A stretch of DNA of 64,000 nucleotides from Hondaea fermentalgiana. Taxonomy: Eukaryota; Sar; Bigyra; Thraustochytrida; Thraustochytriidae. Made by a program: the position numbers and the translations under genes. Shown here in pieces: positions 1 to 64,000 of this stretch (position 1 is its first letter; every line of letters starts with the position of its first letter). The notes beneath the pieces were generated by a model that was given only the letters and a program-made list of their open reading frames with translations, was not told the DNA's origin and did no database searches. The stretch is taken from positions 27,291 to 91,290 of the forward strand of contig NPFB01000102.1 in assembly GCA_014084085.1 (NCBI GenBank). The letters are read 5' to 3'.

Positions 1-65
1 GAAAAAGTTTTATATATAAAAGTAAACGTCTCGAACGTCCTGGGGCCGAGCTGTACGTTTTGACT

Positions 66-1244
66 TCATTCGGACGCGATTGGCACAGGCTGAAGCACGA
101 GTGGCGACGGCGAGTCCTGAAACGGCCCGTTCTCATTTCGTGCGCTGGATGGCGTGTGAGCAGGCGCCCGGATGACGACTGGCACGCTCGACGCGGCATC
201 GGCAAGCCGATTCTCGTCTCCTTCTACTTGTTGCTGCTGTTTAGGGGGCTGCCAGAGGCGGATTGTTCCCATCTCATCGTCTTGTGCGTTCTGAGCTTTT
301 TCAGATCCAGCTTCGTTCTCCGAAGAAGAGACGGTCGTGGACGCGAGCTCTGCAGAGACCACGATGGGGAGCTTGGGGTGGGAGTCGATTGCGACAACGG
401 GCCCGCTGTGACCCTCGAGGCGCAAGGTCACTCGCTTGGTTTGCAGGTCCCAGAGATAGCAGACGCCATCTTCGGACCCACTCATGATGGCTGCTGCTCC
501 TTGATGAACCGCAAACCCGGCCTGAAGACAAAAACGCTCGTGCAGGTGGCCACGGTACCTTTTAAGTACCTTTGTTTGCGCATAGTTCCAGAGCTGCAAG
601 GTACCGCCAAAGGTGCCAACGAGAACGAATTTTCCATTCGGCGAAAAGGTGGCACTACTGACGGGCGGGTTATGGTTTTGCAGGATGGATCGGTGACATT
701 GGCCGCTGTTGGTGTCCCAAATGCGGACAAGACCGTCAAAGCCACCGGAGACGAGCAGCGAGCCGTCACGATTAAAGTTTACCGCGGTGACCGGGTCCGT
801 GTGGCCACGAATTGTACGAATGCAGCGACCCGTTTGAGCATTCCAAATGCGTATCGTGCAGTCAAAGGAGCCTGTTGCAATGAGGTCGCCCGTCGGGCTG
901 TAGTCCACGGCGAAGACGATGTTGTGGTGGCCCACCAAGGTGCGCACGATGCGGCCGGTGGCTGCCTCCCAGAGCCTCACAGTCCTGTCGTCGCTTGCGG
1001 AGCAGAGCAGCACGCCGTCGGGCGACCACGCGACGGTGGATACGCCGCCCTGGTGACCCTCGAGCGTGCGCACGTACGCGCCGGAGACGCCGTCCCAGAG
1101 AATGACCAGGCCGTCGACCGAGGCCGTTGCAAGCAGGTCTCCGTCCGGAGAGAACTTGACGCACGACACGCTGCCGCGGTGGCCGCGCAGCACGTGGCTC
1201 AGGCCCAGCTGCAGCCGCGGCATGCGCTTGACATCCTTGCCCAT
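66..1244 (-). CDS. WDR5-like WD40 repeat protein (copy A, intronless)
   Basis: The 392-residue product is built almost entirely of WD40 repeats with a WDR5-like cadence. Repeats end in LVILWD, TVRLWE, TIRIWN, LVRIWD, LQLWN and CYLWD, each with an upstream GH dipeptide. This predicts a seven-bladed propeller, with the last blade (TIRLWQ) interrupted by an acidic Ser-rich insertion. WDR5-type propellers scaffold histone methyltransferase and other nuclear complexes, but the insertion and acidic tail make that exact role uncertain. The chosen start (MGKDVKRM) sits just before the first blade. The frame stays open upstream to 1478, but that extension is low-complexity. It lies tail-to-head with a second WD40 gene at 1740-3030, so the pair looks like a tandem duplication. 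Family is certain, orthology is not. Confidence 0.85.
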   Translation of the reverse strand: MGKDVKRMPRLQLGLSHVLRGHRGSVSCVKFSPDGDLLATASVDGLVILWDGVSGAYVRTLEGHQGGVSTVAWSPDGVLLCSASDDRTVRLWEAATGRIVRTLVGHHNIVFAVDYSPTGDLIATGSFDCTIRIWNAQTGRCIRTIRGHTDPVTAVNFNRDGSLLVSGGFDGLVRIWDTNSGQCHRSILQNHNPPVSSATFSPNGKFVLVGTFGGTLQLWNYAQTKVLKRYRGHLHERFCLQAGFAVHQGAAAIMSGSEDGVCYLWDLQTKRVTLRLEGHSGPVVAIDSHPKLPIVVSAELASTTVSSSENEAGSEKAQNAQDDEMGTIRLWQPPKQQQQVEGDENRLADAASSVPVVIRAPAHTPSSARNENGPFQDSPSPLVLQPVPIASE

Positions 1245-1739
1245 CTTTGCTCGAGCGCGGTCACACCAGCGGCGCTGCGCTCCGCTTGCAAAGGCAAGCG
1301 GTTTTGCTTTCTGAGCAGGCCCTTCCTCCCTCTCTCTCTCTGTCATCTTTTGTGACAGTGGCAAGACATGACCATCATCGTCGACGTGAAGCCCAGAAGA
1401 CACCGCACACTCACTCAGGCTCAGGCTGGGGAATGACAAAGAGGACTCGGAACGAACGAACGAATGAATGTCTTTCACGAGGCTACCTGTATGCCGAAAA
1501 AGAAGGACAGATGAGCAAGTCGCAAGGCCAGTGAAAATGGGAAAAGACGCGAGACCGTGCGAGCCATGGGTGGAGGGATGGATTCCTGGCCCTCGACTCG
1601 CTTGCTTGCTTGAAGACAGACAAGCAAATAAAGTGGGCAGAGGGAAAAGAACAAGAGAGGGAGAGAGAGGCGCGGTTTATACGTTTTCGTTTGTGTTTAG
1701 TAGTTTGGAGATTTCGTGGCTCCCAGAGCTCGGCGGCTG
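1245..1739. other. Intergenic spacer between the two WD40 genes
   Basis: About 495 bases separate the start of copy A from the stop of copy B. The stretch must hold the 3' end of copy B and the promoter of copy A. It contains a purine-rich run near 1640-1672 and pyrimidine-rich DNA near 1320-1345. I see no gene in it. Confidence 0.5.
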
Positions 1740-3030
1740 TCAGTACTTTTTGGTTTTATCAGTCTCGACGTCGGCACCTTTGAGGTTCTCGTTCGCGTCG
1801 CGCGGAGGAGAAACGCGACCTCGTTTCTTTCCGCCTTTGTCTGTGTCTTTGTTGCTTGCGTCTGATGCTTCGGCGGGAGCACAAACGCTCACTTCTGCTT
1901 CCTCGGGGTCATCCTGGCCGGGCTGGTGGCGCCACACGCGTACCACGGGATGGGTGGCACGGCCTTCCGGAACTTCGCCTGAAGCCAAGAGATCCTGGTT
2001 GGGATGCGCATCGACCGCAAGGACGACGCCAACGTGGCCAAGAAGCTTTTGCGCAACCTTTTTCGTTTGCACGTCCCAAATATAAACGTGATGATCCTCC
2101 GATCCAGAAGCAATCCAATGGCCGGAGGTGACAGCAAAGGTGGAGAGCATACAATAGCGCTCACTCACGTGGCCTTCGTAGGTTTTGGCGACTTTGCCCT
2201 CTGCAAAGTTCCATAGACGCAAGGTCGAATCTAGAGTACCAGCAAGAATAAACTTGCCATTCGGAGAAAAGGTTGCAAAGGACACAGCCGGATTGGTGTC
2301 GCCAATAATAGTCTTGCAGCACTGCCCGCTGCCTGCATCCCATATGCGAATGAGACCATCGTATGAGCTGGAGACGATCATGGTACCCTCGCGGTTGAAG
2401 CTTGTTGCGGTTACCGGGTCAGAGTGAGCGGGTATCGTGCGCACAGCCTTGCCCTGGCGAACGTCCCATAATCGTACGGTGGAGTCGAAGGAGCCTGCGT
2501 TGGCGCGTACGCGAATTGAGTTGCTGTTAGCATTTTCCGTGGACAAACGTGCGTGCGTGCGAAAGCCCCCTCGCTTCGACAGCTCAACACTTACCTGTGA
2601 CGAGCACATTTGCTTGCGGACTAAAGTCCACACTAAATACATAATCGCGGTGGCCCTCCATGGTGCGCAGGCACTTTCCAGTATGCACGTCGCTGAGTCG
2701 CGCAGTGGTATCGTCGGACGCAGTGCATATGAAGCGCGAGTCGGCAGACCAGCAGACCCCCGAAATGCCAGCCTTGTGTCCGCGCACGCGGCGTCTAAAT
2801 CTGCCGGGGGTTTCGTCATCAGAGACATCCCAGATGATGACGCTTTTATCTGCGCTCGCGCTCGCGAGAAGTTTCCCGTCGGGCGAGAATTTGACGCCCG
2901 AAATGCCGGCGTCGTGGCCCTCGAGCTTGAGCCATGGCAGGAAATTAGGCTCTTGGCTGGCCGTCTGCCGCTTGTCTCGAGGCTCCACGCTAGGCATTGG
3001 TCGCCCGGACAGGGACGAGAGCGCCGACAT
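1740..3030 (-). CDS. WDR5-like WD40 repeat protein (copy B, one intron)
   Basis: Spliced gene: complement of 1740-2494 joined to 2595-3030, with a 100-bp intron at 2495-2594. The donor GTAAGT follows the first base of a Gly codon and the acceptor is GCAG. Joining gives VTG/SFDSTVRLWD across the junction, which restores a canonical WD40 blade. The product is about 396 residues with blades ending SVIIWD, TARLSD, TVRLWD, LIRIWD, TLRLWN, HVYIWD and VVRVWR, then a Lys/Asp-rich hydrophilic tail. It is clearly paralogous to copy A: GSFD, the ATFSPNGKF blade and the QTKK/QTKR blade align. Copy A has no intron at the matching GSFD position. Expected role is a nuclear scaffold propeller of WDR5 type. 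The start MSALSSL is the only reasonable Met before the first blade. Confidence 0.85.
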
Positions 3031-3365
3031 GGCGTCGGGATACGCTACGAATCTCGCCCAGCGCTCGCTTGCGCCAACCTAGCGCGCGAGCGAGATCAAG
3101 CAAAGTCTATGGAGGACGATGCCCCCCACGTCTCGACTCCCGACGACGATTTTGGTCGACACGAGGTGAGCGAGAAGGGCAAAGACAGTTGCACGGAGCG
3201 TAGAGGGTCGACGCGTCGGCGGCCGAAGCCTGACGTGCACTTGACGCCCCCGCCTCGCTCGCCCCGTGCGCCACGTCGAGGACGCGGACGACACCGTTTT
3301 TGCTCGCTCGTCCGCGACCTAAAAAAGTTTTTCCCCCATCATGTCTACTGGCATTATGATGACAT
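3031..3365. other. Short spacer upstream of WD40 copy B
   Basis: This is the presumed promoter/5' UTR of WD40 copy B (minus strand), and it ends where the kinase-like relic begins. No gene seen. Confidence 0.4.
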
Positions 3366-3976
3366 GCAAAGGGCAAAGGGCCTTGGTGTAGGCTCGATCG
3401 CTGCTGAGCGAAGCAGCCTCGAGCTCTTCACCCTGGAGGAGACTGAGGGTGAGACGCTACAGAACTAGGATGCTGAGAGCGGGTGTCCTTGAGAACCGCA
3501 TTTCAGGGTTTTCTTGAAGGAGTGAAATGACCTCTTCAAGATCGTTGTCAAGTATTTGACGCTCTTGCAGCATCTCGAGCACGTGAAAAAGATCAACACG
3601 TGCATCTTCGTCGTCGTTTGCCTCGTCATCGTCGTCTCCTTTGCGTTCCTGAAAGCTGGCGTAGCTGCAGATCCAGTTGACGGAGTTGAAGACATGTTTG
3701 AAGATGCTGCTCGGCTTCGGTCAGGCCTTGACGAATGGCTTCGGCCTGGAAAAGGAGACGAGCCTTTGTGACGAGGCCTCGGCGAGTATGGCTTTCTTCG
3801 GAAGTTCGAGAAGGGCGCGCAGCTCCGCTTCGAGTTGAGTCGCGTCAATATTCGCATTGTGCAAGTGCTTTTCGAGGCGAGTGGCCAAGCGCTCAAGCAC
3901 GGCATCCTCCAGCAGGGATGCGCCGTCCCGCGCCAGCGGTAGCACGAGCGCCGCGCTGAAGATGGCGTCGATCGGA
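3366..3976 (-). pseudogene. Decayed inverted copy of the kinase gene's 5' coding region
   Basis: Read on the minus strand, this stretch repeats the N-terminal third of the kinase encoded from 4155 on the plus strand. Shared peptides include LARDGASLLEDAV, IDATQLEAELR, LTEAEQHLQTCLQL, EEVISLLQENP and EELEAASLSSDR, all in the same order. The copy lacks about ten residues after LLEDAV and has at least three frame changes plus in-frame stops. It stops matching just before the kinase domain. It is therefore a broken gene fragment lying head-to-head with the parent, with about 180 bp between the two start regions. It cannot encode the parental protein. Boundaries are estimated from where similarity fades. 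Confidence 0.85.
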
Positions 3977-4154
3977 TGGACAACCACTTTCAACTCTTTC
4001 GCCCTCCTTTTTACTGTATGATGAAGCCGCCTTTCCTCAGGGCGTGTGCACTAAGTATTTGATACCCAAAACACTACAAATGCTACAAAAAATGTAAGTG
4101 GGCGCGTTGCACGTGCCGTCAGGACAAACCAGCATCCAGAGAAAAGGGAAAACG

Positions 4155-6771
4155 ATGGACGCCATCTCCGGCGTGGCGCTTGTGCTGCAGCTGGCGCGGG
4201 ACGGCGCATCCCTGCTGGAGGATGCCGTGGCCTGCAAGCGAAAGGCAACGCATCTCAAGACCGTGCTTGAGCGCTTGGTCTCTCACCTCGAGCAGCTGCA
4301 CGATGCGGACATTGACGCTACTCAGCTCGAAGCGGAGCTGCGCGACCTTCTTGACCTTCTGAAGCCATATTTTGGCGACAATACCCGCCGAGGCCTCGCC
4401 GCAAGAGCTCGCCTCCTTTTCCAAGCCAGAGCCATTCGACAAGCCCTGACCGAAGCGGAGCAGCATCTCCAAACATGTCTTCAACTCTGTCAACTCGATC
4501 TGCAGCTGCGCCAGCAGCGTTCAGGAATGCAAGAAAACCGCGATGAGGAGGCAAACGACGACGAGGCAGATGATGCTGAAGATGCGCATGATGACTTGTT
4601 TCATGTGCTTGGATTGCTGCAAGAGCGTGGGCTACTTGACAACGACCCTGAAGAGGTCATTTCGCTTCTTCAAGAAAACCCCAACATCGACATAAACGCG
4701 GTTCTCGAGGGTCAACTCGGTACCCGCCGTCAGCGTGGAGCTATGGAACGTCTTACACGTAGTCTCATTCAAGCAGAAGAGCTTGAGGCCGCTTCGCTCA
4801 GCAGCGATCGAGTCTTTATCAAGGCCCCTTTGCAGGTTCTCGGTGAAGGTCAGTTCGGCCAAGTTGTCCTTGGCGTTTACCGGCGTGATGATGGTTCCGA
4901 AGTCGAGACGGCGATCAAGCGCGTCAAGCCAAACGGTCGTCGCATGCAATTGCACGAGCATCAAGCCCTCATGCGTGAAGCGGCGAACTGGAATGGTCTC
5001 GAGCATGCCAACATTGTTTGTTTACTTGGAACCTGCATCATTGAGAACCGTTTTCATCTCGTCATGGACAAGTGCGACATGTCGCTCGACGACCTCTTGT
5101 ACGAGAGCGAGGCTGACGCGGCGACATTAGCACTGTCTCTCGACGACAAGGAAGCCGTTCTGCGCGGTGTCGCTCGTGGCCTCGAGTACCTTCACGGCAA
5201 CTTAATCGTCCATCGAGACCTCAAGCCAGCCAATATTCTGCTCAGCCGAGATCTTGGTCTCGTCAAGCTAGCAGATTTTGGCCTCGCCACACAGATCAAG
5301 GCTAACAGCAGCATCGCCGACACTATCTCATCTGTTGGCACACCAGCCTATATGGCACCCGAAGTTCTGCAAGCGCCTATCCAATGGACGACGCGCGCGG
5401 ACATCTATGCCTTCGGCATTGTTATGTGGGAAGTCTACCATGGTAAATCGCCGTTTGAGCACAGCATACGCTCGATCTCAGATCTAGAGACTCGAGTCTT
5501 GAACGGAGAGCGACCCCTCATTTCAGATGAGGTTGACGTTCGTCTGTGGGTTGTGCGTCTGATGGAAAGGTGCTGGAAGCATGACCCAGAGGACCGCCCA
5601 CGTGCTTCCGAGATTCTCAGAACTTTCGAAGGTCGTACGAATGTTCGTCGGTCAACGCGACTCATCCGTGGCCTGGTGTCAGTAGTCTTGCGAAGTCGCG
5701 GCGGTCGAAATGGTATTGAAGATGCCAGCATTGAGCTTGTGCAAGGTCTTGTCCGCGACTTGTCTGAGGATACGGGCAATCTCATGCGCACATTGGACAC
5801 ACTTCGGATTAGTCTCGAGCAGGAGCGCGATGCTCATGCTGGAGATGTATTGCGTGCAGAGGCACTTTCTCGAGGTATCATTGGGAGCACAAAGAGGATC
5901 TTAGAGCACAGCACGGATCCCGAAATTCTAACAAAGGCTTTGTGGCTACTCCGGCTCGCTCTGTCTGGATCTTCGGGTACTTCGTTTCGAATTGCGGCCA
6001 TTCAAGAGCATGATCTTGGGAGTATTGCAATCGAAACGTTTCAAGCGTTTCGCGACCATGAAGACCTTCAAGCAGCAGCTTGTGGATTTGTTGCTATTGT
6101 TTCATCTGACAGCTTGCGCAATGAGAGTATTCTTGTGCAAGAGCTCGAGGTCAGCACAGAGATCGTCGCGGCTATGCGCGCTCATCCAAGAAGTGAAGTT
6201 GTGCAGGAAAATGCATGCGGAGCTCTTCGGAATCTCTCGGTCAACGATCGCAACAAGGTGATCCTCGGGCAAGAGCTCGAGGTCGGCACAGAGATCGTCG
6301 CGGCCATGCGCGCTCATCCAGGAAGTGAAGTCGTGCAGGAGAACGCATGCGGAGCTCTTCGGAATCTCGCATTAGGTAATGATCGCAACAAGGTGATCCT
6401 CGGGCAAGAGCTCGAGGTCGGCACAGAGATCGTNNNNNNNNNNNNNNNNNNNNNNNNNNNNNNNNNNNNNNNNNNNNNNNNNNNNNNNNNNNNNNNNNNN
6501 NNNNNNNNNNNNNNNNNNNNNNNNNNNNNNNNNCGGGCAAGAGCTTGAGGTCGGCACAGAGATCGTCGCGGCCATGCGCGCTCATCCAGGAAGTGAAGTC
6601 GTGCAGGAGAAAGCATGCGGAGCTCTTCGGAATCTTGCCCTCAACTCGTCCATCAAAGCTATCCTCCGAAGGCAGGGCGCTGTGGAGGCAGTGCAGCGCA
6701 CTTGTGAGCGCTTTCCGTCACTTTCATCCGCCGAAGAAGCGAAAGCAAAACTCCTTAGTGGCTCTACCTAA
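4155..6771 (+). CDS. TKL-type protein kinase with four-helix-like N-terminus and C-terminal armadillo repeats
   Basis: Residue numbers count from the Met at 4155. Residues 1-125 are predicted helical: a hydrophobic first helix (VALVLQLARDGASLLEDAV), then three amphipathic helices. The layout resembles the N-terminal bundle of MLKL/HeLo-type proteins. An acidic linker (130-150) follows. The kinase domain (about 225-495) is complete: GEGQFGQV at 230-237, Lys255 in AIK, HRDLKPAN at 353-360, DFG at 374-376, APE at 401-403, and DIYAFGIVMWE typical of TKL kinases. After a helical linker come armadillo repeats of 44-45 residues (ELEV..EIVAAMRAHP..ENACGALRNL). A 100-N gap at 6434-6533 interrupts the gene, so the frame changes across it, and the end is taken from the frame that stops at 6771. 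An upstream in-frame Met at 4098 is less likely. It is probably a catalytically active signalling kinase; the substrate is unknown. Confidence 0.85.
6141..6634 (+). repeat. Near-identical tandem armadillo-coding units (132-135 bp)
   Basis: Units start at 6141, 6273 and 6408, with spacings of 132 and 135 bp. Each encodes ELEV-x-TEIVAAMRAHP-x-SEVVQENACGALRNL. A further unit follows the assembly gap. The nucleotide identity is high for protein repeats, which suggests recent duplication or gene conversion and explains the assembly failure here. True copy number is unknown. Confidence 0.9.
6434..6533. other. Assembly gap (100 N)
   Basis: Exactly 100 N, a placeholder length. The 33 bases before the gap (from 6401) and the 33 after it (from 6534) are the same except for one C/T difference, so the contig ends overlap or sit in adjacent repeat units. 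Confidence 0.95.
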
Positions 6772-8503
6772 CGAAGACGCCGACAATTCCAAATGTCGCG
6801 CTTTTTGCTCCACACGGTTTCGTGTGGAAGTATTATGTTCCCTGTCGACCAATTGGTAACCCTTGAAAATATATGGTTTCCTAAATCTGCAATTCGAATC
6901 CCTGGCCAACCAAAGCCAGACATGTCTGTTGGGAAGTGGAAATGACGTGAGCAGACAGCAGCGCCACAGAAGTAGTGCAGTCAAGTTGGCACCCATGGGA
7001 AGTCTTTTATAGACTTGCCGTGCCAATAACCATCCAATCTCAGCAGCCACTAGTTCGTACGACATTAAGGTAAGTCTATCTTCGCTCAGAGCACGGTCTA
7101 GCACGGACAAAGCTTTGAGATCATCAAACTCTTCGCTACATCCTCGAGACGACACTTAAGGTGGAGAGAAACATCGATTTTCACCACCTTGTAGGCGGAG
7201 ATTCCCCAGAGGTCAGAAAGAATAGAAAGAAGAAGTTGATTTCAATAAACGTAAAAGAAATTCCGTTCCGTGGCTTGCACGAAACGGGAAGGTAGGTTGA
7301 TTGCTTCTCACGCTGCTGCTCGGAGAAAGCTTTGGTGTAGTTCAATATTCTGATGGGTTTCGGTTCTGCCGGCTTCTGGCATCGGTTTTGGTCGCTGCCA
7401 GGTCTATTCGGCTCAGTGGTCCCAGGGTCGTAGCCCTGGTCTATTTCTGCTATGTAGGTCTATGACTGTACTAAGGTTCGTTTGGGTGTACATCCTGGAT
7501 GTACCCGACGTGTTATGCACGCGAGGCGTGATGCTCTTTCGTCGTGCCCTTCCGACGTTTGTCGTCGGGTGTCTACCTCTCTTATAGCAGTTTCCCGCCT
7601 GGCATTAGGTCTTTGGGAATGTCCACCTCATTATTGTGGATCAATACCACCAGACAAATTCGTCTCAGCAGAAGCGAAACTTCCCAGACATTCTTAGCGT
7701 ACTTAGGCATACTAGCAAACCATTCAACTCTACTTACTTCAATAATCTCTGAAGCGTTTTTGGAGAACTTAAGGCGAAAACTTGCCAAACATATTGTCAT
7801 CAGTGGCTGCCAAAGACCTGCACTAATTTACGAGTGCTGAACTCGAATGCCCTGATTTACCCGCCGGACGTTATAGAGGAAGAGCAAAGATGAAAAATGT
7901 TACCATTGTTTACGGGTCGAACAGTCGGTAAAAGCGTCGACCGCAGAGACAAAGTTGCGCACCTGCCATAAAAACCTGCATCGCCATCCTCATCGAAGCG
8001 CGAATCGCTATCGTAGTCATTGTCGTCTTCTTCGAGCTCTCCATCGGAAATAACGTTCAGATTGAGCATACACTGATGGTGAACTGACGAATGACCGAAG
8101 AACGGTGTCATCCCCACAAGAGAGACAGGAATTTACAAAGCGAACGCCATTCGTTGTCGTCCAGAAGAGCTTGTGGCGCATGTGAAATGACTTGTTGGCC
8201 TCGCATGGGCGTGCACGGATTGTTGGTCTGCAGGTATGCGTCGCACTCGATGACGTTGACGGTACAATCGATTGGGAGCATGCACGCAGGGTCTTCGCCA
8301 GCAGAAGATGTCGGAAACCTCGGCAATGGAATTCAGTGTCGAGAAGATTATTGAAACAAATGCGTATTCTGAGCTGAGTCATCTCTGCAAATGAACGGGC
8401 GGAGAGAGCGTAGTATTCCAACGACAGTCTTACTGCAATCTAGGACCTGCGCCGGACGTTTTTACGAGACGACGGACGGTGTCGACTCAGTCATTGCGGC
8501 ACT
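6772..8503. other. 1.7-kb lower-GC region without a confirmed gene
   Basis: This stretch is visibly more AT-rich than its neighbours. It holds several short open frames with no recognisable family. There is a near-palindrome around 7490-7505 (GGGTGTACATCC/GGATGTACCC) and a short hairpin around 7427-7442 (CCAGGGT/AGCCCTGG). It could be an old mobile-element remnant or simple intergenic DNA, and I cannot identify any transposase or reverse transcriptase. Confidence 0.4.
7900..8326 (-). other. Coding-like minus-strand segment with a frame break
   Basis: One frame (to about 8110) ends in LLDDNEWRSLCKFLSLLWG. A second frame continues with FFGHSSVHHQCMLNLNV and a run of Asp/Glu. Together they read like the C-terminal part of one acidic-tailed protein with a frameshift or an unrecognised intron between. 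No family is recognised. It may be a broken gene. Confidence 0.25.
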
Positions 8504-9733
8504 TTATGCAGCGGTGAGATTTGCTGCTGAGGCTGAGAGATGGGGATTATTTAAGTCCGAATCGGAGGCGTCCGAGCCAACGTGCATGACACGCCGCAAA
8601 CTCGATCCCTTCACGGGTCTAGGGACTTCCTGATGAACATTGCGATCCATCTCAAAGCGATCGACCGCGTCAAAGGTTTCAAGAATGACACGCGGGAAGA
8701 TTCTTGAAGTCTGAAGAATGCTGGACACATGACCTCCGGAGATGTCGATCTTTCGCGAAGAGATTACGAAAGGCTGCATTATGTCAAAGAGCATCATGCT
8801 TTCCTGTGGTCTGACGTACATATCGTGAAGAGCTCTCACGCAAGTGAAAGCTGCACGGGGAGGAGGAGATTTGCGACAACGAAGGATGTCAAAGAAGGGG
8901 TCCAGCTCGCGAGGCTCGAGGACCTCGGTGAGTCGGGCTTTGGCCTCCCTCTTCGTGCGAAAGCCTTCTTCGTCCTTTGTGAGTGTACGAAAGTGGCAAA
9001 TTCGATGAAAGACGCCGGTCATGAGCGCCATGCTTCGCGAGGGCGCAGCAAAGGTGCAAAGTGCGAGTGGGGGCACGACGTCGATGTCGTCGATGCTCTC
9101 GAGCTCAATCACGGCAGATGGATATGCAGCCGCTGCAACGGCACCTCCAAAACTCGTCCCTGAGAGACCGATGGGGACGCCGGGATAGAGTTGAGCAGCG
9201 TGTTTTACAAGCTTGGCCGCCTCAACCAGGGTTGTTGGCATTTGCAGCAAAAAGCTCCCAACGGAGGAGATAAAGTAGGCTCGTTGGTTGACGGGCCGGC
9301 GATGGCCGTAGAATGGAGTTTCGAGGATAAGCGAGGCAAAGCCTTCCTTCGCCAGGGGTTTGGCAACCTGGTCGCGACGCATAGCAAAGCCTTCATCGCC
9401 GGTCGCCGCAAGGTGGACAACCACACCGCGCAAGGGAACTCGTGACGGAGGCGTTACGCACATGACATGGGCCGTCTTCGACTCTTTGGGAAGCCACGCG
9501 GCGCAGGGAGATGGAAAGGTTCCGATTCGCGATCCGTCAGGCGCGGGATTGCCATAGGAAATGTGCGGAATGTCCGCAAAGCCCGTCGTGCCTTTGTCCT
9601 GGATCATGGAGATGAGCTCCCTGTCCGCGTCCATGGCGTCTCCGCCCCAGCCGTCTGCAAAGAACTTGACTCTGCGGCCGCTCACGTAGACGCTGTCGAA
9701 GCCTCCCGCGAGGCGTCCGAGCGCCGCGCTCAT
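8504..9733 (-). CDS. ABHD18-family alpha/beta hydrolase, array member 1
   Basis: The 409-residue protein matches the ABHD18 (formerly DUF2048) family. It has the hallmark FYGHRRP segment followed by a nucleophile elbow GTSFGG with Ser193. The acid residue falls in RALHDMYV and the histidine in SGGHVSS, so a Ser-Asp-His triad is intact. The family's animal member has been reported to act on mitochondrial phospholipid; the substrate here is unknown. The start MSAALGRL aligns with the starts of the two neighbouring paralogs. The frame is open far upstream (to 10603), but that part is GC-rich low complexity. The other four family members follow at 10312-17966. Confidence 0.85.
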   Translation of the reverse strand: MSAALGRLAGGFDSVYVSGRRVKFFADGWGGDAMDADRELISMIQDKGTTGFADIPHISYGNPAPDGSRIGTFPSPCAAWLPKESKTAHVMCVTPPSRVPLRGVVVHLAATGDEGFAMRRDQVAKPLAKEGFASLILETPFYGHRRPVNQRAYFISSVGSFLLQMPTTLVEAAKLVKHAAQLYPGVPIGLSGTSFGGAVAAAAYPSAVIELESIDDIDVVPPLALCTFAAPSRSMALMTGVFHRICHFRTLTKDEEGFRTKREAKARLTEVLEPRELDPFFDILRCRKSPPPRAAFTCVRALHDMYVRPQESMMLFDIMQPFVISSRKIDISGGHVSSILQTSRIFPRVILETFDAVDRFEMDRNVHQEVPRPVKGSSLRRVMHVGSDASDSDLNNPHLSASAANLTAA

Positions 9734-10311
9734 GTTGAGAAACCAGATCACCCGACCCGGCCAGCCACGCTCGTCGGGTCGCAGTTCTACTTTTGCTGCC
9801 CGTCGCTGCCGGCCCGGACCGCGCCGTCCGTCCAGACTGAGGAGGCCGAGGGCGCCGCTTTGCCGCGCGGGCCCGAAGAGTGTCTGCTCACTCGAGGGCC
9901 ACATACCTTTTTCCTGTCGCGCTTCTTGCTCGGCACGTGCAGCGCGGAGCCAGCGCGGGAAGGAGGGGGGGCAGGTCGGTCGATTTGCCCTGGCCGGGCA
10001 CTCTTGCACGCGCCCACCGCGGCACGCACGCACGTATACGCACGCACGATTGCACGTCGCATCTCCGCCTCTCCTGACCTCTCGCGGGACTGCCGGTCGC
10101 GGAGACCCGCACGCGTCGCGGGAGCGCGGCACGCGAGAGCCTCCGGAGCCGCGCGGAGAGGGGGGCAGAGTCGAAGAGACCAAGAGAGAAAGACACGCCA
10201 GCGCTGGTCGCATCATCGCCGCAGGTGAAGGCGAATGGGAGGACGGACTCCGAGGCATGGAAAGCGCAAAGACAAAGTTGATCGGGTTAGCTGCTCTGGA
10301 AAGAGGCGAGA
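9734..10311. other. Spacer between hydrolase array members 1 and 2
   Basis: GC-rich DNA with open frames on both strands that lack any protein-like pattern. It should contain the promoter of member 1 and the 3' UTR of member 2. No gene seen. Confidence 0.4.
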
Positions 10312-11730
10312 TCAGGAGAACACAACTTGAGTGGGAAGGGAGCAAGGTTTGCCTACGTTCAACAATCGAGGGCAAGCGCTTACTACTGAGCTTGCAGCTG
10401 CAGCGAAAGGCAAAGCCGAACTTCCATCTGCTGCAAGAGCAGCCGCAGGTGAGCCTGCCTGACGACCACGACTGCGTCTTCGAAATTTTATCCAAGACGC
10501 TTTCTTGACTCCTTGCCGCCGAAACAAACCCCACGTGAAGTGACCCCATGACGCGGAACATTGTGTTGATCTGACATGCGTGTCGGAGCTCGTCTCTTCG
10601 CACTCTTGATCAGCGTCCGAGCTGTCGTTGAAGGGAATTGGTCGAGGTAGTGACTCGAGCATTGCAAAGGTTTCGAGAATAGTCTTTGGCAAGATGTTTG
10701 ATTTCTGCAAAATACTCGAGCAGTGGCCACCCGAAACGTCCACGAGGCGCCCAGTTGCGACGAATGGAAGGACAGTTTCATATCCAATCAGGCACTCGTG
10801 AGGCCGAACGAAGTGATCGTGAAGCGCCCGTATGCACGTAAACGCGCTTTGGGAAGGTCTGTAGTTACCGAGCAGCACGAAGAAAGACTCCAACGTACGG
10901 GGAGCAAGAACCTCACGAAGACGGGCAGTAGCATCTTCGAGCGTACGATAGCCATCCTTGTTCAAAATAAGGGCTTGATAGTCGAAAAGGTGGCTAAATG
11001 CGCTTTCGAAGAGTGCCTCGCAGCGTGCAGGCGGCAAAAATGTGCAAAGCGCAATGGGTGTTTCGGTCCCAGACCCTTCGTCGAGGACGCGAAACTCATC
11101 CACGATAGAAGGGTAGGCAGCTATCGCGACAGAACCGCCAAAACTGGTGCCAACGAGACCGATAGGAACGCCAGCATACGTGACTTTAGCGTACTTGGCG
11201 AGCTTGGAAACTTCAATGATCGTAGTTGGCAATTGCAAAAGATAGCTACCTACTGTGCCAATGAAAAAGCTCGTTTGATCTTGCGGACGACGCTGACCAT
11301 AGAAGGCGCACTCGAGGATGATTGACACGAAGCCGTCGGCAGCAAGAGGCTCTGCGATCTCTTTGCGGCGAAGCGAAAATCCCTCATCGCCCGTACCTGC
11401 GACTTGGATGAGGATGCCACGGATCTCGTCACCCTTTGGAGGCGAAACGATCATGGCATAGGCTTTTTTACATTCATCTGGAAGCCAATCAGCACACGGA
11501 GAATCAAAGTAGCAGACGCAGATTTCGTCCTCGGGCGCAGTCTCGTCGATGAAGACCAGCTGGTCAATATCAGGAAGCGTTGTGGTGCCATCCTCTTCGA
11601 TGATCCTCAGGAGCGCCTGGTCCTTTTCGTACTCTTCATCCCCCCATCCCTCTGCAAAGAACTTGTGCTTTTGCGAATACACGTACAAGAGGTCAAAGGC
11701 GCCAATGATGCGGCTTACATAAGGCCTCAT
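10312..11730 (-). CDS. ABHD18-family alpha/beta hydrolase, array member 2
   Basis: 472 residues. The N-terminus (IIGAFDLLYVYSQKHKFFAEGWGD) is shared with members 1 and 3. The family segment FYGQRRPQDQ precedes the elbow GTSFGGS (Ser196). Asp is in RALHDHFV and His in VSGGHCSS. It is closest to member 3: the two can be aligned almost without gaps over the first 350 residues, including DGTT..PDID and WLP.E..KAYAMIVSPP. Beyond about residue 370 the C-terminus is a variable tail, basic then Ala/Ser-rich, absent from other members, so the real stop-proximal sequence is specific to this copy. Predicted serine hydrolase of unknown substrate. No signal peptide or clear membrane segment is seen. Confidence 0.88.
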   Translation of the reverse strand: MRPYVSRIIGAFDLLYVYSQKHKFFAEGWGDEEYEKDQALLRIIEEDGTTTLPDIDQLVFIDETAPEDEICVCYFDSPCADWLPDECKKAYAMIVSPPKGDEIRGILIQVAGTGDEGFSLRRKEIAEPLAADGFVSIILECAFYGQRRPQDQTSFFIGTVGSYLLQLPTTIIEVSKLAKYAKVTYAGVPIGLVGTSFGGSVAIAAYPSIVDEFRVLDEGSGTETPIALCTFLPPARCEALFESAFSHLFDYQALILNKDGYRTLEDATARLREVLAPRTLESFFVLLGNYRPSQSAFTCIRALHDHFVRPHECLIGYETVLPFVATGRLVDVSGGHCSSILQKSNILPKTILETFAMLESLPRPIPFNDSSDADQECEETSSDTHVRSTQCSASWGHFTWGLFRRQGVKKASWIKFRRRSRGRQAGSPAAALAADGSSALPFAAAASSVVSACPRLLNVGKPCSLPTQVVFS

Positions 11731-12804
11731 CTGTCTCGCTCGTCGTCGTCGTACACGTTGTGGTGCTGATGAGAAGCTCGCGTTGCGACTTTACCTCGTG
11801 CTGGTCTTGCTTGGGGTATACAGTGGTTGTCTGGGACCGCTGACGACGAAATTCGTGATATGCGTACTCTGCGGTTCGCATGAGCATTCGTCACGTGTGC
11901 AAGCAGCAGAGACCAGGGATCCTACCCTTTCCTCGTCGGCCCCTATAACAAAAAATTGCCCCCTCGAGTTCGAGGGTGAGGAGGTTTCGCCCCAAGTTTG
12001 AGGGACCGGACGAGGCCTGCCACTGGCTCGTTGCTTCCACTTGCTCATCGAGCCGAAATCTTCTCGTACCACCATGCCATGACAGTCATCATCAGCCAAT
12101 CGCTAGCAGCCTGGCCGGTGCACCGCACGCGCAGCAACCAGCCATCGCCTTGGTGCACCGCACCGCACCGCGCCCCGCACGAGCAGCAGCCAGCCCCGGG
12201 CTCCCTTTTTCCCCTTTTTCCCGGGTCTCGTCGTTGCGAGTCGCTTCGCTCCGCTCCACTCCCACCCATCCACCCACCAAGCACTCGAGCCGAGCGCGGC
12301 AAGCGGTCGGGCCGTTCGCCCGGTCCACGCGTCGACCGGAGAACGCAACTGACACTGCGAGCTTGACTCTCAATCGATGGTCTCCCTCGGACTCTTCGTT
12401 TCATTTCGTTCCTTTTCGTTTCGTTTCTTTCTTCGAGCCTAGCGCGCCAGCGTCAGCTGCAGCAAGCAAGCGCTTCGACTACTAGTAAGCGCGCTGGCTG
12501 CTGGCTGACGCGAGCGCGGGCGAGAGACACATATTAATGGCGGGCCGCACAGACTTTAACCTGCATTTGTGGCTCGTGGCGGCAAAGGAAACTTGAAGAG
12601 AACAGCGATCATTGCTAGCCGTGCCGTCGCACCGGCAGTGATGCGTCATCTCGTCAAGGTGGAGCGATGGCGAAACTTGAATTGTGCCCTTGGTCGATCG
12701 GAAAGGGACCGGGAAGCAAAAGCACCATGACAGATGACGCATTCATCTTTCCAGAAACGAGAAGTGACGATGAAGAAAGAACATATTTGTCATTTTAGCG
12801 CAAG
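11731..12804. other. 1.1-kb spacer between array members 2 and 3
   Basis: Contains AT-poor, Pro/Arg-coding-like low-complexity DNA around 12150-12370 open in several frames at once, which is typical of GC-rich non-coding DNA. A more balanced-composition stretch lies near 12540-12800. No gene, tRNA or repeat array can be supported. Confidence 0.4.
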
Positions 12805-14136
12805 TTAGCTCGCGCTTGCAGCGAGGGGCAACACCGGGCTTTGGTCAGCCGCAGCGGACGAATCCCCACGGCGATCATGAGCACGTCTGAGACTCATCCA
12901 CGAGGATTTCTTGCGTCCCTGGCGCTTGAGCGAGCCCCACATAAGGTGGCCCCAGGACAAGGACCATCGCGCGGACCTGGTATGCTCTGGGGAGCTCACT
13001 TCTTTGCATTTTTCAGCGGCGTCCGAGCCACTCTCGGATTCAACAGGCGAGGGAAGGGATTCGAGCATCTCAAATGTCTCCAGGATAGCCTTTGGAAGGA
13101 TCTTGGACGTTTGCAAAATATTTGAACAGTGTCCCCCCGAGACATCGACGAGGCGACCGCTTGCAACAAAAGGAAGAACCGTCTCGTAGCCCACTTGGCA
13201 CTCGCTTGGGCGAACATAGTGATCGTGAAGCGCCCGAACGTTCGTGAATGCAGTTTGGGAAGGTTTGTGGTGACCGAGGAGCACAAAGAAGCGCGAAAGC
13301 TCACGAGGCACGAAAATTTCGCCAAGGCGGGCAGTGGCTTCCTCGACTGTACGGTAGCCGTCCTTATCCACCACGAGGGCCTGAAAGTCCATGATCCTTT
13401 TAAAAACGCTTTCGAAGAGTGACTCGCTGCGCGCAGGCGGCAAAAAGGTGCACAACGCAATGGGCGTTTGTGTGCCAGTCCCTTTATCGAGGGCACGGAA
13501 CTCGTCCACGACAGAAGGAAAAGCACTCATAGCGACAGAACCGCCAAAGCTGGTGCCTGTGAGACCGATTGGGACCCCAGGATACGTGAGCTTGGCGTAC
13601 TTGGCGAGTTTGGCAAACTCAATCAGCGTAGTTGGCAATTGCAAGAGGAAGCGACCGACTGTCGCAATGTAGAATGCTGTCTGATCATTCGCGCGTCGAC
13701 GGCCGTAAAAGGTGTTTTGCAGGATGATCGACACGAATCCCTCTGTGGCCAGAGGTTCTGCGACCTGCTTGCGACGAAGAGAAAACCCTTCTTCGCCTGT
13801 GCCGGCAGCTTGGATAAGAACGCCGCGGATTTCGACACCCTCTGGAGGCGAAACGATCATGGCGTAGGCTTTCCTGGTCTCTTCGGGTAGCCAGTCTGCG
13901 CACGGGGAATCGAAGGAGCAAATGCGAACCTCGTCTCCGGGCGCCGTGCCGTCTGCAAATTCTAAGTGGTCGATGTCAGGGAAGTTGGTGGTGCCATCCT
14001 CTTCAATGATCCTCAGAAGCGTTTGGTCCTTTTCATAGTCTGCATCCCCCCAACCTTGCTCAAAGAACTTGTGCTTGTGCGACCTAATGTACAGAATATC
14101 AAAGGCGCCGACGACACTGCTCAGAAAGGACGTCAT
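12805..14136 (-). CDS. ABHD18-family alpha/beta hydrolase, array member 3
   Basis: 443 residues. The triad is Ser196 in GTSFGGS, Asp305 in RALHDHYV and His336 in VSGGHCSN, and all are at the spacing seen in member 2. The family motif FYGRRRANDQ is present with one change (Pro to Ala) from the usual RRP. The tail after residue 370 carries a short RSLSW-type motif (SARWSLSWGHLMWG) that is echoed in member 2 (CSASWGHFTWG), so the two tails share ancestry even though they diverge later. This is the most recent duplicate pair in the array. It lies 1.07 kb from member 2 and 1.17 kb from the divergently oriented member 4. Confidence 0.88.
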   Translation of the reverse strand: MTSFLSSVVGAFDILYIRSHKHKFFEQGWGDADYEKDQTLLRIIEEDGTTNFPDIDHLEFADGTAPGDEVRICSFDSPCADWLPEETRKAYAMIVSPPEGVEIRGVLIQAAGTGEEGFSLRRKQVAEPLATEGFVSIILQNTFYGRRRANDQTAFYIATVGRFLLQLPTTLIEFAKLAKYAKLTYPGVPIGLTGTSFGGSVAMSAFPSVVDEFRALDKGTGTQTPIALCTFLPPARSESLFESVFKRIMDFQALVVDKDGYRTVEEATARLGEIFVPRELSRFFVLLGHHKPSQTAFTNVRALHDHYVRPSECQVGYETVLPFVASGRLVDVSGGHCSNILQTSKILPKAILETFEMLESLPSPVESESGSDAAEKCKEVSSPEHTRSARWSLSWGHLMWGSLKRQGRKKSSWMSLRRAHDRRGDSSAAADQSPVLPLAASAS

Positions 14137-15303
14137 CTTTTCCTTGTCTGCAGTTCCGGGTTTGCACGAGTCTGTGCAAGTCTATACAATGCAGGAAGGG
14201 AAAGAGGGGGGGGAGGGGGGGGAGGGGGTTGTGCGGTTGCGGGGACAGAAAGTAAGGGTCCTAGTTGCGGCAAAAGGAAGAGTAGGGACCCGGGAACAGC
14301 ACACTGCGGTCCCCCGTCTGCGACAGGCTGCAGTTGCAAGCGTCCGGGGCGTCACGCGCAGCCTGAGGACACTTGCCCCCCCCCCCCCCTTTCCCTTCAC
14401 CCCCTCCAGGCCGGGAGGGCGTCTGAGGCCGTCGCGCGTCGAAGTGCGAGCCCTCAGCTCTGACCGAGTCTAGTCTAGTATACGCTCCTTTCGCTGCCGC
14501 TGCAGCTGCACGCGCTATTTACTACCAACCATGGCACGAATTTGGTCCATGACGCGCACTCAAAATTTCGGACAAACGAACCAGCCTGTGGATAGCTTGC
14601 CGGTTTACCCACAAGTTTTCCGCCTCCACCCCTCCCTCCCTCCATCCATCTATCCTTGCATGCAGAAATGGTTGCACTTTGGACCTGGTTGAAGAGCGCC
14701 GTTCTCCGGCACGCCCTGCAGGGACGGACGACTCGCGCCGCAATCGCGCCGCGCCCGGGTTGACGAGGGGACGGGCGGCGTCGATAACCGAGACCACCAA
14801 ACCAAGCGGACGGCAAGAGACGGTGAATCCGGAAAAAGGAAAGTCTTCGACCCGGGTCGCCGCCTGCAGCTGATGGAGGTTATATGGGAGAACGGACAGG
14901 AACGAACATAAACGGGGGCGGCTTGTGCGCGCGCCGACTCTTCGCGCCTGCATGGGCTACGAACCTTGAGACTGGCTCGATCGCGTGGTGACGTCTCGCG
15001 GCCGGCGGGGTGGGGGCGCGGAGCGAAATAGATGAAGGGCTTTTCTTTTTTTGGGGGGAAGGGCGTCTTGCCTGAGTTTGTCGATTGGACGATGCGCCGC
15101 GGCCTCGTCTTCGACACGAATGTGATGATAGAGCATTACAACGTTGATGACAAACGTTGATGTTTTGGCAAGCAGACTCTAGCCCTCTACTTCCAGTTGC
15201 CAGCGACCAGGCACTTTACACAATTTCATTGAAAAGGGCAGTGACAAACAGTCAAGGCGGAGGAGAGGCCGAGCAAACCCGAAAGACTTGACCAAGAACG
15301 ACA
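14137..15303. other. Divergent intergenic region between array members 3 and 4
   Basis: This 1.17-kb stretch must contain both promoters. It carries a G-tract cluster at 14198-14228 and a run of 14 C at 14376-14389. Open frames near 14475-15117 are overlapping on both strands and show no protein-like conservation, so no gene is called. Confidence 0.45.
14198..14228 (+). other. G-tract cluster (quadruplex-compatible)
   Basis: Four or more G runs (GGG, then 8 G, 8 G and 5 G) separated by single A bases or AAAGA, about 60 bp upstream of the start of array member 3. On the minus-strand transcript this would be C-rich 5' leader or promoter DNA. Confidence 0.7.
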
Positions 15304-16671
15304 ATGACGACGGTTGTGCCCCCGCCAACGCCATCCCCCTTCCCGGGAGAGAGCATTTCCTCCCCTGAGAGAACAACATCGATACGTAGGTCGGCGGCTT
15401 CTTTCGCGAGCAGCATGCTTGGTTCACTCGACAGCATTTGGGCGAAGACCGCTTTCAATCAATTTTTCCAAGACGGATGGGGGGATGAAGCAGAATACCT
15501 AGAAAATGATCAAAATTTGCTTCGCATCATCGAAAGTGAAGGAACCGAATGCTTTCCCGACATTGCGGACCTGAACTTTGACGATGGAACGCAACACGGG
15601 GACACCAGCCGCCTCGCCTCATTTGCTTCGCCTGCTGCCCAATGGTTACCTGAGGAGAGCAAGACCGGATACGTTCTCGTGATTTCGCCACCCGAAGACG
15701 TCCCGATCCGAGGCGTACTCATCCAAGTCGCAGCAACCGCTGAAGAGGGCTTTATCATGCGGCAACATTGTGTTGCCAGTCCACTGGCCGCGAAAGGCTA
15801 CGTTTCGTATATCTTGGAGAGTCCATTTTACGGCATGCGGAGGCCTTTAGGACAGACAGGTCCTTTTATCCGTACTGTTGCACGCTTTTTCTCACAGTTA
15901 CCCACGATGATGATTGAAGTGACCAAGCTTCTCAAATTTGCCAGAATGAGATTTCCTGACATCCCACTTGGACTCTCGGGTACAAGCTTTGGCGGCGGCG
16001 TAATCATTGGAGCGCTACCCTCCGTTCTCAGAGAGCTTCGAGCTCTCGATGAAGCCCAAGGCCGGGAGCCAACTGCATTGGCCATCTGCTCTTTTCTTCC
16101 GCCTTCACATGGACGATGCATGGTTGACAGCGCAATAGCTCCAATGTTCAATTTCAAGTCTCTCGTCAAGGACGAAGACGGTTTTCGCACGCTAAAAGAG
16201 GCCAAGGCGCGCCTTTTAGAGGTCCTCGATGAGCGCGACACGGCCAAATTCTTTACTCTCCCACTTGATGGTGTTCCGACGAAAACCGCGTTTACCTGCA
16301 TCCGAGGCCAGGACGACCGCATTGTCACGCATGAGCACGCTGGAGACACGTTTGACATCGCCCGACCGTTCGTCTCGAGTGCGCGACAAGAGACGCTTCC
16401 AGGCGGACATGTTTCGCTCATTGCGCAAACGTATCGTTTCCTTCCCAATGCCATTCTGGAGACCTTTTCAAGGCTCGAGGGCGTCGAGGCTCGCATGATT
16501 AGCAGCTCTCCGCCAGCAAGCAGCCTCGGCGAATTGGCTAGGCTCAAGGGCGCGAGCAAGAAGACATCAGGTGCTGGCAGACGAAGGCGATTGGCTTTTT
16601 TGTACAAGCTCTTCACGTCGCCAATCGCGCTAAGCTGTCGCTTGAAGCAGCGTCGCGCCTCCGTTCAATAG
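15304..16671 (+). CDS. ABHD18-family alpha/beta hydrolase, array member 4 (inverted orientation)
   Basis: 455 residues, the only array member on the plus strand. A 35-residue Pro/Ser-rich N-terminal extension precedes the shared FFQDGWGDEAEYLENDQNLL block. The family motif is FYGMRRPLGQ. The elbow is GTSFGGG, the acid is in RGQDDRIV, and the histidine is in LPGGHVSL, so the triad is intact even though the Asp context differs from members 1-3 (HD to DD). The basic C-terminus (GRRRRLAFLYKLF) could bind membranes. It starts 1.17 kb from member 3 in a divergent arrangement and ends 125 bp from the end of member 5 in a convergent arrangement. Confidence 0.88.
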   Translation: MTTVVPPPTPSPFPGESISSPERTTSIRRSAASFASSMLGSLDSIWAKTAFNQFFQDGWGDEAEYLENDQNLLRIIESEGTECFPDIADLNFDDGTQHGDTSRLASFASPAAQWLPEESKTGYVLVISPPEDVPIRGVLIQVAATAEEGFIMRQHCVASPLAAKGYVSYILESPFYGMRRPLGQTGPFIRTVARFFSQLPTMMIEVTKLLKFARMRFPDIPLGLSGTSFGGGVIIGALPSVLRELRALDEAQGREPTALAICSFLPPSHGRCMVDSAIAPMFNFKSLVKDEDGFRTLKEAKARLLEVLDERDTAKFFTLPLDGVPTKTAFTCIRGQDDRIVTHEHAGDTFDIARPFVSSARQETLPGGHVSLIAQTYRFLPNAILETFSRLEGVEARMISSSPPASSLGELARLKGASKKTSGAGRRRRLAFLYKLFTSPIALSCRLKQRRASVQ

Positions 16672-16796
16672 GAATCCACGGAATGAGTTTCTTTTCTTTG
16701 GAATTAAAAATCAATTTTCTCTTCTCTCTTTGTCTCAGCTAGCTTGCAGTGCTTCAATTTTAGTATTTTGTACAGAACAAAAGGCAACAAAGATGC

Positions 16797-17966
16797 TCAA
16801 AGTCTGCTCCGGGGTGAAAGCTGCTGGCTGTCGTCCTGCACCTTTTCTGCAACTGCAGCAGCATTCGTAAAGGAAGGGTCTGGTGCTTGAAAGGATTCCA
16901 CGATTGCGTGCGGCATGATCTGAGAGGTTTGTGCAATATTCGACAGGTGTCCGCCTGACAAGAAACGAAGACGGATGTCTGCAATGACAGCGCGACCTGC
17001 TTCGTAGAGCCGCATGGTATCTTCGCGAACGACAACATAGTCATGTTTCGCGCATAAAAGGGAAAAGGTCAGGCGCGGCGAGGGGCAGAAGTCCTGTCCG
17101 CGAAGGAGGTCAAAGCATGTTGTCGCGTCATGGGTCTGAAAGCGCTCCGCAAGCCGCGCCTTGACGTCCTCAACGGTGCGATAGCCAGGCCTATCAAGAG
17201 TGAGAGCGCCATAGTCAAAAAGACGTGAAAAGCGACTGGAAAAGAGAATGCTGCACTGCGATGGCGGCACAAAGCCGCACAATACGAGAGGGGTCGACTC
17301 TCCACTTCCGTCAATGCTCTGAATCTCCTTGACGGCGCTGGGGAATGCAGAGGCTGCCGAGCAGCCACCGACACTCATCCCGGCAAGTCCAAGGGGCACA
17401 CCTGGGAAAGCAAGTCGTGCGTATTTGACAAGCTTTGCAGCCTCGATACTCACTGTCGGGATCTGTAGTAGCATCATGTTGGCTGTTCGCATAAAAAAGT
17501 TCTTTTGGCCATTGAGCTGACGACGGCCAAAGAAGGGGCTTTGCAGAATCAAAGAGACAAAGCCTTGTCGAGCAAGAGGTGCCGCCACAAGTCTATGACG
17601 AAAGGTGAAGCCCTCATCGCTGATTGGGGCGACGAGCACAACGACACCTCGCACAGGACCCTTGGTGGCCGGCGGTGACACGATCATGACGTAGCCCGTT
17701 TGACTTTCCTGAGGCAGCCATGTGGCACATGGCGAGGTGAACGAGCCGATGCGTGTCTCGTCGTGCGGCTTACTCCCGTCCGCAAACGTGAGCTCTTTGA
17801 TATCTGGAAACATGCCCGTGCCCCGCTCTCGCATTTCATGAGCAAGCAGCTGGTCCGTGTCATCGTCCACGTCGCCCCATCCGTCGCACATGAGCCCGCT
17901 CGTCAAAAAGTACGGCACCGTCAGGTCCACAGCGCCGGCGGCACGGCTCAGAAGGTCCCAAAACAT
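16797..17966 (-). CDS. ABHD18-family alpha/beta hydrolase, array member 5 (most divergent)
   Basis: 389 residues from the Met at 17966 (MFWDLLSRAAGAVDL), which aligns with the start of the other members; an in-frame Met at 18023 adds 19 residues. The motif is FFGRRQLNGQ rather than FYG-x-RRP. The elbow is GMSVGGC, with the Ser kept and the Thr before it changed to Met. Asp is in CAKHDYVV and His in LSGGHLSN. The catalytic triad is therefore present, but the pocket-lining positions differ from members 1-4. The protein lacks the long tails of members 2-4. Serine hydrolase of unknown substrate. Confidence 0.85.
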   Translation of the reverse strand: MFWDLLSRAAGAVDLTVPYFLTSGLMCDGWGDVDDDTDQLLAHEMRERGTGMFPDIKELTFADGSKPHDETRIGSFTSPCATWLPQESQTGYVMIVSPPATKGPVRGVVVLVAPISDEGFTFRHRLVAAPLARQGFVSLILQSPFFGRRQLNGQKNFFMRTANMMLLQIPTVSIEAAKLVKYARLAFPGVPLGLAGMSVGGCSAASAFPSAVKEIQSIDGSGESTPLVLCGFVPPSQCSILFSSRFSRLFDYGALTLDRPGYRTVEDVKARLAERFQTHDATTCFDLLRGQDFCPSPRLTFSLLCAKHDYVVVREDTMRLYEAGRAVIADIRLRFLSGGHLSNIAQTSQIMPHAIVESFQAPDPSFTNAAAVAEKVQDDSQQLSPRSRL

Positions 17967-18641
17967 CTTGTTTTCTTTACGATGCGCACCCGCGCACGCA
18001 GGCAAGTAGCTGCCCTTTGTCAACTTCTTCCGCGTGCCCAGCTCTGGATTTAGTAGTGCTACGCACGCACGTATTCGTCCGAGTTGCGTTCTTGCTCGCG
18101 GTGCTGATGGAGGAGGGCCCGCCCACCCCTTGCTCTCTGCCTCGTTTCCGGTTCGTTATTTTACCTCCCTTCCCTTCCCGTGTTGGCCTGGTCCCTCAAG
18201 TGTTTCGCAGCGGGTCGAGGTCTTGCGAGCGACGCGGCCTGCGCAAACGATTGCACGAAGCACGGGCACTTTCTCGTGCGCGCGATGATCTTGGTGCTTC
18301 TTCTTCAAGATGGACTTTTCTTGCAACACAACTTGCAAGTTTGTCACTCGTGGCCCAACATGAAGAAGGAGAGGGGGTACGCGCATAGAATCCGGGGACT
18401 CCAGGTGTGTACCCCTTGTCTACTGGAGAAAGCTTGCGCAGAGTCACCCAGTCAGTCAATGAGTCAGCCGCTGCAGGCTGGGCGAGCGGGTGAACAGGGT
18501 CCCCGCGGACGAGCTCTCCGCACTCGAACCGACAACGCCAAAGGCGTGCCGTGACGGGAGACGAAGCACGCCACCGTTAGACAAAGGCGTCTCTAGCGAG
18601 CGTGGCTCTGGCGAGCGTGGACACCACGTAAAACACGACAA
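17967..18641. other. Divergent spacer between array member 5 and SEN2
   Basis: About 675 bases between two divergently transcribed genes, so both promoters should lie here. Short overlapping open frames have no protein-like pattern. No gene seen. Confidence 0.45.
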
Positions 18642-19731
18642 ATGACAACACTGACGACGACGACCAGTGGCGAGGCGGGCCCAGCGCAAGGCGTGTATGC
18701 TGCGGGCAATGTCGTCATCCACAAACGCGAAGATATTCGTAGAGTAAGTGCGCCAATCAACAGAAATGTGCAAAAAACCGGAATCTTCTTTCCACTCACG
18801 ATGGATGAATGGGTGATGTTGATGGCTCGTAGATTTATGAACTGGGATGCTATGGCTCGTCCGCGACGACGGCCTCCCTGAAGCCATTGTTCATGCGCAA
18901 GAAACGCCGAAGATTCAGAGACCTAGACGCAGACGCGAATCACGTCGAGCCCTGGAAGCTCACACTCCTCGAAGCGTATCATCTCATTGCAGAGGATGTC
19001 TTACATGTTGCACGCCCGGGGGACCCGGACCGCAGTGTCACGCTTTCCAAGCAAGAGGCATGGAACCTCTTTGCAAATTCGCCTTCCTTTTCGAGTCCGC
19101 GTCGATTCGCCGTCATGTACGCTGCGTACAGGCACTTGCGCAAACAGAACTGGGTCATTAAAATGGGCCAAACCTATGGTGGTCACTTTGCAATCTACCA
19201 GGGAGATCCCGACTTTTTCCACTCACAGTTTTGCGTTCTCATCCGGGACGACGCAGATGATGCATGTAAGTTTGATCATTGTTCCTGCGTGCGAAGACAC
19301 GAGATCATGGGGAAAAAGAAAAGGAAAGAGAAGCAAAACAAAACAAAACAAAACACTGACATTCATGTGGTTGGCGTGCGTAAGGGCCCTGGATTGATGT
19401 CACGCGTGAGATGCGCGTCGCAAACCAGACGGGAAAGGAGCTCATGCTGTGCGAGGTGCGCAACCTTGGCAATATCGAAGAGGCTGGAACGTGTGCCGAC
19501 GTGGAGTTCTCCATCATGCTGCGCTGGGTTCTTCAGCACGAGCAGGTCGGGAAAGAACGCGCACCACACCGCAAACTTGTCCAAAAGCTTGTGGATCCCG
19601 CACAAAAAGTTGCGCGGCGGAAGAAGGTGAAATTCGACAAACAGGCGAAGAAACGCCAGGGCGCTATTGAACGGCAAGGGGCTTCGCAAGTGCATGAAGA
19701 CGCCACACCTGTGCCAGAGCCACCAAGGTAG
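18642..19731 (+). CDS. SEN2: tRNA-splicing endonuclease subunit SEN2 (two introns)
   Basis: Spliced from 18642-18743, 18833-19265 and 19385-19731, giving 293 residues. Intron 1 (89 bp, GTAAGT..GTAG) joins REDIRR to IYELGCYGS, the conserved GxxGKG-like region of SEN2. Intron 2 (119 bp, GTAAGT..TAAG) joins DDADDA to WPWIDVT. The C-terminal nuclease domain carries the expected triad: Tyr149 in YGGHF, His164 in FFHSQF, and Lys196 in TGKELML. The AYRHLRKQNWVIKMGQTYGG block is diagnostic. SEN2 is the catalytic subunit that cuts the 5' splice site of intron-containing precursor tRNAs. The protein is short for a SEN2, because the linker between the N-terminal and nuclease domains is reduced. A basic Lys/Arg-rich tail follows the domain. 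Confidence 0.9.
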
Positions 19732-20017
19732 CAGACTTCTTAGCATCGCTGCGCAAAGCTGCTGCATAGGCCCCTGCAGGTCGGTCTGCAGCCAGCGCGT
19801 TCGCTTCTTTGTTTTTCGAAAAGACAAATAAAAAGGAGAAAAGAGAAAGTGTACACTAAGTTAATGCGGGACCCGTTGTGTCATCGAGCGCTGCTGTGCA
19901 CGTTTTCGCGCAAGCGTGCATGCATGTGTGCAAGCATCCCCTGTTTTTAATTATAAAATCAAAGCTGCAGACATTCAAACGGTATCCCTGACAGGAACGC
20001 ACGCAGTCAGCGCGTAA

Positions 20018-20851
20018 CTAGTTTTTGTCCCCCTTTTCCGCGTCCTCCTTGGGCTTAAGAGCGGCGGTCTTGACGAGGTCTCGAATAAGTGCAGGCACTT
20101 GAGCATCTGGCAAAAACTCGCAAGCCTTAACTGCGTTGCAAATGAGCGCAATCTCCTCGGAGCGCCGCGCATTGATCCAAATCATGCCGTTGGCACCGAC
20201 GGCAACTTCATAGGGCACATGGCTCGCGATCGTTGGGAGAATCGCGCAGCGCTCGTCCAAGAGTCGATTGGCGAGGCCGAGCGAGCACGTAAATACATAT
20301 CCTCCCTTGAGCTCGCCGTAAAGGGACTCGCCGGTCATCCAATCTTTCTTGGGGCCACTGAGCACCATGCAGCTGAGCTCCGGATCCATGTCCTTGTGAA
20401 CCTGGGCCACGCGTGCGTAAACGAGGGTCCCGACCTTGTACGTAGGCCTGTTGCGCTTGCTAGCACCATCAAAGGCGAGTGTTGGCAGTTGTGCCATCGA
20501 GCCGCATCGCATGTCCATATGGTATGATTCCGCATAGGTTTCCGTGACGACCGCAATGACATTGTCTTCGAGGCGTGGCCGGTAGAGGTGATCGTAGTGT
20601 TCGACCCAGTAAATGTTGGGCTGCTCAAAGTGGAGAACACCAGCCTGCGTCACCACGACCTTGTCGCGCAGCTGGTGCAGTCCACTCCCTGTTCGGACCT
20701 GCTTGCCAAAGCGCGAGAGCTCCTGCGTGACATCCTGGCCCACAAAGACTGCCGTCGGCTTGAATTCTGCAAAATTTGCTGGCACGCCGCCCATTTCCCC
20801 TTCGAGGCCAGCTAAAAAGTTATCTGCGGTCTTGGTGCTATCGCCCGCCAT
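20018..20851 (-). CDS. RRP40: Exosome cap subunit RRP40 (EXOSC3-like)
   Basis: 277 residues from MAGDSTKTADNF. An in-frame Met at 20977 would add 42 residues rich in Asp, which is why the alternative start cannot be excluded. The S1-like region holds NVIAVVTETYAESYHMDM and the invariant SKRNRPTYKVGTLVYARV followed by DMDPELSCM. The KH region carries VPYEVAVGANGMIWINA. These match the RRP40 subunit, which caps the RNA exosome ring and threads RNA toward the nuclease in nucleus and cytoplasm. Length fits the family. It is divergent from the gene at 21500, with the shared region between them carrying a TATA-like element. Confidence 0.9.
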   Translation of the reverse strand: MAGDSTKTADNFLAGLEGEMGGVPANFAEFKPTAVFVGQDVTQELSRFGKQVRTGSGLHQLRDKVVVTQAGVLHFEQPNIYWVEHYDHLYRPRLEDNVIAVVTETYAESYHMDMRCGSMAQLPTLAFDGASKRNRPTYKVGTLVYARVAQVHKDMDPELSCMVLSGPKKDWMTGESLYGELKGGYVFTCSLGLANRLLDERCAILPTIASHVPYEVAVGANGMIWINARRSEEIALICNAVKACEFLPDAQVPALIRDLVKTAALKPKEDAEKGDKN

Positions 20852-21499
20852 GGTGAACCTCTGATGTGGTGACGGAGTCGAGCAAGCTGGCTGAGGTCGA
20901 GCAACCTGAGATTCTAAGTCGTCGTCGTCGTCGTCGTCGTCCTCCTCCTCGCTCCAGCCAACCGATGCCTGCTCCACCCACGCTTACTTTCGCGTTCGGG
21001 CCCGCTGGCGCACGCAGAGCCACTTGTTATAACCCGCGCGGATCCGCTCCGCCGGCGCCCTGCGCGTGGCCTCCAGCCCTTTCGTCAAGCTCCCCGTGCC
21101 ACTGCTTTCTCTGGCGGCACCTTGGCGTGAATGGTCGCTCGCTCACGCGCGGTGGTCGCTGCGCACTCATCGCACTCACTCACCACCCGCCATCAAGCCC
21201 ACTGCGCAACGCAGAAAGCAAAAAAAAGAAAAAAGTGATTTGCGCAACGCAAATTCGGGGCTGCCGCTCTATAAAAGAGTAGTAGATGAATAAAAGGGAA
21301 ATCAAAGGGCGAGGGAAAAACAGCGCGCCGTTTGCAGCTAGCTAAGCAAGGTAGCTGGTGGGCCTGCCGACAAGGTTTGCCAGTACTGATTGATTGCACC
21401 GCCCGCCGAGCGGCCTGGCACTGCGCTGCGCTGCATTACGTTACGTTGCGTCGCCCTGTGCTGCTCTGCGCTGCGCTGCGTCCCGAAAAGGTCGCCAGG
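20852..21499. other. Divergent promoter region between RRP40 and the 21500 gene
   Basis: About 650 bases holding a (GTC)n run at 20920-20942 that would encode the Asp stretch of the longer RRP40 form, a purine tract near 21220-21235, and a repeated CTGCGCTGCG sequence near 21420-21485. Confidence 0.45.
21270..21277 (+). promoter_or_regulatory. TATA-like box
   Basis: TATAAAAG lies 223 bp upstream of the Met at 21500. It is the cleanest TATA-like element seen near a gene start in this window. Its function is inferred from sequence only. Confidence 0.35.
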
Positions 21500-22498
21500 A
21501 TGCCCGACCTCTCGTACGAGGAGCGGCGACGCGCGCAGATCGAGGAGAACCAGCGCATGCTCTCGGACCTCGGCATCGAGGTCCCGGCTGCGCCAACGGC
21601 GGCGACGGGAGCCAAGAGGACCGCGCAAGGCGCGACGAGGGCGACAAAGCGCCAACGAACGGGCCCCGCGAGGAGGAAAGCAGCCAGCGTGGCGAGCAGG
21701 ACACGCTTTGCGAAAACCAGGGTGCCGCGGCGCAAGTCGCCACGCTTGCAGCAAGGGGCCGCTAACGGCGCGCTCGAAGGCAGCGACGTCGGACCTCGCG
21801 AGGAAGAGGTCAGCTACGCCGAAGAGAACAATGACGCCGCGGAGCCCGGCAAAAGTTTTGAAAACGACAACGACAACGAGGAGAGCGCCGCCGCGCTCAC
21901 CGCCAGGTACAAGGCCTGGAAACAAACACACCAAGCGCTCGTGGACATGGATCCAAGCGAGCACGACGCGCGCCGTAGACTCTTTCTCGTGCCCACTGGC
22001 CGCGTGGGCGTCAACGACCACACTCTGGACCATCCCGTCAAGGATGTCGACAATCAGCATCTCTGGGGATTCTGCGAGGGACTCTTTACTCGTATCTTTA
22101 CCCATGTGCGACCGGGCGACATCTTTCTCATGACAAGCTCAGGGGCCGGTGCATTTAATCGTATTGCGCGCGTGAAGGAAACGCGGATCGTTAGCAAGGC
22201 CGAGGCGGACCGATTTTGGCAGCGTCTCAGTTTCTCCATGGGTGGAACGAGCAAAAACAATGTGGGCTTCCCATTGCTCACGCCAATCGATAAACCAAAG
22301 TCCATTGAGTGGTCCAAGGACGACGTCATGCGCGCCTTTGGCTATTCTGACCACCTCCAGTCCTCGCGCTGGATCAGGGCCGAAAAACTGTACTCATCGC
22401 GCGGCTCGCAAGTACTGCAAGACTGCCTCGACATTCTTGGCCTCGAGCCTACGCTCACTGCGGAGGAGATTAAGCTTGCTGAGTCCTGCCCCAAGTAG
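21500..22498 (+). CDS. Basic nuclear-like protein with a conserved C-terminal domain, unassigned
   Basis: 332 residues from MPDLSYEERRRAQIEENQ. The N-terminal helix YEERRRAQIEENQRMLSDLGI resembles the opening of CMR1/WDR76-type DNA-associated proteins, but no WD40 repeats follow. A Lys/Arg-rich, probably nuclear-targeting stretch (residues 35-90) leads into an acidic region. Residues about 155-300 form a globular domain with LFLVPTGRVGVND, VRPGDIFLMTSSGAGAFNRIARV and DVMRAFGYSDH. A strand-turn reading of GDIFLMTSS..FNRIARV recalls PUA/EVE-type folds, which bind modified bases, but this is a guess. Frame is open further upstream (to 21332) through GC-rich repeats. Real gene, function unknown. 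Confidence 0.7.
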   Translation: MPDLSYEERRRAQIEENQRMLSDLGIEVPAAPTAATGAKRTAQGATRATKRQRTGPARRKAASVASRTRFAKTRVPRRKSPRLQQGAANGALEGSDVGPREEEVSYAEENNDAAEPGKSFENDNDNEESAAALTARYKAWKQTHQALVDMDPSEHDARRRLFLVPTGRVGVNDHTLDHPVKDVDNQHLWGFCEGLFTRIFTHVRPGDIFLMTSSGAGAFNRIARVKETRIVSKAEADRFWQRLSFSMGGTSKNNVGFPLLTPIDKPKSIEWSKDDVMRAFGYSDHLQSSRWIRAEKLYSSRGSQVLQDCLDILGLEPTLTAEEIKLAESCPK

Positions 22499-22824
22499 CC
22501 TCCAAGTCGACATTTTCTTGAGCTCGCTCAATTTCCTCGCAGCTTGGCCAAGCATGCAACGTACGAATAAGTTCACGAACTACTCTGGTGCAAATTCATC
22601 CCAATCGACTTTACTCCACTTTACTCTACTCTACTCCCTGTTCCTCCACCTTTAAACGTTGCAATCGCTCTCATTGTGTCCCACTTTATTTGATCTCATT
22701 CGAGTCGTCGATGTTCGTTCCGGCATCGTTGCTTCCGGTCGCCCCCTCGAAGATGCAACAGGGAGACTGACTCACACAGTGCCAGCAGACAAGATATACA
22801 TACTTTCACGCTCGGCTTCCCAGG
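22499..22824. other. Spacer downstream of the 21500 gene
   Basis: AT-richer DNA with CT-rich runs (TACTCTACTC near 22610-22635). It should contain a 3' UTR and the promoter of the phosphatase. No gene seen. Confidence 0.4.
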
Positions 22825-24476
22825 ATGTTCCGCTCTCTTGCGCGGCAAGCGCTGCCTTGCGCGAGCGTTGCGCTCCTTGGTGGCGCTGCGGCGGTCTGGA
22901 CGCCTGCGGGCGCGCGCGCCGAAGCGCCGCCTCGCTTGCAGCCCGGACCGGGTCTTGACCTCGTTCAACTCTGTGTTGTTCATCGCCATGGCGCGCGGAC
23001 ACCATTCAGTAAGTCGACCCGGTGACCAGCTTCACGATGCATCCATCCCTGGCAGAGAAATGGACAACGACGGGCGCCTATGGCATTCACCACAACCGCT
23101 GACGAGTGCATATATCTAACTTTGCTTGATTTGCCTTGTGTCGCACGATTACTTGCGCAGGTGTTCGCAGTGAAGATGATCCATGCGCCGTGACATGGCT
23201 CGAGTCTGAGATCTCCGACAAGGACAAGCTCAATCTCGCTGCCATCAAGGTCATTCGTCGTCACGAGGAGACAGGAGAGACGCAAAATGTTTCTGCAAAG
23301 GAAGTTTCCACGATCGATCGTTCCGAGCATCGTGGCAAAGGCGCTCTCAAGGTACGTTGCGTTTCGCTTTACTTCACTTTGCTTCGCTCTACTTTGATGC
23401 GAGCCCTTTTTATATTCTTTTGTCCTGGTACGCATAGCTGACGGATCGCTTAACTGGCCGACTATCTGATTGTCTTGTTCCTGCTGCAGGGAGGCGCACT
23501 TCCCGCGCGCCTGACAAAGGTCGGCATGCAGCAGGGTGTCGACCTTGGCGAGCGTCTGCGTGCGCGTTATCTTGACCAGGGATTTCTCAGCACCGACTGG
23601 AAGACGGCCAGAGAGCACATTTATGTGCGGTCGACGTCGACAGAACGCACCATCGAGACTGTCCAAGGCGTTCTCTCGGGCATGTTTCCCGCGCAAATTA
23701 CAGAAGATTGCCCCGCGACCATTCACTTGCGCGATGAAAGTGAAGAAGAGTGGGGTGCACCGAACTTTGGTAAATGGTGTCCGCGTCTCAAGTCTTTTTT
23801 CAAGGAAGGCGTGAGTCGACTTAGCAACGAGTATACCAAGGAAGCTGCCGCTTTGCTCAAAGAACTGCAGGAAAAGGTCGAAATGGAAGTTCCTGCGAAA
23901 CGATTTGGTGCCTTTATGCTGTCAGTCTTTCGCGATGAATTCTTCGCACGCGATGCTCACGGCAAGTCTCTCCCGGAAGGCGCCGACGAGGTCAAAGACC
24001 TCCTTGGTCGCCTTCAGCGCTTGGATGCCGCGCGCATCCGTAGCATGTTCTCTGGCGGCTCATCGGCCACGCGTGACGAGGCAACACGACTTCATGCAGG
24101 ACGCATGCTTATTCGGATCGTGGAAAGTCTCAACGCCGCTCCGGATGAGGCGCATCGTCTCATTGTGCACTCGGGCCACGACTGGACAATCATTATGCTT
24201 TTGATGGGACTCGATCCGGAGGGCACCGATGCGCGTACTCGGGACTGGCCGCCCTTTTGCTCGGACCTCGTCTTTGAGCGCTGGGAAGATGCCAAGGCCG
24301 GCAAGGAGTACGTGCGCGTCGTTCTCAATGGCGAGGCCCTCAAGCTGCACCATCTCGTCCCTCACCCCAAGTACCCGTCCCTGTACACCAAGGAGAGTCT
24401 CCACGACGCCCTCGAACCCTTTGTGCTCGCTGAGCACCAGATTGAGGAGGCCTGCAAGCTTCCTGCCGAGAAATAG
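22825..24476 (+). CDS. Histidine acid phosphatase (ACP6-like), two introns
   Basis: Spliced from 22825-23008, 23161-23351 and 23490-24476, giving 453 residues. Introns are 152 bp (GTAAGT..GCAG) and 138 bp (GTACGT..GCAG). The phosphate-binding motif RHGARTP is at residues 54-60, split just before the intron. The partner HD motif is in HSGHDW near residue 355, and RSTSTERTIET supplies the second Arg of the pocket. The N-terminus (MFRSLARQALPCASVALLG) has the Arg-rich, Ser/Ala-rich character of a mitochondrial or ER targeting signal. The closest recognised type is the lysophosphatidic acid phosphatase ACP6 branch, but multiple inositol phosphatase-like activity cannot be excluded. The catalytic residues all look intact. 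Confidence 0.85.
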
Positions 24477-24773
24477 TTCCGGCATGCAAGCGATCACGTA
24501 GCAAGCAAGTGAGTAGAACGCAAGTGGCACGAGCCAAGCAAGCAGTTGGCAGGCGAGCGAGTGTGAGCGTACGTTTCATTATTTGTCCACCCGCGGAAGC
24601 CCAAGCCTACGACGGAGCTGTCCACCAATCAATCCAAGCACGAAACAAACAGCAGCCACATCGATTTTTTAGTTCATGATTCATGCATTGCAGTACAGTG
24701 CATTGCAGTGCAGCGCATGCAGCGCGGGGCAGATGTATCTCTCTCTCTCTCTTTCCCGAGAAATTCCGCCCCC

Positions 24774-25190
24774 TCAGTAGCAGCACTTGCAATCAAAGGG
24801 ACAGTCCGCAGTGTCTCCGCCTTGTCCAATGCGCAAGTCTTCTTCGCGGTACACGGGGAACCCTGATTCGGGATCGAGGCGAATGGGCGTGAGGTCGTCG
24901 ACGTAGAACTTGTTGGCCTTGGCCTCCTTTTCGTCCTCCTTGCGTCTCCTCTTGCGCGCCTCGCGTTCGGCGCGCTCCTCGGCGGCGTCCTTCTCCTCCT
25001 GCTCCCGCTCCCTCTTCTTGCGCTCGCGCACCTTGGCGCCGGCGTCGGAGAAGAGCTCGTCGAGCGCGCTCAGCGCCGCGCCCTTGTTCGCCCCCTTGCC
25101 CTTCTCCCCGGAGCCCCTCCCCGGCGCCGCCTTCTCGTCCTCATTCGCCGCCGCCGCCGCCGCCTCGCGCCGCGCGCGCTTGCGCCCCAT
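24774..25190 (-). CDS. DUF1764-family protein
   Basis: 138 residues from MGRKRARREAAAAAANEDE. It has the family layout: a Lys/Arg-rich N-terminus, LDELFS, a long charged helix, then the signature YVDDLTPIRLDPESGFPVYREEDL followed by the Cys-rich end GGDTADCPFDCKCCY. This compact eukaryotic family is of unknown biochemical role; the basic regions suggest a nuclear or nucleolar location. The frame stays open upstream through the assembly gap (to 26171) but is low-complexity there. It is divergent from the zinc-knuckle gene, with 223 bp between the two Met codons. Confidence 0.85.
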   Translation of the reverse strand: MGRKRARREAAAAAANEDEKAAPGRGSGEKGKGANKGAALSALDELFSDAGAKVRERKKREREQEEKDAAEERAEREARKRRRKEDEKEAKANKFYVDDLTPIRLDPESGFPVYREEDLRIGQGGDTADCPFDCKCCY

Positions 25191-25413
25191 CGCGCCCGCG
25201 GCTCGCGGCCCCGCGGCCCCGCGCTCGGGCTCCGCTCGGGCGACTCGGGTCTGCGGCTCGGGTCTGCGGCGGCTGCGCAGGAGGAGAAGGCCTGGGTCAC
25301 TGGTTCGTGGCCATGGCGCTTTCCCTTCGACCGGGGCCGGGCACGCCGCGGCACGCCGCGGCGGCGTCTGCAGCGCAGGCAGCGCAGAGCGGGAACGAGG
25401 CGGGCCGCGCGGC

Positions 25414-26660
25414 ATGGCGGTCTTCCACGGCGAGGACTCGTCGTCGGAGAGCGAGGCGGGCGGGGCCGGGCGCGGCGCGNNNNNNNNNNNNNNNNNNNNN
25501 NNNNNNNNNNNNNNNNNNNNNNNNNNNNNNNNNNNNNNNNNNNNNNNNNNNNNNNNNNNNNNNNNNNNNNNNNNNNNNNCGGGGCCGGGCGCGGCGCGCG
25601 GCGCGGGGAGGAGGAGGAGGAGGAGGGGGCCGGCGAGGCGCGCAACAAGTACAAGCTCGTGAACGTGTGCGAAGGGTCCGACGAGGAGGACCAGGAAGAG
25701 CTTGGCGAGGAGGACAAGGCCGCCATGCAGGGAGATGGGGCGGAGCGCCAGGCCGTGGACGCCGAGGCTGCTGCCGCCGCCGCCACCGCCGCCGCCAGCT
25801 CTGCAAAACGCCCTCGCGAAGAGGACGAGAACAACAACAACAACAACAACGACGACGACGACGACGACGACGACATCCAGATTGTCGAATCGAATGAGAG
25901 CAACAACGACGCAAAAAACGACGCAATTGACGATGATGACGACGAGGAGGAGGAGTTTGGGGCAGTGAACGGCCAAGCTCGAAGGCAAAGCGGTGGCGCC
26001 TTCCGCTACTTTGAGGCTCCGACGTGCCGCCGCTGCGGAGAAAAAGGCCATATGCAAGCCGAGTGTTTGCAGGCCCCCGCGGCACGGAGTTGTCTCTTGT
26101 GCGGCGAGACGGGCCACGAGCAGAAAGATTGCCCGCAAATCATTTGCTACAAGTGCGGGCGGACCGGTCACCTTTCCAGGGATTGTACAAGCTCAGTCGG
26201 GGTCGTCATTCACGAAAAACTTCTTAAACCGCGCCGTCGCGTCAACTTTTCGGAACTGCGCAGTGTAGTATGCATGCAATGCTTCAAGCTTGGTCACGTC
26301 AATTGCCACCAGACCTCGTACTCGAAGGGGCTCGAGGGCCAGTCGCGAAGTCGAGTGCCCAATGGCAGTTGCTCTAATTGTGCGGGAGCTCATTTCGACG
26401 AGAGTTGCCCAGAGCCTCGCGCGAGCGAGCAAGAGTCTCATGGAGCTGCTTTGGCAACGTGCTACAATTGTGGACAACAGGGTCATATTGCTGCCATGTG
26501 CCCGCGGCCTTCCTCGAGAGGCCGGCGACGTAGTGCGCCAAGTGGTTCGTATTATCGTCAGCCCACCGGCTTTGCTGGCAGTCGCAATCAATCGTACGGA
26601 AAACGTAAAAGCTACGGTGGTGAGTCGTATAGGCGAGACTCAAAGCGGCGTCGGAGGTGA
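25414..26660 (+). CDS. Air/ZCCHC7-like zinc-knuckle protein (interrupted by an assembly gap)
   Basis: The N-terminal Met at 25414 (MAVFHGEDSSSESEAGG) is separated from the rest by 100 N. After the gap the frame reads EEEGAGEARNKYKLVNVCEG, then Asn and Asp runs, then five or six CCHC/CCHC-like knuckles: CRRCGEKGHMQAEC, CLLCGETGHEQKDC, CYKCGRTGHLSRDC, CMQCFKLGHVNC, CSNCAGAHFDESC and CYNCGQQGHIAAMC. The C-terminus is RS/Arg-rich. This fits the RNA-binding subunit of the TRAMP complex (yeast Air1/2, animal ZCCHC7), which feeds RNA to the exosome; RRP40 is encoded 4.6 kb away. Collapsing a 19-base overlap at the gap gives one continuous frame. Alternative: a generic CCHC protein of the CNBP type, less likely because of the long acidic N-terminus. 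Confidence 0.8.
25480..25579. other. Assembly gap (100 N), probably artefactual
   Basis: The 19 bases before the gap (25461-25479) and the 19 after it (25580-25598) are identical. Merging them would remove the gap and keep the reading frame. Confidence 0.95.
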
Positions 26661-27098
26661 GCAAAGAAAGGTCTTGTGCAAGATTTTCGGTGTCACCTGA
26701 AAGCGCCGGTCAGCTTGTGAACGGTGGCTTGCGAGGGCGCTCGGGCCGCGCCATCGCAAGTTTTCCTTTTTTTCTTTCCAAAAGGCGAGCTCAGCTCACG
26801 CGACCTACTGAGCTAGTTTCCTTTTTTTTTTTTATCCCCAAAAATGTCAACTTCTGATTCTTTTTGCGTGCCCCATGTCGCCTACTCCGACATACTGCGA
26901 GTACATGTCCTATTCATACCCCAATCGTCATTAAGCGAACTGACTTTTTTTGTATGGAATGAGGGAGAGGATCAAGTGTACTTAGGTCAAAGATCAGAAG
27001 ACGTAGCCTCGAAAAAGGGCGTCCTTTGTTTTCTAGATTCTTGAAAGATGTGTGTCCACCAAAAAATAAAATGCACTCTAAAATCGTCTTTTGTAGCT
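26661..27098. other. Convergent spacer between the zinc-knuckle gene and RFC1
   Basis: AT-richer 3' UTR-like DNA of about 440 bases with poly-T runs near 26820-26832. The two flanking genes converge here. No gene seen. Confidence 0.5.
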
Positions 27099-29741
27099 CT
27101 AGCGTTTCTTCCGAGGCTGCTTGCCATTCGCTTTCTTGCTGGATGTGGACTTGGCTGCGGCTCTTTTGCCACCCGATTTAGAAGCGCCGGCTTGCAACAG
27201 CGCGTCCATGTCATCGTCATCTTCATCATCGTCATCGTCGTCATCGGCGCTACCTTGGCTCCCGCCCTCGTTTTGAGATGCATCAAGCGATTTTTGCTTC
27301 TTGCGCTTTGTCGGCTTCAAACCAACAATTCCTTGCTCGTGCACGAGGGCCTGCGAAAGGTGACCAAGCTTGTTGAACTTGCGCGTAAAGGCGCTCTTGA
27401 CCTTGGTGGGTATCTCAAAGAGCTTTGGGTCAGCATTTTCGAGTCGAACCTCTTGCATGGTCTCAAAGACATCGTCGCGGCTAAGCCCGTAGCTCTGCAT
27501 GGACTCGATGGTGGCATCAATGTCCTCAGGCGCACCATTGTGAAGGGGCCGCACAATGCTGTTCCGGAGCGCATCCATGTAGTCGAGTCGGAGGGTCTGG
27601 CTGTTCATCATGGTTTTCTGACGCATGTGCATGGCCGTTTCGGTGAGAAGACGTTTCTTCTTGCCGCGCGCCGAGTTCTTGCCAAGCCACTCTGGAAATC
27701 CCGGAAATCCGATGGAACCACCGCTTATGTTCGCCACGCGAAGGTGCAAGGCGGCAGAAAGTGGCAATAGGCCCCATTGCTGCGCTCCGCGGATCTGCTG
27801 CGAAACAATATCGGCGTCGCAGTAGGCATCGGCGGCAGCCGAAAGCTGCTTGAGCGTCTCCAAAGAGCTCGGCGGATGGCGCGAGCCCGCCCCGACAGAC
27901 TTTGGATAATTTTCGGCCACCATGAGCGGGATGAGGTCATAGTCCACGAAAAAGGCGTTGTACCGCAAATCAAAGGAGGCCGGCTTCGAAGCTGTCCCAA
28001 AGAGAAAGGTAGCCGCGTCAAAGGCGGTGAGTGCAAACGTCTGGTCCTTTTTCAGCGAGGCCTCTTGACGACCTACGTCGTCAAAGGTAATCGTATTGGA
28101 CGTTGCTTTCCACATTTGCAGGAGGCCAATCACTTGACGCACGTCGCCATTCGAGGACTTGACGAGACGTTCGACAGCGTTGGGCATGGCGTCCATGCCT
28201 TCCTTTTGGGCAATCTCGATGACTCGCTTCGTCAAGGAAGGAAGACTAGGTCGAGCGAAACGCAAGTCGAAGCAGTAGTTCGACAGCGATCGCACAGCAT
28301 TCTTTTGCCGGTCGTTGCAGATGCAAATGATTGGCACCCGCGACTGTTTGATGATCTGAATCAGCTCCTGATTTCCGCCACGGTCGTCAGACGACATGCC
28401 GTCGACCTCGTCCATGATGATGACGCGCTTGGCCTTCTTTTTGGCCTCTGCTTCGGACCTCGAACCCAGCGCCATGACACTGGCGCTGTGCGCAGCGTCG
28501 CCCACTACGGCCCGAACGACTTTTTTCGACCGCGCGTCACTTGCATTCAGTTCGATCACGTCATAACCCGTGGCACGAGCCACAATCGTGGCCGCGGACG
28601 TTTTTCCGATTCCCGGGGGACCTGAGAGAATCGCGGCTTTGGCGCCTGGGTTTTGCTTGTTGTACTTGATCTGGAGCGTCTTCTTGATGTGCACGGCGTC
28701 CCAATCCCGTAACCATCGCGTGAGATCTGCCACGGCTTTGGTGTTGCCGACAAGGTCAGCCACGGTCATGGGTTTGTACTTGTCAACCCAGAGAATGTTG
28801 TCTTCATCGACACTCCTCAGACCCGATGCGCTTGATGAGCTTGATGTCGCTGTCCACCTTGCTGCTGAGGTCTGAGACGATGACGAGCTCGACGACGGAG
28901 CCTTTGGAGCGGTAGTGGGTGCTCGGGGCTGGGCCGCTGCATGAGCAGCATTTGCAGCATCGGCTTTGGCTCGCGCCTCCTCGAGGAATTCAAGGAACGC
29001 CGGTTCGTCAAGAATCGTCGTACCCTTTTCTTGCGCAGTCTTGTACTTTTTCGACTGCGAGGTAGGGCGGCCATCCTCAAGAACATGGCCCGCCACGAGA
29101 TAAGATGTGCGTCCGCTCACAGAGGTCGTGACCTTGGCGCCAAGACGCTGCAGCTCTTCCGCCGCCTCTTCACGGGAAGAGAATTTGTCTAGCTCGCCAG
29201 TAATGACGATGGTCTGATTAGCGAGGGGGAGACGTGGATCGGCGGCTTGGGATGTGGACGCTGTCGAGGCCTTCCGAGGTGATTTGGCCTTTGCTTTGCT
29301 TTTCGGAGTCGTTGCCTTTTTCGCTGGACGCTCCTCGTCTTTTGTGGTCACGGGGTCCCTCGCACGTTTGTTCGACGCAGGAGTCGGCGCTTGCACCTTG
29401 TTTGTCCCTCGCGTCCGTGGTTCCTTCTTTTTCGATGCGCTTACAACAACAATGTCGTCTGTATCCTCAAAGTCGTCATCGTCATCATCGTCGACCTCAA
29501 AGTCGTTATCGTCTTCGAGATCTTCGATATCGATGGCCTTTTTGCTCGAGCTCGAGTGTTTTGCACTCGATTTCTCGCGCTTCCTTGGGCTTGTCGTGCG
29601 TCCTTTCTTCGTACTCTCCTTTGCAGGGCTGGGGATCTCCTTTCGCTTACTCGTAGCTGTCTTCGAGGTCGGCGATGTACTCTTTGGTGCTGCTGGGTTA
29701 TGCGCAGGCTTGCTGAAGAAGGACCGAATATCCTTTGTCAT
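27099..29741 (-). CDS. RFC1: Replication factor C large subunit RFC1
   Basis: 880 residues from MTKDIRSFF; an in-frame Met ten codons upstream also exists. The DIRSFF start matches the PCNA-contacting N-terminus usual in RFC1. A Lys/Ser/Asp-rich linker leads to a BRCT domain (about 165-255 from this Met) with IVITGELDKFSSREEAAEE and SYLVAG. The AAA+ domain follows LWVDKYKP: Walker A GPPGIGKTS, Walker B VIIMDEVDGM, and SNYCFDLRFARPS. The C-terminal RFC1 domain carries LMVAENYPKS and LRLDYMDALRNSIVRPL. The tail is acidic then basic (KKANGKQPRKKR), likely a nuclear signal. RFC1 is the large subunit of the clamp loader that places PCNA on primed DNA in replication and repair. All catalytic motifs are intact. 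Confidence 0.93.
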   Translation of the reverse strand: MTKDIRSFFSKPAHNPAAPKSTSPTSKTATSKRKEIPSPAKESTKKGRTTSPRKREKSSAKHSSSSKKAIDIEDLEDDNDFEVDDDDDDDFEDTDDIVVVSASKKKEPRTRGTNKVQAPTPASNKRARDPVTTKDEERPAKKATTPKSKAKAKSPRKASTASTSQAADPRLPLANQTIVITGELDKFSSREEAAEELQRLGAKVTTSVSGRTSYLVAGHVLEDGRPTSQSKKYKTAQEKGTTILDEPAFLEFLEEARAKADAANAAHAAAQPRAPTTAPKAPSSSSSSSQTSAARWTATSSSSSASGLRSVDEDNILWVDKYKPMTVADLVGNTKAVADLTRWLRDWDAVHIKKTLQIKYNKQNPGAKAAILSGPPGIGKTSAATIVARATGYDVIELNASDARSKKVVRAVVGDAAHSASVMALGSRSEAEAKKKAKRVIIMDEVDGMSSDDRGGNQELIQIIKQSRVPIICICNDRQKNAVRSLSNYCFDLRFARPSLPSLTKRVIEIAQKEGMDAMPNAVERLVKSSNGDVRQVIGLLQMWKATSNTITFDDVGRQEASLKKDQTFALTAFDAATFLFGTASKPASFDLRYNAFFVDYDLIPLMVAENYPKSVGAGSRHPPSSLETLKQLSAAADAYCDADIVSQQIRGAQQWGLLPLSAALHLRVANISGGSIGFPGFPEWLGKNSARGKKKRLLTETAMHMRQKTMMNSQTLRLDYMDALRNSIVRPLHNGAPEDIDATIESMQSYGLSRDDVFETMQEVRLENADPKLFEIPTKVKSAFTRKFNKLGHLSQALVHEQGIVGLKPTKRKKQKSLDASQNEGGSQGSADDDDDDDEDDDDMDALLQAGASKSGGKRAAAKSTSSKKANGKQPRKKR

Positions 29742-30348
29742 GGTTGCTCGCCTCGTCCCGCCTCGCGGCACGCGCGTCTCGACTAACGTCGGGAGCTGGC
29801 GAAGATCCTTGACGAGGACGACCTAACGACGACAAGCACGTCTCCTCCGTTCGCCTTCGCCTCGGCGAAGGAATCAAACAGACTGCTGATCCCGCGAGGA
29901 TAAGCGAGGCCTTTAAGCGCGGACGAGCGGCACAAGCAGCAGCGCTGCGACGCGCCCGGCCCCTTGGAACAACGGCGCGCGCGCGCGTGCTTCAGATGCC
30001 GATTTGCTCGAGCTCTCGATAATGCAAAAAAAGAAAAGAAAAGAAAAAAGCGACGGAAAAAAGACAATAAAAGCTCGAAGCTCGGAGACCAAAGGCGCTG
30101 GACAGAATCAGCAACTTGGAACGTCTGAGCCCATGCCATGGACGTTGAGCTGTACGAATGGCAATCAAAGTAAGCAGGGAAAAAGTACCACTGTTGATGG
30201 TCAAGACATCCAACTCTACTCAAATCTTGCAAAGCAGTCAACCAACCCGGGTGATCAAGTTGCGAACTTCGCTAATGATCGCGCTGCTTCTCGAATAACA
30301 ATGGACGTTATTCTCCCTCTTATCTTTTGCTCGTATTTAAAAAGTTAC
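29742..30348. other. Spacer between RFC1 and IFT54
   Basis: About 600 bases between the start of RFC1 and the stop of IFT54, both on the minus strand. It contains an A-rich purine tract at about 30025-30070 and no convincing open frame. Confidence 0.45.
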
Positions 30349-32505
30349 CTAATGAAGGACCATGTCCCGGAGAAGCTCGGCGATGCGCTGATCGTTCTTG
30401 GCGATCGATGCCTTGAGCGTGGCAATGCGAGCGTGCTTGTCGCGAATGTTCTCGTCTACCTCTGTCAGCTTGCCGCGAAGCGGAAGAAGGGTCTCTGATG
30501 TGATACGCTTCTCGTCTTCCATGGCGTCGCAACACTTGCGGTACTCACTTCTCCATTTGTCAAGCTCCTTTGACATTGCGCTGAGATCCTCATGCACAAA
30601 GTCCATACACTTGCCCAGCGGATTTGTGCTCTGACACACGAGCTGAATGGCGTCCCTAATCTTATCAACGTCAACAGCTCCCGCCGGCTTGCCCTTGCCG
30701 CTCTTGTGCAGGCCGCGTCCAATTTTGCCCATGGTAATACCGCGTGAAGCGGGTCGCTCGTCAGATTTCTTGGTTTCGTCGTGGCTCTCTGGTTGACCTG
30801 CGTCTGCGGCCTCTTGCTTTTGCTCGTCATCGAGAATATCGCGAACAAGCTTGCTCTTAAGACGCTGACCGTGGTCAGGATCAGCGTTCTCATCGTTGCG
30901 CTGACGATCGATGGCGGCACCGGCGGCGCCGTTCATCTCGTCCATCTCGTCTTCATCGGAGTCCTCTTCACCCTCTCGCATGACGCCGACCGGGGCACCT
31001 TGGCCGCGCGAGGGAGGCTTTTCGAGAGCTCCCGCAGTGCGCTCGCGAATCTTGGGCGGTCGCTTGCGGGCGGTCTGGGGACGAGCAAGTTTTTTGCGAT
31101 CTACATGCTTGTCAACGTCCTCCTTGGCCTCGGCTCCAGCATCGTTCTCCTCATCTTCCTCGGCGTCAGCAGCTTTGGTTTCTCCATCGTCAGCGTGGGA
31201 AGCGCCCTCGGCACGCGATCCCCTTGCGCGACGGCCCGATGCAGAGCTGGAGCTTGACTTGCGAGCAAGCTCATCACTTTGACCCCTTGAGGATCTGCGA
31301 CGGCTGTCATGTCCGTGGTCTCCTTCGTCATCAGAACCTCCCTTGAGCTGGACCTGCTCTGTGGCCGGAGGATAGCCTGTTCGAGTCGCATCTTGGTCTT
31401 CGGCAGCATTGCCACCGTCATTCCCAAGAACTTGCTGAACAGCCTGCGCAGGCGACGTTGCGCATGCGGCTGGATTGCGGGCCACAATGGCGAGCATTTG
31501 CATCAACATGTTCGTTTTGTCTGCCTCTTGACCCGCCACAATCCGCGACGCGCGCGCCTCCACAGGAGCGCCGCTGCAAATTTCTGTGAAGCGAATCAGC
31601 TTTTCGAGGTAGCCAAGTTTGGCTTCCTTGCTGGTGCATTGCTTTGAATCGAGCTCTTCATCCTGGAAAAGTCCTTCAAGAACGCCCGTGGCACCACGCA
31701 AGCCGGTCATGACATCGTGTAGGAAGCGGAACGGTGGACGACCGAGAAGTTTGGCCGTGAGTTTCGGCTTGCGAACCAAACCGTCATAGAGACGCATCGT
31801 GGTTTCGACATCGCCGTCAACCTCTGCAAAGACACCGCTGCCAGAGCCAGCGCTTGCAGCCGGCTGCTCGGCTGCCTTTGTCTCCTCTGCCGGCCGCGAA
31901 GACCGCGAAGCCCGCGAAGGCTCGGGGGCCTTTGTTTCTTTCGCACCATCGTCTACGTCTTGTTTTTCTTCCTCGGAATCCGCTTTCCTCGTCGAGGCGC
32001 GCGCCGCCTGCTCTTGCTCTTGTTCGCGGTTCGAGGCCTTTGACTCTGAAGGGGTGGCCGAAGACATGCCTCTGCGCGGAACGCGACCTGGGGGAACCCC
32101 ATCCAGGGCCAGCCCGGCGGCCGCGGCATAGTCAATAGACTCGTCCATGGCGGCCTTGGCGAGAGCTTGCAGGAGTGCGTTGGTGTTGATTGGCTCCGCT
32201 CCGGCGACAATCTTGGCTTCGCGAACGTCGATGGCCTCCCCATTGCAAATGCCTGCAAAGGCGATCACCTTGCGGAGGAAGTCGAGCTTGCCTTGTTTGC
32301 TGTCCTTGATATTTGCCGAATCGCGCTCCTCTTCGCCGATCAAAGCATCGACGAATTGGGTTTTCGCGTTGATGGCCATGATTGTGTCGTGAAGGAAGCG
32401 AAAGGGCGGCCTCGCGAGGAGCTTTTCTGTCATCTTGGGCTTGCGGATAAGGCCGCTCACGAGCGTCTTGGTCTCTGCGATGGCATCTTCCAAGGACTCC
32501 GTCAT
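30349..32505 (-). CDS. IFT54: Intraflagellar transport protein IFT54 (TRAF3IP1) with duplicated N-terminal domain
   Basis: 718 residues. IFT54 normally has one N-terminal CH-like domain that binds tubulin. Here two copies occur, at about 4-122 and 230-346. Both contain the signature RKPKxTxKLLxRPPFRFLHD, the KLxxLxKxIxFxxICxG helix and IVAGxExxxTNxLLQ. A charged, Ser/Arg-rich linker separates them. The C-terminal third has ASRGITMGKIGRG, then a predicted coiled coil (about 640-715), the part that pairs with IFT20 in the IFT-B complex. Acts in assembling cilia/flagella, so the organism is predicted to have a flagellated stage. Its start lies 1.06 kb from the start of the divergent gene at 33565, which may also be flagellar. 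The duplicated domain could raise tubulin affinity. Confidence 0.92.
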   Translation of the reverse strand: MTESLEDAIAETKTLVSGLIRKPKMTEKLLARPPFRFLHDTIMAINAKTQFVDALIGEEERDSANIKDSKQGKLDFLRKVIAFAGICNGEAIDVREAKIVAGAEPINTNALLQALAKAAMDESIDYAAAAGLALDGVPPGRVPRRGMSSATPSESKASNREQEQEQAARASTRKADSEEEKQDVDDGAKETKAPEPSRASRSSRPAEETKAAEQPAASAGSGSGVFAEVDGDVETTMRLYDGLVRKPKLTAKLLGRPPFRFLHDVMTGLRGATGVLEGLFQDEELDSKQCTSKEAKLGYLEKLIRFTEICSGAPVEARASRIVAGQEADKTNMLMQMLAIVARNPAACATSPAQAVQQVLGNDGGNAAEDQDATRTGYPPATEQVQLKGGSDDEGDHGHDSRRRSSRGQSDELARKSSSSSASGRRARGSRAEGASHADDGETKAADAEEDEENDAGAEAKEDVDKHVDRKKLARPQTARKRPPKIRERTAGALEKPPSRGQGAPVGVMREGEEDSDEDEMDEMNGAAGAAIDRQRNDENADPDHGQRLKSKLVRDILDDEQKQEAADAGQPESHDETKKSDERPASRGITMGKIGRGLHKSGKGKPAGAVDVDKIRDAIQLVCQSTNPLGKCMDFVHEDLSAMSKELDKWRSEYRKCCDAMEDEKRITSETLLPLRGKLTEVDENIRDKHARIATLKASIAKNDQRIAELLRDMVLH

Positions 32506-33564
32506 TGTCGTAACTGTTTCTGTTGTTCTTGCGCGCTTTGATACAGGTCCTCTTTCTCAAGCGACACTATGTAGCTGGCCGCACGCAGCTCTCCAGCTCG
32601 CTCCTTCAATTTGTTGCAGAACGCGAGTCCTGCTCGCCTTTTCGTTCGCCCTACCCTCTCGTCTACCCCAGGTAGACCTTTGTGTTCTCCTTTCGCCCCG
32701 TCCTTGCTGCCTTCGAGGGACGAGCTCACGGACGTTCGAGGTCTTCTTCCCCCCCCCTCACGTCAAGCTTCGCGCTTGCTCTCGCGCCGCGTGCCGCGCT
32801 CCACTCAGCTTTGCCAGGCGACTTCGATTCACCGGCAAGCCTCGCCGGCGTGCACGCCTGCCTGGCCCTCCCTCCTCGGTCCCTTTCCCTTGCTTTATCC
32901 TCTTTCCCTCTCCCCTCTTGTTCGCCTTTGTCGCTTGCGCCTGGACCTCCTCCTTCTTCCCTTCTTTCTTTCCTTTCTGTCTTTCCTTCTTCGCGACCCA
33001 TTTTACCGTTGACGGAAACGCGTTGTGCGAGTTCCAGACGCTCCACATTGAAACCGACGTGTTGTCCGTAGACAGACCGAGTTCAAACACTCGAAACAAA
33101 ACAAACTCCGAGACCCCTTCCTTCCTTGTCTGGCGGAGCGAGGCCTTGCCCCGGCCGCGTCTGGCGCGGCAGCTTCGCAGCGCGGCGGCAGGGAGGCGGA
33201 GAGCCCGCCCGCCCGTCCGGCCAGCGCGCTTCGTCCTCCGTGCGGCGCCGCGCAGCCTCGTGAAAGAAGGAGGGAAAGGAACGAGCTCCAGGCAGGGTCC
33301 AAGTTTTGAATAAAAGGCTCAAGGCAAACTTGGACGGACGCCTCTCCTGTTCAGGTCTGCGTCAACGGGCGTGCGAAGCAGCGCGGGTCCGCGGGCTGCA
33401 AGACCAACGAGGACCTTTGCCCTCTGCGGGTTGCTCTAGCTGCTCCTGCTGCTGGGGCTGTTTGTGCTGTTTTTTTTTTCGCCCTCGAACCTGCAAGCAA
33501 GAGGACGCGTCACGCTTGCTGGCGCGCGCTGGAGGTATCGTGAGAGCCGCTCTGCAAAGCGAAC
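32506..33564. other. Divergent region between IFT54 and the CTFxP-repeat gene
   Basis: About 1.06 kb. It is strongly pyrimidine-rich around 32660-33000 (CT-rich Phe/Ser/Leu-coding noise in all frames) and holds a short poly-T near 33470-33478. Promoters for both genes should be here. No gene supported. Confidence 0.45.
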
Positions 33565-36111
33565 ATGGCGTCCGCAGAGGCCTTGTCCTCATCAGAAACG
33601 GGACCTTTTATGACGGGTTCCGAAATGTCTGGCGAAGGCGAGGGCAAGAGCAAACCTGAGCGCATCCAGGAACTCGTACGGCAGATGAAGAGTGGCAACA
33701 TTACCAAAAGCGAGCTCTTTACGCAGCTCTCGTTGCTGCAGAGATCGTCGGCTCGATCGCGTACGCCAAGGGCAGGAGCTTCGTCCTCATCTTCGAGCTC
33801 TTCGGCGTCTTCGTTCGGCGAAGACGCCTCGGAGGCTGACTCGGTGAGCGAGACCCCAAACACCTTTGCTACCGAAGGCTCGTCGGGCGCGAGCAAGCTC
33901 CTGGGCTTTGGGGCACGTGGGTCGACTCCAGAACGAAGGGCGCAAATCGTCCAGCGACTGCTCGACGAAAAGAAGCGGCAGCGGCAGCGAAAAAGGGAGG
34001 AAGCTGCCGGAGGCGCCGGAGCAAGTCACGCAGGCAGCCACATGCATGGCGGACACTCACAGTCACAATCACAGTCAGATTCGCATGTGAGCGAGGCCCC
34101 GTCGACAGTGTCAGGGCCTCTAAGCAGCTCGCCGCGGAGTGCTCAAACGTCCTCGGCGGGGGGCTCCTGGGCACATTGGGAACTTTCAAACGGCATGGAC
34201 AGCGCCGGCGGAATTCGCGACGATACACATTTGGTGCTTGAGCGCATGCGACGGCAGCACGATCGTCACCAGGGAAGAAGCAATGGTGAGCCGCGTTCGG
34301 CGCGCGAGGAAGGTCGCGTGCCGAGACCTGCATCTGCGCCACGGGGAGGCCGGCGTCCCGATCTCACGCAGCGAGGGGGCACGAGTTTTTGGTATGAGTC
34401 TCGTAAAAGGCGCATGCAACAAGATCTCTTGGAGAAACAGCTGGAGGAGTGCACGTTTCAGCCCAAGATCCGGGACCTCCCTGCCGAGTACGGGACAGGG
34501 CGTCACCCGCGTACAGGCACCAGCTTTACGGACCGTGTGGAAATGTGGAATCGGCGCAAGGCAGAGGAAACGGAGCGCAAGCAGCGCGAGAAACAAGAGG
34601 CTGAGCTCGCGGGTTGTACATTCCAACCACGCATCAATCGCAAGAACGGGCGTCGACCCGGCACTCCAGGCCGTCGCAGCGACGGCGGGTCCTCTTTTGC
34701 GGGCTCGCCCGCCACTCGCTATGGCGGCGCCTTTGGACATGACGACAGCGATGCTGTGAGCGAGACTGCGAGCGAGACGAGTGCGGCACGGCGCGACCGC
34801 GACCCTTATGAGCGCCTGTACCGACAAAACCACGCCGAGAAGCTGGCCGAGTTGCAGGCCAAGGCTCGTGCCGAGGAAGAAGCCCGCTTGCAGAAAGAGT
34901 GTACCTTTAAGCCGCAGCTGTCGGCGACGGCGCACGTTGCGGGACGATCCCGTTACATGGCGGGCACGGCGTCGCGACCGGGGTCGGCTCGCGCAGGTTC
35001 ACGAGGGCTTGACACAATGTCGGAAGGTGGCTCGTCCGCAGCGTCGTCGCGGGCGCGGCGCAAGATGGGCTGGGATGATAATTGCACGTTCACCCCGCAG
35101 ACCAATCCCGTGCATCCAAAGATGGAAGCCGCACAAGTTTACTTGTCGAATGACATTTTCACGCGTTTGTCCCAGCCGAGGGAAGCGCTCTACCAGGCGC
35201 AAGACGGCGAAGAACTCGAGTATGAAGACATGGGTATTAGCAGCAGCGGGGCACGCGTGATGGACATGGAAACCTTTATGGCGAGTCTTGGGACGGGTAG
35301 CAAGGCAAGCCCGGCAGGCCGAAGACCTTCGTCGGCGTCTGGCGTGCGCCCACAGGCCGAGCAGCAGAGGCCTTCAACCGCAGAGGGAGGGCAACCTCTG
35401 TCAAAGGAGGAACGCGCGCAGCGGCGGCAGTCCTTTGAATCGTTCCTTGCGCGTCAGCGACAAACGGAGACGCGAAAGCAGCAAAAGATTGCCCAGGTCG
35501 CGCAGCGGACGAATCCTTCGCACAAGCCAAAACTGTGTGCCAAATCTGTGGAGATGGCGAACCGGCGCGCCAAGGGCACGTTCTTGCAGCGCGTTGCCAA
35601 GGGCGCGATTCGCAGAGAACACGAGGCTGTACGCCGCAAGTCGAACAGCCTCGATCCGGAGTGCACCTTTCAGCCCAAGATTACCAAGGTTGCGCAGTCG
35701 CGACCGGCGCGATCCACGCTTGAAATGAGCCGCGGGGACAGCCTCCGCAAAGAGACGAATGCGCGGCTGATGAAGCTGCGCGCAGAACAAGAGGAGCTGC
35801 AGGAGCTGACTTTTGCTCCAGAAATGCAGGCACGTGCGCGTGCAGGCGTGGAGAGTCGATTGCGGATTCTCTCGGAGCCGGACACTTATATTCGGCGTCT
35901 GCAGCACAAGGACACCTTGCACTCGCACAAGCAGACCAAGGCCGCTCAGGAGCAGGAGATGAAGGAGCTCGAGGAGTGTACCTTTCGACCGCAGATTCAC
36001 GATTCGCCGGCGTATGTGAAGCGCATCGTGCGCTCGCTGGCGTTGGCCAAACCTGCTCGCGACGCGCAGGCTGCTGCGGCGCAGCAGAATTCGCGTCCGG
36101 ACTGGCGCTAA
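33565..36111 (+). CDS. CTFxP-repeat protein, probably cytoskeletal/flagellar
   Basis: 848 residues, hydrophilic, no membrane segment. A Cys-Thr-Phe-x-Pro motif recurs at residues 295, 350, 445, 506, 699 and 804 (forms ECTFQPKI, GCTFQPRI, ECTFKPQL, NCTFTPQT, ECTFQPKI, ECTFRPQI) with a degenerate LTFAPEM near 750. Between motifs lie Glu/Lys/Arg-rich helices (RKAEETERKQREKQEAEL, LMKLRAEQEELQ) that look like coiled coils or single helices. Such repeated ECTFxP signatures occur in proteins of flagellates. I infer a microtubule or axoneme-associated role, supported only by its divergent neighbour IFT54. Start is MASAEALSS, next to a Ser-rich region. Function unproven. Confidence 0.75.
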   Translation: MASAEALSSSETGPFMTGSEMSGEGEGKSKPERIQELVRQMKSGNITKSELFTQLSLLQRSSARSRTPRAGASSSSSSSSASSFGEDASEADSVSETPNTFATEGSSGASKLLGFGARGSTPERRAQIVQRLLDEKKRQRQRKREEAAGGAGASHAGSHMHGGHSQSQSQSDSHVSEAPSTVSGPLSSSPRSAQTSSAGGSWAHWELSNGMDSAGGIRDDTHLVLERMRRQHDRHQGRSNGEPRSAREEGRVPRPASAPRGGRRPDLTQRGGTSFWYESRKRRMQQDLLEKQLEECTFQPKIRDLPAEYGTGRHPRTGTSFTDRVEMWNRRKAEETERKQREKQEAELAGCTFQPRINRKNGRRPGTPGRRSDGGSSFAGSPATRYGGAFGHDDSDAVSETASETSAARRDRDPYERLYRQNHAEKLAELQAKARAEEEARLQKECTFKPQLSATAHVAGRSRYMAGTASRPGSARAGSRGLDTMSEGGSSAASSRARRKMGWDDNCTFTPQTNPVHPKMEAAQVYLSNDIFTRLSQPREALYQAQDGEELEYEDMGISSSGARVMDMETFMASLGTGSKASPAGRRPSSASGVRPQAEQQRPSTAEGGQPLSKEERAQRRQSFESFLARQRQTETRKQQKIAQVAQRTNPSHKPKLCAKSVEMANRRAKGTFLQRVAKGAIRREHEAVRRKSNSLDPECTFQPKITKVAQSRPARSTLEMSRGDSLRKETNARLMKLRAEQEELQELTFAPEMQARARAGVESRLRILSEPDTYIRRLQHKDTLHSHKQTKAAQEQEMKELEECTFRPQIHDSPAYVKRIVRSLALAKPARDAQAAAAQQNSRPDWR

Positions 36112-36553
36112 ATGCCAGCGAGGCCCAAGAGCAAAGTATTCTACGAAGAAGAGATGTGTAAAACGTTTCAATTCCAGTGTTGGGTGCGGGCAGCAAAATC
36201 AATTACTATAACTACTAGGAAGCGTTCGAGCTGTATCATTTGATCCTTTTTTTCTATCATTTCACGCCCGCATGAGTCAATCTCCGTGTTGCGATCAACT
36301 TGTATTTTCCGTTTCTTATAATAAATGAAAATTGAGCCGAAGCTAGGCCTAACTTCAGCAAGGAGTATCTTACTTTCTCCTTGATTCGAACACGCGATCT
36401 GGATCGGATCCGATTTCGTCTTGCGAAAAAAGAGTGTGTTGCCATGATATGAGATTCGCATGCATCGCAAGAAGCGAGGACCTGCTACGAAAGAGAAGAG
36501 ATTGCATGTACTTTGAATAATCGATTTTTTATTTTTTTGTTTTTGTCTACGAA
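36112..36553. other. Convergent spacer between the CTFxP-repeat gene and uS5m
   Basis: About 440 bases of AT-richer 3' UTR-like DNA with poly-T near 36245 and 36525-36545. No gene seen. Confidence 0.5.
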
Positions 36554-37300
36554 TTAGCCACGATGTCTGAAGCGAGTGATGCGCTTGACCTTCATGCCGC
36601 GAGCGAGCGAAAGGTCCTCTGGCGAGTGAAGCTTTCCGAGTGCATCAAAAAACGCGTAGACGACGCTCGAAGTGGTCGTTCGGCCGAGGATCTTGGTGGT
36701 CGCGTTCTCAATTCCAACAGTGTCGCAAAGGCACTTGATGAGCGGGCTCGCGGTGAGACCGTTGTACGGCTTGCATGCCCGAAGCAGGACACGAGTGTTG
36801 TTCTTCTTGCCAATGACATCGTAGAAGACGCCCTTGTCCTCTGAGAGATCAACGGGGACCCAGTTGGTGAGCGCGTGCCGGTAAGCCTTGTCGATCGCAG
36901 CGCGAACAGTGCGACCCTTGCCGACAGCGAATCCTCCAGCCCCGTTTCCGTTGCCGGCAACGACCATGGCGCGAAAGCTGTTGATGCGGCCGCCCTTGGT
37001 CGTCTTGCGCGTCGAGTCGACGGCGACGACCCTCGAGACGATCTCCATGCGCGGCGCGCGGTTGTTCATGTTGGCGTATTTGTTGCGCTTCGCGAGCGGT
37101 TCCCTGTCGGCCTGTTTCGTCATGGGCAACGCCTTGCCGGCGCGCTGCGGCTGCGACACAATGCCGGGCGCGGAGCTGCCGGAGGACGTCGTGCTCAGCG
37201 CCCTCCACATGGTCGCGCCCACGCCCCAGGGCCGCGCCGCGACGCCCATCGCGCCGCTCGCGGCGGCGCTGCGCTTCGCAAGCAGTCCGAGCCCCAGCAT
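36554..37300 (-). CDS. MRPS5: Mitochondrial ribosomal protein uS5m
   Basis: 248 residues from MLGLGLLAKRSAAASG, an Arg/Ala/Ser-rich mitochondrial presequence (about 1-35, no acidic residues). The mature part has the uS5 core: RVVAVDSTRKTTKGGRINSF, VVAGNGNGAGGFAVGKG, TVRAAIDKAYRHALTNWV, and CKPYNGLTASPLIKCLCDTVGIENATTKILG. uS5 sits in the small mitoribosomal subunit near the mRNA entry and the decoding region. The frame runs open upstream to 37786, but a GC-rich stretch there looks non-coding. Start choice rests on the presequence. Confidence 0.88.
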   Translation of the reverse strand: MLGLGLLAKRSAAASGAMGVAARPWGVGATMWRALSTTSSGSSAPGIVSQPQRAGKALPMTKQADREPLAKRNKYANMNNRAPRMEIVSRVVAVDSTRKTTKGGRINSFRAMVVAGNGNGAGGFAVGKGRTVRAAIDKAYRHALTNWVPVDLSEDKGVFYDVIGKKNNTRVLLRACKPYNGLTASPLIKCLCDTVGIENATTKILGRTTTSSVVYAFFDALGKLHSPEDLSLARGMKVKRITRFRHRG

Positions 37301-37830
37301 CTTGCCTCCGTCCGCTGCTGCTGTCGCCGCCGCCGCCGCGTGTGCTCGTGGTCTGCGCGCCGCGCTGCACGCCGCTCTCCTCTTCTCTCGTCCATGGCGT
37401 CCACGCAGCTGGCCGGAGAATCGGGGAAACCTCTCCTCTTTGGCATGTGCGTTGGGGCCGGAGGAGGTTTTTCCGGTTCGCAGTTGTCCGTGCTGCGGAG
37501 AAGGGTTGGGGTGCCTCGATGCTCCATGGTGGCGGGTAGAACTTGGGATCTCGCATTGGCGAGACGAAGAGGGTGACGCCGGATGAGCAAGTACACCGGT
37601 AGTAGGCCTACGAAAGGTACCGACGGAGACAAACTTTGAAAGAGAAAAGATGCAATTAAAAATCATCAATACTACAATGCAGATAACGACGTGAAAGAAG
37701 AGAAGAGCACATGCTTGCGCTTGGTGAATGATCAATAACAAACAAGAGGAGTACAATTCAGAACGTCCGAGGATGAAGCCGCCCAACTCTTTGCCAAGAA
37801 AAGAAGGAATGCTACCGACATTTGAGAACG
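37301..37830. other. Spacer between uS5m and the SGNH-like gene
   Basis: About 530 bases between the uS5m start and the stop of the SGNH gene, both on the minus strand. GC-rich open frames overlap on both strands without protein-like pattern. No gene seen. Confidence 0.4.
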
Positions 37831-39321
37831 CTACGGGGAAAATGAGCCTTCAGGATGCGAGGAGGATGAGCGCGCGCGCTCCGAAGCAATCGTGGCAACG
37901 TGTCGAGACGTCCACATGGGTCGGCGAAGCGAAGGCTCCGCGTCAATCATTGCGCACGACAGGTGATGCGCCAGTGCCTCGTTTGTGATATCGCCAAAAT
38001 GACGCATGTCAGTTGCCGTCATGGGATCGTCTTCGCTGCCAAGGGAGAGGGACTCGAGGTCGATGACGTGGACTCTGTTCGCATAGGCTGGCGTAGAGAG
38101 AAGAGCGATCGCTTCGTTGTTGAGCTCATGGACGCGAGGCGCGGTCATGGCCCATTTACGACTGTCATTGTAAAGTCCTGCATAGTGAATGGGGTGCACC
38201 ATGGTGGTAGTAATGTAGAATACATGTTCAAAGGAAGCCCGCATCGCCGCGTCGAGGATCTCCCTGATGCGGGTGCGATAGAGCGAAATGGTGCCTAGAG
38301 CCGCTTCCCACAGCCCAGCTGCATTGATAACGAGGGCGCCGCCGCGATCGGCATTATCCAAGACGGCGACATACTTTTCCACGATGCTGTGGTTATTGAG
38401 CGGTCCCTTGACAAGCTCGCAGAATACGTTTGGTCTGTGCGATCGCCACTGCGCGCACATGTACGAGGGCTGCGAGTCGCCAATCACGGTGACGGGCAAC
38501 TTGTCGCGCAAGGCACACTTGCGGCGCGCGGTCGACGGCCACTGCCAGGAGCGCTGATCGGCTTTACGAACGAGCCAGGTGTTGTCTGCTTCCAGCTGCG
38601 AGACAGGATCCTCGAGGCCGCTTGGCGGAGCGATGGAAATGACGCCGGTACCCGAAGGAGCCCCAATAAAGCTGCGGCGAGGCGCCGGATAGTCCGCAAG
38701 CGCGTCCTTGAGCGAAGAGTACTCGAGCCGCCAGAATACGTGGGTCTCCCCGGGGCAAGGCGCCTTGAGCGCAATTTGGTAGCGCAGCTTCCAGTGCGAT
38801 GCGCTTTTTCGTTTTCGCTTGACGACTTCCATGTTCTCGATGCCAAGCGTCATGCCGTCGCTAAGAAAGACGCGTTTCCACTCGAGCGCATTCGCATTGC
38901 ACCAAGATCCGCTCACACGGACAAAGATGACTGGCTTTGGAAACGGAGAATCGATGGCGAGCTGGAAAATGTCAAAGCCTTCGGCGTCCACGTGCAAGGC
39001 TTGGTTTTCTGGCGCTTGTCCGGGTTCATTGGCGTCAATCTCCTGCGCTTGATTGTCCATCGATGATGCGACGGCCTTTTCGTCAGCTTCTCCTAGCGGG
39101 GCGTCATTTGCGCCAAGGAGCGGGAGGCGGTCTCCATGGGGCCGGAGACTAACCGAGAGCGGGTCGATGTCGGCGCTGATGATAACCATGACCCAGATCA
39201 CGGAGAGCATCAAGGCTCCGCGCAGCAGCACGTACGGCATGCGTCCTGCGCTTGCGCTCTCGACTTCCGAGGCGCCGGGGTCGCTCTCCCCGTCGCCCAA
39301 GTCGCCCCTGCCTTGAGCCAT
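37831..39321 (-). CDS. Type II membrane protein with SGNH/PC-esterase-like domain
   Basis: 496 residues. A single hydrophobic segment at about 30-50 (PYVLLRGALMLSVIWVMVII) follows a short N-terminal stretch, so it is predicted to be a type II membrane protein of ER/Golgi. The lumenal part has SGNH-like blocks: GDSQ (residues 281-284), INAAGLWE (332-339), and DMRHFGD (438-444) with the catalytic Asp-x-x-His. This matches the GDSL/SGNH-type PC-esterase folds used by O-acyl transferases and the plant TBL and animal NXPE groups. The likely role is acetylation or acyl transfer on a secreted glycan. Asp-x-x-His is present. Direct proof of orthology needs a profile search. Confidence 0.72.
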   Translation of the reverse strand: MAQGRGDLGDGESDPGASEVESASAGRMPYVLLRGALMLSVIWVMVIISADIDPLSVSLRPHGDRLPLLGANDAPLGEADEKAVASSMDNQAQEIDANEPGQAPENQALHVDAEGFDIFQLAIDSPFPKPVIFVRVSGSWCNANALEWKRVFLSDGMTLGIENMEVVKRKRKSASHWKLRYQIALKAPCPGETHVFWRLEYSSLKDALADYPAPRRSFIGAPSGTGVISIAPPSGLEDPVSQLEADNTWLVRKADQRSWQWPSTARRKCALRDKLPVTVIGDSQPSYMCAQWRSHRPNVFCELVKGPLNNHSIVEKYVAVLDNADRGGALVINAAGLWEAALGTISLYRTRIREILDAAMRASFEHVFYITTTMVHPIHYAGLYNDSRKWAMTAPRVHELNNEAIALLSTPAYANRVHVIDLESLSLGSEDDPMTATDMRHFGDITNEALAHHLSCAMIDAEPSLRRPMWTSRHVATIASERARSSSSHPEGSFSP

Positions 39322-39954
39322 CGTTTTCGCTGTCGCGGGGTTGCTTTCCTAAAATGGCCGCCGAATCACGTGACTTGGCGCCCTCACGCGCTGCGCAGGC
39401 CGCATACGCTGCTCGCTCTCTACGCGCAGCGCGGCGCGGCGCGGCGCGGCGCGGCGGCGCAGAACAAGGTCTCTCCGCGCGAGCGAGCCGGGCCGCCGCG
39501 GCGAGGCTAGCGGCCGAGCTTGCGCTTGCGGCGCGCAAGAAGTCGGTTTGCTTGCTTGCTCTGCTTGCTCTGCGTGCTTGCTCTTGCGCTTGCTTCCTGC
39601 TGGCTGCTCTCACCGGTCGCGCAGCAGTGGGGTGCGTGGAGAAGCAAGTGTCTACGAAGGAGTTGACGATGGGCCGCGCCTCGGAGGCCCGGCGCCAAAC
39701 AAGAGGCGGCAAGACGCGACGCCGCGGCGCAAGGCTAGGCGGCTGACGCGCGGACCCGAATGATGCGCGGAATCTGATGCGCGAGACGCTCGCCCGCCGA
39801 ACACTCCGCGCGAAGTGCAGAAGGTCCCGCACGGTAACTAGGTGTGGCGACGACAACAACTTGAACGTGGGGCGAGTTGGAACAGCTGGTCTGGTCCAAC
39901 GTGAAAGAGCAAAGCAAAGTCGAGACAGCGCGACGCGGCGCAGGGCTGGACGCC
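39322..39954. other. Divergent spacer upstream of the micro-ORF
   Basis: About 630 bases between the SGNH gene (minus) and the small plus-strand ORF. It is repetitive (GGCGCGGCGCGG at 39430-39450, CTTGCTTGCT at 39545-39560). No other gene seen. Confidence 0.4.
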
Positions 39955-40113
39955 ATGAGGAGGACGCCGTTCGAGGCGCAGGGCGTCTTCGAGGTGAAGC
40001 GGGTCGGAGGCTGGTACGTGGACCCTTGCGTGCTCGTACAGGTGGTGCTGGGAGGTGTCCTTGCGCTCTGGATCGCTTTCATCTTTTACGCGGCGAACCA
40101 GGCTCTGGCGTAG
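39955..40113 (+). CDS. Possible single-pass membrane micro-protein
   Basis: A 52-residue frame from MRRTPFEAQG; a longer version from 39877 adds 26 residues. It contains a soluble segment ending in VGGWYVDP and one clear hydrophobic segment (VLVQVVLGGVLALWIAFIFYA) at the C-terminus, the layout of a tail-anchored or small integral membrane protein. No family is recognised. The only reason to believe in it is the transmembrane pattern, so it may be chance. Confidence 0.35.
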   Translation: MRRTPFEAQGVFEVKRVGGWYVDPCVLVQVVLGGVLALWIAFIFYAANQALA

Positions 40114-40249
40114 CTCGGCCAAAGGCCACGCGCGAGCGAGCGACTGCGCGAGCAAGGTCGCTTGACGAGCGTCGAGGTACGGCTTGACTTGTTGGCTCTC
40201 ACTCTCGCTCTCTCTCTCTCTCTTTCTCTCTTCTTGGCGGATGTCGAGG

Positions 40250-40455
40250 CGTGGAAGCTGGTCCAAGTCTACCTTGCTGCTGATTTCTTTCACATCGCCG
40301 CAGCGTGTTTTCTTTGTCCTTTTCATAACCTTGGTGAGCGTTTTGGCTTCAGCTACCGCCGAATCAAAGCGCTCCTGCATCTTGGAATCAAGCTGCAGCT
40401 GCTCGCCATGCAGCGTAAGGTACTTTTCTTGTGGGATCGCAGCCAGGGCAATCGC
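40250..40455 (-). other. Coding-like minus-strand segment, possible exon
   Basis: In one minus-strand frame this reads AAIPQEKYLTLHGEQLQLDS, then KMQERFDSAVAEAKTLTKVM, then CGDVKEISSKVDLDQLPRLD, which has the composition of a real helical protein. The frame is closed upstream by a stop near 40470, and it runs on into an Arg/Glu repeat tract. It could be one exon of an unresolved gene. No family recognised. Confidence 0.25.
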
Positions 40456-40878
40456 AGCGGGTCACCGTGCACACTTCAAAGGCCACGCGGCCGCATTGCG
40501 ATTGTATTGGGTTGAGGCCTAGTGGAGCTCTATCGCCTGCTGTACTGTCACTCATCAGCGAGCGGATTTGTTACTGCTTGCGCTCGCGCCAGAGAACAAC
40601 CAAGCCCCTGCGTCATTCATGAACTCCACCTCTTCCGCGCGTTGCAAAAATGTGTTTTTGTCACTTGTGTTTGGTCAAAAAGATGCTCCCTCCCCCCCCT
40701 CCCCCCCCCTAACTCATGTATGCATCGATAACCACACAGGCAACAGCGCACGTTATTTTTGGGGTCTGTTTCCCATGCCTTTCTGTTTTTTTGGCCTTGA
40801 CCCCGAATTTTAATAACAGAGCGGCAGTCGGCATCGTCGGGCCGACAACATACGATCCGTGCGGCGTGCTTATCATTA

Positions 40879-41070
40879 CTACTTGTCAGGATCGGCGGTG
40901 GGAATGCGGATGGGAATGTCTTTAATTAGGAACTTTTGGGTCTCCTGCGTGTCATCGAGTCGAATAGCAACTTCACCTTTTCGTTCTTGTCACTCCTCAG
41001 ATGTGTACCCTACCTGTTCGGCGAACACACCATATTCCGCATCATACGCGAAGCACTCGGTGCTCTGCTT
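40879..41070 (-). other. Coding-like minus-strand segment with an in-frame TGA
   Basis: Minus-strand reading gives CFAYDAEYGVFAEQVGYTSE, a TGA at 40990-40992, then KGEVAIRLDDTQETQKFL and IKDIPIRIPTADPDK with a stop at 40879-40881. The amino-acid composition is protein-like on both sides of the TGA. It may be a pseudogene or a terminal exon, or the TGA may be an error or be recoded. No family recognised. Confidence 0.25.
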
Positions 41071-41464
41071 TTAAATTCTGCAATGTTGTAATGGAGCTTT
41101 TTTCTGTGGTTTCGTTTGCTAGAAGAGAAGGTGAGCACGTGTAGTATTGGCGCCTCGGAAGAAAAAAATGGGACGGCACTCGAAAATCAGCCAAGTGGTC
41201 CATGAATAATTCTCGTGGGTATACGAGTAGTAAGCCTACCTAGGCCTACATGGGTACTACATCAACAGGAGAAAACGGGGAAATCAGAGAGAACGAGAAT
41301 GTGTTTCAAATTAGGTTCGTGCTATTTCCATTCTTTTGTGTTGTTTCTTTCTTTGTCGATGTCGCATGTTCCGCCACGCAGTCGACATGGTCAAGCTGAC
41401 GAACCAGGTAGCCTCAGAACACTACTACGTTATGATGGGTGGGGGCTTAATCTGGCTCTCGAAC

Positions 41465-42858
41465 TTAGTTGTTGAACTTGAAGTGCATGATATCACCGTC
41501 CTGGACCTGTGTGCGTGAATGATACAATAAGGATGTTGCATGTTAGATTTCGGCGTTGATTGGAAAAGCAAGTACAAGGGGACGCAAGCAAGTTGACGAA
41601 ACACGTACCTCGTACTGGCGACCCTTCATTTGGAGCTTGCCGGCAGCCTTGACGGCAGCCTCAGTCTTGAGCTCGACGAGGGTGTCGAACTGCATGACAT
41701 CGGCAGAGATGAAGCCCTTTTCGAAATCGGTGTGAATGATACCGGCAGCCTTGGGTGCGAGCGTGCCAACCTTGATGGACCAGGCGCGAACCTCGTCCTT
41801 GCCGGCAGTACTGTGTTCGTCAAAAGAATAAAGTGTAAATGAGTGTGAGTATGCGAGAAAACGAGCGAGATGACGACGACACATGGCATCAGACAACAAC
41901 AAAAGGGAAAAGAGAAAACGTACAAGTAGTGAATGAGGTTGAGCGCCTCGTAGCCGCTCTTGATGATCTTGGGAATCATGGTGCGGGCGCCAGCCGTCTT
42001 CATGAACTCCTGCTTGCCCTTGGGGCCGTTAGCGAGCTCCGCATCCATGCACTCCTGCTCGAAGGTGACAGAAAAGGGGAGCACGAGATCGCCGCAGTCG
42101 CGCGCCTTGACGAACTCGTCAATCTTGGGGAGCCACTTGTTGCCTTTTGCGATAAAGGCCTTTTTGGAAATGTTGACGAGGTAGATCATGGGCTTGGCCG
42201 TGAGAAACTGCATGGTGTTGAGAATCTCAATCTCCTTGGCCTCCCACTCGACGGCGCGAATGTCCTTGCCATCCTCGCTGAGGACCTTGAGCGCCTTTTG
42301 GATGGTCTCGTACTCGAACTGCTTTTCCTTGCCACCGACCTTTTTCTCGTAAAGGTTCTTGTTGTTGGTGATGAAGGTCTGGCACTGCTCCATGTCCTTT
42401 TTGCGGAGCTCCGAGTGAATGATTTCGAGATCACGCACGGGGTCGACGCTCTCCTCGACGTGGGTGACGTCCTTGTCTTCGAAGGCGCGGCAGACGTGGA
42501 AGATGCCGTCGACGGCGCGAATGTGCGAGAGAAAGGCGTTACCAAGGCCTGCACCCTCGGCAGCACCCTTGACGAGACCGGCAATGTCGGTAATGGTGAG
42601 CATGGCCGGGACCTCGCTGGAGGGTTTGTACATGGTGCAGAGCTCCTTGAAGCGCTTGTCCGGGACGGGGACGCGCGCCACGTTGGGGTCGATGGTGCAA
42701 AAGGGAAAGTTCTCTGCCGCCACGGAGAGCTTGGACATGATGTTGAACATGGAGGACTTGCCCACATTGGGGAGACCCACAATGCCCATTTTGACGTTGT
42801 TACCGGGCCGGCCCAGCAGCACGCGCTTGGGCGCCTCCTCGGCCTTCTTGGGCGCCAT
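41465..42858 (-). CDS. OLA1: Obg-like ATPase OLA1 (YchF family), two introns
   Basis: Spliced: complement of 41465-41506, 41609-41810 and 41924-42858, giving 392 residues. Introns of 102 bp and 113 bp carry GTACGT donors and ACAG acceptors. Splicing produces [16 protein letters not shown] and [16 protein letters not shown], both strongly conserved OLA1 ends. The G domain has GLPNVGKSS (G1), [21 protein letters not shown], and the YLVNISKK variant of NKxD that makes the family ATP-preferring. The last exon codes just 13 residues plus stop. The universal P-loop ATPase binds ribosomes and tunes translation and stress response. The start [10 protein letters not shown] is the standard one. Confidence 0.95.
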
Positions 42859-43819
42859 TTTGGCTTGTTGTTCTGCCTTAAGGGGCTGTTTTTCGCGCGA
42901 GGATGTCGTCCGGCTGTTAGTTGGTTTCTCGTTTGAGTGTTTGTCCGCGTCCGCGTTCACGTGCTTGCGCTGCGGTGGCGGCGGCAGTAGTGGTAGTGTC
43001 TGCCAGAGGCGGCGGCGAGAGGGGCCGCGTTTGCTTTTGCCTCGGATCGAGAGTCGGGCTGTGAGCCGCCCGTTCGCTCGTGGGTGGTGCGTGCGTGCGT
43101 GCGTGCGAGCGAGCGAGCGATAGAGCTTGCGGGCGCAAGCGAAACGTACGTAGTAGGGACGAGCGAGAGAGCGAGCGGAAGGCTAAGCGGCGAGAGGAGT
43201 GCGCACGAACTCTGTAGCGATCGCGATCAAAGATTGGCGCCTCCTTTCCCTGGTAGTCAAGTTGAGCTGCCTCGACCGCCGGTCGTTCGCTCGGATCCCC
43301 CCCAGCTCAATTGCTCCATAATGACGTAAAGTGGATTTTTAATACGAAAAACATTTGTATGCACCCCCAAGCTTTGATGAATATTTCTTGGTATTAAAGC
43401 ACCAAGCGGAACCGTATTGCACGCTGCGACGCGGCCGCACATGCTTGGGATGCCGCTCTCTTTTGCAAGTGAAGAATGGCATTTTGATACAGTGGAGTAA
43501 ATCGGGCGACAAATAAACACCGTGGCGTGTCATGACCTGTTATACAGCCCAGCGCACATAGGCCTATAGTAGTAATGATAGCGAGCGTTGCGTTGTGCAT
43601 TGCACGAGCACGCGCACGCACGCGTGTATGCACGAGAGAAAGCATCCAGACCTACCTCTCGACCTGTCTTCATTCGAGTTTGGGTTAGCGCCAGGAGAGC
43701 GCGAGGGCCCAGCGCGTGCGGACAACACCAGCGTGTAGACCAGCCGCGAGCTCGACAAGGTAGTCCGGGTGCGGGCAAGACTGGACAGGACAAGACAAGA
43801 CAAGACAGGACAAAGAAGG
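42859..43819. other. Divergent spacer between OLA1 and the 43820 gene
   Basis: About 960 bases with GT-repeat DNA at 43087-43110, a purine stretch, and a CAAGA repeat near 43788-43812. Short minus-strand open frames near 43257-43533 look unlike real proteins. No gene called. Confidence 0.45.
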
Positions 43820-44410
43820 ATGGCCATGACAAGCCATCAGCAGGGAAGCGCGGAGCTCCTGCGACGCGTGGAGACCCTGCTCAGCGGCAAGCTCTCGAGC
43901 TCGGGGGAAGCCATCATTGACGTGTTCCGTCCTTTGGATGTCAAGATCGACGAGGTCGTGCAGCGCATGCAAGGATGTCTCGGGTGTCTCGGAGGCGGCG
44001 GCAAAAAGGCGCAAGCAACGCGGCTGCGGATGCAGCACGAGATTTACGTGGTGACCTCGCAGGCGGTATACACGCTGCTAGACAAACCGGCCTTGACGCA
44101 GGTTGCAGCGCCGCTAGGCATCGACGTTGAGTCTTTCGCACCGTACACGCGCATCCACTACGACCAGATGCAGGCGCTTGAACGACCCACGACGCGTCCA
44201 CGCTGCGTGGAGATCGTCGGCATGCAGAGCTGGCTATCTCCGCAGGACGGGTCTGGCACGGGTAAGGTCACGCTCCGGTGGTATCCGAGCGACGGTACGG
44301 ACAGCGCTGCACGTATCCTCATTAACAAGACTTACGAGGAGCACATTGGCGCCATAGCGCTCTCGACCCTGCCCAAGGGCGCCCTTGAGAACCGGATCAC
44401 CTCGAATTAG
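43820..44410 (+). CDS. Orphan protein, 196 residues
   Basis: A single frame from MAMTSHQQGS with protein-like composition: an N-terminal amphipathic helix, a Cys/Gly turn (GCLGCLGGGGKKAQ), then GIDVESFAPYTRIHYDQM, RCVEIVGMQSWLSPQ and a C-terminal LINKTYEEHIGAIALSTL. No family is recognised. Codon use is balanced like neighbouring genes and the reading frame is long without competing frames. The two clustered Cys could bind a metal or be acylated, but this is speculative. Confidence 0.55.
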   Translation: MAMTSHQQGSAELLRRVETLLSGKLSSSGEAIIDVFRPLDVKIDEVVQRMQGCLGCLGGGGKKAQATRLRMQHEIYVVTSQAVYTLLDKPALTQVAAPLGIDVESFAPYTRIHYDQMQALERPTTRPRCVEIVGMQSWLSPQDGSGTGKVTLRWYPSDGTDSAARILINKTYEEHIGAIALSTLPKGALENRITSN

Positions 44411-46301
44411 TCCTCGGCGTTTTGAACGGTAAGCAGTAGCCTTTTTCCAGAGTTCCTACGCTCTCAAACCTGCGGTGCGGGTCCCTCCATGCCTGTAGAC
44501 CAATTGCCCTTTGACGCTCAGCGTTTGATCAGCTGCAGCTACCTAGGCCTACAATTAGACCAGTGTAATTTTTCCAATCCAAGCACGATTATTATTTCCT
44601 AGTTCCCTTTTCTCTGGCTGCATGCTGCTGACAATGACACCCATGGCTTTGTTTGCAAGGTCAGGGAAGGAAGAAAGGTCTCTTTGGTTCTTTATCTCCA
44701 TATTGGCCGCTGCCGCGCAGAGCGTCGCCCTGTGTAGCCATTGCAGTGCAGGCATATAGTGCCAGCAGCAGAGCTTCTGACGCCATTAACATGTAAACCC
44801 GCACGCACGAAGTCTCGAAGGAGTGATTCGGACAGACAGCATGTTTCGCCTCGTTTCCGGCGGCACGGCCTCTCACCGCACGGATCAAGGGCAGGTGCGG
44901 TGTACGTGCGGTCCCGTGCGGTGCGAGACCGTCTGTTCTAGCCAGCGTCAGAGGCTCAAATCTGAGCTTCGCCGCATGGGCCGGAGTGTGGCGGTTGGCC
45001 AGGCTTTTTGGAGCGCTGAGGCCAAGACCGACGGACGCGCGGTGCGGCCGCGATGGGAGCGTCAGCGAGATCATAAGAAGTTAGGAAGCTGTCTATAAGG
45101 GTCTAGATTTTCTCGAAGTTCTCGTCGGCACTGTTTGCGGAAAGAACAGCAGTGGCAGCTCGCTGCCAAGAGGCCTCGCCTCCGACCAGGACGACCCGGC
45201 CTGCTGAACGACGCCTCGTCTCGCTCGCCCCATCGTGCGTGCGACCGCTGACCAAACCGCGAGCCTGGCCCGTTACTCGCGTCTCTCGCTGCGCAGGCGT
45301 TCGCTCATCCGTTCATTGGTTCGTTCGTTCATTCATTCGTTCGTTTCCCTCGCCTACATCGCTGTCGCGGTCTCGCCGTCGCGTGCAGCGCCAGCGCCAT
45401 CGCGACCGCGCCGTCACCGCTGACTCCCAGCCCCGGGCCCCCGTGCAAGCTACAGCAAGCAACTGGCAGCAACCACGGAGCTGCTGCTGCTCGTTCGTTC
45501 CTCATCGCTTCCGCGCCGACCTAGGCATAGTACAGCGAGGCGGGGACACCGAGCGTGCGTCCCATACCGCAGGTGCGGGGTGCACGGTGGAGCCACAGTG
45601 GCAGTACGCCGAGGATGAAGGCGTTCGTGCGGTGCCGAGAGCGGCCTGCTGCTGCTGCTGCTGCTGCCGCTGCTGCTGCTGCTGAGCGGCCTGAGGCTCA
45701 TCGGCCGCACCAGCGCTGGCATTCTGTGCTGCTGAGCGGCCGCGCTCGCTCTCTGTGCTGATCAGCCGACAGCGGCCAGGCGGCTCTGGCGACGAGCTCG
45801 GATGACGAAGATCAGGCGCATGGCGCAGCCGCCGCTGCGGCAGCGGCTGCAGGCTGAGACTCGCGGGCAGAGGCTTGGCTTGGCGTGGCGGCGAGGCTCG
45901 GCATGCCAAGGCGGCCCGGACAGCGTGGCGGCCGGCCGGACGGCCAGCCAGCCAGCGCCTGCGCCTCCTGCGCGGCCGCTCTCGTCTCGCGCTGCACCTT
46001 GCACTGCTGGCTGGTGCCCAGAAACGCAGAGCTTCTCCGCGCGTTCCTTCCGTGCAAGGCGAGGACGGTTCTGGCTCGCGAACGAAGCTCTGCGGCGTGA
46101 GTGTCAGGCGCGCGAGGCGGAAGCAGCGGCACGGCCATGGCGGGAAGGGGAGGGAGGCGAAGGCCCCGGGCGGAGGGGCGGGAAACGCAGCAGCAGAACC
46201 GCAACTCGAAAGCAAACCAAAAGCAAAAGCCAAAACAAAGCCAAGGAAAACACTCGAAAGCACTCAGCGAAGAGTAGAAAAGTCGAGACAAGACAAGCAA
46301 G
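44411..46301. other. 1.9-kb region upstream of the LEA-like gene
   Basis: The largest gene-free stretch in the window. It is GC-rich after 45200 with many overlapping open frames on both strands, which is expected of biased sequence, and includes a CTG microsatellite. It ends with an A-rich leader (46210-46300). It is presumably the promoter and 5' UTR of the strongly biased LEA-like gene. No gene supported. Confidence 0.45.
45646..45684 (+). repeat. (CTG)n trinucleotide microsatellite
   Basis: About 12 CTG units with a single CCG interruption. It lies in non-coding DNA, so length variation between strains is expected. Confidence 0.9.
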
Positions 46302-47246
46302 ATGGGTTACGACGACAGCAACGTGCAGACCCAGCTCAAGAAGACGGGCAACGACATCTCGGAGACCGCGCAGGCCGCCAAGAACCGCGCCTCGGAGAAC
46401 CTCACCGAGGCCTCGAACCGCGCCCAGGAGAACAAGGACAAGGCCCTCAACGAGCTCTCGGAGAAGAAGGAGGAGTGGACCAACTACGCCTCGGAGAAGA
46501 AGGATGAGCTCAAGGACAAGGCCAACAGCATGATGTCGGACGCCGAGGACAAGAAGGAGGAGGCCAAGAAGACCGCCGACGACAAGGCTGACAAGGCCGC
46601 CGACAAGAAGGAGGAGCTCAAGAGCGACGCCCAGGACAAGGCCCAGGAGGCTAAGAAGACCGCCGACGAGAAGGCCAACGAGGCCTCTTCCAAGGCCGAG
46701 GACCTCAAGGAGACCGCCAAGGACAAGGCCCAGGACGCCAAGTCCACCGCCGAGGACAAGGCCGAGCAGGCCAAGGACAAGGCCAGCGAGCTCGCTGACC
46801 AGGGCGCCGAGAAGAAGGAGGAGCTCAAGAAGGAGGCCGACGCCAAGGCCGAGACCTGGTCCGAGTACGCCCAGGAGAAGGCCGAGGAGCTTCTCGAGAA
46901 GAAGGATGAGGCCGTCGAGTACGTCAAGGAGACCGTCGAGAGCGTCCGCGAGACCCTCTTTGAGAAGAAGGACGAGGCCGCCGATGTCGCCTCGGACAAG
47001 CTCGAGAGCGCCAAGAGCACCCTTCAGGAGGACAAGGTGTACGCCAAGGAGAAGGCCAACGAGGCTGCCGACATTGCCTCCGAGAAGCTCGAGAGCGCCA
47101 AGCACACTCTTCAGGAGGACAAGGAGTACGCCAAGGAGAAGGCCAACGAGGCTGCCGAGGCCACGCACGAGAAGGCCGCCGAGGCCTACAAGTCCGTCGC
47201 CGGTGAGGACAAGAACTGCCCGGTCGTTGGCGACAAGACCAAGTAA
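46302..47246 (+). CDS. LEA-like amphipathic-repeat protein with extreme codon bias
   Basis: 314 residues, almost entirely Ala, Lys, Glu, Asp, Ser and Thr in an 11-residue-like pattern (for example AEDKAEQAKDKASELADQ), as in LEA group 3 proteins. Lys is nearly always AAG, Glu GAG and Ala GCC, far stronger than neighbouring genes, which signals very high expression. A 29-residue tandem pair occurs near the C-terminus: EAADVASDKLESAKSTLQED and EAADIASEKLESAKHTLQED, each followed by K-x-YAKEKAN. The only Cys is in the tail, DKNCPVV. No signal peptide. LEA-type proteins protect membranes and proteins in desiccation or stress, and amphipathic 11-mers can also coat lipid droplets, which fits an oil-rich protist. 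That link is inference. Confidence 0.75.
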   Translation: MGYDDSNVQTQLKKTGNDISETAQAAKNRASENLTEASNRAQENKDKALNELSEKKEEWTNYASEKKDELKDKANSMMSDAEDKKEEAKKTADDKADKAADKKEELKSDAQDKAQEAKKTADEKANEASSKAEDLKETAKDKAQDAKSTAEDKAEQAKDKASELADQGAEKKEELKKEADAKAETWSEYAQEKAEELLEKKDEAVEYVKETVESVRETLFEKKDEAADVASDKLESAKSTLQEDKVYAKEKANEAADIASEKLESAKHTLQEDKEYAKEKANEAAEATHEKAAEAYKSVAGEDKNCPVVGDKTK

Positions 47247-48608
47247 GCATGCCACGCTTTTTCCCTTCCGCGTAGCATGCGCTAACCCTTTTTGATTCAC
47301 CGCGTGTCGCTCCGGCACTGTATATTCTAGATGATTTTTCGCTTTCTTCGATCGACCATTGCCCCCCGCCCTTTCTCTTCTTTTTGAACATTTTGTGCTC
47401 TAGACGCGCGAGATCATCGCACAACACTTGCTGCAGCGTCTTTTCTACTGTCTTGCGGGGTTCGCGTCGAGATGGCTGGCCAATCGTTAAGCGGCCGATC
47501 CTGGCGTTGCAGTGGCAGCTGCCATGGCTGCTGGTGTGGCTGTAGCCACCAGGGCGACTCTCTCTCTCTCTCTCTCTGTCTGTCTGTCCATGGCTACTTG
47601 ATTCACCGCCCATCAACTAGGCAGTACCTACTAACGTATAACAGTAAAAGTCAGTTTCCCCGAGTTGGCCGCCCACCTCGCTGCAGCTCTGCAAGTTAGC
47701 CTGTGCAGCCTGGTAGACCCGGCGCGTTGCATGCTGTCATGACGGGTGCGAGTCCAACAGCAAGTATGGCAGCTGCGAGGCCGCAGCCAGCCACCATGGC
47801 CAGCCCGCAACCAATGGCCGCAACTTGGGCACCGCGTTGGCCGTGGAAGCGAAGCCCTCAACTTTTCAAAAGTCTTCTTTTTACCGGCCTGCGGGGCGGA
47901 CCCGCCACCGCCCAGGACACCGGCGGCCATAACTGTGGGTCTACTGCCACTGAGGACACCTCCCCTACCTCCCTCTGCCCTTCTCCCCCCTCAGGCTGGC
48001 CCTGGGTCCGTTTTCTCCTCACTAGGCCAACAGCAATCGCGTCGGGCCGGAGTCCTTTCAGCCAGGACACATCAGCATCATCATCATCGCTCCGTGGGCC
48101 GCTTTGGTTTTCGCAAAGTATACCGCCGCTACACGCCTTGCCGCTGCCATCGCTGGCGCCTGGCACGAGCGATAGTCAAGCTCGCCGCCGCAGCTCCAGC
48201 TGCAGCTGGCGATGGGTTGGGGCATGCAGCGCGTGCGTCGAAGATGACAGCAAAGGGGAAGCGAAAGAGGAGAAGAAAGAGGACGACGACGAAGAGGACG
48301 ACGAGAAGGAGGAGGAGGACAACGCTCCCCTGCTTGACGCCCCCCGTAAAAGTTTGCGAAAAATGGAACCTTGCAGCTGCAGCCTGCAGGTGCAACGGCA
48401 GGCCGCGATAGCAATCCCGAGCACCGTGATCCATCCATCATACTGCGCACACACACACGTCGCTTCTCCCTCTTCCCTCTCTCTCTCTCTCTCACTATCG
48501 CTGATGTGTTTGGGCGTGAAAGAAAACGTCACGCGCGTCGGTCCGGTCGGGTCCGGTCCGGTCCAGTCCGGTTCGCAGCAGGTCGATGCTGTGGCTGGCT
48601 GGCTGGGG

Positions 48609-48643
<35 letters not shown>

Positions 48644-48772
48644 GTGATCCATCACATTCTACGCCACTGCAAACTGACAGCCTGCTGCTGGCTGCGAGGA
48701 AGTGCAGCAAAACTCTAACCTCGTTATTAAGCTCGCACCGCTAGGGGTATAGCTGAGTAGACGACGACGAGC
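47247..48772. other. 1.5-kb region between the LEA-like gene and DRAM copy A
   Basis: Holds CT repeats at 47562-47585, a purine-rich tract at 48240-48325, and a CTGG array. An open frame spanning 47703-48647 is low-complexity and shared with several other frames, so it is not called. No gene supported. Confidence 0.45.
48592..48643 (+). repeat. (GGCT)n microsatellite upstream of DRAM copy A
   Basis: About 13 tetranucleotide units with one GGGGGG interruption. A complementary (AGCC)n array lies upstream of DRAM copy B. Confidence 0.9.
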
Positions 48773-49633
48773 GTGTGTGAAGACAGACCTCCAGAGATGC
48801 TCGCGGACGAGGGGACGCCTTCAAGTACCATGTCTCCTGGCGTATGGAAGGCGCGGACGGCCATGGCGGCCATCGCGTCGGGACTTATCTTCATCTCGTA
48901 CGTGACGTGCATCGCGATCGCGATCGCGAGCGACACGTACATTGGCGGCTTGTCCTTTCCGTACTTTTCCGACACGGGGCGCGACAAACCGGCGTACTAC
49001 ATCTTTGCGACGCTCAACACAGTGGCCAGCGTGTGCATGTTTCCTTTCATGATCATGCAGTACTACTACGTCCAGGCGTGGGTCCCTGGGGGCGAAGTCA
49101 AGTGCCGAAACATCACGGCCACCATCTTTGGCTGCATCGCGCCCATCGGCAGCATCCTGTTGTCCATCTTTGACACGGGGAATTACAGCGCCCTCCATTC
49201 CTACTCGGCCTACGTTTTCTTCATTCTCATTATCCTGCACTGTAGCTTCAGTATCGCCATTTGCAGATTCTTGGCTGCGCGCTTTCCCGAGACGCACGGC
49301 GGCTGCCTTATAATTTCGCGCTACATTGTCATGGCCACTTTGACCGTTGGCTTTATCGGCTACATTCCTGTTGGCCTCGCGCTGGCGTGCGAGTGGACAC
49401 GCCTTCCCCTCGACGACTGCATCACCATTGTTGGTGATGAGGAGTATTGCACGGACAAGATTTACGAGTCCAACGCAACTCTCACTACGCTATTTGCGTA
49501 CGATAACTGCACGGAGGTGAACGACATGCGCGCTGTGACCCAATTCATCTCCATCGTTAGTCTTTTGGCCTACATCTTCCTATACGCGCTCGATCCTGCG
49601 CCGCAGGTACGTACGGAAGATGGCAAGGTGTAG
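48773..49633 (+). CDS. DRAM/FRAG1/SFK1-family membrane protein, copy A
   Basis: 286 residues with six predicted membrane segments (AAIASGLIFISYVTCIAIAI first). The diagnostic FPYFSDTGRDKPAYYIFA follows the first segment. Conserved ISRYIVMATLTVGFIGYIPVG and DMRAVTQFISIVSLLAYIFL mark later segments. Family members (animal DRAM, PGAP2/FRAG1, yeast Sfk1) act in autophagy modulation, GPI remodelling or lipid asymmetry, and the fold alone does not tell which. Extracytoplasmic Cys-rich acidic loop (DDCITIVGDEEYCTDKIYE) may form disulfides. Start uncertain: Met at 48773, 48797 or 48830 all precede the first segment. Copy B lies 960 bases downstream in the same orientation. Confidence 0.85.
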   Translation: MCEDRPPEMLADEGTPSSTMSPGVWKARTAMAAIASGLIFISYVTCIAIAIASDTYIGGLSFPYFSDTGRDKPAYYIFATLNTVASVCMFPFMIMQYYYVQAWVPGGEVKCRNITATIFGCIAPIGSILLSIFDTGNYSALHSYSAYVFFILIILHCSFSIAICRFLAARFPETHGGCLIISRYIVMATLTVGFIGYIPVGLALACEWTRLPLDDCITIVGDEEYCTDKIYESNATLTTLFAYDNCTEVNDMRAVTQFISIVSLLAYIFLYALDPAPQVRTEDGKV

Positions 49634-49908
49634 TTGCTTTGCGCATATATGCCGTGACTTTTGTTCATCTCGACAAAGCGTCTCCTGTTTGTACGTTCGA
49701 AACATGTATCGTCCATGCATCGAACAAGAGAAAGAGAAGGAGAAGAAGAGACTGCTTGCGCTTTGTACGGTCGAGCCAAACCTTCATCTCACTCTCAATT
49801 ATTCGACGTCGAGTCGCCAGCGCAAGCACGACACGCCGATGTGCGTGTGACATTTCATTCTTGACCGATCACGACGAGATCGTCGCTTTCCTGATCAGTA
49901 ATAATTGG

Positions 49909-49978
49909 GCTTCTCCCCTCAAAAAGTTTACATACAAATAAGAGCTTCTCCCCTCAAAAAGTTTACAAGTAAGAAATG
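49909..49978 (+). repeat. 35-bp direct tandem duplication
   Basis: The 24-base sequence GCTTCTCCCCTCAAAAAGTTTACA occurs at 49909-49932 and again at 49944-49967, period 35 bp. It lies in the 3' flank of DRAM copy A. The unit itself is AT-rich. Confidence 0.9.
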
Positions 49979-50098
49979 ATGTATAAGCCTCACCACCCTT
50001 TACGTACGCGTGGCAAGACCACCGATCCGCGGCTCGTCAACGCGTTTAACTTGAGGGGACATTTCCGGAGGTGACCATGAAGGGATCGCCGGCGAGTG

Positions 50099-50142
50099 AG
50101 CCAGCCAGCCTGTCAAACAGCCAGCCAGCCAGCCAGCCAGCT
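50099..50142 (+). repeat. (AGCC)n microsatellite
   Basis: Interrupted tetranucleotide array CCAGCCAGCC then CAGCCAGCCAGCCAGCC. It is the complementary form of the (GGCT)n array upstream of DRAM copy A. Confidence 0.85.
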
Positions 50143-50591
50143 TGCCTGCCCACCAGACACGGTAATCGGTATGCAGCCCGCAGGGACAACGCGGAGATAT
50201 CATGATGAGCGTTGATGCATGGGCCGATCCCCCATCCTCCTCAAGCCCATCGCGAGCCAGCTCAACACATCGGTCGATGACTCTACCGTTACGTCTACCA
50301 CGGCCCTAGCGAGCGCGGGACAGGGGTGTGCAATGCAATACCTCTTGGGACCTTTCGAGTGAGTTGGCCATCAACCAAGCAAGCAAAGCAAGCATGCAGC
50401 AGACCCGATTCCACTGTCTTGGTGAACCTTGTCGAGCGGCTCGACGTGTTCCAAGACGTTCCATCTGGTCAGCGCGTGCAAGCGACTGACTGACTGACTG
50501 ACGGACTCCAACCCCCGGAGGCAAGAGGCCAGGAAACGTGGGCTGATTGGGACCCAACAGCAACCGCGGCAGCCACCAGCAGCACAGCAGC

Positions 50592-51455
50592 ATGGTGAGC
50601 TTGTGGACGGTGCGAGCCGCGCTCGCCGGAGCGGGGGCAAGCCTCATCGTGCTGGCATACGTGACGTGCATCTGCATCGCTGCGAGCAGGAATACCTATG
50701 TAGGTGGCCTTACTCTGCCCTACTTTTCTGATACGGGCCGCGACAAACCCGCGTACTACGTCTTTGCGAGTTTCATCACGGCGGCCAGCGTGCTATTCAT
50801 CGGCTTTCACGTGCTGCAATTCGTGTACGTGCTGAACTGGATCCCCGGCAGTGAGGTCAAGTGCAGGAACATTGCAGCTTCAGTACTCGGCGTTGTAGCT
50901 GCAATCGCCAGCACTCTTCTTTCCATTTTCGACACGAGCAAGCACGAGGCCCTCCACGCGTACTCGGCGTACGTATTTTTTGTCTTTGTCGTTGGGCACG
51001 CTTGCGTAAGTATCAGCATTTATCGCACTCTGCGCCCCCAACATGAGCGTTTTGCCAAGCTCATGCTTCCACGATACATTACGCTCGGCCTCTTGATGAT
51101 CGCCTTTATTATTTACATTCCCGTGGGTCTCGGCCTCGTTTGTTCGTGGTCTCGTCTTCCAATGGATGAGTGCATCGATGAAGTTGGGGATGTAGATTAT
51201 TGCGAGTCCAACGCCCTTCCCGAGGACCCCACCTTGACTCTACTTTGGAGCTACGACGAGTGCAGCGCCGTCAACGAGATGCGTGCGGCAGCGCAATTCG
51301 TCTGCATCGTCTCCCTCATGGTTTTCATCGCAATGTACTCTTTTGACCCGCATCCTTGCAACCCAAGAGATGTGAGCAACGCCAAGGACGATCCCGGTAA
51401 TGCAACGACTGGTAAACTAGCCGGCACTGTGTCGGAGGACGTGACGCTGGGTTAA
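50592..51455 (+). CDS. DRAM/FRAG1/SFK1-family membrane protein, copy B
   Basis: 287 residues from MVSLWTVRAALAG; an in-frame Met at 50547 adds 15 residues. Six predicted membrane segments; the motif LPYFSDTGRDKPAYYVFA is nearly the same as in copy A. Matched blocks include VPGGEVKCRNI/IPGSEVKCRNI, SALHSYSAYVFF/EALHAYSAYVFF and IYIPVGLGLVCSWSRLP. The last loop again has paired Cys around DEVGDVDYC. The C-terminal tail is soluble and ends SEDVTLG, and the DNA just past the stop repeats the coding unit for EDVTLG several times (51435-51588). Tandem duplicate of copy A. Function as for the family, not resolved. Confidence 0.85.
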   Translation: MVSLWTVRAALAGAGASLIVLAYVTCICIAASRNTYVGGLTLPYFSDTGRDKPAYYVFASFITAASVLFIGFHVLQFVYVLNWIPGSEVKCRNIAASVLGVVAAIASTLLSIFDTSKHEALHAYSAYVFFVFVVGHACVSISIYRTLRPQHERFAKLMLPRYITLGLLMIAFIIYIPVGLGLVCSWSRLPMDECIDEVGDVDYCESNALPEDPTLTLLWSYDECSAVNEMRAAAQFVCIVSLMVFIAMYSFDPHPCNPRDVSNAKDDPGNATTGKLAGTVSEDVTLG

Positions 51456-51588
51456 ATGGAGAACGTGAAGCTATAAAGTGATCCGCGGATGTGACGATGT
51501 AGGAGAGTGACTCGAGAACATGACGTTGTAAGGAGATTCACGGGTGTGACGCTGCTGTAAAGTGGCGTGGCTCGAGAAATTGTGAAGC
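51435..51588 (+). repeat. Decaying tandem repeat across the stop codon of DRAM copy B
   Basis: The last codons plus stop (GAGGACGTGACGCTGGGTTAA) are followed by degenerate copies: GAGAACGTGAAGCTATAA, GATGTGACGATGTAG, GAGAACATGACGTTGTAA and GGTGTGACGCTGCTGTAA, each about 28-35 bp apart. Each ends in a stop codon in the repeated register. Confidence 0.75.
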
Positions 51589-51807
51589 GATCTTTATCGT
51601 CATTGATTGTGCAAACAGTGGCAAAGTCTGCACGGCAGGACCTCGATCTTGGCCTCGTTTCCTTCATGTAAAATCAGCTTTCGAACATTTGCGGCTGCTG
51701 ATGAGAAAGGCGAGTGCTTCTCTTGCCAAAATGAACCAGCAAAAACAAGAGGTCCTGCGAGCATTCATGTGCAAAAAGTAAAGGAGAAAAGCTTTTGAAT
51801 TTGGAAT
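51456..51807. other. Convergent spacer between DRAM copy B and the ABC transporter
   Basis: About 350 bases of 3' UTR-type DNA where the plus-strand and minus-strand genes converge. It begins with the decayed repeats described separately. No gene seen. Confidence 0.5.
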
Positions 51808-54800
51808 TTAGCGCTTGAGATATGAAACATATGTGTACGCAAGAATGGTGAGCACGCGAAAGCCCACGACAAATCCTGCGAGTGCGCCAATACAATACAT
51901 CCAGTCGTCCGCCTGAAAGCCAAAGTTGTCTTGCACAAAGCCCCAGGCCGTGCTTCCATTCGACAGCTCGTTGCAGCCCGGCGCGCCTGGTCGTTCAGCA
52001 GGATCGTCACACGCTAGCTGAATGACGACAAGCGCGTTGAAGGCATAGCGGATCGGATTAATGCAGCTCAACCAATACCAGAAGATGGGTATATCCCTCA
52101 CCGCAATCGTCAAGCCTGCAGTCAGCACCCAGAGCCCAATCGAAATGGCGCCAATGATTCCCGAAACGGCCTGATTCGGAGACAAACTGGCCAGTAAATG
52201 CCCCCAAAACGTCATGGCCAGTTGATACACAATGTAGACACCCAGATAGAGAAAAAAGGTTCGCGCCTCGTGATAAAAATGCACGAGAAAGTAAAAGATG
52301 GGAATGTGCACCACGGCAGCGGCAAAGACGTAGGGAACCTCTGCCGAAGTGACGGCTACAATCATGGGAGCTACTCCATAATATGAGGCAGCCCGCTCAC
52401 GATAATACGCCGCACGCTCCTCGAAAATTGTAGGAATGGCCGTGTTTACGCTAATGACGCCCATAAAACTCGTCCCAATGTAGAGCAGGCCGCAAAAGCT
52501 CTGCACCTCTTGCGTGCGCGACGGATTCGCAGCCTGCTGGAAAAAGGTGAATCCGAAGAACATTGCAATGAAGACCGCCATGATAAAGCGCGTTGCATTG
52601 TACCCTGGATTGCGCCAGTACCCGCGAATCCAGCGGAGCATGAGCATTTCCAGCTGTACCCCGAAACCACTTGCAAAACGCTGATCAAAGTTGATCTCCG
52701 GCCTCTCGTCAATGTTGCGCGAGATAAGCTCGTCCAGTTTGTCTTCGTTTGCGACACGCAGCTCGCTCTCACGGTATTCGTGGGCATAGTCGACCAGAGA
52801 TTCCTCACCCGCGCCAGCGCCAATGGCCTCGAGCATGTACGTCGCCGGATTGTACCGCGCATCGGCCATGGGCGCCGTTCCTGGAATGGCCTCAAGATAG
52901 TCGAGCAGGAGCTGAGCCTTGACACCAAGGTCCCCAAAGTAGACGGTCTCTCCGCCGCGGCGCAAGAGCAAAAGTCGATCGAAGCGAAGAAAGATGTCCT
53001 TGCTCGGTTGGTGAATGGTGCAAATGACCGTGCGACCAGCGCGCGCAATACGCTCAAGACCCAGCATGACGACGCGGGCAGACAAGGCGTCGAGACCCGA
53101 GGTCGGCTCGTCCGCAAAAATGATGGCCGGATTTGCAGCCAGCTCCACCCCGATTGTCACGCGCTTCACCTGCTCCGTCGTCAAACCGCCCGAGAACTTG
53201 GACCCAATCTTGAAGTCGCGAATTCGCTCGAGGTTCAAAGTATCAATGACGCCATTGACGAATCTTTCCTTTTCCTCTCGCGAGACATCTGCAGGCTGGC
53301 GCAAAAACGCCGAAAAACGAAAGGCCTCCTCCACTGTGGCGGATGGACTGTGGATATCGTCCTGTTCCACGTATCCAACGATGCGCGAAAAGGAAATCTT
53401 TTCCTGTGGACGCCCGTTGACGAGGATTTCACCACGCGTGCTTCCACTGGTTTTGCGTTGCGCCAACACGTCGAGCAAGGTGGTCTTGCCGGCGCCGCTG
53501 CTTCCCATGAGCGCTGTAAGCGTGCCAGCCTCGGCAAAGCCAGAAATGCCCTTTAAAAGGTCAAGGCCAAATTTGCCCTTTTTGTCATCAGGACCTTGCA
53601 CTGCGTACCACAGGTTGCGAAAGACCAAATCAGCGGGAATAAAGTGCTGACTTTGCAACGACGTCTCGATGCGCAATCTCGACTCGCCTGGCCCAGAAAC
53701 GAGGGGGCGCGATGGTGGCGGGGCCACTGCGGAGTCTCTGGCTCCACCGCTTTGCGCGTTCGTCTTGGTGTCATCGTTGGCCTCGGGGCCGTCCTCATTG
53801 CTAGCTGCAGCGCCCTCTCCTTTGTCCTTTTCGGTTGAGCTAGCAGCGTCTGAATCTTGCACAAGATTTTCATTGCCTAGCAGGGACTCTTCAGCGTGCT
53901 GGTTGCGCTCTGCGAGGACGCGTTCGACCTCGACGAGTTCCGGATCTTGTACGTCTTCGGCGTCGGGAGAAACTTTCGTTTGGCGACCGCCAAAGGACTC
54001 GTATCGCACCATTGTGTAGCCGAAATAAGCCAACATCACGTTCACTCCGAGATAAGCCATGAGCATGAGCACACCGGCCCAGATGTAGTCCTTGTTCTGC
54101 GGAAAGTCAAAGAGCTCCAGAGCAAAGGCCGACTGCTCTGGCGTAAAGGCGGAGGATGTAAAGACTGTGAGAATGGCCGCGCGGTAAGCCCACGCAATAG
54201 GAGAAAGGTAGTAGATCCAAATGAACCATGGCTCCATGGAGCTTTGCACAACAATAAATCCGCTGTACACGACCGAGGCCGAAATGGAAATGGCTGCTAC
54301 AACCTGGCCAATGGCAGGCGAGGGAACCATGGAGGTGAATGCACGCACATAGGCTGAAAAAGATACGTTGAGACTGATCATGACGACGAGGATGATGAGA
54401 TATCGTGATCCGACGTCGGATTCGCCCGTTTGGGATGCGTCTCCCCAAGGCACAATGCCAGTAATCCAGAAAACGAGCGAGCACAAAATCACAGTCTCGA
54501 TAATGGCCATGGGTAGAACAGAAACGACCTCGCTTGCAATGTAATTGACGGTCCGAAAGAAAAAAGCGTTGCTCTGCTTGTAATAGACGGGGCGTTGGTT
54601 GAGCACCACCGGGACCTGGGCCATGCCCGAGAGTGTGCACTGCATGAGCGTGGAAAACATGACGCCATAGCGCTGGGTGATGGGCGTAAAGTTGGCCGCC
54701 GCGGAGCTCGTTGGGAGGTTGGGGTCGATCCGAATGAAAACGGTGCCGATGACAATGCCCATGATGATGGACTGAAAGAGGCGCGCCTTGACAAATGCCG

Positions 54801-56493
54801 GGTCGCGAAACACGAGACGAGCCTGGCGACGAAGCACGAGCGCGAACTCGCGGCCCATGGAATTGGCGTACACGGGCGTTCCCCGCGCGTAGAGTTCGCG
54901 ACGCGTCGCGCCGTCGACCTTGTTTTCCGGATCGCAGCGTTTCTTGACAGCATCGCGCTTGGCCTGCGAATACGGAGACGCCTCCCAGGCGCGCGCCATT
55001 TGCACTTCGTCCCGTGGCGCATCCGCGCGCGTCTGAAACCGAACGCGTGCGGGGGTGGTCACCTCTTGGATAAAGTCGGCAATGTCCCGATCGAAAGGAC
55101 ACTCGAAACCAATGCTGGAAAAGTAGGGCAAGACGTCGGCGCGCGGACCGTGATAGACGATGTGGCCGAGCGCGAGGACGAGAATCTCGTCAAAGAGATT
55201 GTAGACCTCGGGCGGAGGCTGCAAGAGCGCCACAATTGGGGTCAAGTTCAGGTTCTTGGCCACGCCTGTAATGCGTCGGCAAATGTCAAAGGTGGCTGCG
55301 CTGTCGAGCCCCGTGGAGATCTGGTCGTAAAAGGTGAGCGGACGACGCGCCATGAACATTTCGCCCGAGGTGACGCGCTTGCGTTCGCCGCCCGAGATGC
55401 CTCGCAGCATCATGCCTCCTACGATGGTGTCGGCGGCGCGATCGAGCGCCAAGTTGTGGATGACAAATTCAGGGAAGCGCTCGAGCTGCTCCTGGATCTT
55501 TGCCTTTTCTTCCTCGGTGGCGTGCTCCTCGGCGCCGGCAGAGGCGTTTACGCGCGCAGCCTTTTCGGCCCCGCCAAAGCACTCGTAGGCAAAGTGCAGG
55601 GTTTCCCGAACGGACAGAACGGCCGTGTGCTGGTCAAGCTGGTCCACGTACATGGCGAGCTTCCGCACGTGGAGTTCTTCGGGTCGAAAGCCAGAGTAAA
55701 AAACGTCTCCACTGCGCTTGTAGCGACCTCCGACTTTGGCTCGCCCGCTGAGAACTTTAAAGAGCGTGGAGACGCCGCAACCGGGCGGCCCCAGCACGAG
55801 CGTTGAGACGCCAGCGTCAAATGCGCCAGAAATCTTGCGCAGCACGGGAACTTGGATGCGGTCGCGGCTTTTGCACTGCAAGAGGCTTAAAATGGGTGAC
55901 ACGAGCTTCATCAGGGCCGAGGCGACGGTTGCGATGCCCACATCGGCCTTGGGCACGCTCACAGTGTACTCGAGGTCGCGAAATCCCACGTGCACGGGCC
56001 AGTGGCCATCGCCACGTGTACGCGAGACGAGTGCCGAGTACTGTACAGCGGAGAGTCTTCGCTGGAGCAGCTCTGTGGAACCGCGCAAGGTGGAAGGCGC
56101 GCGAATGAGGCCACGACCGAGAAGATGGCTGAGTAGCTCCACTTCTTCGTTTGTCAGCATCACGGGCACCCGCTCGCGGGCGGCTTGCGCGGGATCTCTG
56201 TTCCGCTTGGCGACCTGTTTTTGCAGGCGTCCTAGCATCTCGCGGATCCTCACGACCTCTTCGGGCGTCGCTCTGTTGACGCTGTCATTCTCGGCGGCTC
56301 GTTCAAGATCTTCCGTGTTTCCCTCGTTGGCGCCGTTTCCTTCGCTTGACGCCTCGACAATCTCGTCAACGAGGAGCTCGACGTCTTCCTCTTCGAGTTC
56401 GAGCGTGCTGTTCGATCCTCCTCCTCCTCCTCCTTCCGCCAGCGCGGCGCCGCTGCTTCCGCCGTCGTCCTCGGGCGCGAGCCTCGCAGCCAT
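51808..56493 (-). CDS. Full-size PDR-type (ABCG) ABC transporter with degenerate first ATP site
   Basis: 1561 residues, arranged NBD-TMD-NBD-TMD as in PDR transporters. NBD1: the Walker A position reads GPPGCGVST (235-243), with Val241 in place of the catalytic Lys. The signature ISGGE is at 366-370, and Walker B ends YDQIST with Gln391 where the catalytic Glu should be. NBD2 is canonical: GSSGAGKTT (997-1005, Lys1003), LTTEQVKRVTIG, and Walker B ADEPTSGLDA (Asp1128, Glu1129). Membrane domains span about 560-830 and the last 350 residues. Acidic Ser-rich linker between halves. Likely a plasma-membrane exporter of lipids, sterols or xenobiotics, with one consensus ATP site as in yeast Pdr5. 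Start is the first Met, before a long acidic N-terminus. Confidence 0.92.
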   Translation of the reverse strand: MAARLAPEDDGGSSGAALAEGGGGGGSNSTLELEEEDVELLVDEIVEASSEGNGANEGNTEDLERAAENDSVNRATPEEVVRIREMLGRLQKQVAKRNRDPAQAARERVPVMLTNEEVELLSHLLGRGLIRAPSTLRGSTELLQRRLSAVQYSALVSRTRGDGHWPVHVGFRDLEYTVSVPKADVGIATVASALMKLVSPILSLLQCKSRDRIQVPVLRKISGAFDAGVSTLVLGPPGCGVSTLFKVLSGRAKVGGRYKRSGDVFYSGFRPEELHVRKLAMYVDQLDQHTAVLSVRETLHFAYECFGGAEKAARVNASAGAEEHATEEEKAKIQEQLERFPEFVIHNLALDRAADTIVGGMMLRGISGGERKRVTSGEMFMARRPLTFYDQISTGLDSAATFDICRRITGVAKNLNLTPIVALLQPPPEVYNLFDEILVLALGHIVYHGPRADVLPYFSSIGFECPFDRDIADFIQEVTTPARVRFQTRADAPRDEVQMARAWEASPYSQAKRDAVKKRCDPENKVDGATRRELYARGTPVYANSMGREFALVLRRQARLVFRDPAFVKARLFQSIIMGIVIGTVFIRIDPNLPTSSAAANFTPITQRYGVMFSTLMQCTLSGMAQVPVVLNQRPVYYKQSNAFFFRTVNYIASEVVSVLPMAIIETVILCSLVFWITGIVPWGDASQTGESDVGSRYLIILVVMISLNVSFSAYVRAFTSMVPSPAIGQVVAAISISASVVYSGFIVVQSSMEPWFIWIYYLSPIAWAYRAAILTVFTSSAFTPEQSAFALELFDFPQNKDYIWAGVLMLMAYLGVNVMLAYFGYTMVRYESFGGRQTKVSPDAEDVQDPELVEVERVLAERNQHAEESLLGNENLVQDSDAASSTEKDKGEGAAASNEDGPEANDDTKTNAQSGGARDSAVAPPPSRPLVSGPGESRLRIETSLQSQHFIPADLVFRNLWYAVQGPDDKKGKFGLDLLKGISGFAEAGTLTALMGSSGAGKTTLLDVLAQRKTSGSTRGEILVNGRPQEKISFSRIVGYVEQDDIHSPSATVEEAFRFSAFLRQPADVSREEKERFVNGVIDTLNLERIRDFKIGSKFSGGLTTEQVKRVTIGVELAANPAIIFADEPTSGLDALSARVVMLGLERIARAGRTVICTIHQPSKDIFLRFDRLLLLRRGGETVYFGDLGVKAQLLLDYLEAIPGTAPMADARYNPATYMLEAIGAGAGEESLVDYAHEYRESELRVANEDKLDELISRNIDERPEINFDQRFASGFGVQLEMLMLRWIRGYWRNPGYNATRFIMAVFIAMFFGFTFFQQAANPSRTQEVQSFCGLLYIGTSFMGVISVNTAIPTIFEERAAYYRERAASYYGVAPMIVAVTSAEVPYVFAAAVVHIPIFYFLVHFYHEARTFFLYLGVYIVYQLAMTFWGHLLASLSPNQAVSGIIGAISIGLWVLTAGLTIAVRDIPIFWYWLSCINPIRYAFNALVVIQLACDDPAERPGAPGCNELSNGSTAWGFVQDNFGFQADDWMYCIGALAGFVVGFRVLTILAYTYVSYLKR

Positions 56494-57048
56494 CGCTGCC
56501 GCGCGTCACGTGCGCCGCCGCGTCTCTCTCGCCCTCGCGCGCCTGCCTGTCCGCCGTCCGGGCCCCGAGCGCCGTGGCGCGATGCGGCTTTGCTCGCTCC
56601 GGCGGGGCCTGGCCGGGTCGAGCGGCCGAATTCCGCTCATCTCCGCTCGCGCGGCCCCTGTTCGCGACCGCAAGTCCCCAAGAACTCGTCGGACCGACGC
56701 GGCGACGCATCTTGGAACCGCCCGGGAATCCCTTCCTTCTCGCTGCTCGAGCGAGCAACTGCAACTCGAGCGCCGGCAGATTCTCTTCTCTCTCTTCGAG
56801 GCCTCCTGCGCGGGCTTGGCGAGTCTCGACAGAACCGAGCAAGGCGAGGCAAGGCGGGCGAGGCCGACGCAAGCCGCGGCGCGTCCGTGAGCGCGGCGTT
56901 GACGATGAGGCCAGCGGCGAATGGAAGCTGGGCGGGCAGGCAAGCAAGGAGGAGACGGAAGTCTGCGTGCGTTGGTCGTTGTTTATCTATCGATGCCTGT
57001 AGCATGTATGTATGTGTACACGTATCCACGGGGCGAGGAGAGCTCGCA
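56494..57048. other. Spacer between the ABC transporter and the EF-hand gene
   Basis: About 555 bases between the start of the transporter and the stop of the EF-hand gene, both on the minus strand. GC-rich open frames on both strands overlap without protein pattern. No gene seen. Confidence 0.45.
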
Positions 57049-60000
57049 TCAGTACCAGTTGGGCCCCGCGGGGCGGAGGATGCGGCGCGCCTGGGCGTCG
57101 CGCTCGGCCTGGGCGTCGCGGGCCCGGGCGTCGCGCGACCTGGCGGCGCGCTTGGCGAGGTCGACCTGGCGCTTGGCGCGGTGAGCGCGCGCGGCGGCCT
57201 GCACGCGCGCAGCGGCGCCCGCGCGGATTTTGCGCTCGCGCGCGCGCCTGGCGTGCAGCTGCGCCAGGGAGGCGCGCGCGTCGTCGGGCTCGTCCCAGGC
57301 CAGCGAGAGCGTGCCCTGGTTGCTCCTGGACCGAGGCGCGGTGTCTTCCGAAGCGTAGTGCATGCCCAGAGCACCCTTGGCGCGAACGTTGGCCTTGGCG
57401 AGACGCCGCTTCATCTCGGCATGATCGTTCTTGTCGACCCAGAGATCGTCGGGAACCTCTTCGACAGTCTGGCGGCCGTCCTCATGGGTGACGAGCACGC
57501 GGCGATTTGACGTGTTGGCGGTCTGGCCCTTGCCGCCGGAAATGTGCCACGCATTACGCATCATGAGCTCAAAATAGTCGTCGTCGTCGATGGAAGCACT
57601 CACGTTCTTGTAGTACTCTTCGAACTCTTGCTGCGTGACGATTTGATCCTGGTCAATCGTGTCAAACTGCGTCAAGAATTCACGGAGGGCCTGCGCTTTG
57701 GAGAGCTTGCCGCTGCGAACGTCGGGGTGAAAGGAAGGGTCATAGGTCATTTCCAAATCTTCGACGGTGACGGTGCCGTCGCCCGTCCGATCAAGCTTGG
57801 CAAAGGCCTGTCCGATGAGATCGCGTCGGCGCGCCGGGAGAGGACCTCGCAACCCCACGAGAAACTCGTCAAAGCTAATCTTGCCGCTCTTGTCCTTGTC
57901 TAGGAACGCGAAAAGGTCTTCGCATTCCGCAGCCGAGCACTTGACCCCGTAGTCCTCGAGGCCATACTTGAGCTCGTCTCGGTCAAGACTCTTGTCTCCA
58001 GAATCGTCCATGATCCGGAGAACGCGTCCCAGCGTGTGGATTCCGTTTGAGCCGCCGCGCGCAATGACTCGTTCGCGAAGGTCGATCAAGGCACGAGGCT
58101 CTTTGCGCGAGGTTGCGGAAAACGTTGACGTCGCGAGGCTCTGGCTCACTCGAGACTGTACAGACCGGGGAGGCGCAACGCCAGGCATGGCTTCATCGCC
58201 CACGAAAGTCTGCGAAAAGTCGGGAGTGGACGCCTTTTCTCGTGCGTGAGAGGGCTTACGACCCCAGGCAAGCTGCGATTGACTCTGAGAGGGCCCGAGG
58301 CGATGTGCGAGTTTTGGCTGTTGCTTTTGATGCTGACCTTGCCTCGACCCGCCGCGAGGCTGCGCACGCGCAGCTGCCACTTTCTGTGCGCCGCGCACAC
58401 TTGCTGTTGGTGGAGGCCCAGCACGGCGCGGCTTTTCGGTGGCGTCCGATGCAAAGTACGATGAGACCTCGGCAACCTTTTCCTTCCCCATCCGCGCTCG
58501 TACTTGGGCATGCGCCTGGTGCTTGTCCATGTAAAGGTCATCATGAACCTCTTCTACCGTCTGGCGACCGTCCTTTTGCGTGACGAGAACGCGACGATTG
58601 GCCGTGTTGGCGCACTGGCCCGTCCCGCCCGAAATATGCCAGGCGTTGCGCATCATGAGCTCAAAGTAGTTGTCGTCATCGATGGATGCACTGAGACCCT
58701 TGTAGTAGTCGAAAAATTCATCCTGCGTGACGACGCCGTCCTTTTCCAGACCATCGAAACTATCAAGAAACTCGCGCAAGACCTGCGTCTTGGTCTTGGT
58801 GCCTGCCTTGAAATCAGGGTGCTGCGAAGGATCGTAGGAAAGCTCGAGGTCTTGGACGGTGAGAATACCGTCTCCGGTGCGATCAACACGCGCAAAGGCC
58901 AATGCGACGAGGTCCTTTCGACGGGAGTTGAGATCTCCGCGAAGTCCGATGAGAAACTCGTCGACACTGATTTTGCCGTTGCGATCCTTGTCAAAATAGG
59001 CAAAGAGGTCCTGGACGTCCTTGGAGGAAAGCTTGACATTGAGCGCAGCAAAGCCATCGGCGAGCTCGCGACGATCGAGAGCGAGGTCGCCAGAAACGTC
59101 CATATTGCGCAAGATGCGCGTGAGGCCCACAATGCCGTTCATGCCTCCTCTCTGTGTGACGACTTGCTTGACGCGCTCGAGAGCGCTGGCGCCCTGCAGG
59201 TATGCGCAGAGCTCGGCGACATCGATGGACCCGGACTTGTCGCTGTCTGCGGCTCGCGCAATGGCCTCTGCATCCTGTTCAGACATTGTTGGGTCAAAGC
59301 GTGAAAGACCGCGAATAAAGGCCGCAACATCAATGGATGCGCTGCCCATGACGCGATTCGCGCCAATGCGAAGAAGAAAGTCGTCAATGCCCATGCGCCG
59401 CGCTTGAAGCAGCTTGCCGAGTTTCTTCATGGGGTCTTCTGCACTTGCTGACTCGTCAACAGGCCGAGCTGTCTCGCCAGGAAGCGCCTGATCTCCAGGA
59501 ATAGACTCGTTGCCATGAGCAAAGGCGAGCGTTGGCTCGTGGCGTCGTGTTGAGCTCAGGGGCTTGGATGCTGCGTGTCGCTGGGAAAGAGAGGCGGGCT
59601 TGGCGCGTCTGGCTGGGGCCGAAGTGGTTTCCGAAGCATGGTACATGCCAAGATCTCCCTGCGCATGAACATTGGCCTGGGCGAGACGGCGTTTCATTTC
59701 GACGTGGTCGTTTTTGTCCACCCAAAGATCGTCTTTGATTTCTTCAATCGTTTGCGAGCCATCGGCGTGAGTGACGAGAACGCGTCGATTCGTGGTGTTG
59801 GCCGTTTGTCCTTTGCCTCCTGAAATGTGCCAGGCGTTGCGCATCATGAGCTCAAAGTAGTCGTCGTCATCAATGGAAGCACTGACATTCTTGTAGTATT
59901 CCTGGAACTCGAGCTCGGTGACGATGCCGTCCTGATCGATTGTGTCGAACTGTGCAAGAAAGACGCGCAGCGCATCTGCTGGCTCGGTGCGGCCCGCCTG

Positions 60001-61143
60001 CACGTCTGGGTCGTGGCTCGGGTCGTACGTCATTTCAAGGTCCTCTAACGTAACGACGCCGTCGCCGGTGCGGTCGAGACGGCCAAAGGCAGTGTGAATG
60101 AGGTCCAGACGGCGCTTACTGAGAGGTCCTCGCATTCCCGCGAGAAATTCGTCAAAGCTGATTTTACCGCTGCGGTCGCGGTCGAGAAAAGTAAAGAGCT
60201 CGTCCAGTTCTGCGTTGTTGATGCGGATACCGTAGTCTTGCAGGCCGTACTTGAGCTCTGTTCGGCTCAGACAACCGTCCCCAGAATCATCCATGATGCG
60301 TAAAAGCCGACTGAGCGAGTTGATTCCATTGGCACCCCCGCGTTCTTTGACCTTTTCGCGAAGCCTGTCCATTGATGGTGGAATGACGACGCGTCGCACA
60401 GGTGCTGCTGCGCGCGAGCTATGCGCGGGGCCGCCATCAGCAAGAGGTCGCTCAGCCCTGTCATCATAGTCATAATCATGATCATGATCAGCAGCAGAAA
60501 CATGATCTGCCTCGTAATCCTCTTCGAAATGATTGTTGTTGCTGTGAGCGTAGCTCTGATTCTGGGAATGTGATGCGGGCCCAACGTCATCAAAGAGAGA
60601 AGAGGAGGAATCTTCAACGTCGCCACGTAGCTCGTGCGAGTCACCAAAGGTAAAATCGCAAACACCACGGCTGCAGGAGAAGAGTCCAAGGCCCGGTAAC
60701 TCAAGGCGCATGTATGCTTTGTCTTTTGTAAGAGCAAAGGAAATGGACCAAACGAGAGTATCGACGACCTTTCGGCAGAGGTCTTTGGGCAAATGAGCAA
60801 ATTGTGCAAGAGCCAGAAAATTGAGACGCGTTGCGCCTTGAACGCGCCCCTTGGCGGCCTTGCGCTGGCGCACGCCGCATCCTGCGAGAAAGTCGGAGGC
60901 GAGACACAGCGTCGCACCACGCGCGTCGATCGGGTCTCTTGCGGCAGGGACAAAGGTCCCGAGCTTGGCAATCTGCACCGCGCGTCCTTGGTCAAGTGTC
61001 TTGCGCACGAAGGGGCCCAGGTTCTCTAGCACATTTTCCACGTCGGCTCGCGTCACTACCCGCCCTTCAACGCGTGTCTTGCGAAGCGATCCGTGCGCAG
61101 CCTGCACGAGCTCATCGGTGGTCCATCCACACGCGTCCGCCAT
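57049..61143 (-). CDS. HU-domain plus triple calcyphosin-type EF-hand protein, probably axonemal
   Basis: 1364 residues from MADACGWTTDELV; the frame also allows a Met four codons upstream, and residue numbers here count from that one. Residues about 10-170 match the two HU-like domains found in CCDC81-type proteins (VENVLENLGPFVRKTLDQGR, KLGTFVPAARDP, LELPGLGLFSCSRG). Then come three calcyphosin-like modules (about 262-510, 660-905, 1022-1270). Each has paired EF-hands with loops such as DDSGDGCLSRTE, DRDRSGKISFDE and DRTGDGVVTLED, followed by NVSASIDDDDYFELMMRNAW and HISGGKGQTANTTNRRVLVT. The middle module has an extra EF-hand pair in front and a decayed first loop (DVSGDLALDRRE). An IQ-like basic helix closes the protein. 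Likely a calcium-responsive flagellar or basal-body component. Confidence 0.85.
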   Translation of the reverse strand: MADACGWTTDELVQAAHGSLRKTRVEGRVVTRADVENVLENLGPFVRKTLDQGRAVQIAKLGTFVPAARDPIDARGATLCLASDFLAGCGVRQRKAAKGRVQGATRLNFLALAQFAHLPKDLCRKVVDTLVWSISFALTKDKAYMRLELPGLGLFSCSRGVCDFTFGDSHELRGDVEDSSSSLFDDVGPASHSQNQSYAHSNNNHFEEDYEADHVSAADHDHDYDYDDRAERPLADGGPAHSSRAAAPVRRVVIPPSMDRLREKVKERGGANGINSLSRLLRIMDDSGDGCLSRTELKYGLQDYGIRINNAELDELFTFLDRDRSGKISFDEFLAGMRGPLSKRRLDLIHTAFGRLDRTGDGVVTLEDLEMTYDPSHDPDVQAGRTEPADALRVFLAQFDTIDQDGIVTELEFQEYYKNVSASIDDDDYFELMMRNAWHISGGKGQTANTTNRRVLVTHADGSQTIEEIKDDLWVDKNDHVEMKRRLAQANVHAQGDLGMYHASETTSAPARRAKPASLSQRHAASKPLSSTRRHEPTLAFAHGNESIPGDQALPGETARPVDESASAEDPMKKLGKLLQARRMGIDDFLLRIGANRVMGSASIDVAAFIRGLSRFDPTMSEQDAEAIARAADSDKSGSIDVAELCAYLQGASALERVKQVVTQRGGMNGIVGLTRILRNMDVSGDLALDRRELADGFAALNVKLSSKDVQDLFAYFDKDRNGKISVDEFLIGLRGDLNSRRKDLVALAFARVDRTGDGILTVQDLELSYDPSQHPDFKAGTKTKTQVLREFLDSFDGLEKDGVVTQDEFFDYYKGLSASIDDDNYFELMMRNAWHISGGTGQCANTANRRVLVTQKDGRQTVEEVHDDLYMDKHQAHAQVRARMGKEKVAEVSSYFASDATEKPRRAGPPPTASVRGAQKVAAARAQPRGGSRQGQHQKQQPKLAHRLGPSQSQSQLAWGRKPSHAREKASTPDFSQTFVGDEAMPGVAPPRSVQSRVSQSLATSTFSATSRKEPRALIDLRERVIARGGSNGIHTLGRVLRIMDDSGDKSLDRDELKYGLEDYGVKCSAAECEDLFAFLDKDKSGKISFDEFLVGLRGPLPARRRDLIGQAFAKLDRTGDGTVTVEDLEMTYDPSFHPDVRSGKLSKAQALREFLTQFDTIDQDQIVTQQEFEEYYKNVSASIDDDDYFELMMRNAWHISGGKGQTANTSNRRVLVTHEDGRQTVEEVPDDLWVDKNDHAEMKRRLAKANVRAKGALGMHYASEDTAPRSRSNQGTLSLAWDEPDDARASLAQLHARRARERKIRAGAAARVQAAARAHRAKRQVDLAKRAARSRDARARDAQAERDAQARRILRPAGPNWY

Positions 61144-61258
61144 CTTCTTTAACAATCCTTGATGTTGCTTTGCTTTGCTTTGCTATGTGGCTGCTTGCGT
61201 GCGTGCGTGCGTGCGTGCATACGTAAAAAAACAAGCAATAGTCAGCGGAAAGCAAATC

Positions 61259-61275
61259 GAAACGGTGACCGTTTC
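61259..61275. other. Perfect hairpin 1
   Basis: GAAACGGT-G-ACCGTTTC, stem 8 bp with a one-base centre. Confidence 0.9.
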
Positions 61276-61309
61276 AGTAGTACACACCTTGAGAAGGTGT
61301 GTACTACTG
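61275..61309. other. Perfect hairpin 2 (16-bp stem)
   Basis: CAGTAGTACACACCTT, loop GAG, then the exact reverse complement. It abuts hairpin 1, sharing base 61275. Both strands could fold. Role unknown: possible RNA 3' end or regulatory structure, or the remnant of a small element. Confidence 0.9.
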
Positions 61310-61580
61310 CTTATTTGTAGTAATTGTGCCGCGGCTGTGTCCTTGGCGCCGTGTGCAAGAGCAAGAGCAAGTTCAAGCTGACAAAAGGGGAGCGTCGGCA
61401 AAAAGACATGCCTCATCATGTCTTTTTTGTTTTTTTTTCAACCAAAAGTGATGAAACATGTGCTGGTTGAGTAAAGTCTAATATCAAGGAAGAGAAAGGA
61501 AGAGTGAGAGAGAGAGAGAGAGAGCGCGGGAAAAGGAAAAAAAAAAAAGCAGAAGCGTCGTCGGTATTGGCCACAGACGA

Positions 61581-63053
61581 TTAAAGCGAAGGCTGCGGTC
61601 GGCCAAGATTGACATCGATGACCTCAGCATCTTGGTCCTGATCCGAATCGCTGTAAACGAGCTCTTGATCGTGCTGGTTGCCTCCGTTAGAACTGCTGTC
61701 AAAGCTGGCATTGAGTTTGCGACGACTGGCCGTGCTGGATGATGCCGACTTGAGTCTTGCTGGATTTGCGATTGCGTGAAAGCTTGTACGTTGCAAGAAA
61801 GCAAAGCACGAGGCCCCGTTGGCAAGTTTCCAATCGAGCGAGATGACGTACGTAGATGCACGGCGACCCAGGACAACGCCGGGCCCACTTTGCGTCATGA
61901 CCCATTGTCCGCTAGCGATTTCCGGATCTGCGCCAGGATCTTGCGTCGGATGCTGTGGTGACAATGACGGCGAAACGGGCGGCGATTCCGGAGGCAGGCT
62001 CTCTGTTTCCTCTTTTGAAGTTGGTGGTATTGGTGCTGATGGTGGTGGTGGTGAGGACGGCGGCGGCGGCGACGACAATGATGATGGAGGTGGTGACGCC
62101 ATGCTTGACTCTGGCGATGTCGGATGTGGCGCCTCAGGTTGTGCAGGTGACGGCGAATGCGACTGCAATGCAGAGTTTGCGGAGGGTTGCTCCGGTTTTG
62201 TCGCTGAAGGCGTTGAGGAAGGAAGCTCTTTGACGGACTGCGAGGGTACAGAAGGCTCCGCATCGTTGTCCTTTGTCTCCTCTGTATGCATGGAGCGGGG
62301 CGGCGTGCGTGCGCTAAGCGCAATGAGGTCTTCGACGCGCGCAACGCCAGTGGTATCCTGCACTGCACGAGGAAGCCGGTGCAAGTATCCAAACCCGATG
62401 CCACATCCAAGGATGCCATCTCCGCCCCATCCCGATCGAGGCGTAATGACGAGGCGACGCACTGTATCTGTTGCGGTGGAGTAGACGAAGATATCAATGC
62501 CGCGAGGCTCGGCGGCGTCGTTCTCGGCAGCTACTTCGGAAACTAAATCGAAGAGCTCATCGAGATCTGAAAAGGCCATGTAGGGCGTGCCAAGAAGGTA
62601 GTCTGTATGAGGTTGCAGACCGGCGAGATTTGCGGGGGATTTGGGCACAACATCAAGGACATGCACCACCTTTTCATCTGCGTCGGCAAAGGTGTCGAAC
62701 TTGATGGTGAGCCCGAGAAGGCCGTCGCCGCCCCATCCACGACGAGGGACAAAGGAGAGCTTGCGCAGCTGCTTGCACTTGCAGTTAAAGATCGTGATGG
62801 TCAGCGGTTTGTTTTCAAAAGCGCGGATGATTTGCACAAAGGTGCCATCTTCGATTTGCAGTGGCACCTCGTTGGCCTTGACGATAAAGTCGAAGAATGG
62901 GACGATGCCCTCCCTACAGGCTGGCGAGTTTTCTTGGATCGCGAGCACCCTGTATCCGGAGGGGCGTTCGCGTAGGAAGTCGGGGAGGTCTTCGCTCTTG
63001 GCGGCGGCCTCGGCGGCGCCGTCTTGGTTCGTCGTGGACTGCTCGCTGCCCAT
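61581..63053 (-). CDS. Golgi reassembly stacking protein (GRASP55/65-like)
   Basis: 490 residues. The N-terminus MGSEQS is a myristoylation signal (Gly2). The GRASP region has two PDZ-like repeats: PDZ1 about 32-120 (YRVLAIQENSPACREGIVPF, PRRGWGGDGLLG) and PDZ2 about 128-225 (VLDVVPKSPANLAGL, PRSGWGGDGILGCGIGFG). The repeated GWGGDG-x-LG is diagnostic. A Ser/Pro-rich linker (about 250-375) follows, then an unusual C-terminal block WVMTQSGPGVVLGRRASTYV, about 385-430, not part of the classic GRASP core. GRASPs tether Golgi cisternae and act in unconventional secretion, anchored by lipid and trans-pairing PDZs. Classic GRASPs end in a Ser/Pro tail only. Confidence 0.93.
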   Translation of the reverse strand: MGSEQSTTNQDGAAEAAAKSEDLPDFLRERPSGYRVLAIQENSPACREGIVPFFDFIVKANEVPLQIEDGTFVQIIRAFENKPLTITIFNCKCKQLRKLSFVPRRGWGGDGLLGLTIKFDTFADADEKVVHVLDVVPKSPANLAGLQPHTDYLLGTPYMAFSDLDELFDLVSEVAAENDAAEPRGIDIFVYSTATDTVRRLVITPRSGWGGDGILGCGIGFGYLHRLPRAVQDTTGVARVEDLIALSARTPPRSMHTEETKDNDAEPSVPSQSVKELPSSTPSATKPEQPSANSALQSHSPSPAQPEAPHPTSPESSMASPPPSSLSSPPPPSSPPPPSAPIPPTSKEETESLPPESPPVSPSLSPQHPTQDPGADPEIASGQWVMTQSGPGVVLGRRASTYVISLDWKLANGASCFAFLQRTSFHAIANPARLKSASSSTASRRKLNASFDSSSNGGNQHDQELVYSDSDQDQDAEVIDVNLGRPQPSL

Positions 63054-64000
63054 CTCGGACCGAGCACGTCACCACGGCAAGCGCGAGCGTCCCCAGCGAC
63101 GGGGCTTTTTGGGGGGAAAGGTGAAGGGTGGGGGCGTGGTTAGGCGGTGGCAGCACGGGCAACGCGAGAGGCAGCGGACCAGCAGGGCCGCGCGCCAGCG
63201 GCCTTTTGGCGCGTCCGTGCCGCGGCGAGCTCCAGCTTGCCTCGCCGTTTGCTTTCCTTCTCTCTTGCTTACTACAGCTACTAGCACCGCTGGCGAAGGA
63301 AAGAAGGGAAAGATAGGATATCCGCGTTGGAACGATGAAAGAACAGTGTCCTGCTTGTCGCGGATATCCGTTCCATCCGAAATATCCGCGCAGGAACAGC
63401 GAAAGAACGGCGGCCCTGCTTGTCCCCGGGTGGGCGTTCCATCCAGGTCCCGCGGTTTGTCGCGCCGCGGCGGCACTCGAGCGCGCGGGCGAGAGGGCGA
63501 GGACGAAGCCCGCAGAGGCGGCGGCGTCCGCGGCCAGAGGCGCCGCGCGCGGGGCGTGCCTCGCCTCGCCTCGCCTCGTCTCGTCTCGCCTCGCCGTCGC
63601 AGGCGGGGCGCGTGCGTGCATGTCTTGCGGGGCAGCGTGCGCTTTGTCTCCCGCGGGCCCAACGGCACGCACGGTCCGCCGCAAGTCGGTTATACGCGCG
63701 CGCGCAAGTGGCGAAAGCGGCGCGCGCAAGTGGCGCATTGGCCGCGTCGGCAGTGGCGGCGCGGGCGGCAGAGCCTCGGTTGCAGCGGCGGGTGCGCGCA
63801 AGTGGAGAATGGTGCGCGCGAAGTGGGCTATCCGCGGATAGGCGACTTGCGCGGCGGCGAGCGCGGCGTCTGCACCGAGGCTCCAAATCCGAATCCAGAT
63901 CCAATCTCGCTCGACGCGGCCGCGCTCGCGACTCAGGCGCGCAGGCGGGCGAGGGGAAGCGCGGCGCGCAGGCGCGCACGCACGCACGCGCGCACGCGGC
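63054..64000. other. GC-rich terminal region upstream of GRASP
   Basis: About 950 bases to the window edge. It holds a 64-bp tandem duplication, and repeated GCGCGCAAGTGG sequences near 63695-63725. Overlapping Arg/Ala-rich frames are typical GC-rich noise, so no gene is called. Confidence 0.5.
63318..63445 (+). repeat. 64-bp imperfect tandem duplication
   Basis: Two copies, starting at ATATCCGCG at 63318 and 63382. Both keep GGAAC, GAAAGAAC, CCTGCTTGTC and CGTTCCATCC in the same order. It lies upstream of GRASP. Confidence 0.85.

Follow-up and report, generated by a model that had tools for sequence, protein, structure and literature searches.

We report in Hondaea fermentalgiana (Stramenopiles, Labyrinthulomycetes) a gene that joins in a single chain an N-terminal helical bundle resembling that of the executioner MLKL, a TKL-type protein kinase domain that looks active and a C-terminal armadillo (ARM) array, and that belongs to a family in which active-looking kinases stand beside degenerate ones. 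The gene occupies positions 4155-6771 on the plus strand of the window, by which we mean the whole stretch of 64,000 nucleotides that was analysed. Judged from sequence and predicted structure, its product may act, as a single protein, as a switch for cell suicide or immunity. MLKL-type executioners are described for animals, plants and fungi in the available text of PMC12881547. The novel regulatory design announced in the original prediction holds in part: fusions of MLKL or HELL bundles to kinases or pseudokinases are already known from plants and fungi (PMC10951266 and PMC12881547, available text of each), and what is new is the ARM array, the mixture of active kinases and pseudokinases, and the stramenopile lineage.

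Gene model, kinase domain and armadillo array

The reading frame that opens at Met 4155 is free of stops for 759 codons, up to 6434. There the repeat array is interrupted by 100 N (6435..6534), and the sequence restarts at 6535 in the last repeat and continues to the TAA stop ending at 6771 (array end and C-terminus, 6535..6771, plus strand, from the open frame and Pfam). Since the flanking frames disagree across the 100 bases, the true size of the gap is not fixed, and the 100 N settle neither the count of hidden units nor the frame. The bundle-kinase-ARM architecture of the original prediction was confirmed, with the addition of an N run that it had left unmentioned. The deposited protein P0006 (681 aa), 100% identical to the window gene across their overlap, begins at residue 125 and so comes without the bundle; its C-terminal residues depart from the repeat pattern. 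We assign residues 1-124 to the gene because they are in frame, because the annotated paralogs P0003 and P0008 carry the bundle as well, and because the comparison of its codons with the minus-strand paralog of contig C230 gives a dN/dS of 0.23 (124 aligned codons), which denotes purifying selection.

Behind the bundle comes an acidic linker with brace-like helices (residues 126-225; 4530..4829, plus strand), delimited by the AF2 model and the paralog alignment. Its helices are predicted at 144-157, 165-173, 180-184 and 191-214 with low confidence (block pLDDT <50), and its end (EGQLGTR..R.A..) is kept in paralogs. The kinase domain (residues 226-495; 4830..5639, plus strand) is supported by Pfam, a PDB match and a motif check: PF07714 covers residues 227-490 with E 1.3e-50, and the catalytic residues are all kept, namely K255, the αC glutamate E275, H353-R354-D355, N360, D374-F375-G376 and A401-P402-E403. 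The original prediction of an active-looking TKL kinase therefore stands as far as motifs can tell, and with K255, HRD and DFG intact the domain departs from the pseudokinase state of MLKL. The closest solved kinases are RIPK1 entries (E 1.2e-31), followed by one EGFR entry and LRRK2, an order of sequence similarity and not of phylogeny. PADLOC matches (mad6 and others) all lie in the kinase domain, and we set them aside as generic kinase similarity.

The ARM repeats expected after the kinase are there, with both Pfam cut-offs passed (Arm, 39.6 against 20.6 bits; ARM_LRRK2, 27.7 against 26.2 bits). A post-kinase segment with the first armadillo-like helices (residues 496-658; 5640..6128, plus strand), where Pfam places ARM_LRRK2 from residue 585, leads into units of 44-45 residues which the repeat analysis starts at 659, 703 and 748 (6129..6434, plus strand), the third being cut by the N run. 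These units share a conserved framework (I-L-G-Q-E-L, A-A-M, H, V-Q, A-C, L) within which particular columns vary. At columns 27, 28, 31, 34 and 35, spaced H3 positions which we take to line the peptide groove as in importin-α and β-catenin, the mean entropy exceeds that of the remaining columns in each of six arrays (40 units). Random sets of five columns reach that mean in 209 of 100000 draws and, when the draws are confined to the last helix, in 230 of 100000, figures that are supportive only, the groove columns having been picked after the entropy table of an overlapping unit set had been viewed. Other columns, notably 10, 38, 24, 21, 7 and 20, are equally variable. Units of other lengths or off the pattern were excluded from the analysis; for the column table 31 units were kept and 17 used (window, C230 and C156), the window tail giving none. 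Repeat variation is enriched at the predicted groove positions. Over the whole unit among close copies, pN is 0.22 and pS 0.53, hence purifying selection dominates. The same ARM repeat type also matches in C190, C14, C156 and C173 without a kinase, possibly as free arrays or gene remnants.

Likeness of the N-terminal bundle to MLKL

The bundle (residues 1-125; 4155..4529, plus strand) was characterised by an AF2 model, Foldseek, VIA, a profile with decoys and the dN/dS given above. AF2 predicts five helices (residues 6-21, 28-50, 56-73, 81-89 and 91-124), all within the first 125 residues, where a helical bundle had been foreseen; confidence is moderate, with block pLDDT 68-84 for residues 11-70. 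The first helix, originally described as hydrophobic, is moderately but not strongly so (maximum 17-residue Kyte-Doolittle mean, 1.15).

The likeness to MLKL emerges from three comparisons. Foldseek, run on the AF2 model, places MLKL executioner domains at the top, followed by plant Rx-CC and CC-R domains, with no significant E-value; TM-scores to MLKL are below 0.5, and NRG1 CC-R gives a higher TM-score by target, 0.56-0.58. Pfam MLKL_N aligns with the window gene over profile positions 4-140 of 142 with E 0.33, scoring 13.4 bits on residues 1-144 of the window gene and 16.7 bits on the paralog P0011, below the gathering score of 27; searched across the whole H. fermentalgiana genome, it gave no match and no candidate beyond the first screen. 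Finally, when a profile built from six bundles of the family is compared with human MLKL in hhalign, the two align over their full length; the probability is just 12.8%, yet the alignment beats 335 of 335 decoys. The natural decoys were coiled-coil, ARM, kinase, carrier and large kinase-protein segments, a set to which true four-helix bundles were not deliberately added. The hhalign comparison and its decoys were brought in, and the A4 profile result was not relied on alone, because the bundle profile A5, searched against the PDB sequences, returned two unrelated rows and no MLKL at E ≤ 10. A single-sequence search of residues 1-225 against the PDB sequences likewise returned two rows, both condensin, and no MLKL. 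Among the Pfam and fold matches listed for the window gene there was no HeLo profile and no HET-S structure, an absence that carries no weight against such a relationship.

From the fold ranking and the performance of the profile against decoys on the one hand, and the missed Pfam cut-off, the lack of significant E-values, the low TM-scores, the low hhalign probability and the moderate-confidence model on the other, we regard the bundle as probably of the MLKL class, that is, as MLKL-like without being assignable as MLKL, so that the original assignment is supported in part. A likeness arising by chance among unrelated helical bundles would account for the lack of significance in any single database search and for the low TM-scores and hhalign probability; moreover, a Sec15 profile matches one paralog at E 0.0048 and the reversed bundle matches an unrelated family at E 0.011. 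We hold this explanation to be unlikely, as the fold ranking, the A5 profile and Pfam MLKL_N agree with each other through collinear, full-length alignments.

A family of active and degenerate kinases and a duplicated gene pair

Searches of the organism's own genome and of a protein collection yielded 11 copies in which the architecture is present whole or in clear part: the window gene, P0003 (the C230 minus copy), the C230 plus copy (which is also P0005), P0004, P0007, P0010, P0008 (C77), C81, C167, and P0009 and P0011, the last two at 42-43% identity. P0007 is partial, as is P0010, which begins within the kinase and was scored on HRD, DFG and APE alone. By their motifs, six copies look active and five degenerate: NYG replaces DFG in P0003; P0008 has HHD and NFG; C81 has CGD and NFE; C167 is without the glycine loop and carries HGA and GFG; and in P0011 a T replaces the catalytic-loop N and the DFG position reads GFG. 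The predicted coupling of an active kinase to an ARM array is thus true of the window gene but not of these five copies. On the best tree the active and degenerate labels require two changes, and P0003 groups closely with four active copies; strong support is found on one of nine inner branches, and the supported branches force just one change. This tree was calculated without P0005 and P0010 and with the C230 plus copy in part only. The window gene and that copy group together (82/85). Two tblastn scans of viral contigs gave no relative.

Several members have peculiarities of their own. The C81 member (L034 5256-9494) is the longest of those analysed and pseudokinase-like; its bundle contains a long inserted loop, and its array is long. 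The deposited model of P0004 (1042 aa) fuses a kinase of the family to a mitochondrial carrier, and its high-identity match in the assembly comprises the carrier half only, so that the fusion could stem from faulty annotation or assembly. P0012 (619 aa, a metagenome protein from JGI) was kept outside the 11 together with a kinase-WD40 protein of C232. Its kinase has active motifs (45% identity covering 40% of the query) and is preceded by a hydrophobic, helical N-terminus; where the array would follow, hydrophobic stretches are seen by eye.

In C230 two copies lie head to head, the minus one intact and pseudokinase-like, the plus one active-looking with two frame changes that could reflect errors, introns or decay. 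The window preserves the same arrangement in truncated form. Positions 3373-6431 align with C230 as one colinear block (3236 columns, 82.3%), and further matching pieces follow in order at 6534-6862, 7745-8222 and 8220-8331, the last two extending into the next gene of C230; from this we conclude that one segment has been duplicated to give the window locus and C230, either of which may be the source. On the minus strand at 3373..3974 lies a truncated sister copy of the bundle and linker, with one TGA and one TAG, which ends before the kinase. It was considered as a decayed full gene and this was ruled out: the C230 alignment stops where the kinase begins, so the stub was truncated at the duplication boundary. 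The spacer between the head-to-head genes (3975..4154) matches that of the C230 pair in the half that adjoins the window gene (4038 to 4170; 81.7%, 142 columns). The far side of the duplicated block is marked by a fragmentary minus-strand match (7745..8331) to sequence that lies downstream of the C230 pair and partly within its next gene. The simplest view of these sequences is that the ancestral unit was a divergent gene pair; by analogy, some immune sensor and executor genes occur as divergent pairs.

The same data bear on the possibility that the locus, as one of a repeat-rich family, is in decay, with gap and truncated partner leaving no functional full-length protein. The 100 N in the array, the stops in the partner stub, the two frame shifts of the C230 plus copy and the P0006 model, which starts at residue 125 and ends off-repeat, would fit such decay; the 759 stop-free codons ahead of the gap, the low dN/dS over bundle and kinase and the retained catalytic motifs argue against it, and we judge it highly improbable.

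Two neighbouring genes may be mentioned. Just beyond the stub, at 1740-3078 on the minus strand, lies a WDR5-like WD40 gene. It is split between two open frames whose overlap suggests an intron, and the Pfam WDR5 propeller matches them with E 7.2e-77 and 5.4e-33, respectively. At 8504-10609, also on the minus strand, a long open frame looks by eye like an alpha/beta hydrolase.

Proposed model and known systems

The model we put forward, in which the gene is a sensor, kinase and executioner combining RIPK3-like and MLKL-like roles, seems to us quite possible, if short of an even chance. It starts from observed features (the architecture, the fold and profile similarity, the motif states, the purifying selection, the divergent pair, the segmental duplication and the groove variation), from which we infer all of its functional steps. 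The C-terminal ARM array would use its groove to bind a ligand or a partner, and this binding or clustering would bring kinase domains together. Active copies, the window gene among them, would then phosphorylate themselves and their pseudokinase sisters, and phosphorylation would free the MLKL-like bundle from its brace. The freed bundle would oligomerise, permeabilise a membrane and kill the cell, most likely as a defence against viruses or non-self.

The slight net negative charge of the bundle counts against this model. In the main rival explanation, the bundle is a four-helix scaffold of the MLKL/CC class that serves dimerisation or docking, much as Cbl 4H does or plant CC domains do in docking; the protein as a whole would then be a signalling kinase of the ordinary kind, equipped with an ARM scaffold, and would not kill. 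We consider this possible, though on the doubtful side: MLKL and CC-R domains head the Foldseek ranking, the MLKL profile alignment runs end to end and surpasses every decoy, and a bundle retained beside degenerate kinases would be easier to understand in an executioner than in a signalling enzyme.

Should the bundle kill, as in our model, a sensor, an activating kinase and an executioner would be united in one chain; the active and degenerate paralogs of one genome would allow the split of a kinase-plus-bundle ancestor into activator and pseudokinase executioner to be studied; and a candidate antiviral or non-self death pathway would be at hand in a group of marine protists. Thraustochytrids are known to have RNA and DNA viruses (PMC4512727, available text). 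A more elaborate version of the model is unlikely in our estimation: a necroptosis-like stramenopile circuit of divergent ARM-sensor pairs sharing an MLKL-like bundle, one partner with an active kinase (RIPK3-like and executioner) and the other with a pseudokinase (MLKL-like), whose arrays would have diversified like NLR-type receptors. If it were true, the kinase/pseudokinase split of necroptosis would have evolved outside animals.

Animal MLKL (four-helix bundle, brace and pseudokinase) is the system that comes first for the bundle of the window gene by fold and profile, and in both a kinase-like domain follows a helical linker; unlike MLKL, the window gene has its bundle in one chain with an active-looking kinase and a C-terminal ARM array, and misses the MLKL_N cut-off. 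MLKL has, to our knowledge, no ARM array. With RIPK1/RIPK3 the links are that RIPK1 is the best solved match of the window kinase and that the family mixes active and degenerate kinases. Wheat Pm13 and the plant MLKLs join an MLKL_NTD to a kinase (STK), in another lineage and in the order bundle, brace, kinase, which the window gene repeats with putative brace helices, in an account whose main text is without the words armadillo or ARM repeat (PMC10951266). Fungi have a large superfamily of MLKL-like bundles (PMC9815663), with HELL domains fused to kinase or pseudokinase domains (PMC12881547) and Sel1 repeats on the MLKL homologs of Glomeromycotina (PMC8778642); as far as the available text of these sources goes, HELL/HeLo proteins likewise combine a death-type bundle with a kinase or pseudokinase or with repeats, Sel1 there and ARM in the window gene. 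The evolution of MLKL was studied in 2024 for Metazoa, in comparison with fungi and plants, in a paper whose main text is without the words 'protist' and 'unicellular' (PMC11476962), and the matches listed for open-licence PMC text, judged by title and start of abstract, include no paper on a stramenopile MLKL-type executioner or on such an ARM fusion.

The next best fold matches, the CC and CC-R domains of plant NLRs (Rx, NRG1, NRC), offer a parallel in that a putative executioner is joined to a repeat-array sensor. NLRs are laid out with an NB-ARC switch and LRRs; the window gene has a kinase in place of the former and ARM repeats in place of the latter. LRRK2 shares with it the ARM_LRRK2 profile and the kinase match in reversed domain order, since ARM precedes the kinase in LRRK2 and follows it here; the nine Pfam matches of the window protein (P0001) at E ≤ 1 include no ROC-COR, LRR or WD40. 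The C232 kinase (L037 2-2737, minus strand), taken by eye for a second MLKL-type fusion, found no support as such from Pfam, the PDB search or hhalign; the sole Pfam match of its N-terminus, for which a single locus matched, is PF17111 at E 0.17, a family formerly named Helo_like_N. It presents a like layout with another type of repeat: the N-terminus is helical, the kinase motifs are of the active kind, and a WD40 propeller forms the C-terminal part.
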